Source: a virus
Length of the DNA stretch: 39,526 nt
IMG/VR virus record: IMGVR_UViG_3300049427_000017
Location: 1 to 39,526 of that record
Direction: 5' to 3' (one strand)
In this document: positions 1 through 39,526 of the stretch, piece by piece
How the letters are laid out: each line of letters opens with the position of its first letter
Numbering within the stretch: position 1 is the stretch's first letter
The notes under the pieces: generated by a model
Databases searched by the model: none
Told to the model about the DNA's origin: nothing
What the model saw: the letters and a program-made list of their open reading frames with translations, nothing else
Translations under genes and position numbers: made by a program

Positions 1-453
1 TTAATTATCAATCATTCCATCAATTTCTTCTGCAGTGTATTCTTTTATTTCTATTTTTTTTAGTGTGTCTTCTGGGATTAAAGGAATTTCTTTTGCGTAA
101 TGGTAGAACCTCAAATAATTATCATGATGATGTTCTCTTATTTCTTTCCTTTTTTGTAATGCAAAAGGAGTAGTGGCAGATGGATGGAACGCTTCGTGAT
201 AATCCTGAAAACTTGTATAGGTATGAAACAAGCGCAATCCTTCAAAGTCCAAATCTACAATTCCTAATAAAAAATCTGATCTCTCTTTAAATAGTTTTGA
301 TAATTTAACCAATGTTTCTAAGTTTGGTTCACGTTGACCATTTTCTATTTTACCGTATCCGGGTGCCGACATGCCGATTACGCTCGCAATTTCTCTTTGA
401 GACATGCCCCGTTTTTCCCGAAGCCATTTTAAACGTGCAGAAAAAAGTTCCAA
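1..453 (-). CDS. XRE-family repressor (CI-like, first switch)
   Basis: About 150 residues. An N-terminal Cro/CI helix-turn-helix covers roughly residues 5-60 (motifs RGMSQREIASVIGMS and KIENGQREPN). The acidic, His-rich C-terminal half is unlike a peptidase S24 domain: there is no Ala-Gly cleavage site and no Ser/Lys dyad, so RecA-stimulated self-cleavage is not expected. The frame is open from GTG at 468, but GGAGG at 466-462 lies 8 nt before TTG at 453, so I take TTG as the start. It is divergent from the small XRE gene at 543, the classic lysogeny-switch arrangement. The target site is unproven; the best candidate is the imperfect palindrome at 467-480. The HTH call is firm, the repressor role is inferred. 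Confidence 0.85.
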   Translation of the reverse strand: MELFSARLKWLREKRGMSQREIASVIGMSAPGYGKIENGQREPNLETLVKLSKLFKERSDFLLGIVDLDFEGLRLFHTYTSFQDYHEAFHPSATTPFALQKRKEIREHHHDNYLRFYHYAKEIPLIPEDTLKKIEIKEYTAEEIDGMIDN

Positions 454-466
454 AATAATTACCTCC

Positions 467-500
467 ACTTATTGACAAGTAAACAAAATGGCTATATATT
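467..500 (+). promoter_or_regulatory. Promoter and candidate operator of first switch
   Basis: TTGACA at 472-477, a 17-bp spacer and TATATT at 495-500 form a near-consensus sigma-A promoter reading right into the Cro-like gene. The -35 is embedded in the palindrome ACTTATTGACAAGT (467-480, ACTT arms), a plausible repressor site. The same DNA carries the leftward repressor's ribosome binding site (466-462). Confidence 0.7.
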
Positions 501-542
501 AAAGTTGTAAGAAACGAAATGGATACAAAAGGAGGTGCTAAT

Positions 543-761
543 GTGTCATATCCAAAAACAAGTATTGAAAAACATAGACGATCTATTTTTTTGAATCAAT
601 CAGATGTCGCCTCTGATTTAGGGATGTCGATAGTCAATTATTCTAAAATAGAACGTGGACAACGCCGGTTAACAGTTGATGTTGCTCTGAAGCTTGTGAA
701 AATATTCAAATTAAATTCAATCGAAGAACTCCTTGAAAAGGAAACGGTAGAAGCAATTTAA
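543..761 (+). CDS. Small XRE-family regulator (Cro-like, first switch)
   Basis: 72 residues, almost entirely one helix-turn-helix (SDVASDLGMSIVNYSKIERGQRR). An upstream ATG at 519 is in frame, but GGAGG at 531-535 is 7 nt before GTG 543, which decides the start. It is divergent from the repressor at 1-453 and is the first gene of a rightward transcript from the promoter at 472-500. By size and position it plays the Cro role, probably repressing the leftward repressor. It likely forms an operon with the antirepressor-like gene at 817. Confidence 0.8.
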   Translation: MSYPKTSIEKHRRSIFLNQSDVASDLGMSIVNYSKIERGQRRLTVDVALKLVKIFKLNSIEELLEKETVEAI

Positions 762-780
762 ATCCATTATGGCTATTTTA

Positions 781-797
781 TACTGCGTTAGGCAGTA
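781..797. repeat. 17-bp perfect palindrome upstream of antirepressor-like gene
   Basis: TACTGC-GTTAG-GCAGTA: two 6-bp arms around a 5-bp centre, ending about 5 nt before the AGGAGG site of the gene at 817. There is no following T-tract, so it is not a typical terminator. It could be an operator or an RNA hairpin limiting translation. Confidence 0.5.
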
Positions 798-816
798 AAA
801 CAAGGAGGAAAAGAAA

Positions 817-1662
817 ATGACAATTAAAAGCGACGTGTTCATTGAAAGTAAATCTTTGAGGGAGTCGGTCATAAATCGAATTGAAGTGTTAGACAGAGTG
901 AAAAATTTATTCTTACTTCCTGACGATTTGCATGTAACTGTCGATATGGCAGCTAATTATTACGAAGTTGAAGCAAGCATCATTCAAAAAACAATATCAC
1001 GAAATAGAGTTGAACTTGAATTGGATGGCATGAAGGTATTGTCAGGAAAACGACTTGCTGACTTTAAGTCAGCGAGTGGGATTGTTTCGAGAGCACCTAG
1101 TATTACACTAATACCTAAACGGGCTATATTGAGAATGGGGATGTTGTTAAGAGACAGTGAAGTAGCAAAAGCTGTAAGAACTAATCTTCTTGATTTAGAA
1201 GAGGAATCTAAACCAAAAAACTTGGTACAAATACCGACGGAATTAAATCTTCTTGGTCAAATATCCGATGCAATACAACAATCATTTAAAGCAATGGTGA
1301 ATATTCAAACGGAATTGACTGAAACGAAGAAAGAAGTCCATGAAGCTAAAGAAGAAAATAAGCAATTAAAACAAGAAATAGACGATGTTAAAAATGGAAT
1401 GGTTGATGTTAACGCTCCCTTGAGATCGCAATTCAATGATGCTGTTCGCTCTTACGCCAAACAACGTGGTATTGATTGGAACGCAGCATATAACAATGTT
1501 TATGATACTTTGGGCAAACAGTACCATGTGAATTTCAGAAAAAGATGGGAGAATCGTGTGGAAAAAGGCGAGAAGGTTAAACTCGTAGATATTGTTGAGG
1601 AATTAAATCTACTTGTTCCGGCAATCCGACTAGCGAAAACAATGGCAGGGGTGGCAAGCTAA
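817..1662 (+). CDS. Antirepressor-like phage regulatory protein
   Basis: 281 residues. The N-terminal half (about 1-125) looks like an ORF6N/Rha-type DNA-binding module. A strongly coiled, Lys/Glu-rich segment follows at about 165-195. The C-terminus (about 200-275) resembles the ORF6C/phage antirepressor C-terminal domain, with the pattern R-Q-F-N-x-A-V-R-S-Y and a later F-R-K-R-W-E. It follows the Cro-like gene with a strong AAGGAGG site and directly abuts the next gene. Antirepressors of this kind relieve CI-type repression or act as early regulators. Family assignment is from recalled motifs, not a search. Confidence 0.65.
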   Translation: MTIKSDVFIESKSLRESVINRIEVLDRVKNLFLLPDDLHVTVDMAANYYEVEASIIQKTISRNRVELELDGMKVLSGKRLADFKSASGIVSRAPSITLIPKRAILRMGMLLRDSEVAKAVRTNLLDLEEESKPKNLVQIPTELNLLGQISDAIQQSFKAMVNIQTELTETKKEVHEAKEENKQLKQEIDDVKNGMVDVNAPLRSQFNDAVRSYAKQRGIDWNAAYNNVYDTLGKQYHVNFRKRWENRVEKGEKVKLVDIVEELNLLVPAIRLAKTMAGVAS

Positions 1663-2031
1663 ATGGACAAGCTCACTACACACAAGGATGTGCTTGAAAC
1701 AGTTTATAAGTATCAACTGGAACAGCTTTTAGAAAAGCAGTCAAGTAACGAAGAGTTAGACACAAACGAGGTCCTATTTTGTTTAAACAACGGATTCTTA
1801 CTAAAATCATTGAAATATACCGAACTAACTGAACAGTATAATGCATCTCAAGAGAAAATTATGGAATACGCAAAAATGATTATCAGAATCAACAAAGAAA
1901 ATAAAGAAGAACACAGAATACTTAACTTATTCCTCAGTAATCATGACTTGCTAGACGAATATGAATTGTTCGATATGAGAATTATGCGCGACAAATATGA
2001 AAGAAAAGAGAAGATGTGTAATGAAGATTAG
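1663..2031 (+). CDS. Hypothetical protein
   Basis: 122 residues, helical and highly charged, with KENKEEHRILN- and YERKEK-type stretches suggesting a coiled coil; no Cys motif, signal or membrane segment. Its ATG follows the stop of the preceding gene with no gap, so translation is probably coupled to it. I do not recognise the family. Confidence 0.7.
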   Translation: MDKLTTHKDVLETVYKYQLEQLLEKQSSNEELDTNEVLFCLNNGFLLKSLKYTELTEQYNASQEKIMEYAKMIIRINKENKEEHRILNLFLSNHDLLDEYELFDMRIMRDKYERKEKMCNED

Positions 2032-2380
2032 TGTTGATGGGGTTGAAATACCATTTCGAGAATATCTTGTTGATATTGGCGGAAGCGGCCAGTTGTATGC
2101 GGATCATATAAGAGAAGTATTGGATGAGTGGAAAAAATCTGATTGGGCATACGTCGATGATTACATTGGCCATATTGCTGCCCAGGTTATAATCGATGCG
2201 TCTGAGGTTGATCGGGAATCATACAATGAAATAATGACTGTTGTAGAAAAAGTGTATACTAATCTTCGGACAAAACAGTTGATTGAGTGGGAAGAAGCGG
2301 ATGTTAAACATCGAAGAGAATCGCTGCATGTCGTTAAAAATAAAAAATCGCCTTCAGATGAAGACGATCAACTCACCTAG
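2021..2380 (+). CDS. Hypothetical acidic protein
   Basis: 119 residues starting MKISVDG. An in-frame ATG exists at 1997, but ATG 2021 has AGAAGA just upstream and gives a compact start overlapping the previous gene by 11 nt. An N-terminal beta-like segment is followed by helical acidic sequence and a charged tail. Function unknown; co-transcribed with the first-switch operon. Confidence 0.65.
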   Translation: MKISVDGVEIPFREYLVDIGGSGQLYADHIREVLDEWKKSDWAYVDDYIGHIAAQVIIDASEVDRESYNEIMTVVEKVYTNLRTKQLIEWEEADVKHRRESLHVVKNKKSPSDEDDQLT

Positions 2381-2495
2381 TACTCCCACGAAGAAGATAG
2401 GTGACAAAATCAACCCGGGCTGGTGCCCACTTACAACATTATAACCTACATAAATCATCATGAGAAGTGGCCGGCCTTCAGACGGAGGGCATAAA

Positions 2496-2600
2496 TTGAA
2501 TAAAGAAGGACTTATAGATACTTTTATTAAGGACCATCCAGAAATGAATCCGAAGCCGACAGTCGAAGAACTTATTCAATTTATCGAAAATTTACTATAA
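2496..2600 (+). CDS. 34-residue hypothetical protein
   Basis: TTG start with GGAGGG at 2484-2489, 6 nt upstream. An ATG at 2460 is in frame but has no ribosome binding site. The product contains the segments KDHPEMNPKPT and EELIQFIENLL, a short amphipathic helix. It ends 5 nt before a strong terminator, so it is the last gene of the first-switch operon. Function unknown. Confidence 0.5.
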   Translation: MNKEGLIDTFIKDHPEMNPKPTVEELIQFIENLL

Positions 2601-2605
2601 TAAAC

Positions 2606-2638
2606 ATGGGCTGCGCGATTTGTGCATGCCCATTTTTT
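2606..2638 (+). terminator. Intrinsic terminator of the first-switch operon
   Basis: ATGGGC (2606-2611) pairs with GCCCAT. An inner stem TGCGC/GTGCA is separated by loop GATTT, with one bulged T. Six Ts follow at 2633-2638. The stem-loop and T-run are typical of rho-independent termination. Confidence 0.85.
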
Positions 2639-2694
2639 ATTGGAATTACATTTTTAGTATTTGGGAATAATGAACAAAAAAAGTAGGTGAGATC

Positions 2695-3012
2695 ATGGCA
2701 ATCCCTGTATTTGATAAAAATAATAACCTACATCATTTGGAAACGATGGATGTGGCAAGTATCTGCAAAGAGGAGCAAACGCGTAGGAATATTGCTCTTA
2801 TAGGAAACAATGAATATTATCTACCGCACACAATTGCACAAATAAATATGTTGTTGTCCTCTTCAGGTTTTTATCAAATAAATAAAAACCAAATTATCAA
2901 CCCGACACTAATCGACAAGTATAATACTGGGAAAATTACCATTGGGGAGAGGGATTATTACCTTTCAAAGCGTAGAATTGCTCCATTCGAGGATTTTTAT
3001 TTTCCAGACTGA
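2695..3012 (+). CDS. Stand-alone LytTR-like DNA-binding protein
   Basis: 105 residues. From about residue 36 the order of elements matches a LytTR DNA-binding domain: a strand with NEYYLPHT, a helix NMLLSSSGF, then YQINKNQIINP-LIDKYN, ITIGERDYYLS and K-R-R-I-x-x-F. This corresponds to the usual F-x-R-I-H-R-S-x-x-V-N ... I-x-x-G-x-x-Y-x-V-S-R-R-R layout. No receiver domain is present. AGGTGAG precedes the ATG. It sits alone after a terminator, beside the SOS-type promoter. It could be a transcriptional regulator or an inhibitor of a host LytTR regulator. The call rests on pattern resemblance. Confidence 0.6.
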   Translation: MAIPVFDKNNNLHHLETMDVASICKEEQTRRNIALIGNNEYYLPHTIAQINMLLSSSGFYQINKNQIINPTLIDKYNTGKITIGERDYYLSKRRIAPFEDFYFPD

Positions 3013-3262
3013 GAAACGTTCGCGTAACGTAATCGGTCTCAATACTACGACAATATTCGACAACATTATTAGAAATATGAGATTACAATGGAAATCAGAG
3101 GAAATATATGACGAAAGGGTGATTGCGAGAAATAGAAAAGCGTCATACAATGGCAGTGTAAACGTTTCCAAAACTCTGTCTGAATATCATTGTGCCTTTT
3201 TTTATAATGATTATTTACCAAGGTGAGAACTTTTTACCTAGGTCCGAGCAATTAAGCTCAGC
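3013..3262. other. 250-bp stretch without a convincing gene
   Basis: Open frames here on both strands overlap each other and lack ribosome binding sites or family-like sequence. I see no strong terminator, promoter pair or iterated repeat. Confidence 0.5.
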
Positions 3263-3475
3263 CTACTCCCAATACCATTCGTACAAACTGTCCATGTCGC
3301 ACTCTAAGGCAACAGATATTTTTTTGGCGGTAATTAAATTCATCATTCTGCCGCCACTAATATATTCTGATATGCGACCAGGAGGGATTCCCGTTTTATC
3401 GCTTAGCCATTTTTGCGATTTTTTTAAGGACCTCAATCGTTGATGGAGTAGGCATCGACCTGGTTTGAGTTCCAT
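3263..3475 (-). CDS. Small XRE-like helix-turn-helix protein
   Basis: 70 residues from ATG 3475: MELKPGRCLLHQ, then a helix-turn-helix (SQKWLSDKTGIPPGRISEYISGG) and a C-terminal YEWYWE. The frame extends upstream to 3556, but that extension crosses the LexA box and promoter region, while GAAAGGG sits about 8 nt before ATG 3475. It is divergent from the 43-residue gene at 3577 and shares its regulatory DNA. Role unknown; possibly a regulator of the neighbouring switch. Confidence 0.65.
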   Translation of the reverse strand: MELKPGRCLLHQRLRSLKKSQKWLSDKTGIPPGRISEYISGGRMMNLITAKKISVALECDMDSLYEWYWE

Positions 3476-3502
3476 AGGCCATGCCCTTTCAAAAAATATA
3501 TA

Positions 3503-3530
3503 TTGTACCGAACGTTTGTTCTCGTATAAA
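3503..3530 (+). promoter_or_regulatory. SOS-type promoter with LexA (DinR) box in the spacer
   Basis: TTGTAC (3503-3508), a 16-bp spacer and TATAAA (3525-3530) make a promoter. The spacer contains CGAACGTTTGTTCT at 3509-3522, with intact GAAC-N4-GTTC half-sites of the Gram-positive LexA/DinR consensus CGAAC-N4-GTTCG. LexA bound here would sit between -35 and -10. The promoter points at the 43-residue gene at 3577. The leftward XRE gene starts 28 bp away and may be co-regulated. Confidence 0.7.
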
Positions 3531-3576
3531 ATAAGAACACGGCTGCTATACATCAACTACTGGGGGAGCTGTTGCC

Positions 3577-3708
3577 ATGTCCAGCGAGGAACAAGTTAAT
3601 TATTTAATAGAATCCATATCAGAATTAAAAGAAATAGATAACGAAGAGTTTACCTTATTTGTTAAGCAGTCAATTATTGCTTCATATCCCCAAAAACCAA
3701 CTGGATAA
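3577..3708 (+). CDS. 43-residue protein under a LexA-box promoter (candidate induction trigger)
   Basis: Starts MSSEEQVNYLIESISELKE and ends YPQKPTG: acidic, predicted helical, no Cys, no membrane segment. GGGGGAG lies about 9 nt before the ATG. The only good promoter upstream is the one with a LexA box in its spacer. The gene converges on, and overlaps by 35 bp, the 3' end of the second repressor. By analogy with LexA-controlled small antirepressors of other temperate phages (Gifsy-type, coliphage 186 Tum) it may inactivate a non-cleavable repressor; this is inference. A weak resemblance to the KinA inhibitor Sda (L-I-E-S, K-E, F-x-x-L spacing) is also visible. Confidence 0.6.
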   Translation: MSSEEQVNYLIESISELKEIDNEEFTLFVKQSIIASYPQKPTG

Positions 3709-4021
3709 TTTGCTCCAGTTTTTCTTTTGCGCCAGGTTTTTTTAAATCGACTCCGTATTTCTCAACAATTTCTCTGATAACAAAGTCCGTTTGATCTCTC
3801 GGGAGAATAGTCATAGAATGATCCCTTCCTAAAAGGTAATCTGTCTGAACCTCGTATAGGTCAGCTAACTTAGTCAATGTATCTGTATCGGGGTCTCGCA
3901 ACCCGTATTCCCAGTTTGAATATGTGCTGCTTTGCTTTATTCCCAGCTTTGTAGCTACATATTTTTGAGACCAACCCTTTGACTCACGAAGCGCCCTCAA
4001 TCGATCCCCTAAAATAGACAT
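3674..4021 (-). CDS. XRE-family repressor (CI-like, second switch)
   Basis: 115 residues starting MSILGDRLRALRESKG. The ATG at 4021 is decided by AGGAGGTG 5-6 nt upstream, although the frame stays open to 4135. The helix-turn-helix is at about 5-65 (SQKYVATKLGIKQSSTYSNWEYG) and the C-terminal half is helical (IREIVEKYGVDLKKPG). No peptidase S24 domain, so no RecA-dependent self-cleavage is expected. It is divergent from the Cro-like gene at 4171. Three 17-bp TTACAC-type palindromes in and downstream of the divergent region are its probable operators. Confidence 0.85.
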   Translation of the reverse strand: MSILGDRLRALRESKGWSQKYVATKLGIKQSSTYSNWEYGLRDPDTDTLTKLADLYEVQTDYLLGRDHSMTILPRDQTDFVIREIVEKYGVDLKKPGAKEKLEQIIQLVFGDMKQ

Positions 4022-4074
4022 ATTTACACCTCCTACCATACATCCTACCACCTTTACACGTAAAATATAATTAG

Positions 4075-4091
4075 TTACACAAGAAGTGTAT
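4075..4091. promoter_or_regulatory. Operator 1 of second switch
   Basis: TTACAC-AAGAA-GTGTAT, a near-perfect 17-bp palindrome with arms like those of operators 2 and 3. It lies 54 bp upstream of the leftward repressor start, where binding would affect the repressor's own promoter (autoregulation inferred). Confidence 0.65.
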
Positions 4092-4098
4092 AATTTAG

Positions 4099-4127
4099 TT
4101 GACTTACACAGCGTGTGTATGTATACT
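4099..4127 (+). promoter_or_regulatory. Rightward promoter of second switch with operator 2
   Basis: TTGACT (4099-4104), 17-bp spacer, TATACT (4122-4127). The spacer contains operator 2, TTACACA-GCG-TGTGTAT at 4104-4120 (one mismatch from a perfect palindrome). It would drive the Cro-like gene at 4171 and be blocked by repressor. Confidence 0.8.
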
Positions 4128-4170
4128 AAGGTCAAGAGTTACACGGAGCGAGTATGAAAGTGGTGAGAAC

Positions 4171-4359
4171 ATGAACAAACGACTTCGCGAACTTCGTAAA
4201 AAACGAGGCGTTAGCATATCATTTGTGGCCGTTAAACTTGGCTACAAACACCCTAGTGGTTATGCAAATATTGAATATGGAATTAATCGCCTTAGACTGG
4301 ATCAAGCAAAAACAGTCGCTGATCTGTTTGGTGTAACAGTTAATGATCTAATAGGATGA
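4171..4359 (+). CDS. Small XRE-family regulator (Cro-like, second switch)
   Basis: 62 residues beginning MNKRLRELRKKRG, essentially only a helix-turn-helix (VSISFVAVKLGYKHPSGYANI). ATG 4171 follows a purine-rich GTGGTGAGAAC; upstream in-frame starts would lie on top of the promoter at 4099-4127. Divergent from the repressor at 3674-4021 and immediately followed by the operator-covered early promoter. Probably the Cro counterpart that turns down the repressor after induction. Confidence 0.8.
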   Translation: MNKRLRELRKKRGVSISFVAVKLGYKHPSGYANIEYGINRLRLDQAKTVADLFGVTVNDLIG

Positions 4360-4365
4360 TTTTTT

Positions 4366-4394
4366 TTGACAAGAAGTTACACACTATGTGTAAT
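4366..4394 (+). promoter_or_regulatory. Early promoter covered by operator 3
   Basis: TTGACA (4366-4371), 17-bp spacer, TGTAAT (4389-4394). A perfect 17-bp palindrome TTACACA-CTA-TGTGTAA (4377-4393) spans the spacer and most of the -10. It is the best candidate for the promoter of the long early operon starting at 4462, repressible by the 3674-4021 protein. Confidence 0.8.
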
Positions 4395-4461
4395 GTGAGT
4401 CATCCTAACACTACACATTTTACGGTATTAGGCAAATTAAGGGAAGGAGTGATTTTGATTT

Positions 4462-4899
4462 GTGAAAATCCACGGAATGAGTGGAACTAGGTTTCACAGA
4501 GTATGGAGTTCGGTAATTGCTCGATGTGGAAATCCCAATCACTCACGATTCATATACTACGGTGGCAGAGGTATCAAAGTGTGTGAACAGTGGACTAATT
4601 TCCTGAATTTCAAAGAAGACATGTATGACTTGTATACAAAACATGTTGAAGAATTTGGAGAGAAGAACACCACTATTGACAGGAAATATGCAAATGGAAA
4701 CTATGAGCCTGAAAATTGCAGGTGGGCGACATTATCAGAACAAGCGAAAAACAAAAGAAAAAGACCTACCAAATCAAAACAAGAAAAAATTAGCTTGAGT
4801 GGTAGGACCTACGTCCAAAAAGTTGTGGAAGACGGTGTAACCTACTTTGTTGTCATTAGAAGATCAGATGGGTCTGTATTAAACAAAATACCTCACTAA
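4462..4899 (+). CDS. Phage HNH-related DNA-binding protein (YGGRGI type)
   Basis: 145 residues. It carries a conserved block seen in many phage proteins: Y-Y-G-G-R-G-I-x-V-C-x-x-W-x-x-F ... D-M ... T-I-D-R ... G-N-Y-E-P-E-N-C-R-W-A-T ... N-x-R. These proteins are usually annotated as HNH-like or AP2/HNH-associated; the catalytic HNH residues are not obvious here. Arg/Lys-rich C-terminus. GTG start with GGAAGGAG about 12 nt upstream; an in-frame ATG lies 5 codons later. First gene after the operator 3 promoter. Nuclease activity uncertain. Confidence 0.65.
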   Translation: MKIHGMSGTRFHRVWSSVIARCGNPNHSRFIYYGGRGIKVCEQWTNFLNFKEDMYDLYTKHVEEFGEKNTTIDRKYANGNYEPENCRWATLSEQAKNKRKRPTKSKQEKISLSGRTYVQKVVEDGVTYFVVIRRSDGSVLNKIPH

Positions 4900-4911
4900 G
4901 GAGGCTACCTC

Positions 4912-5037
4912 ATGAGACCAGTAGGACACGATGGAAAAGAAATCTCCGAGCAAGCTTGGATCAGAGTGCACGCAGTTATCGCCAGAATTGAAGAAAAGAA
5001 AAATGCAAGATTGAACACAGAACAGAAGGGAGCATAA
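4912..5037 (+). CDS. 41-residue hypothetical protein
   Basis: ATG preceded by AAGGAGGCTACCTC, a strong ribosome binding site, right after the previous stop. Sequence begins MRPVGHDGKEISEQAW and continues as a basic helix rich in K, R and E. Function unknown; early-operon small protein. Confidence 0.6.
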   Translation: MRPVGHDGKEISEQAWIRVHAVIARIEEKKNARLNTEQKGA

Positions 5038-5039
5038 AC

Positions 5040-5171
5040 GTGAACCTTCCTGAAAGATTACAGAACCTTGGCATTCTACCGCCGCCTAAAGAAAAAGTGA
5101 AAGTGATGCTTTCGGAAATAAAAACACAAACGTTGCATGACATCCTTTTCAAGCCCTCTGAAAAGAATTAA
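5040..5171 (+). CDS. 43-residue hypothetical protein
   Basis: GTG start 2 nt after the previous stop, with AGGGAG at 5027-5032. Begins MNLPERLQNLGILPPPKEK; a Pro-rich turn is followed by a helical segment. Function unknown. Confidence 0.55.
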   Translation: MNLPERLQNLGILPPPKEKVKVMLSEIKTQTLHDILFKPSEKN

Positions 5172-5183
5172 GGAGGACCTCAA

Positions 5184-5324
5184 TTGAGATTTTAAGACGA
5201 TCCAACAGTAAATAAGCTTCCGAGCAATAAAATGCTCAAGGAATTAAGAGTCTTAGTTGTAAAACGCAATTATAAACTTTTAGCAAAAGCCAAGAAAGAA
5301 AACGAAAAGCGCCCTCATCAATAA
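5184..5324 (+). pseudogene. Small gene interrupted by an in-frame stop at codon 4
   Basis: A perfect AGGAGG (5171-5176) sits 7 nt before TTG 5184, but codon 4 is TAA (5193-5195). Reading on in the same frame gives DDPTVNKLPSNKMLKELR and a basic tail ending HQ at 5321. A start at ATG 5232 would rescue only the last 30 residues and has no ribosome binding site. The intact ancestor was probably about 46 residues (e.g. TAT or CAA at codon 4). Early-operon small protein of unknown function. Confidence 0.5.
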
Positions 5325-5348
5325 GAAACTTGAAAGGAGACATAACCA

Positions 5349-5444
5349 ATGACAGAAGCACAACGCAAGCTCATAGCAGATGCAATAAACCGTCACTTAA
5401 TACCAGCGCTACAGCGACAAGGTAAGAAAGTTAAAAGTGCATGA
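5349..5444 (+). CDS. 31-residue hypothetical protein
   Basis: ATG preceded by AAAGGAGACATAACCA. Starts MTEAQRKLIADAINRHL; basic, helical. Its stop overlaps the next start (ATGA at 5441-5444), supporting translational coupling. Function unknown. Confidence 0.55.
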   Translation: MTEAQRKLIADAINRHLIPALQRQGKKVKSA

Positions 5445-5632
5445 ACCACGCACTATACGCATCTCAGCAAGCCTTAAAAGCCTACAGAGAAGCGAGTTAT
5501 CACGAACGATTGAACATCATGGTCGAATTCTTTGAAGAAACATTACCAATTACTTTAGAAGAAATGGTAATAGCACATCTGAGAATTGAGGCACTAGAAG
5601 AAGAATTAAATCATTGGAGGGATAGCAAGTGA
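5441..5632 (+). CDS. 63-residue hypothetical protein
   Basis: Begins in an ATGA overlap and ends in a GTGA overlap with the HNH gene. All helical and acidic (EFFEETLPITLEEM, IEALEEELNHWRDSK), suggesting a short coiled coil. No recognised family. Confidence 0.65.
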   Translation: MNHALYASQQALKAYREASYHERLNIMVEFFEETLPITLEEMVIAHLRIEALEEELNHWRDSK

Positions 5633-6171
5633 GGAACAAATATGAAGTTCGCGGCAATGTTACTGCCATCATTATCAATAGCAAAACACACGGACTTCAC
5701 GAGACGTTAATTAGTACCAAAAGCCTTGAACGAGCTAATGAATTTAGTAGTTGGCATGTTAGTTTCGATAATAAAAATCAAACATTTTATGTACAAGGGA
5801 CAATAGTGGTAGGAAAAGGTAAACGAAAAACAATTTCTTTACACAGATGGTTGACATATGCTCTGGATGGTATGGAAGTTGACCACATTGATTTAAATAC
5901 TCTTAACAACACAGACGAAAATTTGCGTGTTATCACCAGTGCTGAGAATAGACAAAATCGGAATTTAGACAAACATAATGTCAGTGGATACAGGAACGTC
6001 AGTTGGTATAAAAATCGTGACATGTGGAAGGTTTCAATAAGGTTTGAAGGCAAACAAAAACATATAGGCTATTTCCGCGACATTAATGAAGCTAATCAGG
6101 CAGCCATCGAAGCGCGAAGAAAATACATGCCATATTCACAAGAAGCGAGTTTAAGGGAGGTAGCGCAATAA
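5629..6171 (+). CDS. HNH endonuclease with AP2-like DNA-binding domain (copy 1)
   Basis: 180 residues. An N-terminal module begins KYEVRGNVTAIIINSK. The HNH core lies at about 72-110: HRW, then VDHID (catalytic His about 86), LNN and NLRVITSAENRQNR. An AP2-type three-stranded module covers about 118-168 (GYRNVSWYKNRDMWKVSI, then HIGYF and the NEANQAA helix). This is the architecture of free-standing phage homing endonucleases. GTG start overlaps the previous stop. A diverged paralogue lies at 17935-18444. All expected catalytic residues appear present. Confidence 0.85.
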   Translation: MRNKYEVRGNVTAIIINSKTHGLHETLISTKSLERANEFSSWHVSFDNKNQTFYVQGTIVVGKGKRKTISLHRWLTYALDGMEVDHIDLNTLNNTDENLRVITSAENRQNRNLDKHNVSGYRNVSWYKNRDMWKVSIRFEGKQKHIGYFRDINEANQAAIEARRKYMPYSQEASLREVAQ

Positions 6172-6173
6172 CC

Positions 6174-6341
6174 ATGGCTGATCTCATACGCCAAATCCTA
6201 AATGAACGTTCCCAACTCCAAGACCACAAGGAGCACGGCGAGCTCCACCAGTACATTGATGACAACTACGGCGACTTAGACCGCTTATTACTACGCATTA
6301 TCAACCATTTAACCAAAGGAGCTGAGCAAGATGCGGCATAG
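6174..6341 (+). CDS. 55-residue hypothetical protein
   Basis: ATG 2 nt after the HNH stop, with GGGAGG about 12 nt upstream inside that gene. MADLIRQILNERSQLQDHKE continues into a His- and Asp-rich helical protein. It overlaps the next small gene by 11 nt. Unknown function. Confidence 0.55.
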   Translation: MADLIRQILNERSQLQDHKEHGELHQYIDDNYGDLDRLLLRIINHLTKGAEQDAA

Positions 6342-6426
6342 AGTTCAACCAGTAACGCGTCCCGAGCATGTAAGATATCCAATCCAAGGTGACCCATGGT
6401 CAAGAAAAGGTGGCATACGCAATTGA
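6331..6426 (+). CDS. 31-residue hypothetical protein
   Basis: ATG with AAAGGAG 10 nt upstream. Basic, Pro-rich sequence (MRHRVQPVTRPEHVRYPIQG). Overlaps both neighbours, as is usual in this operon. Possibly a real micro-protein, possibly a chance frame. Confidence 0.4.
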   Translation: MRHRVQPVTRPEHVRYPIQGDPWSRKGGIRN

Positions 6427-6668
6427 TTCTTTCTAAATACGATTCAGACGCAGACGTATATCAACGATACGAATTCGTTGGTGACGAGGTGACGTTTGAC
6501 AAAAGCTATAAATTCGCTCAAACAGATATACCTATCATTCACTGGACACAAACGGTAGAGGAAATCTGCTGGAGTAGCAAGGACCGATATATCAAGTTCC
6601 TAAAAAATAAGGGATTTAGGGAGGAAAAGAAAAATGACGTACATTCCAAGTCAGGACAAGCCGTCTGA
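6396..6668 (+). CDS. Hypothetical protein
   Basis: 90 residues (MVKKRWHTQLILSKYDSD...). AAGGTGA precedes the ATG. Alternating charged and aromatic residues suggest a small beta-rich fold (HTQLILSKY, RYEFVGDEVTF) with a Lys-rich tail. Overlaps the next gene by 35 nt in another frame. Unknown function. Confidence 0.65.
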   Translation: MVKKRWHTQLILSKYDSDADVYQRYEFVGDEVTFDKSYKFAQTDIPIIHWTQTVEEICWSSKDRYIKFLKNKGFREEKKNDVHSKSGQAV

Positions 6669-6924
6669 GTTCGAAGCAATGTGGGGCGCCATTCAAAAGC
6701 TACGCCGTTGTGAGACTAGCGGTAAATGGGACGCAGAAGGCCTTGTAAAGTGGCTTAAAACGGAGCTGTTACCTATGGAGGAAGCTTTGGAACGGTTAGA
6801 CGAGCATTACGAGCAGTTGCATCCAGGAGCTGAGTATGAAAAAGAGGTTGTAGCAGCTGAGATGCAGAGGGAACTTGTGTGGAGTACTAAACAGATCATT
6901 GATAGGGAGAGTGGAGCAGCATGA
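6634..6924 (+). CDS. Hypothetical acidic helical protein
   Basis: 96 residues with GGGAGGAAAAG before the ATG. Helical throughout, with Trp-containing helices (EAMWGAIQKLRRC, GLVKWLKTELLP). Ends in an ATGA overlap with the next gene. No recognised family. Confidence 0.7.
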   Translation: MTYIPSQDKPSEFEAMWGAIQKLRRCETSGKWDAEGLVKWLKTELLPMEEALERLDEHYEQLHPGAEYEKEVVAAEMQRELVWSTKQIIDRESGAA

Positions 6925-7304
6925 GGGCTATTAAACAATATTTTAATTTCCCATTTGCAATGTACAGCGGTGTCGTAATGGATGAAGCAACTATGAAGAA
7001 GGTTGCCAAATTGTTATACAAGCAAAATCAAGAGTTGAAAGAATTGCTCATGAATAACATCGATTCTTTAGAGTTAGCGAATTGGACTCTGGCATATCCA
7101 AATGGAAAGCAAGAATGCATCAACTATATCTGCGAAGAAAATTACCAAACTACAGAGCAAAGAATTGCTTTGCTTGATAAGACAGCTCGAATCGAAAGAG
7201 TTACACACATGTACATCGGAACGTCAAAGGAAGCCATTGCAGAACACATGAAACTTTACGATGACGGGACGGAAGTTGATGTAAAGGAGCAACCAAATGA
7301 ATGA
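6921..7304 (+). CDS. Hypothetical protein
   Basis: 127 residues. Helical N-terminus with KKVAKLLYKQNQELKELL, then a mixed region with two Cys. ATG overlaps the preceding stop by 4 nt and its 3' end overlaps the next gene by 8 nt. Function unknown. Confidence 0.7.
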   Translation: MRAIKQYFNFPFAMYSGVVMDEATMKKVAKLLYKQNQELKELLMNNIDSLELANWTLAYPNGKQECINYICEENYQTTEQRIALLDKTARIERVTHMYIGTSKEAIAEHMKLYDDGTEVDVKEQPNE

Positions 7305-7563
7305 GCGTTACCTTCCAGGCGGCTACAAAAGAGAACAGATGAAAGCTGAAGTACGCCAAATATGGCTGGGTTTAATCGAACTTGAGAAAGAAGAAATACT
7401 TTCCGCTCTCAAAACTGTCGTAAGTAGCTGGACTGAAAATGAACTGGAAGCTGGAAACAATCCAACGTTTGAACAGTTTCGCGAGTTTTACCCCGAGTGG
7501 GATCATGAACCGCTATACGAAACGATTGGAGAGGTGATGCACCGTGTCAAACATTCTGCTTAA
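7297..7563 (+). CDS. Hypothetical helical protein
   Basis: 88 residues, ATG preceded by AAAGGAGCAACCA. Helical segments include VRQIWLGLIELEKEEILSAL and FEQFREFYPEWDHEP. Overlaps the following GTG-start gene by 20 nt. Unknown function. Confidence 0.7.
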   Translation: MNERYLPGGYKREQMKAEVRQIWLGLIELEKEEILSALKTVVSSWTENELEAGNNPTFEQFREFYPEWDHEPLYETIGEVMHRVKHSA

Positions 7564-7774
7564 AACAAAGACAGTTCATGAAGCGGATAAGGAAGATGCC
7601 AAACGGTGGGATGCTCTTCCTTTTAACGAAGAAGAGGATATGAGTTACTTCGAATTAGGGAGCAAATGGAGAAATCGCAAGAATGGAAAGAGGATAGCAG
7701 AATTGATGCTTCTTAACTTTAAAGAGTTGATGCCGGCACAAAAGAAAAAAGCGCAGTTGTCGCTGCGCCTTTAA
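7544..7774 (+). CDS. Hypothetical basic protein
   Basis: 76 residues from GTG 7544, with GGAGAGGTG upstream inside the previous gene. The C-terminus (KKKAQLSLRL) is encoded within a hairpin (7751-7768), so the stop coincides with a possible terminator. Unknown function. Confidence 0.65.
   Translation: MSNILLKTKTVHEADKEDAKRWDALPFNEEEDMSYFELGSKWRNRKNGKRIAELMLLNFKELMPAQKKKAQLSLRL
7751..7773 (+). terminator. Hairpin overlapping a stop codon, possible weak terminator
   Basis: GCGCAG-TTGTCG-CTGCGC preceded by six As and followed by CTTTAAG. The stem is GC-rich but the T-tract is short, so termination would be partial. It falls at the end of the gene finishing at 7774, before a gene with its own strong ribosome binding site. 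Confidence 0.4.
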
Positions 7775-7821
7775 GTTAAAACGAAAGGTTATACAGCTAT
7801 TCTACCACAGGAGGGTAGGCA

Positions 7822-8040
7822 ATGGAAACTCACTTCTCCAACATAGTAAAACGCCGCTCAGACGGCATGATGGTTACATTGCGATTAGAGATCGCCAAGG
7901 ATATAAAGTCAGCGTTACGTTTCAATCGTGAAGAGGACTATGAGACGTTCATAAACGGTCATTACGGTCCTTCTAATGTAGAAGATTACTATTTACAGCC
8001 AATAAAAATAACTTATGAGGAGGTGCAAGAGGATGGATGA
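7822..8040 (+). CDS. Hypothetical protein upstream of annealase
   Basis: 72 residues with CAGGAGGGTAGGCA before the ATG. Mixed alpha/beta, acidic C-terminus (QPIKITYEEVQEDG). Overlaps the Rad52-like gene by 8 nt, implying co-expression; a recombination accessory role is possible but unsupported. Confidence 0.65.
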   Translation: METHFSNIVKRRSDGMMVTLRLEIAKDIKSALRFNREEDYETFINGHYGPSNVEDYYLQPIKITYEEVQEDG

Positions 8041-8785
8041 GCGTGAAATTATGAAGCGTCTGCAAGATCCATTCCTGCCAGAGGAAATAGAATGGCGCGT
8101 AGGCTCTACAAATGGCGATAAAACGAAAGGAATTGCTCTGGCATATATAACGAACCGCGCTATACAAAATCGCTTAGACGAGGTGTTTGGAGCATTTGGA
8201 TGGCGTAACGAATTTCGTGAGTGGAAGAATACCAGCCAACTATGCGGAATCAGCGTTAAAGTCGATGGTGAATGGATCACTAAATGGGATGGAGCGGACG
8301 ACAGCAACACAGAAGCTGTTAAGGGCGGCTTGTCCGATGCGATGAAACGGGCGGCTTATCAATGGGGGATCGGGCGCTATCTATACAATCTTGAGAACGT
8401 ATGGGTAGAAATTGTTGCAGCGGGAAGATCATTCAGATTGAAACACACGCCAAAATTGCCGAACTGGGCATTACCTGGTGGATACGAATACAAATTACAC
8501 ACAGAAGCGCCTGAAGCGCCGTATGAAGATCCTAAACCATCGGCAACCGAACCTCCAAAAGAGAGAGTAGAACAGCCTAGAACTCAACCAAACCCGTCTG
8601 ATGTCAATCTAGCAACAGAGAACCAAGTAAAGATGCTTAGAGCTAAGCGTAGGGCTGCTGGATTTTCTGGTAATGACGAGATTAACAAATTCCTCGGCAT
8701 GACAATAACAAGCCTAGCCGAACTTCCTAGATCGAAAGTAAACGAGCTTATTAAATTCTTGGATGAACAAAAGATACCAGCATAG
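8033..8785 (+). CDS. Rad52-like single-strand annealing protein
   Basis: 250 residues from ATG 8033, chosen because GAGGAGGTG lies 7 nt upstream; an ATG at 8015 overlaps that site. The N-terminal 145 residues match the phage Rad52/Rad22 (Sak-like) annealase pattern: AYITNRAIQNRLDEVFG, GWRNEF, then LSDAMKRAAYQWGIGRYLY. A Pro-rich linker (about 160-190) precedes a small C-terminal helical domain ending IKFLDEQKIPA. Such proteins anneal complementary ssDNA during phage recombination and replication. The neighbouring HNH and downstream RusA genes fit that pathway. Confident for the family. Confidence 0.85.
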   Translation: MDEREIMKRLQDPFLPEEIEWRVGSTNGDKTKGIALAYITNRAIQNRLDEVFGAFGWRNEFREWKNTSQLCGISVKVDGEWITKWDGADDSNTEAVKGGLSDAMKRAAYQWGIGRYLYNLENVWVEIVAAGRSFRLKHTPKLPNWALPGGYEYKLHTEAPEAPYEDPKPSATEPPKERVEQPRTQPNPSDVNLATENQVKMLRAKRRAAGFSGNDEINKFLGMTITSLAELPRSKVNELIKFLDEQKIPA

Positions 8786-8797
8786 GAGGATAAAAAG

Positions 8798-9019
8798 ATG
8801 GCGTTAAAACGAAAAAAACGATACGAAACACCAGTTAAATGTGCAATTTGTAAAGAAAAAAGAGCACATCACACTATTCATGGATATCGATTACACGCTG
8901 GTCAAACCTGTTGCGATGTTTGCTATCCAGCAATAAGGAAGGAATGGCAAGCTGAAGTTGATAGAGAAGCAGCTTACGAGATGACGGAGGCTGATTATCA
9001 AACGTGGGGAAGGTTCTAA
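8798..9019 (+). CDS. Small zinc-ribbon-like protein
   Basis: 73 residues. Two Cys pairs, CAIC and CCDVC, about 22 residues apart with His between them (RAHHTIHGYRLH) suggest a metal-binding module. Basic N-terminus (MALKRKKRYE). AGGAGG precedes the ATG. Between the annealase and an HNH nuclease; a nucleic-acid-binding role is plausible. Confidence 0.7.
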   Translation: MALKRKKRYETPVKCAICKEKRAHHTIHGYRLHAGQTCCDVCYPAIRKEWQAEVDREAAYEMTEADYQTWGRF

Positions 9020-9020
9020 T

Positions 9021-9332
9021 ATGACTCTACCATTCCGACCAGTCACCAAAGCATCCCAAACAGCCAAGACACGCGTAAAGCTCACACAGAAGCAAATGGG
9101 CGACATTAGCGCCAAGGTAGACAAACAGTTGAAGGAGCGATCAGAAGGCGTGTGTGAGCTTTGTAGCTCGGCTAGAGCGACAGAACGCGCTCACATTACC
9201 TCGCGCAAACATTTGACTCACAAGACCACCGTCGAGGACTTGCTTCACGCATGCACTCCATGTCATCGCTGGCTTGATGGAGATCCTGCTGGCATTCGCT
9301 ATAAACGTAAATTAAGAGGGATTGACCTATAA
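9021..9332 (+). CDS. HNH endonuclease domain protein
   Basis: 103 residues. C45-E-L-C48, then ERAHITSRK (His 58), VEDLLHAC78-x-x-C81-H82-R-W: a zinc-bound HNH core. The layout is like phage NinG/Rap-type or generic HNH nucleases beside recombination genes. Its Zn Cys pairs and HNH His residues are intact. Starts 1 nt after the previous stop, with GGGGAAGG upstream. Possibly a recombination nuclease working with the adjacent annealase. Confidence 0.75.
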   Translation: MTLPFRPVTKASQTAKTRVKLTQKQMGDISAKVDKQLKERSEGVCELCSSARATERAHITSRKHLTHKTTVEDLLHACTPCHRWLDGDPAGIRYKRKLRGIDL

Positions 9333-9344
9333 ACCTATTGGAGG
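9328..9344 (+). repeat. Intergenic repeat with ribosome binding site, copy 1
   Basis: TATAAACCTATTGGAGG just upstream of ATG 9352; the same 17-mer with one change occurs at 9752-9768, also just before a start. The shared part exceeds a ribosome binding site, suggesting duplication of a gene-start cassette. Confidence 0.55.
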
Positions 9345-9351
9345 AATTGAA

Positions 9352-9686
9352 ATGAAAGAAGAAAAAAATTGATATACAGATCGATCGGTCAGACTGCATC
9401 TGGCATAACTATAACAGCTGAAATGAACACAGAAACGACTGCCCAATTAGCAAGAGAGGACGCGGCAGCGCATGTATTCAAACACCGTGATACTCTTATG
9501 CCGTTCGTTGTTTTACCTATCTGTTCAGAAGAAGATTGGAAGGCCGGCTATATCAACTTTTGTCCTCGGTGCGGTCGTCGTGTTGAACATTTAGAATCTA
9601 GCTCCACTACATTTGATTGCCACGAATGCAATGCAACAAGTGAGGTTTATATTTATGCAAACGAATCTGAAGAAGATGAAGAGTGA
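9352..9686 (+). pseudogene. Zinc-ribbon protein gene with an apparent -1 frameshift at an A7 run
   Basis: ATG 9352 has a strong GGAGG (repeat copy 1), but that frame stops after six codons (TGA 9370-9372). One base out of phase, an open frame runs from 9369 to 9686 and encodes about 105 residues with a CPRCG ... CHEC zinc ribbon and an acidic tail. Adding one A to the run at 9362-9368, or slipping -1 on A-AAA-AAT, joins them as MKEEKKLIYRSIG. TTG at 9369 as an independent start lacks a good ribosome binding site. So this is a decayed gene, a recoded gene or a homopolymer error. Confidence 0.6.
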
Positions 9687-9751
9687 CTAAATAGCCGAAG
9701 GCCTCCAAATCGACTGAATCACCTAGCGACAGCGGAGGTCGTAAAGGATCT

Positions 9752-9768
9752 TATAAACCTATTAGGAG
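9752..9768 (+). repeat. Intergenic repeat with ribosome binding site, copy 2
   Basis: TATAAACCTATTAGGAG, one substitution from copy 1 at 9328-9344, 10 nt before ATG 9778. Confidence 0.55.
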
Positions 9769-9777
9769 ATGAGATAG

Positions 9778-9975
9778 ATGATAAATGAGATAAAAGAAGC
9801 GCAAACCGGTCAAGTGGAAATAGATTGTTTTAACTGTGATGGAGCAGGTTGGACAGTCACACACCGTTGGAGCGGATACCCGGAGCAAGAAACATGCGAG
9901 ACATGCAACGGTAGCAAGAAGCTAATGGTTGATGCGGACTTTGCAAGAATGATGAAAGAGGGGGAACCGGTATGA
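9778..9975 (+). CDS. DnaJ-type zinc-finger protein
   Basis: 65 residues. Two CxxCxG motifs, CFNCDGAG and CETCNGSK, about 22 residues apart form a single DnaJ-like zinc-binding unit with no J domain. Similar tiny proteins are common in phage early regions. ATGA overlap with the next gene. Role unknown; may bind unfolded protein or nucleic acid. Confidence 0.75.
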   Translation: MINEIKEAQTGQVEIDCFNCDGAGWTVTHRWSGYPEQETCETCNGSKKLMVDADFARMMKEGEPV

Positions 9976-10304
9976 ATAACCTCCAGCAAGTCATAAACCA
10001 AGCTCAATCGGATATATCCAAAGGTTTCGTATTCGTCCACATCAAAACGCCGGATCTCAAAACTCTGCTAGATGGATTTTACGATGAACAATGGAGAGCA
10101 ATATGGTACGAGGGACATATAGAGGACGCAAGCCGATCAGCAGCTTATTGGCAGAAACATTACAACGAATTGAAAGGCGAACACAAGGCGATGAAGGAAG
10201 CGTTGCACGAAATCGTGCATGATGGCGAACTCGAATTAATCACTATGCCTGATGTCGTATTTCATATTCATTCTGTACTATCAACTCTCTCATGTACAGA
10301 TTAA
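9972..10304 (+). CDS. Hypothetical protein
   Basis: 110 residues. A beta segment (FVFVHIKTPD) is followed by a long helical part (YWQKHYNELKGEHKAMKEAL). Translationally coupled to the zinc-finger gene by a 4-nt overlap. No recognised family. Confidence 0.7.
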   Translation: MNNLQQVINQAQSDISKGFVFVHIKTPDLKTLLDGFYDEQWRAIWYEGHIEDASRSAAYWQKHYNELKGEHKAMKEALHEIVHDGELELITMPDVVFHIHSVLSTLSCTD

Positions 10305-10447
10305 TCCTCTACCGTCAAGGTAAGGAGATCAAACGAAGCAAACCACTCCCCGAGATAGACGATACGTTTATCTCAAATAGTTACTTTTTATATAAGCCTG
10401 ATCGGCATGAAATAGTGGAGGAAGATGCTCATGAAAATATGGATTGA
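10292..10447 (+). CDS. 51-residue hypothetical protein
   Basis: ATG inside the end of the previous gene, no clear ribosome binding site, so expression would depend on coupling. Basic N-terminus (MYRLILYRQGKEIKR), acidic C-terminus. Overlaps the next gene by 17 nt. Unknown function. Confidence 0.5.
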   Translation: MYRLILYRQGKEIKRSKPLPEIDDTFISNSYFLYKPDRHEIVEEDAHENMD

Positions 10448-10601
10448 TATAGAGTGCGATTGCGGAACGGAGTTCAAAGTTAATCCTCCAGAATGCTGCT
10501 TCGATGACAGTAAGAACACTTTTACGCTGCATTGCCCTTATTGCCAAGGTAGCGTTGATTACACAATACAGTTTAAAAAGGGAGCTCCGCATTATGAGTG
10601 A
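10431..10601 (+). CDS. Small zinc-ribbon protein
   Basis: 56 residues with GTGGAGGAAGATGCTC before the ATG. CDCG at residues 9-12, CC at 22-23 and CPYC at 35-38 give a compact metal-binding ribbon flanked by beta strands (KIWIDIE, SVDYTIQF). Unknown role. Confidence 0.65.
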   Translation: MKIWIDIECDCGTEFKVNPPECCFDDSKNTFTLHCPYCQGSVDYTIQFKKGAPHYE

Positions 10602-10869
10602 GAAAAGAGATTTGCAAGCTGAAAAGGATATGATCGAACACATAGCTAACTTACACAACGGTCAGAAGCACGAGAAGACATATCTCGAAACGATTGCTAT
10701 ACACGCCATAGACCGCGCCATAGATGCTGAAAAGAAATTAGGAGGATTGATACAGGCTTTATACGACTTCCCTGTTCCAGACGCTTCTAAATCAACAGCT
10801 ATTGAATTAATCGCATGGATTGAATCAACTTGTCCGTGGCTTGAAGAGGTACCAGATGAGCAAAATTGA
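10594..10869 (+). CDS. Hypothetical helical protein
   Basis: 91 residues from ATG 10594, chosen because AAAAGGGAG lies upstream; the frame stays open back to 10504 across the preceding gene. Helical, with AERD-type charge pattern (LQAEKDMIEHIANLHNGQ). Overlaps both neighbours slightly. Unknown function. Confidence 0.7.
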   Translation: MSEKRDLQAEKDMIEHIANLHNGQKHEKTYLETIAIHAIDRAIDAEKKLGGLIQALYDFPVPDASKSTAIELIAWIESTCPWLEEVPDEQN

Positions 10870-10999
10870 CGAAAACGGTAATATCCAATATTGCAAAGCA
10901 CCACTTTGGCTCACCTTGCGAATTCACGTTAAAGCAAAGCTATTGCGGTTAATGAGGAATTTTGATGGATTGTGGTGGATGTTGAGGAATAGGAGGTAG
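10856..10999 (+). CDS. 47-residue basic hypothetical protein
   Basis: Starts MSKIDENGNIQYCKAPLW, then a Lys/Arg/Leu-rich helix ending RNRR with a WW pair. It may bind nucleic acid or membrane. Overlaps the previous gene by 14 nt; GAAGAGGT sits upstream. Confidence 0.5.
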   Translation: MSKIDENGNIQYCKAPLWLTLRIHVKAKLLRLMRNFDGLWWMLRNRR

Positions 11000-11003
11000 T
11001 GAG

Positions 11004-11156
11004 ATGAAGCGATTTAAGTGGTGGAGACGATTGCTTGGCGGTACCTGGTACTTACTCAGGCCTTATGACAACCTTTATAGCTTCTCACATATGCGTTATT
11101 GGACACGCAGGTATCCATCGAGTAGCGAATTGATAATTGAGGAAGAAACTTGGTAG
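11004..11156 (+). CDS. 50-residue basic, aromatic-rich protein
   Basis: ATG 8 nt after GGAGG (10992-10996). MKRFKWWRRLLGGTWYLLRP is strongly cationic and aromatic and could associate with membrane; the C-terminus is acidic (IIEEETW). Function unknown. Confidence 0.55.
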   Translation: MKRFKWWRRLLGGTWYLLRPYDNLYSFSHMRYWTRRYPSSSELIIEEETW

Positions 11157-11167
11157 GAGGAATAGAG

Positions 11168-11323
11168 ATGGCTACAATTCCATGTACAGAATGCAAGTTC
11201 AAAGCAGAAAGACAAGAAGGACATAGAACTTTTGTTAGATGCGCTGATAAAGAAAGGGAGAAAGGCTTCAACTACGATGATTGGTTATACCGTCACAGTT
11301 GCAGAAATTATGAGAAGGAGTAA
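11168..11323 (+). CDS. Cys-rich small protein
   Basis: 51 residues with AGGAGGAATAG before the ATG. CTEC near the N-terminus and two further Cys (RCADK, HSCRNY) could bind one zinc. Convergent with the XRE gene ending at 11325, with only 1 nt between the stops and no terminator visible between them. Confidence 0.6.
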   Translation: MATIPCTECKFKAERQEGHRTFVRCADKEREKGFNYDDWLYRHSCRNYEKE

Positions 11324-11324
11324 T

Positions 11325-11540
11325 TCACTCCCCTCTATCAGGAACAAACTCCAGCAGATCGCTAGGAGTGCATTCAAAACGTTGGCATAGGGCGCTGAGT
11401 GTCACATACTCAATGCCCTTGCCTTCACCATCGTACAGTTTAGTCAAAGTTTTACGTGTGATTCCAGTCTCTTTCTCCAGTTGAGAGAAACTTTTCACTT
11501 TATGTAAGCCCATTAATTCAGACAACTTAACTTTTATCAT
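11325..11540 (-). CDS. XRE-family regulator of the mid-early node
   Basis: 71 residues from ATG 11540 (GTG 11549 is an alternative in frame). Single helix-turn-helix: SFSQLEKETGITRKTLTKLYDGE, then TLSALCQRFECTPSDLLEF, the compact type with a YDGEGK turn. It lies leftward inside a rightward operon, divergent from a ribbon-helix-helix gene, so the pair forms a second control node. No strong ribosome binding site is visible. The palindromes at 11557-11573 and 11583-11643 are probable targets. Confidence 0.8.
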   Translation of the reverse strand: MIKVKLSELMGLHKVKSFSQLEKETGITRKTLTKLYDGEGKGIEYVTLSALCQRFECTPSDLLEFVPDRGE

Positions 11541-11556
11541 ACCAACCACTCATTTC

Positions 11557-11573
11557 GATAGATTAATTCTATC
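11557..11573. promoter_or_regulatory. 17-bp perfect palindrome, candidate XRE operator
   Basis: GATAGA-TTAAT-TCTATC, 16 bp upstream of the leftward XRE start at 11540. The 6+5+6 architecture equals that of the palindrome at 781-797. Probably an autoregulatory site. Confidence 0.55.
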
Positions 11574-11582
11574 ATACTCATT

Positions 11583-11643
11583 ATTACGCAAAAATATACT
11601 AATTGATAATAAATTGCGTAGTGCTATACACATATTGCGTAAT
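11583..11643 (+). promoter_or_regulatory. Promoter with three ATTGCGTA-type sites
   Basis: TTGATA (11603-11608), 16-bp spacer, TATACA (11625-11630) read toward the ribbon-helix-helix gene. ATTACGCAA (11583-11591, inverted), ATTGCGTA (11613-11620) and ATTGCGTAAT (11634-11643) surround and enter it. The two direct copies start 21 bp apart, two helical turns, as expected for cooperative binding on one DNA face. Confidence 0.6.
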
Positions 11644-11683
11644 GTGGTACCATGATACTAATGAACCAAACGGAGGTGAGAGT

Positions 11684-11842
11684 ATGGAAAACAAGCAGTT
11701 TAAGGTTCGTATGCCTGAGAACTTTCACAATGAAATAAAAGTCTTCTGCGCTAAAAATCAAATCAGCATGCAAGAGTTTGCCATACAGGCGATTGAGGAG
11801 AAGATCGGCAGCAAGCGACCTTCTTATGAACAGGCGGTGTAG
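11684..11842 (+). CDS. Arc-like ribbon-helix-helix regulator
   Basis: 52 residues from ATG 11684, after CGGAGGTGAGAGT. KQFKVRMPENFHNEIKVFCA forms the strand and first helix, NQISMQEFAIQAIEEKI the second: the MetJ/Arc ribbon-helix-helix layout. Immediately upstream of the replication initiator gene, so it may regulate the replication segment with the divergent XRE protein, using the ATTGCGTA sites. Confidence 0.75.
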   Translation: MENKQFKVRMPENFHNEIKVFCAKNQISMQEFAIQAIEEKIGSKRPSYEQAV

Positions 11843-11845
11843 TCA

Positions 11846-12718
11846 ATGTCCGGCTGGATAAAGCTTCATCGACAGATAGTAAATAGTTCAAAGTTTGCTG
11901 ATCCTGACATTCTTCGATTATGGATATTGTGTTTAACAAAAGCAGCTCATAAGGACACGATAGCAATTATTGATCGGCAAGAAGTTCCCATATTGGTTGG
12001 CCAATTTGTGACTGGAAGATTTGCTTTGCATCAGGAGTATAATGCAGCTTTGTCGCCACGTAAAAGAATTAAAGATACTACGCTGTGGAGTTGGCTAAAA
12101 CGTTTGGAAGAGTGGGGCGATCTTGACATCAACTCAACCAACAAATACTCAGTAGTGACGCTGGTTAAGTGGTCTGACTATCAAGAGACTTTGACAGCAG
12201 AACCACAACAGATTGACAACAGTCTGACAGCAAAACCACAGCAAACTGACACATACAAGAATGTAAAGAACTTAGAGAACTTAAAAGAATCTACTACTAC
12301 AGCTGCTATAGTGCCAATCGTTAACCCTTTCAAACTTTTCGAATCAGAAGGATTTGGAACATTAAGTTCAATCATAGGAGAGAAGATCGGAGACTTTATT
12401 GATACCTATAGCGAACGGTGGGTATGCGAGGCGATGAAAGAAGCTGCCTATTACGGGAAACGCAATCTTCCATACGTTAAAAGTATTCTTGATCGTTATA
12501 AAACAAGTGGGATAGATGAGCCTTGGAATAAACCAAAGGAAGGTGTAAACAGTGGGGGAGCTCAAACAAGTTGGAATGATAGGTCTGGGGGAAGCAATCA
12601 AACAATCAAGGCTGTTGGAAATGCTTCAACGTGGACTGGAACACAGCAAGGAGAATCAAAAGTCCACAGAGGAAAGTGGGACGATGTCGTTATATCGCTG
12701 CCAGCTGTGCAAGGATGA
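11846..12718 (+). CDS. DnaD-like replication initiator
   Basis: 290 residues. The N-terminal winged-helix part (MSGWIKLHRQIVNSSKF, then LWSWLKRLEEWGDLDI) is typical of phage replisome organisers. A Gln/Thr-rich linker (about 110-150) leads to a DnaD/DnaB2 domain at about 155-225 (NPFKLFESEGFG, then YGKRNLPYVKSILDRYK). The last 55 residues are low-complexity Gly/Ser/Thr and are encoded in the same DNA as the start of the helicase loader. It would bind the phage origin and recruit the loader and host helicase; the origin itself is not identified. Confidence 0.85.
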   Translation: MSGWIKLHRQIVNSSKFADPDILRLWILCLTKAAHKDTIAIIDRQEVPILVGQFVTGRFALHQEYNAALSPRKRIKDTTLWSWLKRLEEWGDLDINSTNKYSVVTLVKWSDYQETLTAEPQQIDNSLTAKPQQTDTYKNVKNLENLKESTTTAAIVPIVNPFKLFESEGFGTLSSIIGEKIGDFIDTYSERWVCEAMKEAAYYGKRNLPYVKSILDRYKTSGIDEPWNKPKEGVNSGGAQTSWNDRSGGSNQTIKAVGNASTWTGTQQGESKVHRGKWDDVVISLPAVQG

Positions 12719-13427
12719 AGGCGGTCATTTCGTAAAGTCTCCTGTCGTTCAAACGGTTCATGGGTCACCTGTAGAGGTCATTATGGATCACTGGAAGGTG
12801 TGTGTGTGCCTTGAGCAAGTCAAGACAGAAAGAATCATGAGAATGAGCCAAATAACACCGGCGTTTCGGAAAATGACGTTTGCAACGTTTAAAACAAATA
12901 ATCTACCGCCATCAATTGCAGGAGCCTACAGAAAATCAGCTATTTATTACAACTGTTTCGATGATATTCGGCAGACTCCTAACAATGGCATCACGCTAAT
13001 GGGACGGCCGGGGTGCGGAAAAACTCACCTTCTTGCAGCGATAACAAACGCCTTGCTGGATAAAGGCCAAGAAGTCCTATACGTACCATGGGTTGAAACG
13101 ATGGAAATGGTTAAGGACGACATGAGCAAAGATGATGTTAACAACAAGCGATTTGAAAAGATGCAAATGGTGGATCTGCTTTTCATCGACGACTTATTTA
13201 AACCGCCAACCGTTCCAAGCGCTTATGAGATTAAGAAATTATTTCAAATCATCAATTATCGCTATAAAGAGCGCATGCCAATCATGGTATCGACAGAACG
13301 CAACGAGGATTACCTGCTGAACTTAGACGAGGGCTTAGGCAGCCGAATTATTGAAATGTGCAAGGAGTTCCGCGTGGAGATACAGGGCGGTAGGGAGCTT
13401 AACTACAGGTTAAGGGAGGAAGGCTAG
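12552..13427 (+). CDS. DnaC-like helicase loader (AAA+ ATPase)
   Basis: 291 residues from GTG 12552, with GGAAGG about 9 nt upstream. The N-terminal helical segment MGELKQVGMIGLGEAIKQSR suits a helicase-binding region. Cys pairs near 50-53 and 84-86 suggest a zinc site. Walker A is GRPGCGKTH (about 151-159), Walker B LLFIDD (about 209-214), sensor 1 VSTERN. It overlaps the initiator gene by 167 nt in another frame. A shorter start at ATG 12684 (GGAAAG upstream) would remove the overlap and 44 residues. Confidence 0.85.
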   Translation: MGELKQVGMIGLGEAIKQSRLLEMLQRGLEHSKENQKSTEESGTMSLYRCQLCKDEGGHFVKSPVVQTVHGSPVEVIMDHWKVCVCLEQVKTERIMRMSQITPAFRKMTFATFKTNNLPPSIAGAYRKSAIYYNCFDDIRQTPNNGITLMGRPGCGKTHLLAAITNALLDKGQEVLYVPWVETMEMVKDDMSKDDVNNKRFEKMQMVDLLFIDDLFKPPTVPSAYEIKKLFQIINYRYKERMPIMVSTERNEDYLLNLDEGLGSRIIEMCKEFRVEIQGGRELNYRLREEG

Positions 13428-13428
13428 C

Positions 13429-13635
13429 ATGAAAGAGCCTAAAAGGTATTTATGTTATGAGTGCGGATATAAAAGTAGCAGATGCAAGGTTATACAGTTC
13501 TCTATGGTAGGATTTGCGGCTTGCTTCAAATGCCGCGGACGTGTGAAGGAAACAGATGAATGGCAGAGTTGGTATAAACAAAGTTATGAAAATTGGAGAG
13601 CATCGCAACGTGCAGTAAGGGAGGAAACAAAATGA
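13429..13635 (+). CDS. Zinc-ribbon protein
   Basis: 68 residues. CYEC and CFKC about 23 residues apart make a zinc ribbon; the C-terminus is helical and basic. Starts 1 nt after the loader stop, which contains GGGAGGAAGG. Its 3' end overlaps the next start by 4 nt. May assist the replication proteins upstream; unproven. Confidence 0.7.
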   Translation: MKEPKRYLCYECGYKSSRCKVIQFSMVGFAACFKCRGRVKETDEWQSWYKQSYENWRASQRAVREETK

Positions 13636-14018
13636 CATTAACAAGAGAGCAAGTGTTGGAGATGGATGCAGGTAGGGAGATGGACGTGTTGGTGATGGAG
13701 AAAATATTCAACGCCGAAAAAAGATACTACGGTGATGAAGAGGTTTGGTACCACCACGACAGTAACGGACTGCCTGATTATGAATGGTCGTTTCACAACA
13801 GCCCGTCAACCGACATATCAGCAGCGTGGGAAGTATTAGAACAATTCCCTCTTATGATTTGTGAAAGAGTCGAAATATTTGCCGGTCATGTAACTGTTAA
13901 CGCAACGATTTATCCAACGTCAGATAGTGAGAAGGCACACACAGCAACAGCGTCGAACGCGCCCTTAGCTATCTGTCGTGCAGCGCTACTAGCCGCATTG
14001 GAAGAGGAATCTGCATGA
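13632..14018 (+). CDS. Phage ABA-sandwich domain protein
   Basis: 128 residues from ATG 13632 after AGGGAGGAAACAAA. The opening MTLTREQVLEMDAGREMDVL followed by VMEKIF and later AICRAALLAALEE matches a widespread small phage protein family known as the phage ABA sandwich domain. Function unknown. Co-transcribed with replication genes. Confidence 0.7.
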   Translation: MTLTREQVLEMDAGREMDVLVMEKIFNAEKRYYGDEEVWYHHDSNGLPDYEWSFHNSPSTDISAAWEVLEQFPLMICERVEIFAGHVTVNATIYPTSDSEKAHTATASNAPLAICRAALLAALEEESA

Positions 14019-14149
14019 CCAAACACGACGACTACGAGCTATACGAAAAAGATTACAACGAATTTATACGCAGAGGGATGGAGGCTTTCGGTATGGAGGA
14101 GCATCCTGGGCGAGATGGATACAAACAAAAAGGGAGCGATGGAGAATGA
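14015..14149 (+). CDS. 44-residue hypothetical protein
   Basis: ATGA overlap at both ends with its neighbours. Acidic/tyrosine-rich start (MTKHDDYELYEKDYNEF) and Gly/Lys-rich tail. Unknown function. Confidence 0.55.
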   Translation: MTKHDDYELYEKDYNEFIRRGMEAFGMEEHPGRDGYKQKGSDGE

Positions 14150-14346
14150 GTGAGAATGTCATGCATTTCAAAATGGAAGAGTCGGGTAGATTAGTGGCTC
14201 TGTTTATGGCAAAGTCCGTAGAGGAAAAAGAAAAAACGATAGAAGAATTGAGAATTGAGTTTCCTGATGGAGTCGCTACACATATAACTGGTGGAGAATA
14301 TTACGAACTAATGGCCGAAGTGATGCCAGAAGAAAACACTTGGTAG
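14146..14346 (+). CDS. Hypothetical protein
   Basis: 66 residues, AAAAAGGGAGCGATGGAGA upstream of the ATG. Acidic, mixed alpha/beta (VALFMAKSVEEKEKTIEELR). Same AAAAAGGGAGCGATG leader as the next gene, suggesting duplicated start regions. Unknown function. Confidence 0.6.
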   Translation: MSENVMHFKMEESGRLVALFMAKSVEEKEKTIEELRIEFPDGVATHITGGEYYELMAEVMPEENTW

Positions 14347-14380
14347 GGCGTGAAGGACACAAAAAAGGGAGCGATGAGAG

Positions 14381-14707
14381 TTGGAACACATAGAGAGGGA
14401 AGCGTGGCTAGACTCATTGAAGGTAGGCGACAAAGTTTGCTATGAATCAAGGTGGAGAGGTTATGAAATCGATGAGATTGTGAAGATAACCCCGACAAAG
14501 CAAATTAAAACACAGGAAAATAGAACCTTCAAAAACGGATATTGCAAAATTGATTCATGGGAAAGTTATCGGTTGGAACCAGTAACAGAAGAAGTGACAA
14601 ACCGTATTCGTTTGAGCGGATTAAGATCAGATATATCAAACACGGATTTTAGTAAGTGCAGTCTAGAAACGTTGGAGCAAATAGCAAAAGTACTAGGGAT
14701 TGAGTGA
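14381..14707 (+). CDS. Hypothetical protein with SH3/KOW-like N-terminus
   Basis: 108 residues from TTG 14381; AAAAAAGGGAG ends 8 nt upstream. The first 65 residues (LKVGDKVCYESRWRGYEIDE, KITPTKQI) look like a small beta-barrel of SH3/KOW type. The remainder is helical and ends in a DUF-like SLETLEQIAKVLG. Unknown function. Confidence 0.6.
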   Translation: MEHIEREAWLDSLKVGDKVCYESRWRGYEIDEIVKITPTKQIKTQENRTFKNGYCKIDSWESYRLEPVTEEVTNRIRLSGLRSDISNTDFSKCSLETLEQIAKVLGIE

Positions 14708-14788
14708 AGTGTAGGCCGTACAGGGTCTTATAGGGTTGTATAGGATTTTAATAGTCGGAATATTGAAAATATTAAGGAGCTGATACCC

Positions 14789-14938
14789 ATGACAATGGAC
14801 AAACATACACGTACTAGCAGGCCTGTAGTCACGCCGTTCAAGAAAGTAAACAAGAAGCTGATGAGCAAAGAGGAAAGTGAAAGGCAGAAATCACCATATA
14901 GGCGTTACACAGTAGGGGGAGGGGATGACATTGCCTAG
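14789..14938 (+). CDS. 49-residue basic hypothetical protein
   Basis: ATG preceded by TTAAGGAGCTGATACCC. Thr/Arg/Lys-rich (MTMDKHTRTSRPVVTPFKK, KKLMSKEESERQKSP); probably disordered. Overlaps the YopX gene by 14 nt. The 81 bp upstream (14708-14788) hold two TATAGG repeats and an AATATT-GAA-AATATT inverted repeat but no gene. Confidence 0.5.
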   Translation: MTMDKHTRTSRPVVTPFKKVNKKLMSKEESERQKSPYRRYTVGGGDDIA

Positions 14939-15368
14939 GGAGATTAAGTTTCGGGCTTGGAACCCTGTTCGGAAAGAGATGTCATATAACTTTGAAGAAA
15001 TAAACATTAACGGGGACGACTTAATAGGCGAAGTGGACGGTGGAAAGATTCGAGTGAAGTACATGAAATCCTCAGGGCTTTGGGTAGATGCCCCATTGAT
15101 GCAATATACAGGATTAAAAGATGCGAAAGGAAATGAGATTTACGAAGATGATGTCATCGAAACAGAACAAATTAATTGGGCTGACAGCGGTGAGTATGGA
15201 GGAATGAAAGTTGTTAGGGGGCGAGTTGTTTGGTCGGGAAGTGGTTTTAGATTGCATCTTGAAAGTGGCGCTATGCCAGAGGTTAATATTGGAACGAACT
15301 ACCACGTTGTAAAAGGCAACATATACGAACACCCTCACCTTTTACCCAAGGAGGATGAACGGTCATGA
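14925..15368 (+). CDS. YopX-family protein
   Basis: 147 residues with the YopX signature: REIKFRAWNPVRKEM at the N-terminus, LMQYTGLKDAKGNEIYEDDV in the middle and VKGNIYEHPHLL at the end. These proteins, first seen in SPbeta, are common in Firmicute phages; their structure is a beta-barrel and their function is unknown. ATGA overlap with the ASCH gene. Confidence 0.9.
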   Translation: MTLPREIKFRAWNPVRKEMSYNFEEININGDDLIGEVDGGKIRVKYMKSSGLWVDAPLMQYTGLKDAKGNEIYEDDVIETEQINWADSGEYGGMKVVRGRVVWSGSGFRLHLESGAMPEVNIGTNYHVVKGNIYEHPHLLPKEDERS

Positions 15369-15715
15369 AAGGATTAGTCATCAAGTCGCCATGGGTTGAG
15401 AAGATCCTATCAGGTGAAAAAGTTTGGGAGATACGAGGTTCTAACACAAAGATTCGCGGAACAATCGCACTAATAAAAAGTGGTAGCGGAATGATATTTG
15501 GAACGGCGGTATTAACAAATTGTTTCCAAGTTACGCAAGAAGCAATGTATCAGGGATTTAAAAATCACCGCATAAGTGCAGATTATGATATCCCGTACAA
15601 AAAATGCTATGCGTGGGAGTTGAGTTCGCCAGTAATCTACCCTGAGCCAATACCTTATAGGCACCTACAAGGGGCGGTTATTTGGGTGAATTTGAAGGAG
15701 GAAGAACAAACATGA
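15365..15715 (+). CDS. ASCH-domain protein
   Basis: 116 residues. K-S-P-W-V-x-x-I-L-S-G-E-K-x-W-E-I-R, then T-K-I-R-G-T-I-A-L-I and W-E-L near the end match the ASCH beta-barrel fold, related to PUA domains and to RNA-binding and modified-nucleoside enzymes. AAGGAGG precedes the ATG. Possibly RNA binding or hydrolytic; substrate unknown. Confidence 0.8.
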   Translation: MKGLVIKSPWVEKILSGEKVWEIRGSNTKIRGTIALIKSGSGMIFGTAVLTNCFQVTQEAMYQGFKNHRISADYDIPYKKCYAWELSSPVIYPEPIPYRHLQGAVIWVNLKEEEQT

Positions 15716-16113
15716 TTATAACAATCGACATAACTCCAATGGGCGCGGTAAGGACTACACAACGCAGTAAATGGACTAATACTTATGCTCAACGATACAA
15801 AGCATATAAGAATCAGATCGGGTGGGCAGTCAGAGAACACATTAAGACCGCCATAGATGCCCCTGTAAGCGTTCGAATGCGATTTTACTACCCAATACCC
15901 AAATCATACTCCAAAGCGGATAAGGCGGCTGCTAGGGCTGGCACAAAGCGTCCTATAGTTAAGCCGGATATCGACAATGTCGTAAAAGGTTGTTTCGACG
16001 CTCTCAACGGAATCGCTTGGAAAGATGATAACCGAGTGGTAGAGGAATCCAGCAGCAAGTGGTATAGCGATCAGCCGCGCATAGAAATTGAAATCGAGGA
16101 GGTTGGAGCATGA
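15712..16113 (+). CDS. rusA: RusA-family Holliday junction resolvase
   Basis: 133 residues from ATG 15712 (AAGGAGGAAG upstream, ATGA overlap). Contains the RusA core KPDIDNVVKGCFDALNG (D86, D88) and KDDNRV (D105/D106), the acidic residues that bind metal in the family. It resolves four-way junctions made during recombination and replication. Works in the same pathway as the Rad52-like annealase at 8033. Length is typical. Confidence 0.9.
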   Translation: MIITIDITPMGAVRTTQRSKWTNTYAQRYKAYKNQIGWAVREHIKTAIDAPVSVRMRFYYPIPKSYSKADKAAARAGTKRPIVKPDIDNVVKGCFDALNGIAWKDDNRVVEESSSKWYSDQPRIEIEIEEVGA

Positions 16114-16304
16114 GTAAAAACGAACTCGTAGCAGAAAGAGATGCCTTACAACGCAAACTAGACTGGCTTGGGGTACGTTCAACGGGGTCGGATAGGATCG
16201 AAAATCGCATTCGAGAGATTAATAGATTACTAGGCTACTCTCAGGAACGTTATTTAAGGCGTGTGGCTGGTCGTGTAATCGCTTTGGAATACTCAAACGG
16301 ATAA
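16110..16304 (+). CDS. Hypothetical helical protein
   Basis: 64 residues, coupled to rusA by an ATGA overlap, with GAGGAGGTTGGAGC upstream. Two predicted helices, basic overall (RIENRIREINRLLGY). No recognised family. Confidence 0.65.
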   Translation: MSKNELVAERDALQRKLDWLGVRSTGSDRIENRIREINRLLGYSQERYLRRVAGRVIALEYSNG

Positions 16305-16391
16305 ACACAGGATAGAAAATCAGAAGCGTCAAGAGGGGCGTAGAGGAGCTTAACGACGGATAAGCCAAATCGTAGTGACAAGTACAGAACA

Positions 16392-16562
16392 GTGATTGAA
16401 AAAGAAGAGCGATTTTTTCGGTACATTGACGATGTAATTGATCACGTGGAGTGTGTTACAAGCATGGAAATTGATGCATCGGACCTGAAAATTAACTTGA
16501 GAGCATTAAACAAGTGGCAAGCAATGATACTCAGAGATGATTGCTTAATACAGCGAGTCTAA
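16392..16562 (+). CDS. Hypothetical protein with uncertain (possibly ACG) start
   Basis: From GTG 16392 it gives 56 residues (MIEKEERFFRYIDDVIDHVE...). GTG has no ribosome binding site. In the same frame, AGAGGAG (16342-16348) lies 4-7 nt before tandem ACG codons at 16353 and 16356, and the frame is open from there with plausible coding sequence (DKPNRSDKYRTV). Either translation begins at ACG or an ATG was lost by one transition. Helical protein, function unknown. Confidence 0.55.
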   Translation: MIEKEERFFRYIDDVIDHVECVTSMEIDASDLKINLRALNKWQAMILRDDCLIQRV

Positions 16563-16579
16563 ATTAGGAGGCAAAAACC

Positions 16580-16741
16580 ATGATAAACGGACCTGATTGG
16601 AAATTGATGTGGAACCTGTTGAAAAAGGATATTCCGCATATGGTAGTCGCTGGTGACATGATTCATTTATCGGATCTTGAACGAGCTATGGATGAGTTGG
16701 AAAGTGACGAGGAAGTCAAGAAATACGAGCAGGGATCATAA
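16580..16741 (+). CDS. 53-residue hypothetical protein
   Basis: ATG with AGGAGGCAAAAACC upstream. Helical and acidic (DWKLMWNLLKKDIPH, DLERAMDELESDEE). Unknown function. Confidence 0.6.
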   Translation: MINGPDWKLMWNLLKKDIPHMVVAGDMIHLSDLERAMDELESDEEVKKYEQGS

Positions 16742-16744
16742 CCC

Positions 16745-16918
16745 ATGATGTACGGCGAACGGTTGAAACGCAGGCGCAAAGCACGCGGACTCACTCAAAA
16801 GGCATTAGGAAAGCTGATAGGCGTATCCAGTAACTCTATAAGAATTTATGAGCAGTTTGAGAGAAAGCCAAACACTTATGTGGGGAATAAGATTGCGGAG
16901 TATTTGGGAGAGTTTTAA
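16745..16918 (+). CDS. Minimal XRE-family helix-turn-helix protein
   Basis: 57 residues: MMYGERLKRRRKARGLTQKA, then LGKLIGVSSNSIRIYEQFE, a clear Cro/CI helix-turn-helix in a rightward early context. It is shorter than usual and ends just after the fifth helix. A second in-frame ATG follows directly. Weak AGGGA upstream. Possibly a regulator of the middle/late genes. Confidence 0.7.
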   Translation: MMYGERLKRRRKARGLTQKALGKLIGVSSNSIRIYEQFERKPNTYVGNKIAEYLGEF

Positions 16919-16927
16919 GTATCTGAA

Positions 16928-16951
16928 TGAATACGGATGAACTTGAGGAGG
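16928..16951 (+). repeat. Repeated translation-initiation cassette (four copies)
   Basis: A segment starting TGAATACGGA and ending TGAGGAGG precedes the gene at 16958. Copies follow at 17074-17097 (22 of 24 bases identical), 17291-17313 and 17734-17756 (weaker, ending ATGGGAGG). Each lies just before a start codon; the last two are also preceded by GAACAC. Suggests tandem duplication of gene-start units. Confidence 0.55.
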
Positions 16952-16957
16952 TTTTGT

Positions 16958-17062
16958 ATGGGTAACTTGTTTGATATGGCGGGGTTTATGAGAGTGGTCT
17001 GCATTCTTGGTTCTCCGTTTCTGCTGTTAGGTATTTTTATAGGTTGGTTAATTTGGGGATGA
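16958..17062 (+). CDS. 34-residue single-pass membrane protein
   Basis: MGNLFDMAGFMRVVCILGSP followed by a very hydrophobic stretch (LLLGIFIGWLIW): one membrane segment occupying most of the protein. GAGGAGG lies 7 nt before the ATG, within repeat copy A. Unknown function. Confidence 0.6.
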   Translation: MGNLFDMAGFMRVVCILGSPFLLLGIFIGWLIWG

Positions 17063-17099
17063 TGGTCAGGCTTTGAATACGGAAGAACATGAGGAGGGA

Positions 17100-17279
17100 A
17101 TGAATTTGCCAACTGAAATGAAAATAATTTGCCCTTACTGCGGATACGACCATGAACAAGAGTTAGCCCAAGAATTAGATGCATGGGTTTCAGAAGAACC
17201 GTATCAGACTGAGTGTGTATGCGAGAAGAATATCACTGTTCATACGCATGTGACCTACTCATTTTCAGTCACAAAATAA
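17100..17279 (+). CDS. Zinc-ribbon protein
   Basis: 59 residues from ATG 17100. CPYCGYDHE and later CVCEKN suggest a metal site; the C-terminus is beta-like (HTHVTYSFSV). The start is ambiguous: GGAGG ends only 2 nt before ATG 17100 but 8 nt before in-frame TTG 17106. Function unknown. Confidence 0.6.
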   Translation: MNLPTEMKIICPYCGYDHEQELAQELDAWVSEEPYQTECVCEKNITVHTHVTYSFSVTK

Positions 17280-17320
17280 TGAACACAGGTTGAATACGCA
17301 AATACATGGGAGGAATTAAA

Positions 17321-17725
17321 ATGTTGAAGCTATCAGAATTGCCGGATGATGTAGAGATTGGGCAGGAGGAAGTTAATTGCAAATATACGGTCGCAGAACT
17401 TAAACGCGAAATAATGGAGTTGGGGGAGCCGCATCACGAATCTGCTAAATGGTTCACCATCAAACTTCACCGTTGGAAGCCTGATGCAGAAGGGATGCTG
17501 GATCGCTATTTTGAAAATGAAAACGATGAAATGTATGAAGGCTGGGATGATCGAGCTAAAGATTGTGTTACCGAGGATGTAGTCGATAAGATACAAGCTT
17601 TGCTGGATGAATGTTTTAAGAGTGATCATGCAACTGTGTACTGGACATTCGAGAAAGAGGTTGAGATCGATCTTCGACCACATCAAGCAAGCGTTACAAC
17701 AGGCCCGTTCGGTTTAGGAGAATGA
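17321..17725 (+). CDS. Conserved-looking phage hypothetical protein
   Basis: 134 residues from ATG 17321, after GGGAGGAATTAAA. Alpha/beta, acidic: LSELPDDVEIGQEEV, then KWFTIKLHRWKPDAEGMLDR and a C-terminal VEIDLRP. Resembles recurrent phage early proteins but I cannot name the family. Confidence 0.65.
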   Translation: MLKLSELPDDVEIGQEEVNCKYTVAELKREIMELGEPHHESAKWFTIKLHRWKPDAEGMLDRYFENENDEMYEGWDDRAKDCVTEDVVDKIQALLDECFKSDHATVYWTFEKEVEIDLRPHQASVTTGPFGLGE

Positions 17726-17763
17726 ACACCTACTGAATATTGAGATGTATGGGAGGTACTGAA

Positions 17764-17841
17764 GTGAGGGACCCGCCTGCATGTGATATGGATTTTTGTG
17801 ACATCATTAACGAGATGAATTATTTGTTAAAATCGCTGTAA
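17764..17841 (+). CDS. 25-residue possible micro-protein
   Basis: GTG 8 nt after GGGAGG in repeat copy D. MRDPPACDMDFCDIINEMNY and five more residues, with two Cys. Support is only the ribosome binding site and the shared cassette. Confidence 0.35.
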   Translation: MRDPPACDMDFCDIINEMNYLLKSL

Positions 17842-17887
17842 AGCCTTGTGGTCACTGGATTTATAGGTATTAATAGGAATGTATTTA

Positions 17888-17896
17888 TGGTATAAT
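17888..17896 (+). promoter_or_regulatory. Extended -10 promoter before HNH copy 2
   Basis: TGG-TATAAT at 17888-17896 is an extended -10 element; the -35 region is weak. It would give the HNH gene and downstream genes their own transcription. Confidence 0.5.
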
Positions 17897-17934
17897 AATA
17901 AGTAAGAATATGACTCTTTTGAGGAGGGGGAATA

Positions 17935-18444
17935 ATGAAAAACAGTTACGAAATACGAGGCGATACTGTAGCAATTTTCATTCACTCCAAAGGAGAAGTT
18001 TTGGAATGCTTAATTGATTTAAAAGATTTTGACAAGGTGAATTCGTACCCCAACACATGGTGCGCAATCAAAAGTCCTTTAACGGGAAGTCATTATGTGG
18101 TTGGTAAAGTTCAAGGTAAAAATAAGAGGGAAAATATCTATATTCACAGGCTTATAAAGAAAAATCATGGGAAACGCGTCATTGATCATCGGAATCATGA
18201 TTCACTGGATAACAGAAGAAAGAACCTTAGATATGCTACGTATTCTCAAAATACCCAAAATAAAAAGACCAATATCGGAAGAGGAGTTAGTGGGTGTAGA
18301 AATGTATCCCTGAACCAAGGGAAATGGGCCGTTTCTTGTCAAATCAATAAAAAGATGTATTACTTTGGCAGATATGATGAATTAGGTGAGGCGACAGTTG
18401 CGGCAAACAGGATGAGGAAGTTTTATATGCCATTCTCTAACTAA
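17935..18444 (+). CDS. HNH endonuclease with AP2-like domain (copy 2)
   Basis: 169 residues, colinear with copy 1 at 5629. N-terminal module SYEIRGDTVAIFIHSKGE; core IHRLIKK, then VIDHRNHDSLDNRRKNLRYA (catalytic His in IDH) and SQNTQNKK; C-terminal AP2-like part GCRNVSLNQGKWAVSCQI, YYFGRYDELGEA. Free-standing homing-nuclease architecture. GAGGAGGGGG precedes the ATG and it has its own promoter, as expected of a mobile gene. Confidence 0.85.
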   Translation: MKNSYEIRGDTVAIFIHSKGEVLECLIDLKDFDKVNSYPNTWCAIKSPLTGSHYVVGKVQGKNKRENIYIHRLIKKNHGKRVIDHRNHDSLDNRRKNLRYATYSQNTQNKKTNIGRGVSGCRNVSLNQGKWAVSCQINKKMYYFGRYDELGEATVAANRMRKFYMPFSN

Positions 18445-18470
18445 ATTAATATGATAATCGGAGGTTTCAC

Positions 18471-19478
18471 ATGAGCCAATTAGAGCAGGATATTAAAGCA
18501 CTGGAAGAAAGAGAAATCTACTACACCAACGAAATTGAAAGAATAGCTCAAACGGAACCATTGGATCAATATCAATACAGCGCGTTGAAGGGCGAACTGG
18601 AGACGGTGCAGGCAAAATTGGCCGTGCTGAGATCGGAACAAGCAGCAATCGACGCACAAACGGAATTGACGAATCAATTCGACAGCATCGAGGTGGCTGG
18701 AATACCTTTCGTGCTTCGGGAATTGGTAAAAGGTCCTGAAGAATATTCGATCGTATCAGCATACTTTCAAAAGTACGTTGGGGACATGGCACAACAGCAT
18801 GCTACGGTACTCGGCAGCTACAAATCACAGGTGGAGCAGCTTGAGGAAGAAGTGCAAGAACTCGAGAACACACGTAAATTAAGTTACGAACTTAGCGATA
18901 AACTTGCCGATATGGAAGCACGGCGCGATGCAGCGGCAGCAGAGTTACTTAACGCGCAAGAAGAAATCAAGCGTTTAACAGCAGACAACACCGCGCTCCG
19001 GACACAATTGGAATCTCAAGGGAAACCAGTAGCGACAAATCTTAACACTAACCTGGCAGAGATTGCACAAAAACTGCACGACAAAAAGCCGGCCATTTAT
19101 AACAAACGTTGGAAAATCAATGAGCGCGGGTTGGAAGTGCGGACACATTACACAGCTGAATTGGCTGAAACAAGCGAAACAATCGACATTCCGCTGCTCA
19201 ATATCGGACAATATCGGGAGCTCAACGAGGACGAGGCCGCACGATTTCGCGCCGAGCTGGAAAATCAAAAAGCTATTGAGGCCGCAAGAATGGCTGAAGA
19301 AGCTATGGCAAATATCTCACTGGTAGTACCGCAATTACCCTTTCAAGAAGAGTCAACCGCTGGACTGGATGAACACGGAACTGTACACGAAAGCAATGCG
19401 CCGGTTACTCGACAAGAGTTTGAAGAGCTCAAGCACGAAGTAGCTCAGATGAAACAGACATATAAAGTAGCAGTTTAA
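18471..19478 (+). CDS. Long coiled-coil phage protein
   Basis: 335 residues. Coiled coils at about 1-65 (LEQDIKALEEREIYY...) and 110-185 (EQLEEEVQELENTRKL...), a globular middle (about 70-105, GIPFVLRELVKG) and a second globular part (about 190-260, KINERGLEVRTHYTAELAE), then Ala/Glu-rich helix. No enzymatic motif. Such proteins often precede late regulators in phages of this type; role unknown. A short hairpin without a T-tract follows at about 19489-19508. Confidence 0.75.
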   Translation: MSQLEQDIKALEEREIYYTNEIERIAQTEPLDQYQYSALKGELETVQAKLAVLRSEQAAIDAQTELTNQFDSIEVAGIPFVLRELVKGPEEYSIVSAYFQKYVGDMAQQHATVLGSYKSQVEQLEEEVQELENTRKLSYELSDKLADMEARRDAAAAELLNAQEEIKRLTADNTALRTQLESQGKPVATNLNTNLAEIAQKLHDKKPAIYNKRWKINERGLEVRTHYTAELAETSETIDIPLLNIGQYRELNEDEAARFRAELENQKAIEAARMAEEAMANISLVVPQLPFQEESTAGLDEHGTVHESNAPVTRQEFEELKHEVAQMKQTYKVAV

Positions 19479-19525
19479 ACATACAAGGGCGCCTCTAACA
19501 GGGCGCTCAACAAAGGAGCATATAT

Positions 19526-19840
19526 ATGAACTTTGGAGAAGCGTTACAGGGATTGAAAGCAGGCGAGAAAGCCTTTAGAGCGGGATGGAATGGAAAAGGC
19601 ATGTTTATCTACTTGGTTAAAGGAACTGATGTACCATCATCAAGGTTGCGCGGCGAAGCTTTAGACCATGTTGGTTACCAAGGCGAGGGAGGAGATCCAG
19701 TTGTGACGATAAACTCTCACATTGACATGAAGGCGGCGGACGGATCAATCGTGGTCGGATGGCTAGCAAGTCAAACGGATATGTTAGCAGAGGATTGGTC
19801 AATTTATCAGAACAGTGGATCAACAGAAGACGATGAGTAG
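19526..19840 (+). CDS. DUF2829 protein, Tad2-type anti-Thoeris candidate
   Basis: 104 residues. The family signature is intact: MNFGEALQGLKAGEKAFRAG, then WNGKGMFIYLV, and near the C-terminus ADGSIVVGWLASQTDMLAED-W. DUF2829 includes Tad2, which sequesters the cyclic ADP-ribose isomer signal of Thoeris defence. Other members are uncharacterised, so function here is inferred from family. AAAGGAGCATATAT precedes the ATG. Placed at the end of the early operon. Confidence 0.85.
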   Translation: MNFGEALQGLKAGEKAFRAGWNGKGMFIYLVKGTDVPSSRLRGEALDHVGYQGEGGDPVVTINSHIDMKAADGSIVVGWLASQTDMLAEDWSIYQNSGSTEDDE

Positions 19841-19848
19841 GTGAGGAA

Positions 19849-19971
19849 ATGTTGGGATTCGATATCAAATGGTATATGTGGCCTGTCGTAATTCCTATGT
19901 TAATCATTGCGGTAATAAAGGAGATTAGACAGGAACGGAGGGAACAGCGTGAATCGAGAGAACGTAACTGA
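19849..19971 (+). CDS. 40-residue single-pass membrane protein
   Basis: GTGAGGAA before the ATG. A hydrophobic segment (WPVVIPMLIIAVI) is followed by a very basic/acidic Arg/Glu tail. Overlaps the late regulator by 23 nt. Unknown function. Confidence 0.55.
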   Translation: MLGFDIKWYMWPVVIPMLIIAVIKEIRQERREQRESRERN

Positions 19972-20449
19972 GCTCCTAAAAAACTACCGTAACTACAAAT
20001 ACGCAGTAAACCAATATGAGCGACACCGACCACGAGCAGGAGCTGGCATAGCAAACTATGACGGCATGCCGAGTGGATCAGGAGCAGCGGAGTTATTCTT
20101 TGCGCCTAACAGTCGGATGGGCGATATGGGGCATACGAGCTTTCAGGACAGGATGGACTATCATTCGTATGCCGAAGTAGTCAGAGACATTGAGGATGGC
20201 TTACAGACACTTACAGACGACGAGCAGAGTGTAATCAGGCTCAAGTGGATGGATAAGTTATCGTTACAGGAGATAGCTGATAAGAAGTTTTTGAGCATAC
20301 GGACGATTAAAAGTCGTCACAAATCGGCGCTATCGAGTTTGGAGATATGCTTCAGATTTATCAAGCCGCCGCACATTGAGGATACTTATGCAAAGGGATC
20401 GCAACACTTCCACCATGCGGAGAAAATCAACAACACGATGTTATTCTAA
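19949..20449 (+). CDS. Late transcription regulator with sigma-70 region 4-like domain
   Basis: 166 residues from GTG 19949, with CGGAGGGAACAGC upstream. The central part (about 75-130) reads DIEDGLQTLTDDEQSVIRLKWM, then a helix-turn-helix SLQEIADKKFLSIRTIKSRHKSAL, as in region 4 of sigma factors and ArpU/RinA-type late activators. Such genes lie at the early/late boundary just before terminase, exactly as here. It probably activates transcription of the packaging and virion genes; the target promoter is not identified. Confidence 0.8.
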   Translation: MNRENVTELLKNYRNYKYAVNQYERHRPRAGAGIANYDGMPSGSGAAELFFAPNSRMGDMGHTSFQDRMDYHSYAEVVRDIEDGLQTLTDDEQSVIRLKWMDKLSLQEIADKKFLSIRTIKSRHKSALSSLEICFRFIKPPHIEDTYAKGSQHFHHAEKINNTMLF

Positions 20450-20515
20450 TTTGCACTTTTAACGCACACATGTTGCACCATAAAGAAAGTACAATTGTTT
20501 CATAGGATGCTGACG

Positions 20516-20665
20516 ATGAATGTTATCGCCTGTACACGTTGCATTCACGCGACATTCAGGCAAGTGGGATATGGTGAGTGCGCTGTATCTCATTTGCATT
20601 ATTACGGTGATAAGCCCGATTGCCACGGAAACGTGAGACCAATAGTCCTTTCGGGCTTCGCATAA
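20516..20665 (+). CDS. Cys/His-rich small protein
   Basis: 49 residues. CTRCIHATF, a middle Cys and PDCHGN give four Cys with several His, a likely zinc site. TAGGA lies 8 nt before ATG 20516; two upstream in-frame ATG or CTG codons exist. Last gene before the terminator at 20740. Confidence 0.5.
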   Translation: MNVIACTRCIHATFRQVGYGECAVSHLHYYGDKPDCHGNVRPIVLSGFA

Positions 20666-20739
20666 ATTTAAATCGAACAGTCCTCGTCGTTAAGTGTATC
20701 CCAATCCACTGACGTGACAAATGTTATACTTTCGCATTA

Positions 20740-20765
20740 AGTCCTACGCCGTTGTAGGGCTTTTT
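20740..20765 (+). terminator. Intrinsic terminator separating early and late genes
   Basis: AGTCCTAC (20740-20747) and GTAGGGCT (20754-20761) pair with one G-U, loop GCCGTT, then a run of five Ts. Clear rho-independent structure immediately before the late operon. Confidence 0.85.
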
Positions 20766-20786
20766 GCGTTATAGGGAGATGAAACA

Positions 20787-20936
20787 ATGGAGCTTAAATA
20801 TTGCGATAGATGCAAATGGGACTCTGAATCATGTTCCAAAGGCATTCCTGATGGGATGGACATTGACGACATGACTGAATGTCCTGATTGCGGACAAGAG
20901 TTGTACGAGCTGGAAAGCAGAGAAGACATACCATAA
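20787..20936 (+). CDS. Zinc-ribbon protein at head of late operon
   Basis: 49 residues: CDRC near the N-terminus, one more Cys, and CPDCG at about 32-36, a standard zinc ribbon. AGGGAGATGAAACA precedes the ATG. Acidic. Unknown function. Confidence 0.65.
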   Translation: MELKYCDRCKWDSESCSKGIPDGMDIDDMTECPDCGQELYELESREDIP

Positions 20937-20940
20937 TGGC

Positions 20941-21069
20941 ATGACCGACCTTGACGCAATATCAATATATGCAGTATGTAACTTAATCCTATGGCGCATT
21001 GCGATGTGGGCATTCTTTGGAGGTGATGACGTTGGAGAAGAAGATCATTATTACGATGAACCAGATTGA
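20941..21069 (+). CDS. 42-residue possible membrane protein
   Basis: MTDLDAISIYAVCNLILWRI and AMWAFFGG suggest one membrane segment, then an acidic tail. No good ribosome binding site, and it overlaps the next gene by 38 nt. Tentative. Confidence 0.35.
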   Translation: MTDLDAISIYAVCNLILWRIAMWAFFGGDDVGEEDHYYDEPD

Positions 21070-21187
21070 CGGCTCAATTGAGTATGAGCATGATGGAGGT
21101 CCGACATATGCTGAGACATTAGGCATGCTAGAGTACATTAAGCTGATCCTAGCGAAAGAGTGGATGGATGAAATAGAGGGGGAGTGA
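21032..21187 (+). CDS. Hypothetical protein upstream of terminase
   Basis: 51 residues from TTG 21032; GGAGGTG (21019-21025) is 6 nt upstream, whereas ATG 21026 would be too close. KKIIITMNQIDGSIEYEH, then helix LGMLEYIKLILAKEW. Small alpha/beta protein of unknown function. Confidence 0.55.
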   Translation: MEKKIIITMNQIDGSIEYEHDGGPTYAETLGMLEYIKLILAKEWMDEIEGE

Positions 21188-21190
21188 TGA

Positions 21191-21643
21191 ATGATGGCAT
21201 TGACGGATAAGCAAAAGAAATTTGCAGACGAGTATCTCATAGATATGAACGCTACAGCGGCTTACCTTCGTGCCGGTTACAAATGTTCCGAAGCAGCTGC
21301 TAGATCGAGTGCGAGTGATCTCCTAACAAATCCTAACATTTCCGAGTACATTGAATCAAAGCAGAAAAAGCTTGAGATTAAGACAGAAGTAACGGCTGAA
21401 TGGGTTATAAAAGAGTTTATTGAGAATCACAAGCTGGCTAGAGATATTGGAGAGTTATCAGCCTCCAACAAAGCGCTTGAGAGTATTGGGCGTCATTTAG
21501 GTATGTTCAACGATAAGATGAGAGTGGACGCGAATAACAACAACATGAACACCGACTTAACGAACCTTTCACCGGACGAACGGAGGGCGAGGATAGATGA
21601 GCTTAACCGCCGCCGAGGAAATGGAACTGCTCGCTCTTCTTGA
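21191..21643 (+). CDS. terS: Terminase small subunit
   Basis: 150 residues of the Terminase_2 type: LTDKQKKFADEYLIDMNATA, AYLRAGYKCSEAAARSSASD, LLTNPNISEYI. The N-terminal helix-turn-helix binds the packaging site; the C-terminal helices oligomerise. GGGGGAG is upstream, and ATG 21194 is an alternative start. Overlaps the large subunit by 47 nt. A pac or cos site is expected nearby but I cannot point to one. Confidence 0.9.
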   Translation: MMALTDKQKKFADEYLIDMNATAAYLRAGYKCSEAAARSSASDLLTNPNISEYIESKQKKLEIKTEVTAEWVIKEFIENHKLARDIGELSASNKALESIGRHLGMFNDKMRVDANNNNMNTDLTNLSPDERRARIDELNRRRGNGTARSS

Positions 21644-23111
21644 ACTAGAAGAGAAGGAGCAAGCAAAAAGTAATTACTATGACTACGTTAAATATGTCCA
21701 CAGTGGTTTGTTCAAAGAGAGCCGCCATGGACTTTTCATAACAGATATTATTCAAGAAGCTATTGAACGCAAGAAAGCTATGGTTGCCGGTAAGATTCCG
21801 ATGGAGAATCAATACATCGGTTTTTCAATTCCACCGCGACATGGTAAATCAATGACGATAACCGAAACATTACCTAGCTTCTACCTTGGACACTTTCAAA
21901 ATGATCGAGTGATCGAGGGTTCGTACAACACGACATTCGCTCAGAAGTTCGGGAAGAAGAATTTGCAGAAAGTTAAGCAGTTTGCAGCAGAGTTATTTGG
22001 AATTGAATTAAGTCCATCATCCAAGTCATCATCTGATTGGGATATAGACGGAACGCGAGGCGGTATGATCTCAAGGGGTATCTTAGCCGGTGTAACAGGT
22101 GAAGGTGCCGATTTGATGATTATAGATGATCCCATTAAGAACCGTGAAGAAGCTGACTCCGAGGTTTACCGAGATAAGATGTGGGGTGAATGGATAGATT
22201 CATTCTCCACTCGGTTACACCCTGGGGCTATTTGTATTTTCATCATGACTCGATGGCATGAGGATGATTTGGTAGGAAGGTTACAAAATCCTGAATACGG
22301 CGAACCGATTCCGATGAATATGATAAACCTTCCACTTGAAGCTGAGGAAGGAGATTTGATTGGTCGTGACCCCGGTGAACCTTTATGGCCGGAGCGATAC
22401 AGTTACGACTTTATTGAGTCGCGAAAACGGTATCCATCATCATTTAATGCATTGTATCAGGGTAGGCCGACGAGCCAAGAAGGTAACATGCTAAAACGTG
22501 ATTGGTGGAAATATTACGATGTTCTTCCGCCGATGGCATCTCAGCTTATTAGTGTGGATGCTGCATTCAAGGACGAGGACGAAAGTGATTACGTAGTCAT
22601 TCAAGTGTGGGGCAAGAATCAAGCGGATATGTACTTAATAGACCAATCGAGAGCGAAAATGAACTTCCCAGCTACGCTACAGACAATTCGTAATATGGTC
22701 GCCAAGCATCCTAAGGCATCGCTTAAGCTTGTAGAGGATAAGGCAAATGGTTCCGCAATCATATCGACATTGCAACGTGAAATAGGTGGGATAGTCGAAA
22801 TTAATCCGGATGGTGGTAAGATTACAAGGGTTAATGCTGTGTCAGCCTATATTGAATCAGGAAACGTGTACCTACCGCGACAAGCGGAATGGATACATGA
22901 CTTTGTTGAAGAAGCAGCGAGCTTCCCAAATGGTAAAAACGATGATCAAGTTGATGCGATGAGCCAAGCACTAAACCGATTTATTTATTTCGCCGGTACG
23001 ATACCGGATACGTCAACGAAAACGTACAACTTTAACTCCGAGAAGCCAAAGCCGAACGCATTTACAGGCAACAAAATAGACGATTCGTACATTGCAGGAG
23101 GATGGAACTAA
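21597..23111 (+). CDS. terL: Terminase large subunit
   Basis: 504 residues. ATPase domain with Walker A PPRHGKSM (about 79-86) and Walker B LMIIDD (about 173-178), a TRW coupling motif near 218-220, and an RNase H-like nuclease domain with D321, VEDKANG (about 379-385) and NDDQVDA (about 448-454). It powers DNA packaging through the portal and cuts the concatemer. Resembles the psiM2/COG5362 class of large subunits. Start ATG 21597 has CGGAGGGCGAGGAT upstream. Complete, all motifs intact. Confidence 0.95.
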   Translation: MSLTAAEEMELLALLELEEKEQAKSNYYDYVKYVHSGLFKESRHGLFITDIIQEAIERKKAMVAGKIPMENQYIGFSIPPRHGKSMTITETLPSFYLGHFQNDRVIEGSYNTTFAQKFGKKNLQKVKQFAAELFGIELSPSSKSSSDWDIDGTRGGMISRGILAGVTGEGADLMIIDDPIKNREEADSEVYRDKMWGEWIDSFSTRLHPGAICIFIMTRWHEDDLVGRLQNPEYGEPIPMNMINLPLEAEEGDLIGRDPGEPLWPERYSYDFIESRKRYPSSFNALYQGRPTSQEGNMLKRDWWKYYDVLPPMASQLISVDAAFKDEDESDYVVIQVWGKNQADMYLIDQSRAKMNFPATLQTIRNMVAKHPKASLKLVEDKANGSAIISTLQREIGGIVEINPDGGKITRVNAVSAYIESGNVYLPRQAEWIHDFVEEAASFPNGKNDDQVDAMSQALNRFIYFAGTIPDTSTKTYNFNSEKPKPNAFTGNKIDDSYIAGGWN

Positions 23112-23362
23112 TGGAATACGCAATCATGGGCATAGTCTTCGGGCTGTGCCTTTTCATCGTTCCATTGTGGGCGTATAGAAGGGGCTTGCAAGATGGTTTA
23201 GGCATTAGGCAGGATAAACCCATCCAACCTATCGTACCAACCATTACGAAGCCATTTGAGAAGGCTAAAGCAAATATTGAAGCTGATAAGATGATGCAGG
23301 GTATGCAAAACCTGATGAGTTACGATCCGTTTCAACCGCCTAAGAAAGAAGGTGAAGCATGA
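23111..23362 (+). CDS. Small membrane protein between terminase and portal
   Basis: 83 residues from ATG 23111, 9 nt after AGGAGG; an in-frame ATG at 23102 touches that site. An N-terminal membrane helix (IMGIVFGLCLFIVPLWAY) with positive-inside RRG follows, then a soluble tail. ATGA overlap with the portal gene. A membrane-anchored protein here is unusual; its role in assembly or packaging is unknown. Confidence 0.7.
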   Translation: MEYAIMGIVFGLCLFIVPLWAYRRGLQDGLGIRQDKPIQPIVPTITKPFEKAKANIEADKMMQGMQNLMSYDPFQPPKKEGEA

Positions 23363-25263
23363 GTAAAGATAAACGTGTTGGCGATATAACAACAGAATGG
23401 CTGCAATATCAGTCAGGAATCGACTATAACCACCGTGTGAACCTGTATGAGACAGTTAACCGTAATGAAGCGTTCTATGCCGGTGAGCAATGGCAAGGCG
23501 TGGTTGCTAATGGCCTTCCTACTCCAGTGTTCAACATATTCAAACGCGTCATTAACTATTTCATTGCAGCAATCATGAGCCAGAACACCAAATTGCAGTT
23601 TGTTCCTGAAAACGTTGGTGAGGAACCGGCGAATGAAGATGAACAGAGCATTAAAGATGCAGCTGAACTTATCAGCGCCTATTCAGAAACGTTGTGGGAA
23701 AAGAACAAAATGAATCAGAAGTTGCGTCAATGGCTGCTTGATGCTGCTATATCAGGAGATGCAGATGCTTATATTTGGTGGAATGCTCTTATTGATACGG
23801 CACAACCGACTAAAGGCGATATCGAGACTGATACTGTAGACAATGTGAATGTCATGTATGGCGATCCTAATAACTCCAAGGCTAAAGGGCAGCCATACAT
23901 ACTCATAGTTGCGCGTGAGTTGGTTGATTCGCTAAAGGAACAGGCAAAGGCGAACGGAATACCTCAAGAGAAAATAGATCTTATTAGCTCGGATGAGGAT
24001 ACATTCTATCAATCAGGAGAACGCTCGAAGATTGAACTGGATCGAAAAGGTGAGAATTCAGGGAAAACAACCTCATTACTCAAGATTTGTAAGCGCGATG
24101 GAAAGGTTTACGCCAAGAAGATCACCAAGTATACGACAATCCGCGAAGAATGGGACACCAAACTAAGTGAGTATCCTACGGCGCATATGAATTGGGATTC
24201 GAGAAAGAACAGTTATCATGGTCAAGCGCTCGGGACGGGTCTTATCCCTAACCAAGTATTCGTAAACAAGATGTTTGCAATGGCGATGATGAGCTTGATG
24301 CACACCGCTTTTCCTAAAGCCATATATAACAAAAACATGGTGAGCGGTTGGAATAATCAGATCGGTGCAGCTATTGGCATTGAATCAGCTGGTCCTGAAG
24401 TGAACATAGGAAATGTTGCTCAGTATATGACTCCTGGTAACATGTCGAACCAAGTGTTTCAACTGATAGAATTGACCATACAGCAAACGAAAGAAATGTT
24501 AGGTGCCAATGATGCGCTATTGGGTAACGTGAAGCCGGAGGCGGCATCAGGTCGGTCTATCATCGCCGTACAGCAAGCTTCATCAATTCCGCTAGAGAAC
24601 ATCAAGCAGAACCTATACCAGTTTGTTGAGGATATCGGCTATGTGTGGTTGGACTTCATGGCGAATTATTACGGTACACGGTCGATTGATGTTGAAATCA
24701 TGGGCAAACGTGAAATTCGTGAGTTCGACTTCTCCAAGCTGAAAAAGATGAAGTTCCGACTTAAAATTGATGTTGGTCCATCGTCCTACTGGAGTGAGCT
24801 GACAGCCATGGAGACATTGGATGCACTTCTACAGTCAGAAAGAATCACATTTGAACAGTATCTTAATCGTGTTCCTGCTGGCATGATCCCTCAAAAGCAA
24901 GAATTGATTCAGGACATTAAGAATCAGGACATGCGCCAGCAGTTTATATACGAGCAGATGGCAAGGTTTATGGAGTCATTGCCGCCTGATCAACAAGCAG
25001 CGCTCCAGCAGCTACCTCCTGAAGAACAGGAAGCACAGCTCATGGAAATGATGATGCAGCCACCTGAACAGGCAGCACAGAAACAGGAGAGCCAACAAGC
25101 GCAGCAGGAACAAGCCATGATGCAGCAACAGAAACAAGAACAATTAGCGGCCCAACAAGCTCAAATGAGTGAGCAACAGAAGTTTGAGCAGCAAGCGGCG
25201 TTAAAGAAAATGGATATTGAAGGTAAGTTGGCTATAGCAAGCATGAAACAGAATGCACAATAA
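23359..25263 (+). CDS. Portal protein (P22-like)
   Basis: 634 residues, the size of P22-type portals rather than the shorter siphovirus type. The N-terminal wing includes EAFYAGEQWQG and PVFNIFKRVINYFIAAIM. The stem/clip region is about 290-420, with MLGANDALLG and a crown-like helical part thereafter. The last 100 residues are Gln/Glu/Ala-rich, forming a long helical barrel-like tail. Forms the dodecameric DNA gate at one capsid vertex. Family call from architecture and recalled motifs. Confidence 0.85.
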   Translation: MSKDKRVGDITTEWLQYQSGIDYNHRVNLYETVNRNEAFYAGEQWQGVVANGLPTPVFNIFKRVINYFIAAIMSQNTKLQFVPENVGEEPANEDEQSIKDAAELISAYSETLWEKNKMNQKLRQWLLDAAISGDADAYIWWNALIDTAQPTKGDIETDTVDNVNVMYGDPNNSKAKGQPYILIVARELVDSLKEQAKANGIPQEKIDLISSDEDTFYQSGERSKIELDRKGENSGKTTSLLKICKRDGKVYAKKITKYTTIREEWDTKLSEYPTAHMNWDSRKNSYHGQALGTGLIPNQVFVNKMFAMAMMSLMHTAFPKAIYNKNMVSGWNNQIGAAIGIESAGPEVNIGNVAQYMTPGNMSNQVFQLIELTIQQTKEMLGANDALLGNVKPEAASGRSIIAVQQASSIPLENIKQNLYQFVEDIGYVWLDFMANYYGTRSIDVEIMGKREIREFDFSKLKKMKFRLKIDVGPSSYWSELTAMETLDALLQSERITFEQYLNRVPAGMIPQKQELIQDIKNQDMRQQFIYEQMARFMESLPPDQQAALQQLPPEEQEAQLMEMMMQPPEQAAQKQESQQAQQEQAMMQQQKQEQLAAQQAQMSEQQKFEQQAALKKMDIEGKLAIASMKQNAQ

Positions 25264-25264
25264 C

Positions 25265-25296
25265 GGGCTATCGTTGAGACTGCGGTGGCCTATTTT
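25265..25296 (+). terminator. Probable partial terminator after portal gene
   Basis: GGGCTATCG (25265-25273) pairs with CGGTGGCCT (25283-25291) including three G-U pairs, then ATTTT. Short T-run, so read-through to scaffold and coat is expected. A second small hairpin (AGCGG-ACCG-CCGCT, 25321-25334) lies just before the scaffold gene. Confidence 0.5.
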
Positions 25297-25355
25297 CGTT
25301 TCACTTTCGGCAATAAAAACAGCGGACCGCCGCTTAAAAATGTGGAGGTAAGACA

Positions 25356-26123
25356 ATGGAAAACGTAGGCAATGAATCAGTAGTACCCTCTGAAATAGTC
25401 GAAACACCAATAACTGAACAGGCGGTAAACACGGAGAACGCCGAGCCGAGCGTGGAGACAGTCGAGACTAAGGCAGAGAAAACGTTCACACAATCGGAGC
25501 TTGATAGCATCATTCAAAAGCGCCTTGATCGTGAACGTGAAACAGTAACTAAAAAGGCAGCTCAAGAGGCGAGAGATTCTTACTTCGCTGAGCAGAACAT
25601 CGAGTGGCAAGGTAAGAAGATCACAACCGAAGCTGAGTACAAGCAAGCGGTAAAAGAACAAGAGTTGATCAATAAATACAGTTCGCAAGGGCTACCCGAT
25701 GATGTGGTTGCTGAGCTTGTAGAGGGTAAAAAGTTCCGCGATCAGTATAACGATACGCAAAAGCAATCGGCTGATCGAGCCAAACAGGAGTCAGACTTCC
25801 ATGCTTTCTTGGAATCGTATCCCGATGTTGATCCCAAGGATATACCACAGACCGTATGGGACGAAGTAAGCAACGGGAAAAGCTTGGTGGATGCTTTCGT
25901 TAAGCACGAAAACCAAACGCTTAAACAGCGGCTTGCTGAGGTTGAAAAATCTAAGCAAATCGAGCAACAAAATATTGATAACGCTCAAGCTTCAACAGGC
26001 GCAGTGACAAACACTGGTGGAAATCCTGCTTATTTCACTCGAGAACAAGTAGCAAAGATGTCCATCAGTGAAACAAACCGCAACTGGACAGCAATTAACG
26101 AATCAATGAAAAAATGGAAATAA
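25356..26123 (+). CDS. Scaffold protein
   Basis: 255 residues between portal and coat genes. Acidic N-terminus (about 1-45), then TFTQSELDSIIQKRLDRERE, a helical Lys/Glu/Gln-rich body and a short basic C-terminus ending MKKWK. Composition and position match phage scaffold proteins, which direct coat assembly and leave or are degraded. TGGAGGTAAGACA precedes the ATG. Confidence 0.8.
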   Translation: MENVGNESVVPSEIVETPITEQAVNTENAEPSVETVETKAEKTFTQSELDSIIQKRLDRERETVTKKAAQEARDSYFAEQNIEWQGKKITTEAEYKQAVKEQELINKYSSQGLPDDVVAELVEGKKFRDQYNDTQKQSADRAKQESDFHAFLESYPDVDPKDIPQTVWDEVSNGKSLVDAFVKHENQTLKQRLAEVEKSKQIEQQNIDNAQASTGAVTNTGGNPAYFTREQVAKMSISETNRNWTAINESMKKWK

Positions 26124-26137
26124 GGGAGAGGTAACTC

Positions 26138-26971
26138 ATGACAATCGCAGCATTTGTACCACAAATATGGACAACAAAAATCATCCGCACGTTGGAAGAC
26201 AACCTGGTAGCGAAACAGATTTGCAGCATGGAGCCAGAAGGCGAGATCAAAAAAGCTGGGGATACCGTTTACTTCAACGGTTTGTCAGATCCGACAATTA
26301 ATAACTATGCAGGCACAGTAACGTACGAAGGATTGCAGGATGCTGGCGTTACAATGACTATCGACCAACAAAAATACTTCGCTTTCAAAGTTGGAGATAT
26401 TGAGAAAGCACAGGCGAATGTTGATCTTAAAGGATCGCAAGCAGACCGCGCAGCGTACAAGCTTAAAGAAACAGCGGATTCGTTCATTTTGGGCAAGTAT
26501 GGTGATGCAAATTACCAAACATCAGCCACAATCACAACGGCGAATGTATTATCTGAAATCGGAAAGATGCAGCAAAAGCTGTCTGAAGCAAACGTATCGG
26601 AGTCTGACATGTGGATGGTTGCACCGCCATGGATGAGGTTGAAACTTCAGCTCGCAGGCATTAAGTTCTCAATCAACGAAGGTTTTAACGGTACCGGCGG
26701 TGTCGCTTGGACAAAGGAGCTTGGATTTACATTGTATGTAACAAACCAAGTGGTCAATACGGGAAGTATTGATGTTCCAGTATCCAAAGTAATGGCTGGC
26801 GCGTACAACGCGATTGTATATGCGGACCAAATCATAGATACTGAATCACTTCGCCTAGAATCTAGCTTTGATACAGGCATACGTGGCCTTCATGTATACG
26901 GCGGTAAAACGGTTCGTCCAGATCAACTCGTAACCGGCACATTCACGTTCGCTGCTGAAACAACAATTTAA
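26138..26971 (+). CDS. Major capsid protein (P22-like coat)
   Basis: 277 residues, right after the scaffold. Begins MTIAAFVPQIWTTKIIRTLE; PPWMRLKLQLAG and the YGGKTVRPDQL end agree with the P22 coat-type HK97-fold family. Shorter than P22 gp5 (430), so the large P22 insertion domain is probably absent or reduced. GGGAGAGGTAACTC precedes the ATG. Confidence 0.85.
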   Translation: MTIAAFVPQIWTTKIIRTLEDNLVAKQICSMEPEGEIKKAGDTVYFNGLSDPTINNYAGTVTYEGLQDAGVTMTIDQQKYFAFKVGDIEKAQANVDLKGSQADRAAYKLKETADSFILGKYGDANYQTSATITTANVLSEIGKMQQKLSEANVSESDMWMVAPPWMRLKLQLAGIKFSINEGFNGTGGVAWTKELGFTLYVTNQVVNTGSIDVPVSKVMAGAYNAIVYADQIIDTESLRLESSFDTGIRGLHVYGGKTVRPDQLVTGTFTFAAETTI

Positions 26972-26999
26972 TCAAATAAACGATAAGGAAGTGTTATAG

Positions 27000-27380
27000 A
27001 TGGCAGTAACAGCAAGCAATACTCAGCTAGTGACAAATACAATAACCACAATCGTAGACAATGCGGCAACATCGTCCGTTATCGATGCAACCGAAGTATT
27101 TACAATCACACCTACTAAGGCTGATCAACGTGTAGCGATCATTATCGAAAACGGGCCAACACACGGCAGCGTAACGTATTCCATTGCAGCCGGTGAGTTT
27201 TGGGCAGCAGGAAGCGCATTGACGGGTTCCGTAGCGCAAGCAACAAGCCGCGCTATTGTCTTAGAAGGCGCGAAATACAAGAAAAATAACGGTTCGATTG
27301 TGATTACCTTCACTCCGGCATCCGGCAAGCGTCTGCTTACTGACCATGCTTTGGTGGTTCAAGTTATCCAATTGCCATAA
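27000..27380 (+). CDS. Probable head decoration or accessory protein
   Basis: 126 residues, Thr/Val/Ala-rich and all-beta in character (VTNTITTIVDNAATS, GSIVITFTPASGKRL). Directly after the coat gene, with AAGGAAG upstream and a terminator downstream, which fits a highly expressed capsid decoration protein. No definite family. Confidence 0.65.
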   Translation: MAVTASNTQLVTNTITTIVDNAATSSVIDATEVFTITPTKADQRVAIIIENGPTHGSVTYSIAAGEFWAAGSALTGSVAQATSRAIVLEGAKYKKNNGSIVITFTPASGKRLLTDHALVVQVIQLP

Positions 27381-27390
27381 GTAACAGAAT

Positions 27391-27418
27391 GGGCGGGGCT
27401 AAATGCTCCGTCCTTTTT
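27391..27418 (+). terminator. Terminator after coat and decoration genes
   Basis: GGGCGGGGC (27391-27399), loop TAAAT, GCTCCGTCC (27405-27413) with two G-U pairs, then five Ts. A credible intrinsic terminator that would lower expression of the downstream tail genes relative to capsid genes. Confidence 0.75.
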
Positions 27419-27438
27419 CTGTATATAGGAGGGTTGTA

Positions 27439-27756
27439 ATGGTTAAATTCATAGGCGAACCGCATCTTTTAGTTAACGTTAAGCCGCCGATAGGGACCAT
27501 AAAGCATATTAGATTTGATGCTAATGGTGAGTTTATCACCGAAGATGAGCGATTAATTACACGTATGCATCATCAATTTGATAGCGCTCCAGCGGATGGA
27601 AGCGATCCGACTGAGGAATTAACGGATGATCTCGAGCTGCAGATTAACGAATTTGCGGATACAAAGCATTTTATTTGCAAAAAGTGCGATTATACGACAG
27701 CAAGCAAGGGCGATTTGATGGTCCATTACCGTCAAAACCATCCTAAAGAGGAATAA
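27439..27756 (+). CDS. Structural-region protein with C-terminal C2H2 zinc finger
   Basis: 105 residues from ATG 27439, chosen for AGGAGGG upstream; the longer frame crosses the terminator. N-terminal KFIGEPHLLVNVKPP is beta-like, an acidic linker follows (about 50-72). The last 25 residues form C80-x2-C83-x12-H96-x4-H101 with F and L at finger core positions. This is a classical C2H2 pattern, rare in phage virion genes. May bind DNA or stabilise a connector; unproven. Confidence 0.7.
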   Translation: MVKFIGEPHLLVNVKPPIGTIKHIRFDANGEFITEDERLITRMHHQFDSAPADGSDPTEELTDDLELQINEFADTKHFICKKCDYTTASKGDLMVHYRQNHPKEE

Positions 27757-27767
27757 GGCGGTGAATT

Positions 27768-28688
27768 ATGGCTACTACAGTACAGGAAGTATTCGATACT
27801 GCAATGGATCTCATTGACGAGAGGCTAGATAACGGCACGATAAGCCCGTCTGATACCGTGAGTTATAGCGTTAAAACACCAGGAATCATTACAATCCTTC
27901 AAACTGAGTTGATAAAGCAAGGTGATTTGTTTAAAACATACGAAATAACGAATAAACCGATCGCTAACCTGTTCGGTAACAATAGTGAATTCGATATTTT
28001 GGAGTTTACAGGCGATGAGTTCATTCTTGAATGCGCAGGTAGTGCCAAATCGTATTATTTCGAAGTAGATCGCGTAGGAACTGTGTATATAGAGGACTAC
28101 AATGGCTCATGGAACACGTTGGTGACGATAACAACTATTAATACTCCTAATGGATTCACGGCCTATAAAGGGGTTGTAGTGCCTTCTAGTGGTGCAACGA
28201 GATCAAGGCTGAGATTTGCAGGCTCATATTATTACAAAACAGTAAATAGAGCTTTGTTCAGCATACCATTTGAATTATCGGCAGATGTACCGGACTACAG
28301 ACCATGGGTGAAATGGCAAATGCCTAGCGATTTCAAGAGCATAAACGAAATCGTTAATGAAAAGGGCACGGCATACAATCAAAACTCAGGTTATAAATGG
28401 GAAGGCAGACGGGATTTATATATTAATTACCTGTTTGAAGGTAATATCCGGATTGTTTATAGACCGATTCCAACTGTAATCACAGCACTAACGGACATTC
28501 TCCAAATCGATGATGTAACCGCAAGAACCGTTCTGCCGTATGGTTTGGCTGCACATTTAATGCTCGAGGAAAATGCGGCTACTGCAAGCTTTTTTAACGG
28601 GAGGTACGAAGAACTTAAAGTGACATCATCAAGACAGCCGCCTAGCGCGATGGAGCTAATCGAGAACAGTTACGGAGGGTTCGGGTGA
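27768..28688 (+). CDS. Head-tail adaptor protein (P22 gp4-like) with inserted beta domain
   Basis: 306 residues. The N-terminal helix VQEVFDTAMDLIDERLDNG and the C-terminal LPYGLAAHLMLEENAATASF-type helices fit adaptor proteins that sit under the portal. Between about 60 and 180 a beta-rich segment (FILECAGSAKSYYFEVD, GVVVPSSGATRSRLRFAG) looks like an inserted carbohydrate-binding-like sandwich. Position before the gp10-like gene supports a connector role. Confidence 0.65.
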   Translation: MATTVQEVFDTAMDLIDERLDNGTISPSDTVSYSVKTPGIITILQTELIKQGDLFKTYEITNKPIANLFGNNSEFDILEFTGDEFILECAGSAKSYYFEVDRVGTVYIEDYNGSWNTLVTITTINTPNGFTAYKGVVVPSSGATRSRLRFAGSYYYKTVNRALFSIPFELSADVPDYRPWVKWQMPSDFKSINEIVNEKGTAYNQNSGYKWEGRRDLYINYLFEGNIRIVYRPIPTVITALTDILQIDDVTARTVLPYGLAAHLMLEENAATASFFNGRYEELKVTSSRQPPSAMELIENSYGGFG

Positions 28689-28694
28689 TGAGTT

Positions 28695-29141
28695 GTGAAT
28701 GAGGTAAGAGTACTCGTTGGAGCAAATAGATACGTTACTATGTACACTATAAAAAAAATAGACGAGCTAATATCCGATGTAGTAGCTATGCCAGGACCAC
28801 AAGGGCCTCAGGGTCCGCAAGGCATAAAGGGTGACACTGGAGACACAGGAGAAACCGGTCCTCAAGGAATTCAAGGAGTAAAGGGCGACAAAGGAGATAC
28901 TGGAAATACAGGCTTGACGGGACCGACAGGAGCACAAGGCATACAAGGGGTGAAAGGCGACACAGGAGATAGTGGATATTCAACAGGCACCGCGCTACCT
29001 ACTGCGTCATTAACCTATAGAGGTAAAGCATTCACGATACTAGGATCATCAGGCGTAGCTGATAGTTGTTACATCTGCCTTAAAAAGGCTGATGGATCGT
29101 ATGAATGGAAAGACATGTTGACCTTTAGATTCGGTCCTTAA
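28695..29141 (+). CDS. Collagen-like virion protein
   Basis: 148 residues from GTG 28695. After a 32-residue N-terminal segment come about 20 uninterrupted G-x-y triplets (e.g. [15 protein letters not shown]) that should form a collagen triple helix. A 45-residue C-terminal domain ([20 protein letters not shown]) may trimerise the stalk. Probably a virion fibre or decoration; trimer inferred. Confidence 0.75.
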
Positions 29142-29153
29142 AGAGGTGATGAA

Positions 29154-30929
29154 ATGGCGACGATACAAGTACCACAGCAAGATCCACCAACAAGAATAGA
29201 AAGATTTCTAGGTTTGAATGAAGATACAAGCGGCTCAACGCAATTGGAACTCGGTGAAAGTGACGATATGATCAATTATCGACTCACTGAAAATTATAAA
29301 TTAAGAAAACGAGAAGGCTATGAAGAACTGTTTGCGTCATTAGGACCAAAAGACATACGAGGCATGTGGTATGGGAAATTAAGTGGTAGCTATTACTTGT
29401 TATTCGCTTGTAGTGGTAATATCTATAAGCATGTCGCAGGTGTGAATACTGTGATTGGAACTATGACAGATGTTAAAACATTCTTCTTCTCCTTTGCAGA
29501 TAAAGTTTACATGCTTAACGGCAGTGAATATAAAAGTTGGAATGGTACAACGTTTGGCGATGTTGTCGGATATATACCACTCATATCCACTGTAACGCCA
29601 CCTACAGGTGGCGGTGTGCCTAATGAGGGAATTAACTTACTTACGGGTAAGAAGCGGCAAACGTTCAGCGGAAACGGAACAGCGACAGCGTACACAATTG
29701 CGGAAGCAGCATTAACAAGTGTAGACGTTGTTAAGGTGGCAGGTGTTGTAAAAACGGTTACGACCGATTACACCGTTAACCTTACAACGGGCATAGTGAC
29801 GTTTTTAGTAGCTCCACCTTCTGGGGTGGACAATGTAGACATACAATGGACGAAGGGCACAGGACAGCGCTCAGAGGTTACAAGCCACAAATTCGCCATG
29901 TTATTCGGAGGTCAAAACGATTCTAGGGTTTTTATATATGGTAACGGGACGAATCAATATAATTATACCGGATTAGCTGCAGGTGTACCGTCCGCTGAAT
30001 ATTTTCCGGCTCTAAACTATCGTAATATTAGCTCAGAAGAATATGCCGTAACTGATATCGTAAGACAATACGATCGACAAATCATCTACACCAACGGCGG
30101 TGAGTCATGGTATTCATACTATGATGCAATCAACATAGATGGCGATACAGTAGCTGATTTCCCGACATATCCACTTAATGACGCTATAGGCAATATAGCT
30201 CCTGGACAAGCCCAGTTAATCGAAAACAATCCATTTTCAATACAAAACGGGGTACATGAGTGGGTAGCAAGCAATGTCCGTGACGAGCGTAATGCAATGT
30301 ATAAGTCAAAAAGGGTACAGCCGTCATTGGATCAAGAAGATTTGACTACAGCATTGACGGTGGACTGGGAAGCACAGAGGGAGTATTGGTTGGCAATAGA
30401 CAATAAGGTATGGGTTTATAATTACCGTTTAGACACGTGGTATCGGTTTGAGACAGCCGATAATATCACGTGTTTTTTAGTTGCGAATAATGAAATGCAT
30501 ATAGGTACTTCGCAGGGACAAATCATGAAATTTAGCAATTCCAACAGAACAGATAATGGGATTGCAATATCAGCTCGTTGGGAGATGAATTTCTATGATT
30601 TTGAAGCTGAGTATTTGCGGAAGTTCTTGACTGAAATGTGGATTTCCATTAAGCCGGATAATAAAAGCAGCGTGTCGATTACATTTGAAACGGACAGAGT
30701 TGGAAATTCGAAGGTATTCACAGCCGTTTACAACCTATCAACATTCACAACTGCGGATTTTAGCGATTGGAGTTTCTTGGTAAATTACAATCCCCAACCG
30801 TTCCGATTCAAAATAAAGGCAAAAAAGTTCGTGTATTTCAAGCTGATTCTTGAAAATAGCAAGCTTGATGAGAGGTTAACCGTTTTATCGATCAATCTAC
30901 CTGTACGCATAGGTAGTAAAGTTAAGTGA
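29154..30929 (+). CDS. Head-closure / DNA stabilisation protein (P22 gp10-like)
   Basis: 591 residues. Blades of repeated beta pattern across the protein (YYLLFACSGNIYKHV, KVYMLNGSEYKSWNG, KVWVYNYRLDTWYRFE) indicate a beta-propeller, as in P22 gp10 plug proteins. A small inserted beta domain lies at about 170-240 (FSGNGTATAYTIAEAAL...). The C-terminus is a beta sandwich. It would seal packaged DNA below the adaptor. Family call from pattern and position. Confidence 0.75.
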   Translation: MATIQVPQQDPPTRIERFLGLNEDTSGSTQLELGESDDMINYRLTENYKLRKREGYEELFASLGPKDIRGMWYGKLSGSYYLLFACSGNIYKHVAGVNTVIGTMTDVKTFFFSFADKVYMLNGSEYKSWNGTTFGDVVGYIPLISTVTPPTGGGVPNEGINLLTGKKRQTFSGNGTATAYTIAEAALTSVDVVKVAGVVKTVTTDYTVNLTTGIVTFLVAPPSGVDNVDIQWTKGTGQRSEVTSHKFAMLFGGQNDSRVFIYGNGTNQYNYTGLAAGVPSAEYFPALNYRNISSEEYAVTDIVRQYDRQIIYTNGGESWYSYYDAINIDGDTVADFPTYPLNDAIGNIAPGQAQLIENNPFSIQNGVHEWVASNVRDERNAMYKSKRVQPSLDQEDLTTALTVDWEAQREYWLAIDNKVWVYNYRLDTWYRFETADNITCFLVANNEMHIGTSQGQIMKFSNSNRTDNGIAISARWEMNFYDFEAEYLRKFLTEMWISIKPDNKSSVSITFETDRVGNSKVFTAVYNLSTFTTADFSDWSFLVNYNPQPFRFKIKAKKFVYFKLILENSKLDERLTVLSINLPVRIGSKVK

Positions 30930-30942
30930 AAGGGATGATGGT

Positions 30943-32112
30943 ATGACAATTACCAAACTAACTACAAATTTAGCTATTGTATCTACATTATCTGATCTAC
31001 CAAACGCTACTGACGGTTTAACAGCAGCGCAGTTAAAAGCTAAGTTTGACGAAGCATCAGGGATTATTAAAACGTATCTGAATAACACCCTTACAGTTGA
31101 GGTAGATCAATCATTAGCAGCCATCGCCAATGCAGGGAGTGCTGGAAGTATAGTCATCAATGGCGGTTTTGATGTATGGCAGCGGGGAACGAGCTTTGCA
31201 CAAACAGGTCCCACTTCCAGATACCTTGCTGATCGGTGGCGGTATGCTCGGGACGGTACCGGGGGAACAACTACAGTATCGCGGCAAGCTTTTACAATTG
31301 GTCAAACCGATGTGCCAAATAATCCTAAATATTATGTACGCTGTGCAACAACAGTTGCAGCTACAGGACAGACTTTTCACTCATTATCACAACCAATAGA
31401 GTCGGTAAGTACTTTATCAGGAGGAAAAGCGACGCTTAGTTTTTGGGCTAAATCTAATGTTGCGAGAACAATATCGGTGGATGTTGTGCAAGGATTCGGA
31501 ACTGGTGGATCAACCTCGTGGCAGTCAGTGCTACCAGTTAACCTTACTACAGGATGGCAAAAATTCAGCGTTACTTTTGACCTACCGAGCATAGCGGGTA
31601 AAACGATAGGTGCGAATGATTATGTATGGTTTGAGTTTAACTTGCCTCTAAATACGGTATCGACTGTCGACATAGCACAAGTTCAAGTCGATTCGGGTGA
31701 TTACGCATTGCCGTTTAACTCACTCACTTTTGCTGAAGAATTGGAGAGGTGCCAACGATATTATGAGAAAAGTTATGATTACGATATCCCGCCCGGCACA
31801 GCGAGTTCATTGTCGGGAATACAACTTTTCGCCGTCCCTTCTAACACGATCTCATCAACACAAAGATACGGAGTTACTACGTATAAGGTGAAAAAAAGAA
31901 TATCTCCCACTGTTACGATATACCCCTTCTCCACACCAAGCAACACTGGTAGGGTGTCATCGAACGCCGGTACTGATTTAGGGGCAAACTCGGGTAGAGT
32001 TACAGGTCTAAGTGGTGAAAGTTCGCTAGTGGTCGATAATGGAACGGGCGGCTCATTAACAACAACTGATCAAGCGATAGTGTTCCATTATACAGCTGAT
32101 GCAGAATTATAA
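30943..32112 (+). CDS. Tail fibre with carbohydrate-binding-like domain
   Basis: 389 residues. N-terminal helical segment (about 1-65, attachment), then INGGFDVWQRGTSF and YLADRWRYARDG, the hallmark of phage fibres with a carbohydrate-binding-module-like sandwich through about 270 (QVDSGDYALPFN), then EELERCQRYYEKSY and a C-terminal beta domain. Probably the host receptor-binding fibre. Confidence 0.8.
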   Translation: MTITKLTTNLAIVSTLSDLPNATDGLTAAQLKAKFDEASGIIKTYLNNTLTVEVDQSLAAIANAGSAGSIVINGGFDVWQRGTSFAQTGPTSRYLADRWRYARDGTGGTTTVSRQAFTIGQTDVPNNPKYYVRCATTVAATGQTFHSLSQPIESVSTLSGGKATLSFWAKSNVARTISVDVVQGFGTGGSTSWQSVLPVNLTTGWQKFSVTFDLPSIAGKTIGANDYVWFEFNLPLNTVSTVDIAQVQVDSGDYALPFNSLTFAEELERCQRYYEKSYDYDIPPGTASSLSGIQLFAVPSNTISSTQRYGVTTYKVKKRISPTVTIYPFSTPSNTGRVSSNAGTDLGANSGRVTGLSGESSLVVDNGTGGSLTTTDQAIVFHYTADAEL

Positions 32113-32123
32113 GGAGGTCTAAA

Positions 32124-32456
32124 ATGGACGGATATAAACACTATATAAGAACAAACGAAGCTGGGATAATTATCCACGGCTTTTCTTCTGCTTTTTTAAA
32201 AGAGGCAGGTGGAAGCGAAGAGATGTTGACTGGAGACATGTTGCTATCAGAAGAAAATAGCAGACAATTTACCATTCAACTTTTGACGAACAGAGGTCAG
32301 TATAAATACAAAATCGCAAACGGCGCGATGATCGAACGAACTCAACAGGAACTTGATGATGAATGGAACGCGAGACCACCAGCACCACCTACTACTGAGG
32401 AACGTCTCGAAGCTGCTGAACAGGCGCTAATGGCTATGATGGAGGCGATGATTTAA
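32124..32456 (+). CDS. Tail-fibre accessory protein
   Basis: 110 residues with AAGGAGGTCTAAA before the ATG. C-terminal pattern DDEWNARPPAPPTTEERLEA followed by a helix is typical of small proteins encoded after Firmicute fibre genes, next to XkdX. Function unknown; TAATG overlap with the next gene. Confidence 0.6.
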   Translation: MDGYKHYIRTNEAGIIIHGFSSAFLKEAGGSEEMLTGDMLLSEENSRQFTIQLLTNRGQYKYKIANGAMIERTQQELDDEWNARPPAPPTTEERLEAAEQALMAMMEAMI

Positions 32457-32587
32457 TGTATAACTTCATCCTTAACCAATGGATAATGCGGAGAATTGAT
32501 GAAAATAAGGTGTTGAGTTATGCGCCTAGGTGGATTTCAGCAGATCAGGCGAACGCTATTATCAATACGCTGCAGGTAGCAGAGTAG
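32456..32587 (+). CDS. XkdX-family protein
   Basis: 43 residues: NQWIMRRIDENKVLSYAPRW followed by ISADQANAII. The W...I....V..Y..RWI(S/T)A.QA pattern and position after fibre genes match the XkdX family of PBSX-like phages. Function unknown. Confidence 0.7.
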   Translation: MYNFILNQWIMRRIDENKVLSYAPRWISADQANAIINTLQVAE

Positions 32588-32606
32588 GCGGAGAGGAGAA
32601 AGAAAC

Positions 32607-33938
32607 ATGGCAACAGTTACCCCGGCTCAACAATTGACAGAGGTGAAACGTAAAGCGTCATTAGGGATAGCACTTACTGACTCAAAAAATGCAAACAATA
32701 ACGCCGTTTATACTCAAACCCGCGCCGCTACAGATGCTGAGATAGCTCGTAAAGCTAATTTAGGTATCGGATTAACTAACACAAACAGTGATTATAACAA
32801 CAAAATGTACAATGACCTGTTGAATGCAAAGAATGCTTCCGTTAATGCGCCGGCAGCTAATGTAAATGGAGCTAGTAGTTTTATAGATGGGTTGTCACAA
32901 GCGAGAAGAGATAAAGCACTCGCAGATCTTGGTAAGGCACGAGACAATTCGCTGTCCAACCTCGGAGCTGAGAAAGCAGCAATTCAGCCAAAATATTATG
33001 ACGCTAAAAATCAAACAGCTGCAGGTAGCCAGCAACAGGCGCGTAACTTTGCGGAGTTTATGGCGGCGCGTGGCGGTACGGGGTCTGGAACGAATGCTCA
33101 GGCTGAGTTGAATCGCGGAATGACACTACAGGGCAACCTCGGCACTCTAGGTAGACAGGAAGCAGCTGATTACTCCGACATTGAACGCCGCACAAGTGAC
33201 CTTCAGAATGCTTATGAATCCGATGTTGCGTCTACTAATGCCGGAATCGAGGCGGACAGCATGCAAGCTATGTTAAATGATTACTATCAGAAACAGCAAA
33301 GAGAACTTGATGTCGCTGGATTGACTGGTGTATTTAATGGTCAACAGACTCTTGGTGGTAAATCATTGAATCAGAGTATCCTTGATTCGAACAGAAATTA
33401 TAAGCTCAACTCTCAGAACCAAACGTTTAATCAAAATATGGCTAATAAGCAGCTTGAACGGAGCAATTTCGAATCAGATCGCCAATATGATTTCGCTGTA
33501 GGTCAGCAGAAGTGGGAGAATGCGTTCCAAAAAGGGCAATTTGACTTCCAAAAAGGTCAGGCGGCTTTCGAGAATGCGTTTAAAAATAAGAGCTTCCAAC
33601 AAAGCGTGAACGATGCAGCTGCTTCTAGAGGTCTTCAGTGGGCTTCTCTTGGTCAACGTGACAAAGAATTCGTTGCTCAGGAAGCTTGGAACAGAGAACA
33701 ATTTAATTACACGAAAGAGCAAGATAAAATAGCAAATGATTTAGCAGCCCAGAAAGCTACATCTTCATACGATTACAAATCGGATAAGTCGTATGCAAGC
33801 CAACTATCAGAAACAATGAAAGATCCAGTTGGCGCAGCTGCACATATGAAAAATAATGCACAATCGTATATTGATAAGTTTGGGGTAGATGGTTATAACG
33901 CTCTAAGATCGGCAGCTAGTTCAATGATCGGTGGATAG
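32607..33938 (+). CDS. Probable internal virion (ejection) protein with repeats
   Basis: 443 residues, Ala/Asn/Gln-rich and helical, no membrane segment. Two N-terminal repeats (KASLGIALTDSKNANNNAVY and KANLGIGLTNTNSDYNNKMY, about 33 residues apart) and a Phe/Gln repeat at about 295-335 (KWENAFQKGQFDF, KGQAAFENAF). Such Gln/Ala-rich proteins beside a very large late protein are typical of podovirus ejection proteins. RBS GGAGAGGAG. Confidence 0.6.
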   Translation: MATVTPAQQLTEVKRKASLGIALTDSKNANNNAVYTQTRAATDAEIARKANLGIGLTNTNSDYNNKMYNDLLNAKNASVNAPAANVNGASSFIDGLSQARRDKALADLGKARDNSLSNLGAEKAAIQPKYYDAKNQTAAGSQQQARNFAEFMAARGGTGSGTNAQAELNRGMTLQGNLGTLGRQEAADYSDIERRTSDLQNAYESDVASTNAGIEADSMQAMLNDYYQKQQRELDVAGLTGVFNGQQTLGGKSLNQSILDSNRNYKLNSQNQTFNQNMANKQLERSNFESDRQYDFAVGQQKWENAFQKGQFDFQKGQAAFENAFKNKSFQQSVNDAAASRGLQWASLGQRDKEFVAQEAWNREQFNYTKEQDKIANDLAAQKATSSYDYKSDKSYASQLSETMKDPVGAAAHMKNNAQSYIDKFGVDGYNALRSAASSMIGG

Positions 33939-33949
33939 GAGGATGCTAT

Positions 33950-36730
33950 ATGGGTGAATTGTTTAAGGCTAAAGGAAGCTCTTCTGATGAAAAGTCAGGG
34001 GGGCTTTTTAAAGCTTCTACACCACAAAGTTCAGGTAGCGTTTTATATAAAAACAATACTAATTTAAATAGCGGCGGTTCTGGATTATTCAAAGCTGGAT
34101 CCACCGCATTAGATCCATTTATAAAAGAAAATCCATTTGATACAACAGCAACAGACCGCTCTATTGCTAATGCAAAGTTACGTATTCAAAACTCCGGCTG
34201 GCCTGTAGATGAAGATAAACGAAACCCGTTAGAAAAAGCGCTTAATCTACCACAAAAGCAAAACTGGCTATTCGATACGTTAGACGTTCTAAACCGTCCT
34301 CAGCAAGCTTTGTTCGGAGGTATGGACGCAATATTGAAGACAGCTGACGGAACGCCTACAGACCGCGACAAAGCGTTCATGGACGGCCTGACAGGTAAAC
34401 AAAAGGTACGAGGATCGGATTTAATGAAAGGGTTAGGTGTAACAAACAAACCCCTGTCATCTACCCTTGGTTTTGTGGCTGATGTTGCAACTGATCCCCT
34501 TAATGCAGTTCCTGCAAAATGGATCGGTACCGCAGCTGGTCTTATAGGTAAATCAGGAAAAGGTTCTTTAAACGCCGCAGAAGCAGTAGTACCGCCACTC
34601 AAAGCGTTGCGTGAGAACACGGTTCAACCAGCATTACAATCTGGTAAGGACGCGCTAGGTAAAATATTCGTTCCTAAATACAAGTGGGATGAAACACTAA
34701 CTGGCAGCAGAGATCCATTCCTTAAAGACCGGTACATTCAGACGGAAAACGACATTCGTTATATGACGGATGAAGCGCTAAGCGGCATTACAGGCGCTGC
34801 TCGTAAAGCAGGTGGGTTAGACACAGGAACAGATGTAGGAAGGATCATAGAGCAAGATGTGCCGTTACATGGACCAAGAGTAAACCGTCCAATATCTACT
34901 GATCCTAAGATTCAAGAAGCAGCGGATTCATTAGTTAAAAGTAATGATGCAATTCGTGATTGGGCTGTCTCTAACGATATACCGGTGGGTGAAATCGAGG
35001 GATATATGCGGCATATCCTCAGCGTTGAAGAGCAAGCAGCTCGGAAGCTTAAAAAGCCAAATGCTGTAGACCGGTCAATGAGCAGTATGAACAACCCCGA
35101 CAAGAGAGTTTTGAACGATCGCAAATTACAAGGCAGTGTCGAGGACATTAACGACATGATTGGGCGTAAATTCTTCGAGCCTAACGCCTACTTTGCTACC
35201 GCTCTCGGGCAGAAAAAGCTAATTGAGTACGGTAATGCCGTTAAATTCCGAAGGGAAGTACTAAGCAATCCTAACTTCGCGGAGAAATTCGTACCTGGTC
35301 AGACACCGGCACCAGTGGCCGGACAAGTCGTTATTAACACCAACAATTATAAGTTCCTATCGAATCCTAACAATGTTGGATTAGCAGACGATATTGGAGG
35401 CGATTATTTAGTTACATCCGGTGTTAAACAAGCTCTAGATCGTTATCAGAAACTTTCTAATGATGAAGGAACGAAAGCATTCCTAAAGGCAGTAGATGCG
35501 GCTACAAGCGGTTGGAAAAGGCTTACCTTACTGTCACCTGAATACCATGTCAGGAACGACTTGGGCGCTAAGTTCAACAATTATATTGGTGGAATGAATC
35601 CTTTGGATATTACAAGGTATACAGGATTGGCGACTGCCGATGTTACCAACGCTCTAGCGAAAGGGAAAGAAACACCATTATATAACGAATTTAGAAAACA
35701 AGGGTTAGGTGCGAACTCTCAATTAGCAACTGAATTCGCTCGGCATGGGAATGATGCCGAAAAAGCATTAAGGACAGTTGTCAAAGATCAAAGCCGGTCG
35801 AATCTAGGAAAAGCGCTCGGTACACTTAATCCGTTACGGGTATTTAAGACATCACAGGAGCTAGGAACTGCAATCGATCAAATTAACCGTTTCGCACTGT
35901 ATAGGTGGGCAAGAGAGTCAAAAAGAATGAACCCTCAGGAAGCAGCGGCAAAAGTCAAAGAAGTTCAATTCGACTATTCTGATCTTACTCCTACCGAAAG
36001 GGAAGTATTGGTAAGATTCATTCCGTTCTACAGGTGGAGCAGAAATAATATTCCATTCCAAATCAAGAAATTAGCAACCGATCCAACAAGGTTTGAGAAT
36101 ATTAACAAACTGAAAACTGAAGCACAAAATTACTTCGGGATGGATCCCGACAACGAATCTGAGTTTACTAAGAACAGTTTAGCTATACCGATTTCTGGAG
36201 ATGGAAAAGGGACAGGTTACATGTTAGGACTTAACCTTCCGGCGGCCGATCTCACAAAATTAAATGATCCTTTGAGATTATTGACGGATTCATTCACACC
36301 TCTCATTAAAACGCCTGCAGAAGTAGGATTGAATTACGATTTATACAGAGGTAAAAAAATCAAAAACTTTGAGGGGGAGCAAAAAAAACTTCAGATTCCT
36401 GATCGGTTATTAGGAATGAATGTTCCTGGTGCTGGAAAGCCATTAGGTGGGGTTCCTATAAAAACAGCACACGCTTTGCGACAACTCGGAGGGAATCCAG
36501 CAAGACAATTCTTTGATACTTTAGGAGTTAAAACCGAGAGAGAAAAAGAGGAATCTGCAGTTAAACCGAATTTCGGGATAAAACAAATATTTAAAAAGTA
36601 CGATATAAACGAAACGAATTTTTATGAAAAAAAAGCAGAATTGCGAAGGCTTACTGAACTCCTTGATTACATCGAGCAAGAAACGGGTAACAGGCCTAAA
36701 ACTGTTAGTGATATCAAAAAAGGGCTGTAG
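33950..36730 (+). CDS. Large probable DNA-ejection protein (LPD38-like domain)
   Basis: 926 residues, the largest protein here. The N-terminus has three LFKA motifs (residues 4-7, 19-22, 46-49) and one related LYKN. A helical middle contains PEYHVRNDLGAKFNNYIGG. Around 640-720 lies AIDQINRFALYRWARES ... FDYSDLTPTEREVL ... FIPFYRWSRNNIPFQ, a block I associate with large polyvalent protein domain 38 in phage virion proteins. No tape-measure or peptidase motif. Probably ejected with DNA to span the envelope. Confidence 0.65.
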   Translation: MGELFKAKGSSSDEKSGGLFKASTPQSSGSVLYKNNTNLNSGGSGLFKAGSTALDPFIKENPFDTTATDRSIANAKLRIQNSGWPVDEDKRNPLEKALNLPQKQNWLFDTLDVLNRPQQALFGGMDAILKTADGTPTDRDKAFMDGLTGKQKVRGSDLMKGLGVTNKPLSSTLGFVADVATDPLNAVPAKWIGTAAGLIGKSGKGSLNAAEAVVPPLKALRENTVQPALQSGKDALGKIFVPKYKWDETLTGSRDPFLKDRYIQTENDIRYMTDEALSGITGAARKAGGLDTGTDVGRIIEQDVPLHGPRVNRPISTDPKIQEAADSLVKSNDAIRDWAVSNDIPVGEIEGYMRHILSVEEQAARKLKKPNAVDRSMSSMNNPDKRVLNDRKLQGSVEDINDMIGRKFFEPNAYFATALGQKKLIEYGNAVKFRREVLSNPNFAEKFVPGQTPAPVAGQVVINTNNYKFLSNPNNVGLADDIGGDYLVTSGVKQALDRYQKLSNDEGTKAFLKAVDAATSGWKRLTLLSPEYHVRNDLGAKFNNYIGGMNPLDITRYTGLATADVTNALAKGKETPLYNEFRKQGLGANSQLATEFARHGNDAEKALRTVVKDQSRSNLGKALGTLNPLRVFKTSQELGTAIDQINRFALYRWARESKRMNPQEAAAKVKEVQFDYSDLTPTEREVLVRFIPFYRWSRNNIPFQIKKLATDPTRFENINKLKTEAQNYFGMDPDNESEFTKNSLAIPISGDGKGTGYMLGLNLPAADLTKLNDPLRLLTDSFTPLIKTPAEVGLNYDLYRGKKIKNFEGEQKKLQIPDRLLGMNVPGAGKPLGGVPIKTAHALRQLGGNPARQFFDTLGVKTEREKEESAVKPNFGIKQIFKKYDINETNFYEKKAELRRLTELLDYIEQETGNRPKTVSDIKKGL

Positions 36731-36735
36731 GTTAA

Positions 36736-36954
36736 CTACCGCCCTCCATACTGTTGGCTTTGATCGATATTTGGATCAATTCCGTTAATGTAATAGTCGT
36801 AACCATCTTCATAATCTTTTTGTGTAAGTTCGTATGGTTCTTTACTCGGTGAAGACGTTGCAAAGCAAGATGCAAGCACTATTACCCAAAATGCAATAGA
36901 AAATATAACCAAAGAAATACTTTTTGTTAATCGCCAGTAGTTAATTGATTTCAA
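36736..36954 (-). CDS. Small lipoprotein (prophage cargo candidate)
   Basis: 72 residues from TTG 36954, with GGAGGT 6-7 nt upstream. Signal peptide with lipobox LASC: Cys30 would be lipidated, leaving about 42 acidic, Tyr-rich surface residues. Leftward, opposite to the virion genes, so probably expressed from the prophage. Small phage lipoproteins often block superinfection; here that is inference. Confidence 0.7.
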   Translation of the reverse strand: MKSINYWRLTKSISLVIFSIAFWVIVLASCFATSSPSKEPYELTQKDYEDGYDYYINGIDPNIDQSQQYGGR

Positions 36955-37005
36955 TTGATAACCTCCATACGTTCCATTTACTTACATTATCGGTCAGATT
37001 GTTAA

Positions 37006-37044
37006 AAAAGAAAAGACACCTAATCGCTAGGTGTCTTTTCTTTT
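37006..37044. terminator. Perfect 17-bp-stem bidirectional terminator
   Basis: AAAAGAAAAGACACCTA (37006-37022), loop ATCGC, TAGGTGTCTTTTCTTTT (37028-37044). U-tracts on both strands. It ends leftward transcription of the P63C gene, whose stop codon overlaps it, and would also stop late rightward transcripts. Confidence 0.9.
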
Positions 37045-37936
37045 ACTCAATCGCAGCTGCAACTTCTTCACGTTGCTGTTTAAGGTTTAGTTCTTCTTCA
37101 AACTCTATCTGAAAATTTTCTTCAAACTGTTCGACTGTTTTAGATATTCTCATTATTGTTATTAGTCTTGTAATATGGTTGTCCAACTGAGGCAAACCAA
37201 TATTGGTAGTTAGGTATTGATGTATTCGATTTCTGCGGAATGATGTATTTTCTGATTTCACCATTGGATTTTTGTTTCTTATTTCATCCATTACCTCTTT
37301 AGGAAACAAGTCGTAGACATATTTGTTTGTAAACTTGCCAATCATGGCCGGACGCAAATTGGATTGTGCATTGTATTCCCAATTATGGAGTTTGAAAATT
37401 TCTTTATAGTATGTGTTTGGGAATCGTTTTTGCCATTGCATTAAATCTTTCGCTATGTATTGCTCTAGAAGTTTTTGTAGGGCTTGAGATTCACGATCCT
37501 CTTGATAACCGGTAGCTTCATCAATCAAAGCAGTAATACCGACTTTAGCAAGTGATCTAATCAAAATCATAGATCGTTCATACCTATTATTTTGAGAGTT
37601 AAGAAGGATGTTTTTTTCTTTTGCTTCGATGTAGATACTACAGACTTCTGTTATTAAATCTGCATCATATCCATTAGCAACCTTGCCGTTCGTGTGGTAG
37701 TAAGGGATGACCTGGAATTTCTCAGCAACTTCAGGAGTAATTAGTGCTTGTAAGTTTTTTGCTTCTAAAATAGATGGAACGCCGTTTTCATTAATAAGTG
37801 ATCCTCTTCTGGATTTGTCAAAAGCTTCAAATAGTCCAGTTTGAGTTACAACGCGCTTTCCGTTTTCTAAAACAGCACACGGTATTTGCTTTCCAGCAAC
37901 ATTTAGATACCCTCTATGAGTCGCTTTAAAAACCAT
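37043..37936 (-). CDS. P63C-domain protein
   Basis: 297 residues. The P63C signature is extended: RYERSMILIRSLAKVGITAL, IDEATGYQEDR, then KRFPNTYYKEIFKLHNWEYN, RPAMIGKFTNKYVYDLFPK and a final HQYLT ... LPQLDNHI. The family is widespread in phages and plasmids, function unknown (sometimes linked to KilA-N-type proteins). AAGGGG precedes the ATG; a near-consensus promoter lies upstream. Leftward inside the late region, so probably expressed in the lysogen. Confidence 0.85.
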   Translation of the reverse strand: MVFKATHRGYLNVAGKQIPCAVLENGKRVVTQTGLFEAFDKSRRGSLINENGVPSILEAKNLQALITPEVAEKFQVIPYYHTNGKVANGYDADLITEVCSIYIEAKEKNILLNSQNNRYERSMILIRSLAKVGITALIDEATGYQEDRESQALQKLLEQYIAKDLMQWQKRFPNTYYKEIFKLHNWEYNAQSNLRPAMIGKFTNKYVYDLFPKEVMDEIRNKNPMVKSENTSFRRNRIHQYLTTNIGLPQLDNHITRLITIMRISKTVEQFEENFQIEFEEELNLKQQREEVAAAIE

Positions 37937-37979
37937 ATAATCGCCCCTTCGGCATGTGAAAGTGTAATTCCATGTGCAG

Positions 37980-38008
37980 ATTATAGCACTATGAAACTAT
38001 CATTTCAA
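37980..38008 (-). promoter_or_regulatory. Strong leftward promoter of P63C gene
   Basis: On the minus strand TTGAAA (38008-38003), 17-bp spacer, TATAAT (37985-37980). The -10 is perfect and no operator-like palindrome overlaps it, so constitutive prophage expression is likely. The 200-bp intergenic region also holds a palindrome CTTATT-T-AATAAG (38037-38049) and a direct repeat GTCCGARTGAA (38021-38031, 38099-38109). Confidence 0.75.
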
Positions 38009-38138
38009 CTGCGTAAAATCGTCCGAATGAAGAGTTCTTATTTAATAAGGGGTTTTGCGGTTTTCATACCTTAAAATAGCTTGAAAGTAGACAAGTCGGT
38101 CCGAGTGAAAATAATAGGTTACTAGTATAATTTAGGAG

Positions 38139-38417
38139 ATGATGCGATTGATTGAATTTCACGAAGACGAATATATGAACTTAACAGTGAGCGATTGCAC
38201 ATACCGTGCGGTCGCTCTTTTATTTGACGAGGATTGCGCTAAAAATCTGCTATACCGAGGGAACGCCTATGTTCGACTGGATACTGAATGCATCGGAACT
38301 ATTCGTCCGCTACGGTCTGAGCCCGACGACAGCGATTATGTTTTTGATTTATTTTCTGAAGCAGCGGAAAGTGCGGCGCCGGTTGAGAAAGTATCTGCCT
38401 TGGCTCATAGCGGATGA
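38139..38417 (+). CDS. Leader ORF of lysis module
   Basis: 92 residues from ATG 38139, or better TTG 38148, which is 9 nt after AGGAG. Acidic: MIEFHEDEYMNLTVSDCTYR, then AVALLFDEDC. It runs through a strong terminator-like hairpin (38189-38225) and overlaps the holin-like gene by 149 nt in another frame. It could be a real regulator, a leader peptide for attenuation, or partly non-coding. Unrecognised. Confidence 0.4.
   Translation: MMRLIEFHEDEYMNLTVSDCTYRAVALLFDEDCAKNLLYRGNAYVRLDTECIGTIRPLRSEPDDSDYVFDLFSEAAESAAPVEKVSALAHSG
38189..38225 (+). terminator. Terminator-like hairpin inside lysis-module leader
   Basis: GAGCGATTGCAC (38189-38200), loop ATACC, GTGCGGTCGCTC (38206-38217): 12-bp stem with two G-U pairs, followed by TTTTATTT. 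It lies 44 nt before the holin-like start. Termination here would block lysis genes unless read through. Confidence 0.75.
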
Positions 38418-38811
38418 GGAGTCGGAAGTTCGGAGTTATGTTCAAAATCAAATAACCATCATGGAGAATCAACGCCGGATGATGGAAGGGATGGGCTTAG
38501 AATGGAATGGTCCCGAAGCAAGCAAGCCGATTACAGCGATGAACTTAAAGAAATCTTATCAATTATCATGGGGAGTGATTCGAATGAAAAACAAGTTGAA
38601 AAGCCGCAAATTTTGTGTCGCAATACTCGGAGCGGTGCTCGTCATCGCAAATGAAACTTTTGATTTAGGCCTGTCTGCTGAGTCTCAGGCTACGATCGTA
38701 GTTATTTTAGTATCGTTTATCCTTGGAGAATCGGCGGTGGATGCCAAAAGAGCCGGAAAGGAGAAATCAAATGACGACGATTTTACAACTCCCATCGAAC
38801 CTAGGATTTGA
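38269..38811 (+). CDS. Holin-like membrane protein with internal start
   Basis: 180 residues from ATG 38269 (GAGGGA 8 nt upstream). Segment 1 (about 1-85): a membrane helix TTAIMFLIYFL, a basic RKVRRRLRKYLPW stretch and a coiled SEVRSYVQNQITIMENQ. Segment 2 from Met 106: KNKLKSRKFCVAILGAV, a second helix TIVVILVSFIL, then GESAVDAKR and a charged tail, the pattern of small Firmicute holins. Met 106 (38584) has its own GGGGAG about 9 nt upstream, so a 75-residue product is likely too. Directly precedes the endolysin. Confidence 0.7.
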   Translation: MFDWILNASELFVRYGLSPTTAIMFLIYFLKQRKVRRRLRKYLPWLIADEESEVRSYVQNQITIMENQRRMMEGMGLEWNGPEASKPITAMNLKKSYQLSWGVIRMKNKLKSRKFCVAILGAVLVIANETFDLGLSAESQATIVVILVSFILGESAVDAKRAGKEKSNDDDFTTPIEPRI

Positions 38812-39526
38812 TTTACAGGGCATCCCCTTCATTGATATAAGGTCACGGTTACCGATTAATCCAAACTATACATGGGCGCAGCTGGCTGGAGTGAGAGATG
38901 CTGCAACACTTAATACAATTGTTTGCCATCATGACGCTATTCCTAAATCAAAATCAGCTAAATTTGGAGATGTGGAGTTTGCTTCAAGGATCGCTACTGA
39001 CCACATCAACTCTAAAAAAAATCATCCCAAAGGTGATGCTGGCTTTCCGTATGATGTTTGGATTCGCAACGGAATCATCTACTGGTGCAATGATATTGAA
39101 CAACGAGAATATGGCGTAGCTTCTAATAATGGGTACACAGTAAACGTGTGTGTCTCGGGCGATTACTTCAACGGCGACGTTCTATTGCCTGAGGATAGAC
39201 GAGCCTTATATCTAGCAATCATCATGTTAAAACGGTCTTTATCCAGTCTTGTGAATATCAAGGGTCACGGCGAAATTGTCCCTACAAATTGCCCTGGTTA
39301 TAAAATGAACCAAGTGAGAGAGGACGTATCAACATTGGAGATTAGATTGGAACTAGAAGCAGAACTTAACGAAAACTTGCAGGGCCAGCTGCTGAATGCC
39401 GCGGCTCTTGAAACGAGGGTTAAGGACCTATACGCTAAAGCAGTATCACCAGGTAAGTTTCAAGCTGAAGCAATAAGGAAGCTGTCGAGGGTTGCGGATA
39501 TAATGCGTGCAGAAGGGCTCTTGTAG
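38771..39526 (+). CDS. N-acetylmuramoyl-L-alanine amidase endolysin
   Basis: 251 residues from ATG 38771, after GGAAAGGAGAAATCAA; overlaps the holin-like gene by 41 nt. Amidase_2/PGRP fold: IVCHHDA (H53/H54), GFPYDVWI, then KGHGEIVPTNCPG (H166, C174) as zinc ligands. A C-terminal coiled segment (about 185-230) and a small helical end (RKLSRVADIMRAEG) may bind the wall or oligomerise. Cuts the peptidoglycan cross-bridge stem for lysis. Complete: the stop is the last codon of the window. Confidence 0.9.
   Translation: MTTILQLPSNLGFDLQGIPFIDIRSRLPINPNYTWAQLAGVRDAATLNTIVCHHDAIPKSKSAKFGDVEFASRIATDHINSKKNHPKGDAGFPYDVWIRNGIIYWCNDIEQREYGVASNNGYTVNVCVSGDYFNGDVLLPEDRRALYLAIIMLKRSLSSLVNIKGHGEIVPTNCPGYKMNQVREDVSTLEIRLELEAELNENLQGQLLNAAALETRVKDLYAKAVSPGKFQAEAIRKLSRVADIMRAEGLL

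What the first reader, a model, noticed from the sequence alone, without database searches (positions are those of the whole stretch)
3503..3708. LexA-box promoter driving a 43-residue protein beside a non-cleavable repressor: candidate SOS antirepressor
A LexA/DinR-type box (CGAACGTTTGTTCT, 3509-3522) fills the spacer between TTGTAC and TATAAA. The first gene downstream encodes 43 acidic, helical residues with a good ribosome binding site. Both large XRE repressors in this window lack a peptidase S24 domain, so the phage needs another way to sense SOS. LexA-controlled small antirepressors solve this in Gifsy-type phages and coliphage 186 (Tum). The transcript also runs antisense into the second repressor gene (35-bp CDS overlap), adding possible interference. 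A faint resemblance to the kinase inhibitor Sda is an alternative.
Basis: partly seen in the sequence, partly recalled or inferred. Interest (0 to 1): 0.8.

Follow-up and report, generated by a model that had tools for sequence, protein, structure and literature searches.

The report
SOS switch for an uncleavable phage repressor
A prophage gene for a 43-residue protein sits behind a switch that the host's DNA-damage alarm controls, and the same layout in about 30 related prophages suggests that the protein wakes the virus by disabling its repressor, which cannot cut itself.

Summary
Observation confirmed. The box at 3509-3522 is the only GAACN4GTTC in the 39.5 kb window, lies in a TTGTAC/TATAAA spacer, and matches the boxes upstream of the host-type lexA genes. 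The 43-aa protein has no detectable homologue, but its position is conserved. In 32 prophage loci (30 non-redundant) the same box sits 40-58 bp before a YopS-like gene. In 29 of them a small ORF (30-65 aa) diverges from it and runs tail-to-tail into a short XRE repressor. Small-ORF sequence tracks the repressor's C-terminal domain (r = 0.70 outside the overlap), but neither the DNA-binding domain (r = 0.18) nor, once the C-terminal domain is allowed for, YopS (partial r = 0.01). That is what an antirepressor aimed at the C-terminal domain predicts, although close linkage could add to it. Best reading: a LexA-controlled micro-antirepressor, working like those of Gifsy, 186 (Tum) and N15 but made of unrelated small proteins. 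LexA control is very likely; antirepressor function is inferred, not shown. SPbeta has the same LexA-box divergon (yopS/yopT), and how SOS removes its repressor was an open question in 2021.

The parts
3503..3530 (+). promoter of the small ORF: TTGTAC - 16 bp - TATAAA
   Evidence: sequence; on the small-ORF strand the -10-like element beside the box is enriched in 30 non-redundant relatives (mean 4.37/6 vs 3.78 shuffled)
3509..3522 (.). LexA/DinR box CGAACGTTTGTTCT, core GAACGTTTGTTC 3510-3521
   Evidence: only exact GAACN4GTTC in the window; same motif upstream of lexA in host-type genomes and at -40 to -58 of the YopS-like gene in 32 loci
3562..3568 (+). ribosome binding site GGGGGAG
   Evidence: sequence
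3577..3708 (+). 43-aa protein, predicted two-helix hairpin, candidate antirepressor
   Evidence: positional conservation, AlphaFold2 pLDDT 82; no sequence homologue found
3674..4021 (-). 115-aa XRE repressor without S24 domain; HTH residues about 1-65
   Evidence: HTH_3 E=2.4e-15, no S24; AlphaFold2 pLDDT 84
3674..3826 (-). C-terminal two-helix part of the repressor (residues 66-115, helices 75-89 and 98-113), proposed target of the 43-aa protein
   Evidence: model; covariation with the small ORF across relatives
3263..3475 (-). 70-aa YopS-like XRE protein, divergent from the 43-aa ORF across the LexA box
   Evidence: HTH_3 E=4e-8; tblastn to phi3T/SPbeta YopS 32-44% identity
4171..4359 (+). 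62-aa Cro-like XRE protein, divergent from the repressor
   Evidence: HTH_3 E=9e-10

Best explanation
The region is a LexA-controlled antirepressor module built into the immunity region. In the lysogen, host LexA sits on the box and silences the small-ORF promoter, and probably also the YopS-like gene on the other side. DNA damage removes LexA and the 43-aa two-helix protein is made. It binds the C-terminal helical domain of the neighbouring 115-aa repressor, which cannot cleave itself, breaks its oligomer, and the cro-side genes are released. Shown here: box, promoter, ORF, repressor without S24, a conserved layout, and covariation of small ORF with repressor C-terminal domain. Inferred: LexA binding, SOS induction, protein-protein contact and repressor inactivation. 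The role of the YopS-like protein (autoregulator or second lytic switch) is a guess.
For: (1) The box matches the boxes upstream of lexA in 6 of 7 host-type genomes; in the seventh (L140) the start codon could not be placed. (2) 32 loci share the box at -40 to -58 of a YopS-like gene; 29 have a divergent small ORF and a convergent XRE repressor. An ATG ORF of 37 aa or more with a ribosome binding site is seen in 24 of 32 against 1.9% of shuffles. (3) Small ORFs are coding: differences at codon positions 1/2/3 are 33/21/61 (p=2e-5, overlap excluded); pN/pS is 0.23-0.89, mostly 0.4-0.6. (4) Small ORF vs repressor C-terminal domain r=0.75, and 0.70 with the antisense overlap removed; vs HTH 0.18; vs YopS 0.31, falling to 0.01 once the C-terminal domain is allowed for. 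Still 0.64 among pairs with dissimilar YopS. L119/L120 swapped only the HTH; L035/L045 swapped only YopS. (5) Search by C-terminal domain instead of YopS: box, with a small ORF, in 14 of 20 type-C hits; absent from 25 of 25 type-A hits without a YopS neighbour and from 4 type-C hits without a YopS neighbour, two of which were inspected and lie in a non-prophage setting. (6) The closest solved full-length relative is the phage phi106 repressor solved in complex with the small protein AimX (PDB 9sf2, E=3e-14 over residues 4-112). (7) The precedent works the same way: Gifsy repressors are not cleaved but bound by small LexA-controlled antirepressors (PMC3121763).
Against: No binding, induction or complex was tested. 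The 43-aa protein itself has no homologue, so its own coding status rests on position, start site and promoter. Small ORF and C-terminal domain are adjacent, often overlapping, so co-inheritance by linkage explains part of the covariation. The YopS-like gene shares the box and could be the effector. Window-specific similarity to its nearest group is weak (C-terminal domain 0.37 to L130; small ORF 0.24; group-C HMM E=0.07). The small protein has no match in the PDB.
Confidence: 0.7

Rival explanations
1. The YopS-like XRE protein (3263-3475) is the SOS effector: LexA release produces it, and it displaces the repressor from its operators as a Cro-like competitor; the small ORF is accessory.
For: The box distance to its start is fixed (-40 to -58); SPbeta yopS carries a SOS box (PMC8270828); YopS is the best conserved protein of the module.
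Against: YopS does not covary with the repressor DNA-binding domain (r=0.10, p=0.08), as a competitor for the same operators should. On the YopS strand the -10 beside the box is not enriched (3.70 vs 3.86 shuffled). L154, perhaps a decayed prophage, keeps box and small ORF without a detectable YopS gene.
Confidence: 0.14
2. The small protein acts on the host SOS machinery (LexA or RecA), like GIL01 gp7, and tunes the response rather than inactivating the phage repressor.
For: It is LexA-controlled and small; GIL01 gp7 binds LexA (PMC4551915, listed).
Against: A protein aimed at a conserved host target should not change sequence in step with the phage repressor's C-terminal domain.
Confidence: 0.06
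3. The protein is irrelevant; SOS-induced transcription from the box runs antisense into the repressor gene and lowers its expression.
For: 35-bp overlap in the window, up to 98 bp in relatives.
Against: Seven relatives have no overlap or overlap by at most 4 bp; small ORFs show codon-level constraint.
Confidence: 0.05
4. The small ORF is a spurious reading frame and the box serves only the YopS-like gene.
For: No homologue of the 43-aa protein in Pfam, PHROGs, NCBIfam, PADLOC, PDB or phage genomes.
Against: A divergent ORF at the same place in 24 of 32 loci vs 1.9% of shuffles; third-position excess in relatives.
Confidence: 0.05

Closest known systems
Gifsy-1/-2/-3 antirepressors GfoA, GfhA, GftA (Salmonella)
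   Same: Small LexA-controlled proteins that inactivate a repressor that is not cleaved (PMC3121763).
   Different: [quoted passage not shown] here the gene is tail-to-tail with the repressor, and the proteins share no detectable sequence with any library family.
Tum of coliphage 186 and AntC of N15
   Same: LexA-controlled antirepressors; Tum binds its repressor (PMC3121763 discussion).
   Different: Tum is 146 aa with a DinI-like half; here 43 aa.
TF-smORF modules of Vibrio and Aeromonas phages
   Same: A transcription-factor gene divergent from a small-protein gene whose product inactivates its own cI; small proteins with little similarity to each other (PMC10432266).
   Different: Those modules are SOS-independent; here a LexA box lies between the two genes.
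AimX of phage phi106
   Same: A small protein solved in complex with an XRE repressor (9sf2; companion entry 9iaq is titled as a small antirepressor of arbitrium phages) that is related in sequence to the window's repressor.
   Different: It belongs to an arbitrium system; no AimR was noticed in the window (not searched for separately).
SPbeta yopS/yopT divergon
   Same: A SOS box between a YopS gene and a small divergent gene (PMC8270828).
   Different: YopT is 72 aa without similarity to the small ORFs; the SPbeta repressor MrpR/YopR is an integrase-like protein and lies on the yopS side.

Membership tests
LexA-controlled antirepressor systems (Gifsy, 186, N15) | LexA box in the promoter of the small gene | tested here: met
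   by sequence only:
LexA-controlled antirepressor systems (Gifsy, 186, N15) | repressor without a self-cleaving S24 domain | tested here: met
LexA-controlled antirepressor systems (Gifsy, 186, N15) | small protein binds the repressor and frees the operator | not testable with these tools
   only indirect support: covariation with the repressor C-terminal domain
LexA-controlled antirepressor systems (Gifsy, 186, N15) | induction by DNA damage | not testable with these tools
   needs a lysogen or reporter
LexA-controlled antirepressor systems (Gifsy, 186, N15) | sequence match to a described protein family | tested here: not met
   no significant match in Pfam, PHROGs, NCBIfam; functional likeness only, not homology
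YopS family (3263-3475) | full-length similarity to SPbeta/phi3T YopS | tested here: met
   32-44% identity over 96-100%
YopS family (3263-3475) | SOS box in the divergent intergenic region | tested here: met
   PMC8270828 Table 1
Sda (kinase inhibitor) | match to the Pfam Sda model | tested here: not met
   no Sda match up to E=1
TF-smORF modules | transcription factor activates a divergent small-protein gene | tested here: inconclusive
   geometry met; activation not testable

The most novel reading that the evidence does not exclude
Prophages of this Bacilli family carry an exchangeable SOS-sensor cassette: the repressor's C-terminal domain, its cognate micro-antirepressor and a LexA-controlled promoter travel together and are joined to unrelated HTH domains, so that a regulator type also found outside prophages becomes damage-responsive. 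SPbeta yopS/yopT would be a version of the same solution.
Probability: 0.4. Interest if true: 0.75.

Novelty: new variant of a known kind. Interest (0 to 1): 0.62.

Why it matters
Many Gram-positive prophages have short repressors that cannot cleave themselves, and how they sense DNA damage is often unknown; for SPbeta this was stated as unresolved in 2021 (PMC8612738). The module gives a testable answer with about 30 natural variants and natural domain swaps, and predicts which repressors respond to which small protein. It also shows small proteins missed by annotation that can be found by their place beside a LexA box.

Tried and rejected
Homology for the 43-aa protein: Pfam, PHROGs, NCBIfam, PADLOC, PDB sequences, tblastn in 50,697 phages: nothing significant. 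BH0509 (NF033562, E=0.019, below cut-off) and phrog_24028 (E=0.005) rejected as chance-level for so short a protein. The search for related loci refuses proteins under 48 aa. Foldseek of the 43-aa model: no match at E below 5. Second look at the repressor model: the rows cover the HTH, so the C-terminal helices are barely tested. Similarity of small ORFs to YopT: none. Possible ImmA route in the window: no M78-type gene found, but genes beyond the record's ends cannot be excluded.

Full report
The window shows TTGTAC (3503-3508), the box CGAACGTTTGTTCT (3509-3522), TATAAA (3525-3530), a GGGGGAG ribosome binding site and a 43-aa ORF at 3577-3708 whose last 35 bp overlap the 3' end of the minus-strand repressor gene 3674-4021. 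GAACN4GTTC occurs once in the window, against 0.5 expected, so the box is not remarkable by count; its place and its conservation matter. Neither the 3674-4021 nor the 1-453 repressor has an S24 domain. The record has no terminal repeat and is cut at gene ends, so an integrase or other gene may lie outside it; in the relative L027 an integrase lies beyond the repressor that corresponds to 1-453.

The box has two sides. On the minus strand a 70-aa XRE gene (3263-3475) starts 46 bp from the start of the box core in its own direction. It is similar to YopS of SPbeta-type phages. In SPbeta an exact GAACGTGCGTTC lies between yopS and yopT, and the review PMC8270828 lists this SOS box from earlier work; LexA binding to it was not measured there.

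Searching genomes for YopS-like genes gave 72 distinct loci. In 32 the exact box lies 40-58 bp before the YopS-like start. lexA genes of such genomes have the same boxes upstream in 6 of 7 cases; in the seventh the start could not be placed. In 29 of the 32 loci a small ORF of 30-65 aa diverges from the YopS-like gene and converges on a short XRE repressor. An ATG-started ORF of at least 37 aa with a ribosome binding site is found in 24 of 32 loci, against 1.9% of dinucleotide shuffles. Away from the antisense overlap, differences between related small ORFs fall on codon positions 1/2/3 as 33/21/61, and pN/pS is mostly 0.4-0.6. The 43-aa protein of the window is a singleton: its claim rests on position, start site and promoter.

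The strongest evidence is covariation. I split each repressor into HTH and C-terminal domain and compared similarity matrices over 28 loci. Small ORF vs C-terminal domain: r = 0.75; with the overlapping stretch removed from both, 0.70. Small ORF vs HTH: 0.18, and -0.01 when the C-terminal domain is allowed for. Small ORF vs YopS: 0.31, and 0.01 when the C-terminal domain is allowed for. Among pairs with dissimilar YopS the first correlation stays at 0.64. In 11 pairs with similar HTH but different C-terminal domain the small ORFs are never alike (0.07-0.12). L119 and L120 have nearly the same C-terminal domain, small ORF and YopS but different HTH domains; L035 and L045 share repressor and small ORF but not YopS. 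HTH and C-terminal domain lie in one gene and still correlate weakly (0.24), so distance alone does not set these values. Linkage between the small ORF and the C-terminal domain remains a partial alternative.

A search from the other side gave the same picture. Of 20 genomic hits to the type-C C-terminal domain, 14 have the box 133-176 bp beyond the repressor stop, with a small ORF (in two of these, L163 and L165, the ORF called is short and doubtful). These 14 overlap in part with the loci found through YopS, so they are a cross-check rather than a fully independent sample. Of those without a box, L148 has a YopS-like gene and a small ORF and its box differs by one inserted base, four (L156, L158-L160) have no YopS neighbour, and the two of these inspected (L156, L158) sit in a non-prophage setting, and L164 is a fragment. 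The type-A domain also occurs in XRE regulators without a YopS neighbour: 25 of 25 such loci have no box, while all 5 with a YopS neighbour have one.

Structure: the repressor model has an HTH and two C-terminal helices; the 43-aa model is a two-helix hairpin. The nearest solved full-length relatives are the phage phi106 repressor bound to AimX (9sf2) and the entry titled as a small antirepressor of arbitrium phages (9iaq); SinR/SinI (1b0n), where a small helical protein binds the helical end of an XRE regulator (own knowledge), also appears. This supports the plausibility of a helix-on-helix antirepressor; it does not show one.

Comparison with the known: Gifsy antirepressors are LexA-controlled small proteins that bind uncleaved repressors (PMC3121763). 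TF-smORF modules have the same divergent geometry but are SOS-independent (PMC10432266). The window's module works like the first with the layout of the second. It is not a member of a described protein family.

Verdict: LexA control of this divergent promoter very likely (about 0.93); antirepressor on the 3674-4021 repressor likely (about 0.7); mechanism through the C-terminal helices inferred.

Noticed in passing
L002:5899-5933: GAACATACGTTC lies directly before the ribosome binding site of an ImmA-type gene (Peptidase_M78, E=4e-14) in a relative of this phage: a second way in which SOS could be wired to a non-cleaving repressor.
   Followed up: partly
L105:4639-5588: A YopS-like gene is divergent from lexA itself, with lexA's own box (AGAACAAACGTTCC) in between.
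   Followed up: no
window 1-453, 543-761, 817-1662: A second repressor / cro-like pair followed by a 281-aa protein, so the phage has two immunity-like switches; in L027 the corresponding genes lie beside an integrase.
   Followed up: partly
window 2695-3012: LytTR-type DNA-binding protein of 105 aa (E=3e-7) near the module; a gene of similar kind lies near several relatives' modules.
   Followed up: no
L037, L041, L056 at about +394 to +438 from the YopS-like start: Exact GAACN4GTTC boxes just downstream of YopS-like genes that lack one upstream.
   Followed up: no
L154:1810-2060: Box and small ORF retained while the YopS-like gene is missing after its ribosome binding site; possibly a decayed prophage.
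   Followed up: partly
window 37043-37936: Minus-strand gene with a P63C domain (E=3e-28) near the right end of the record.
   Followed up: no
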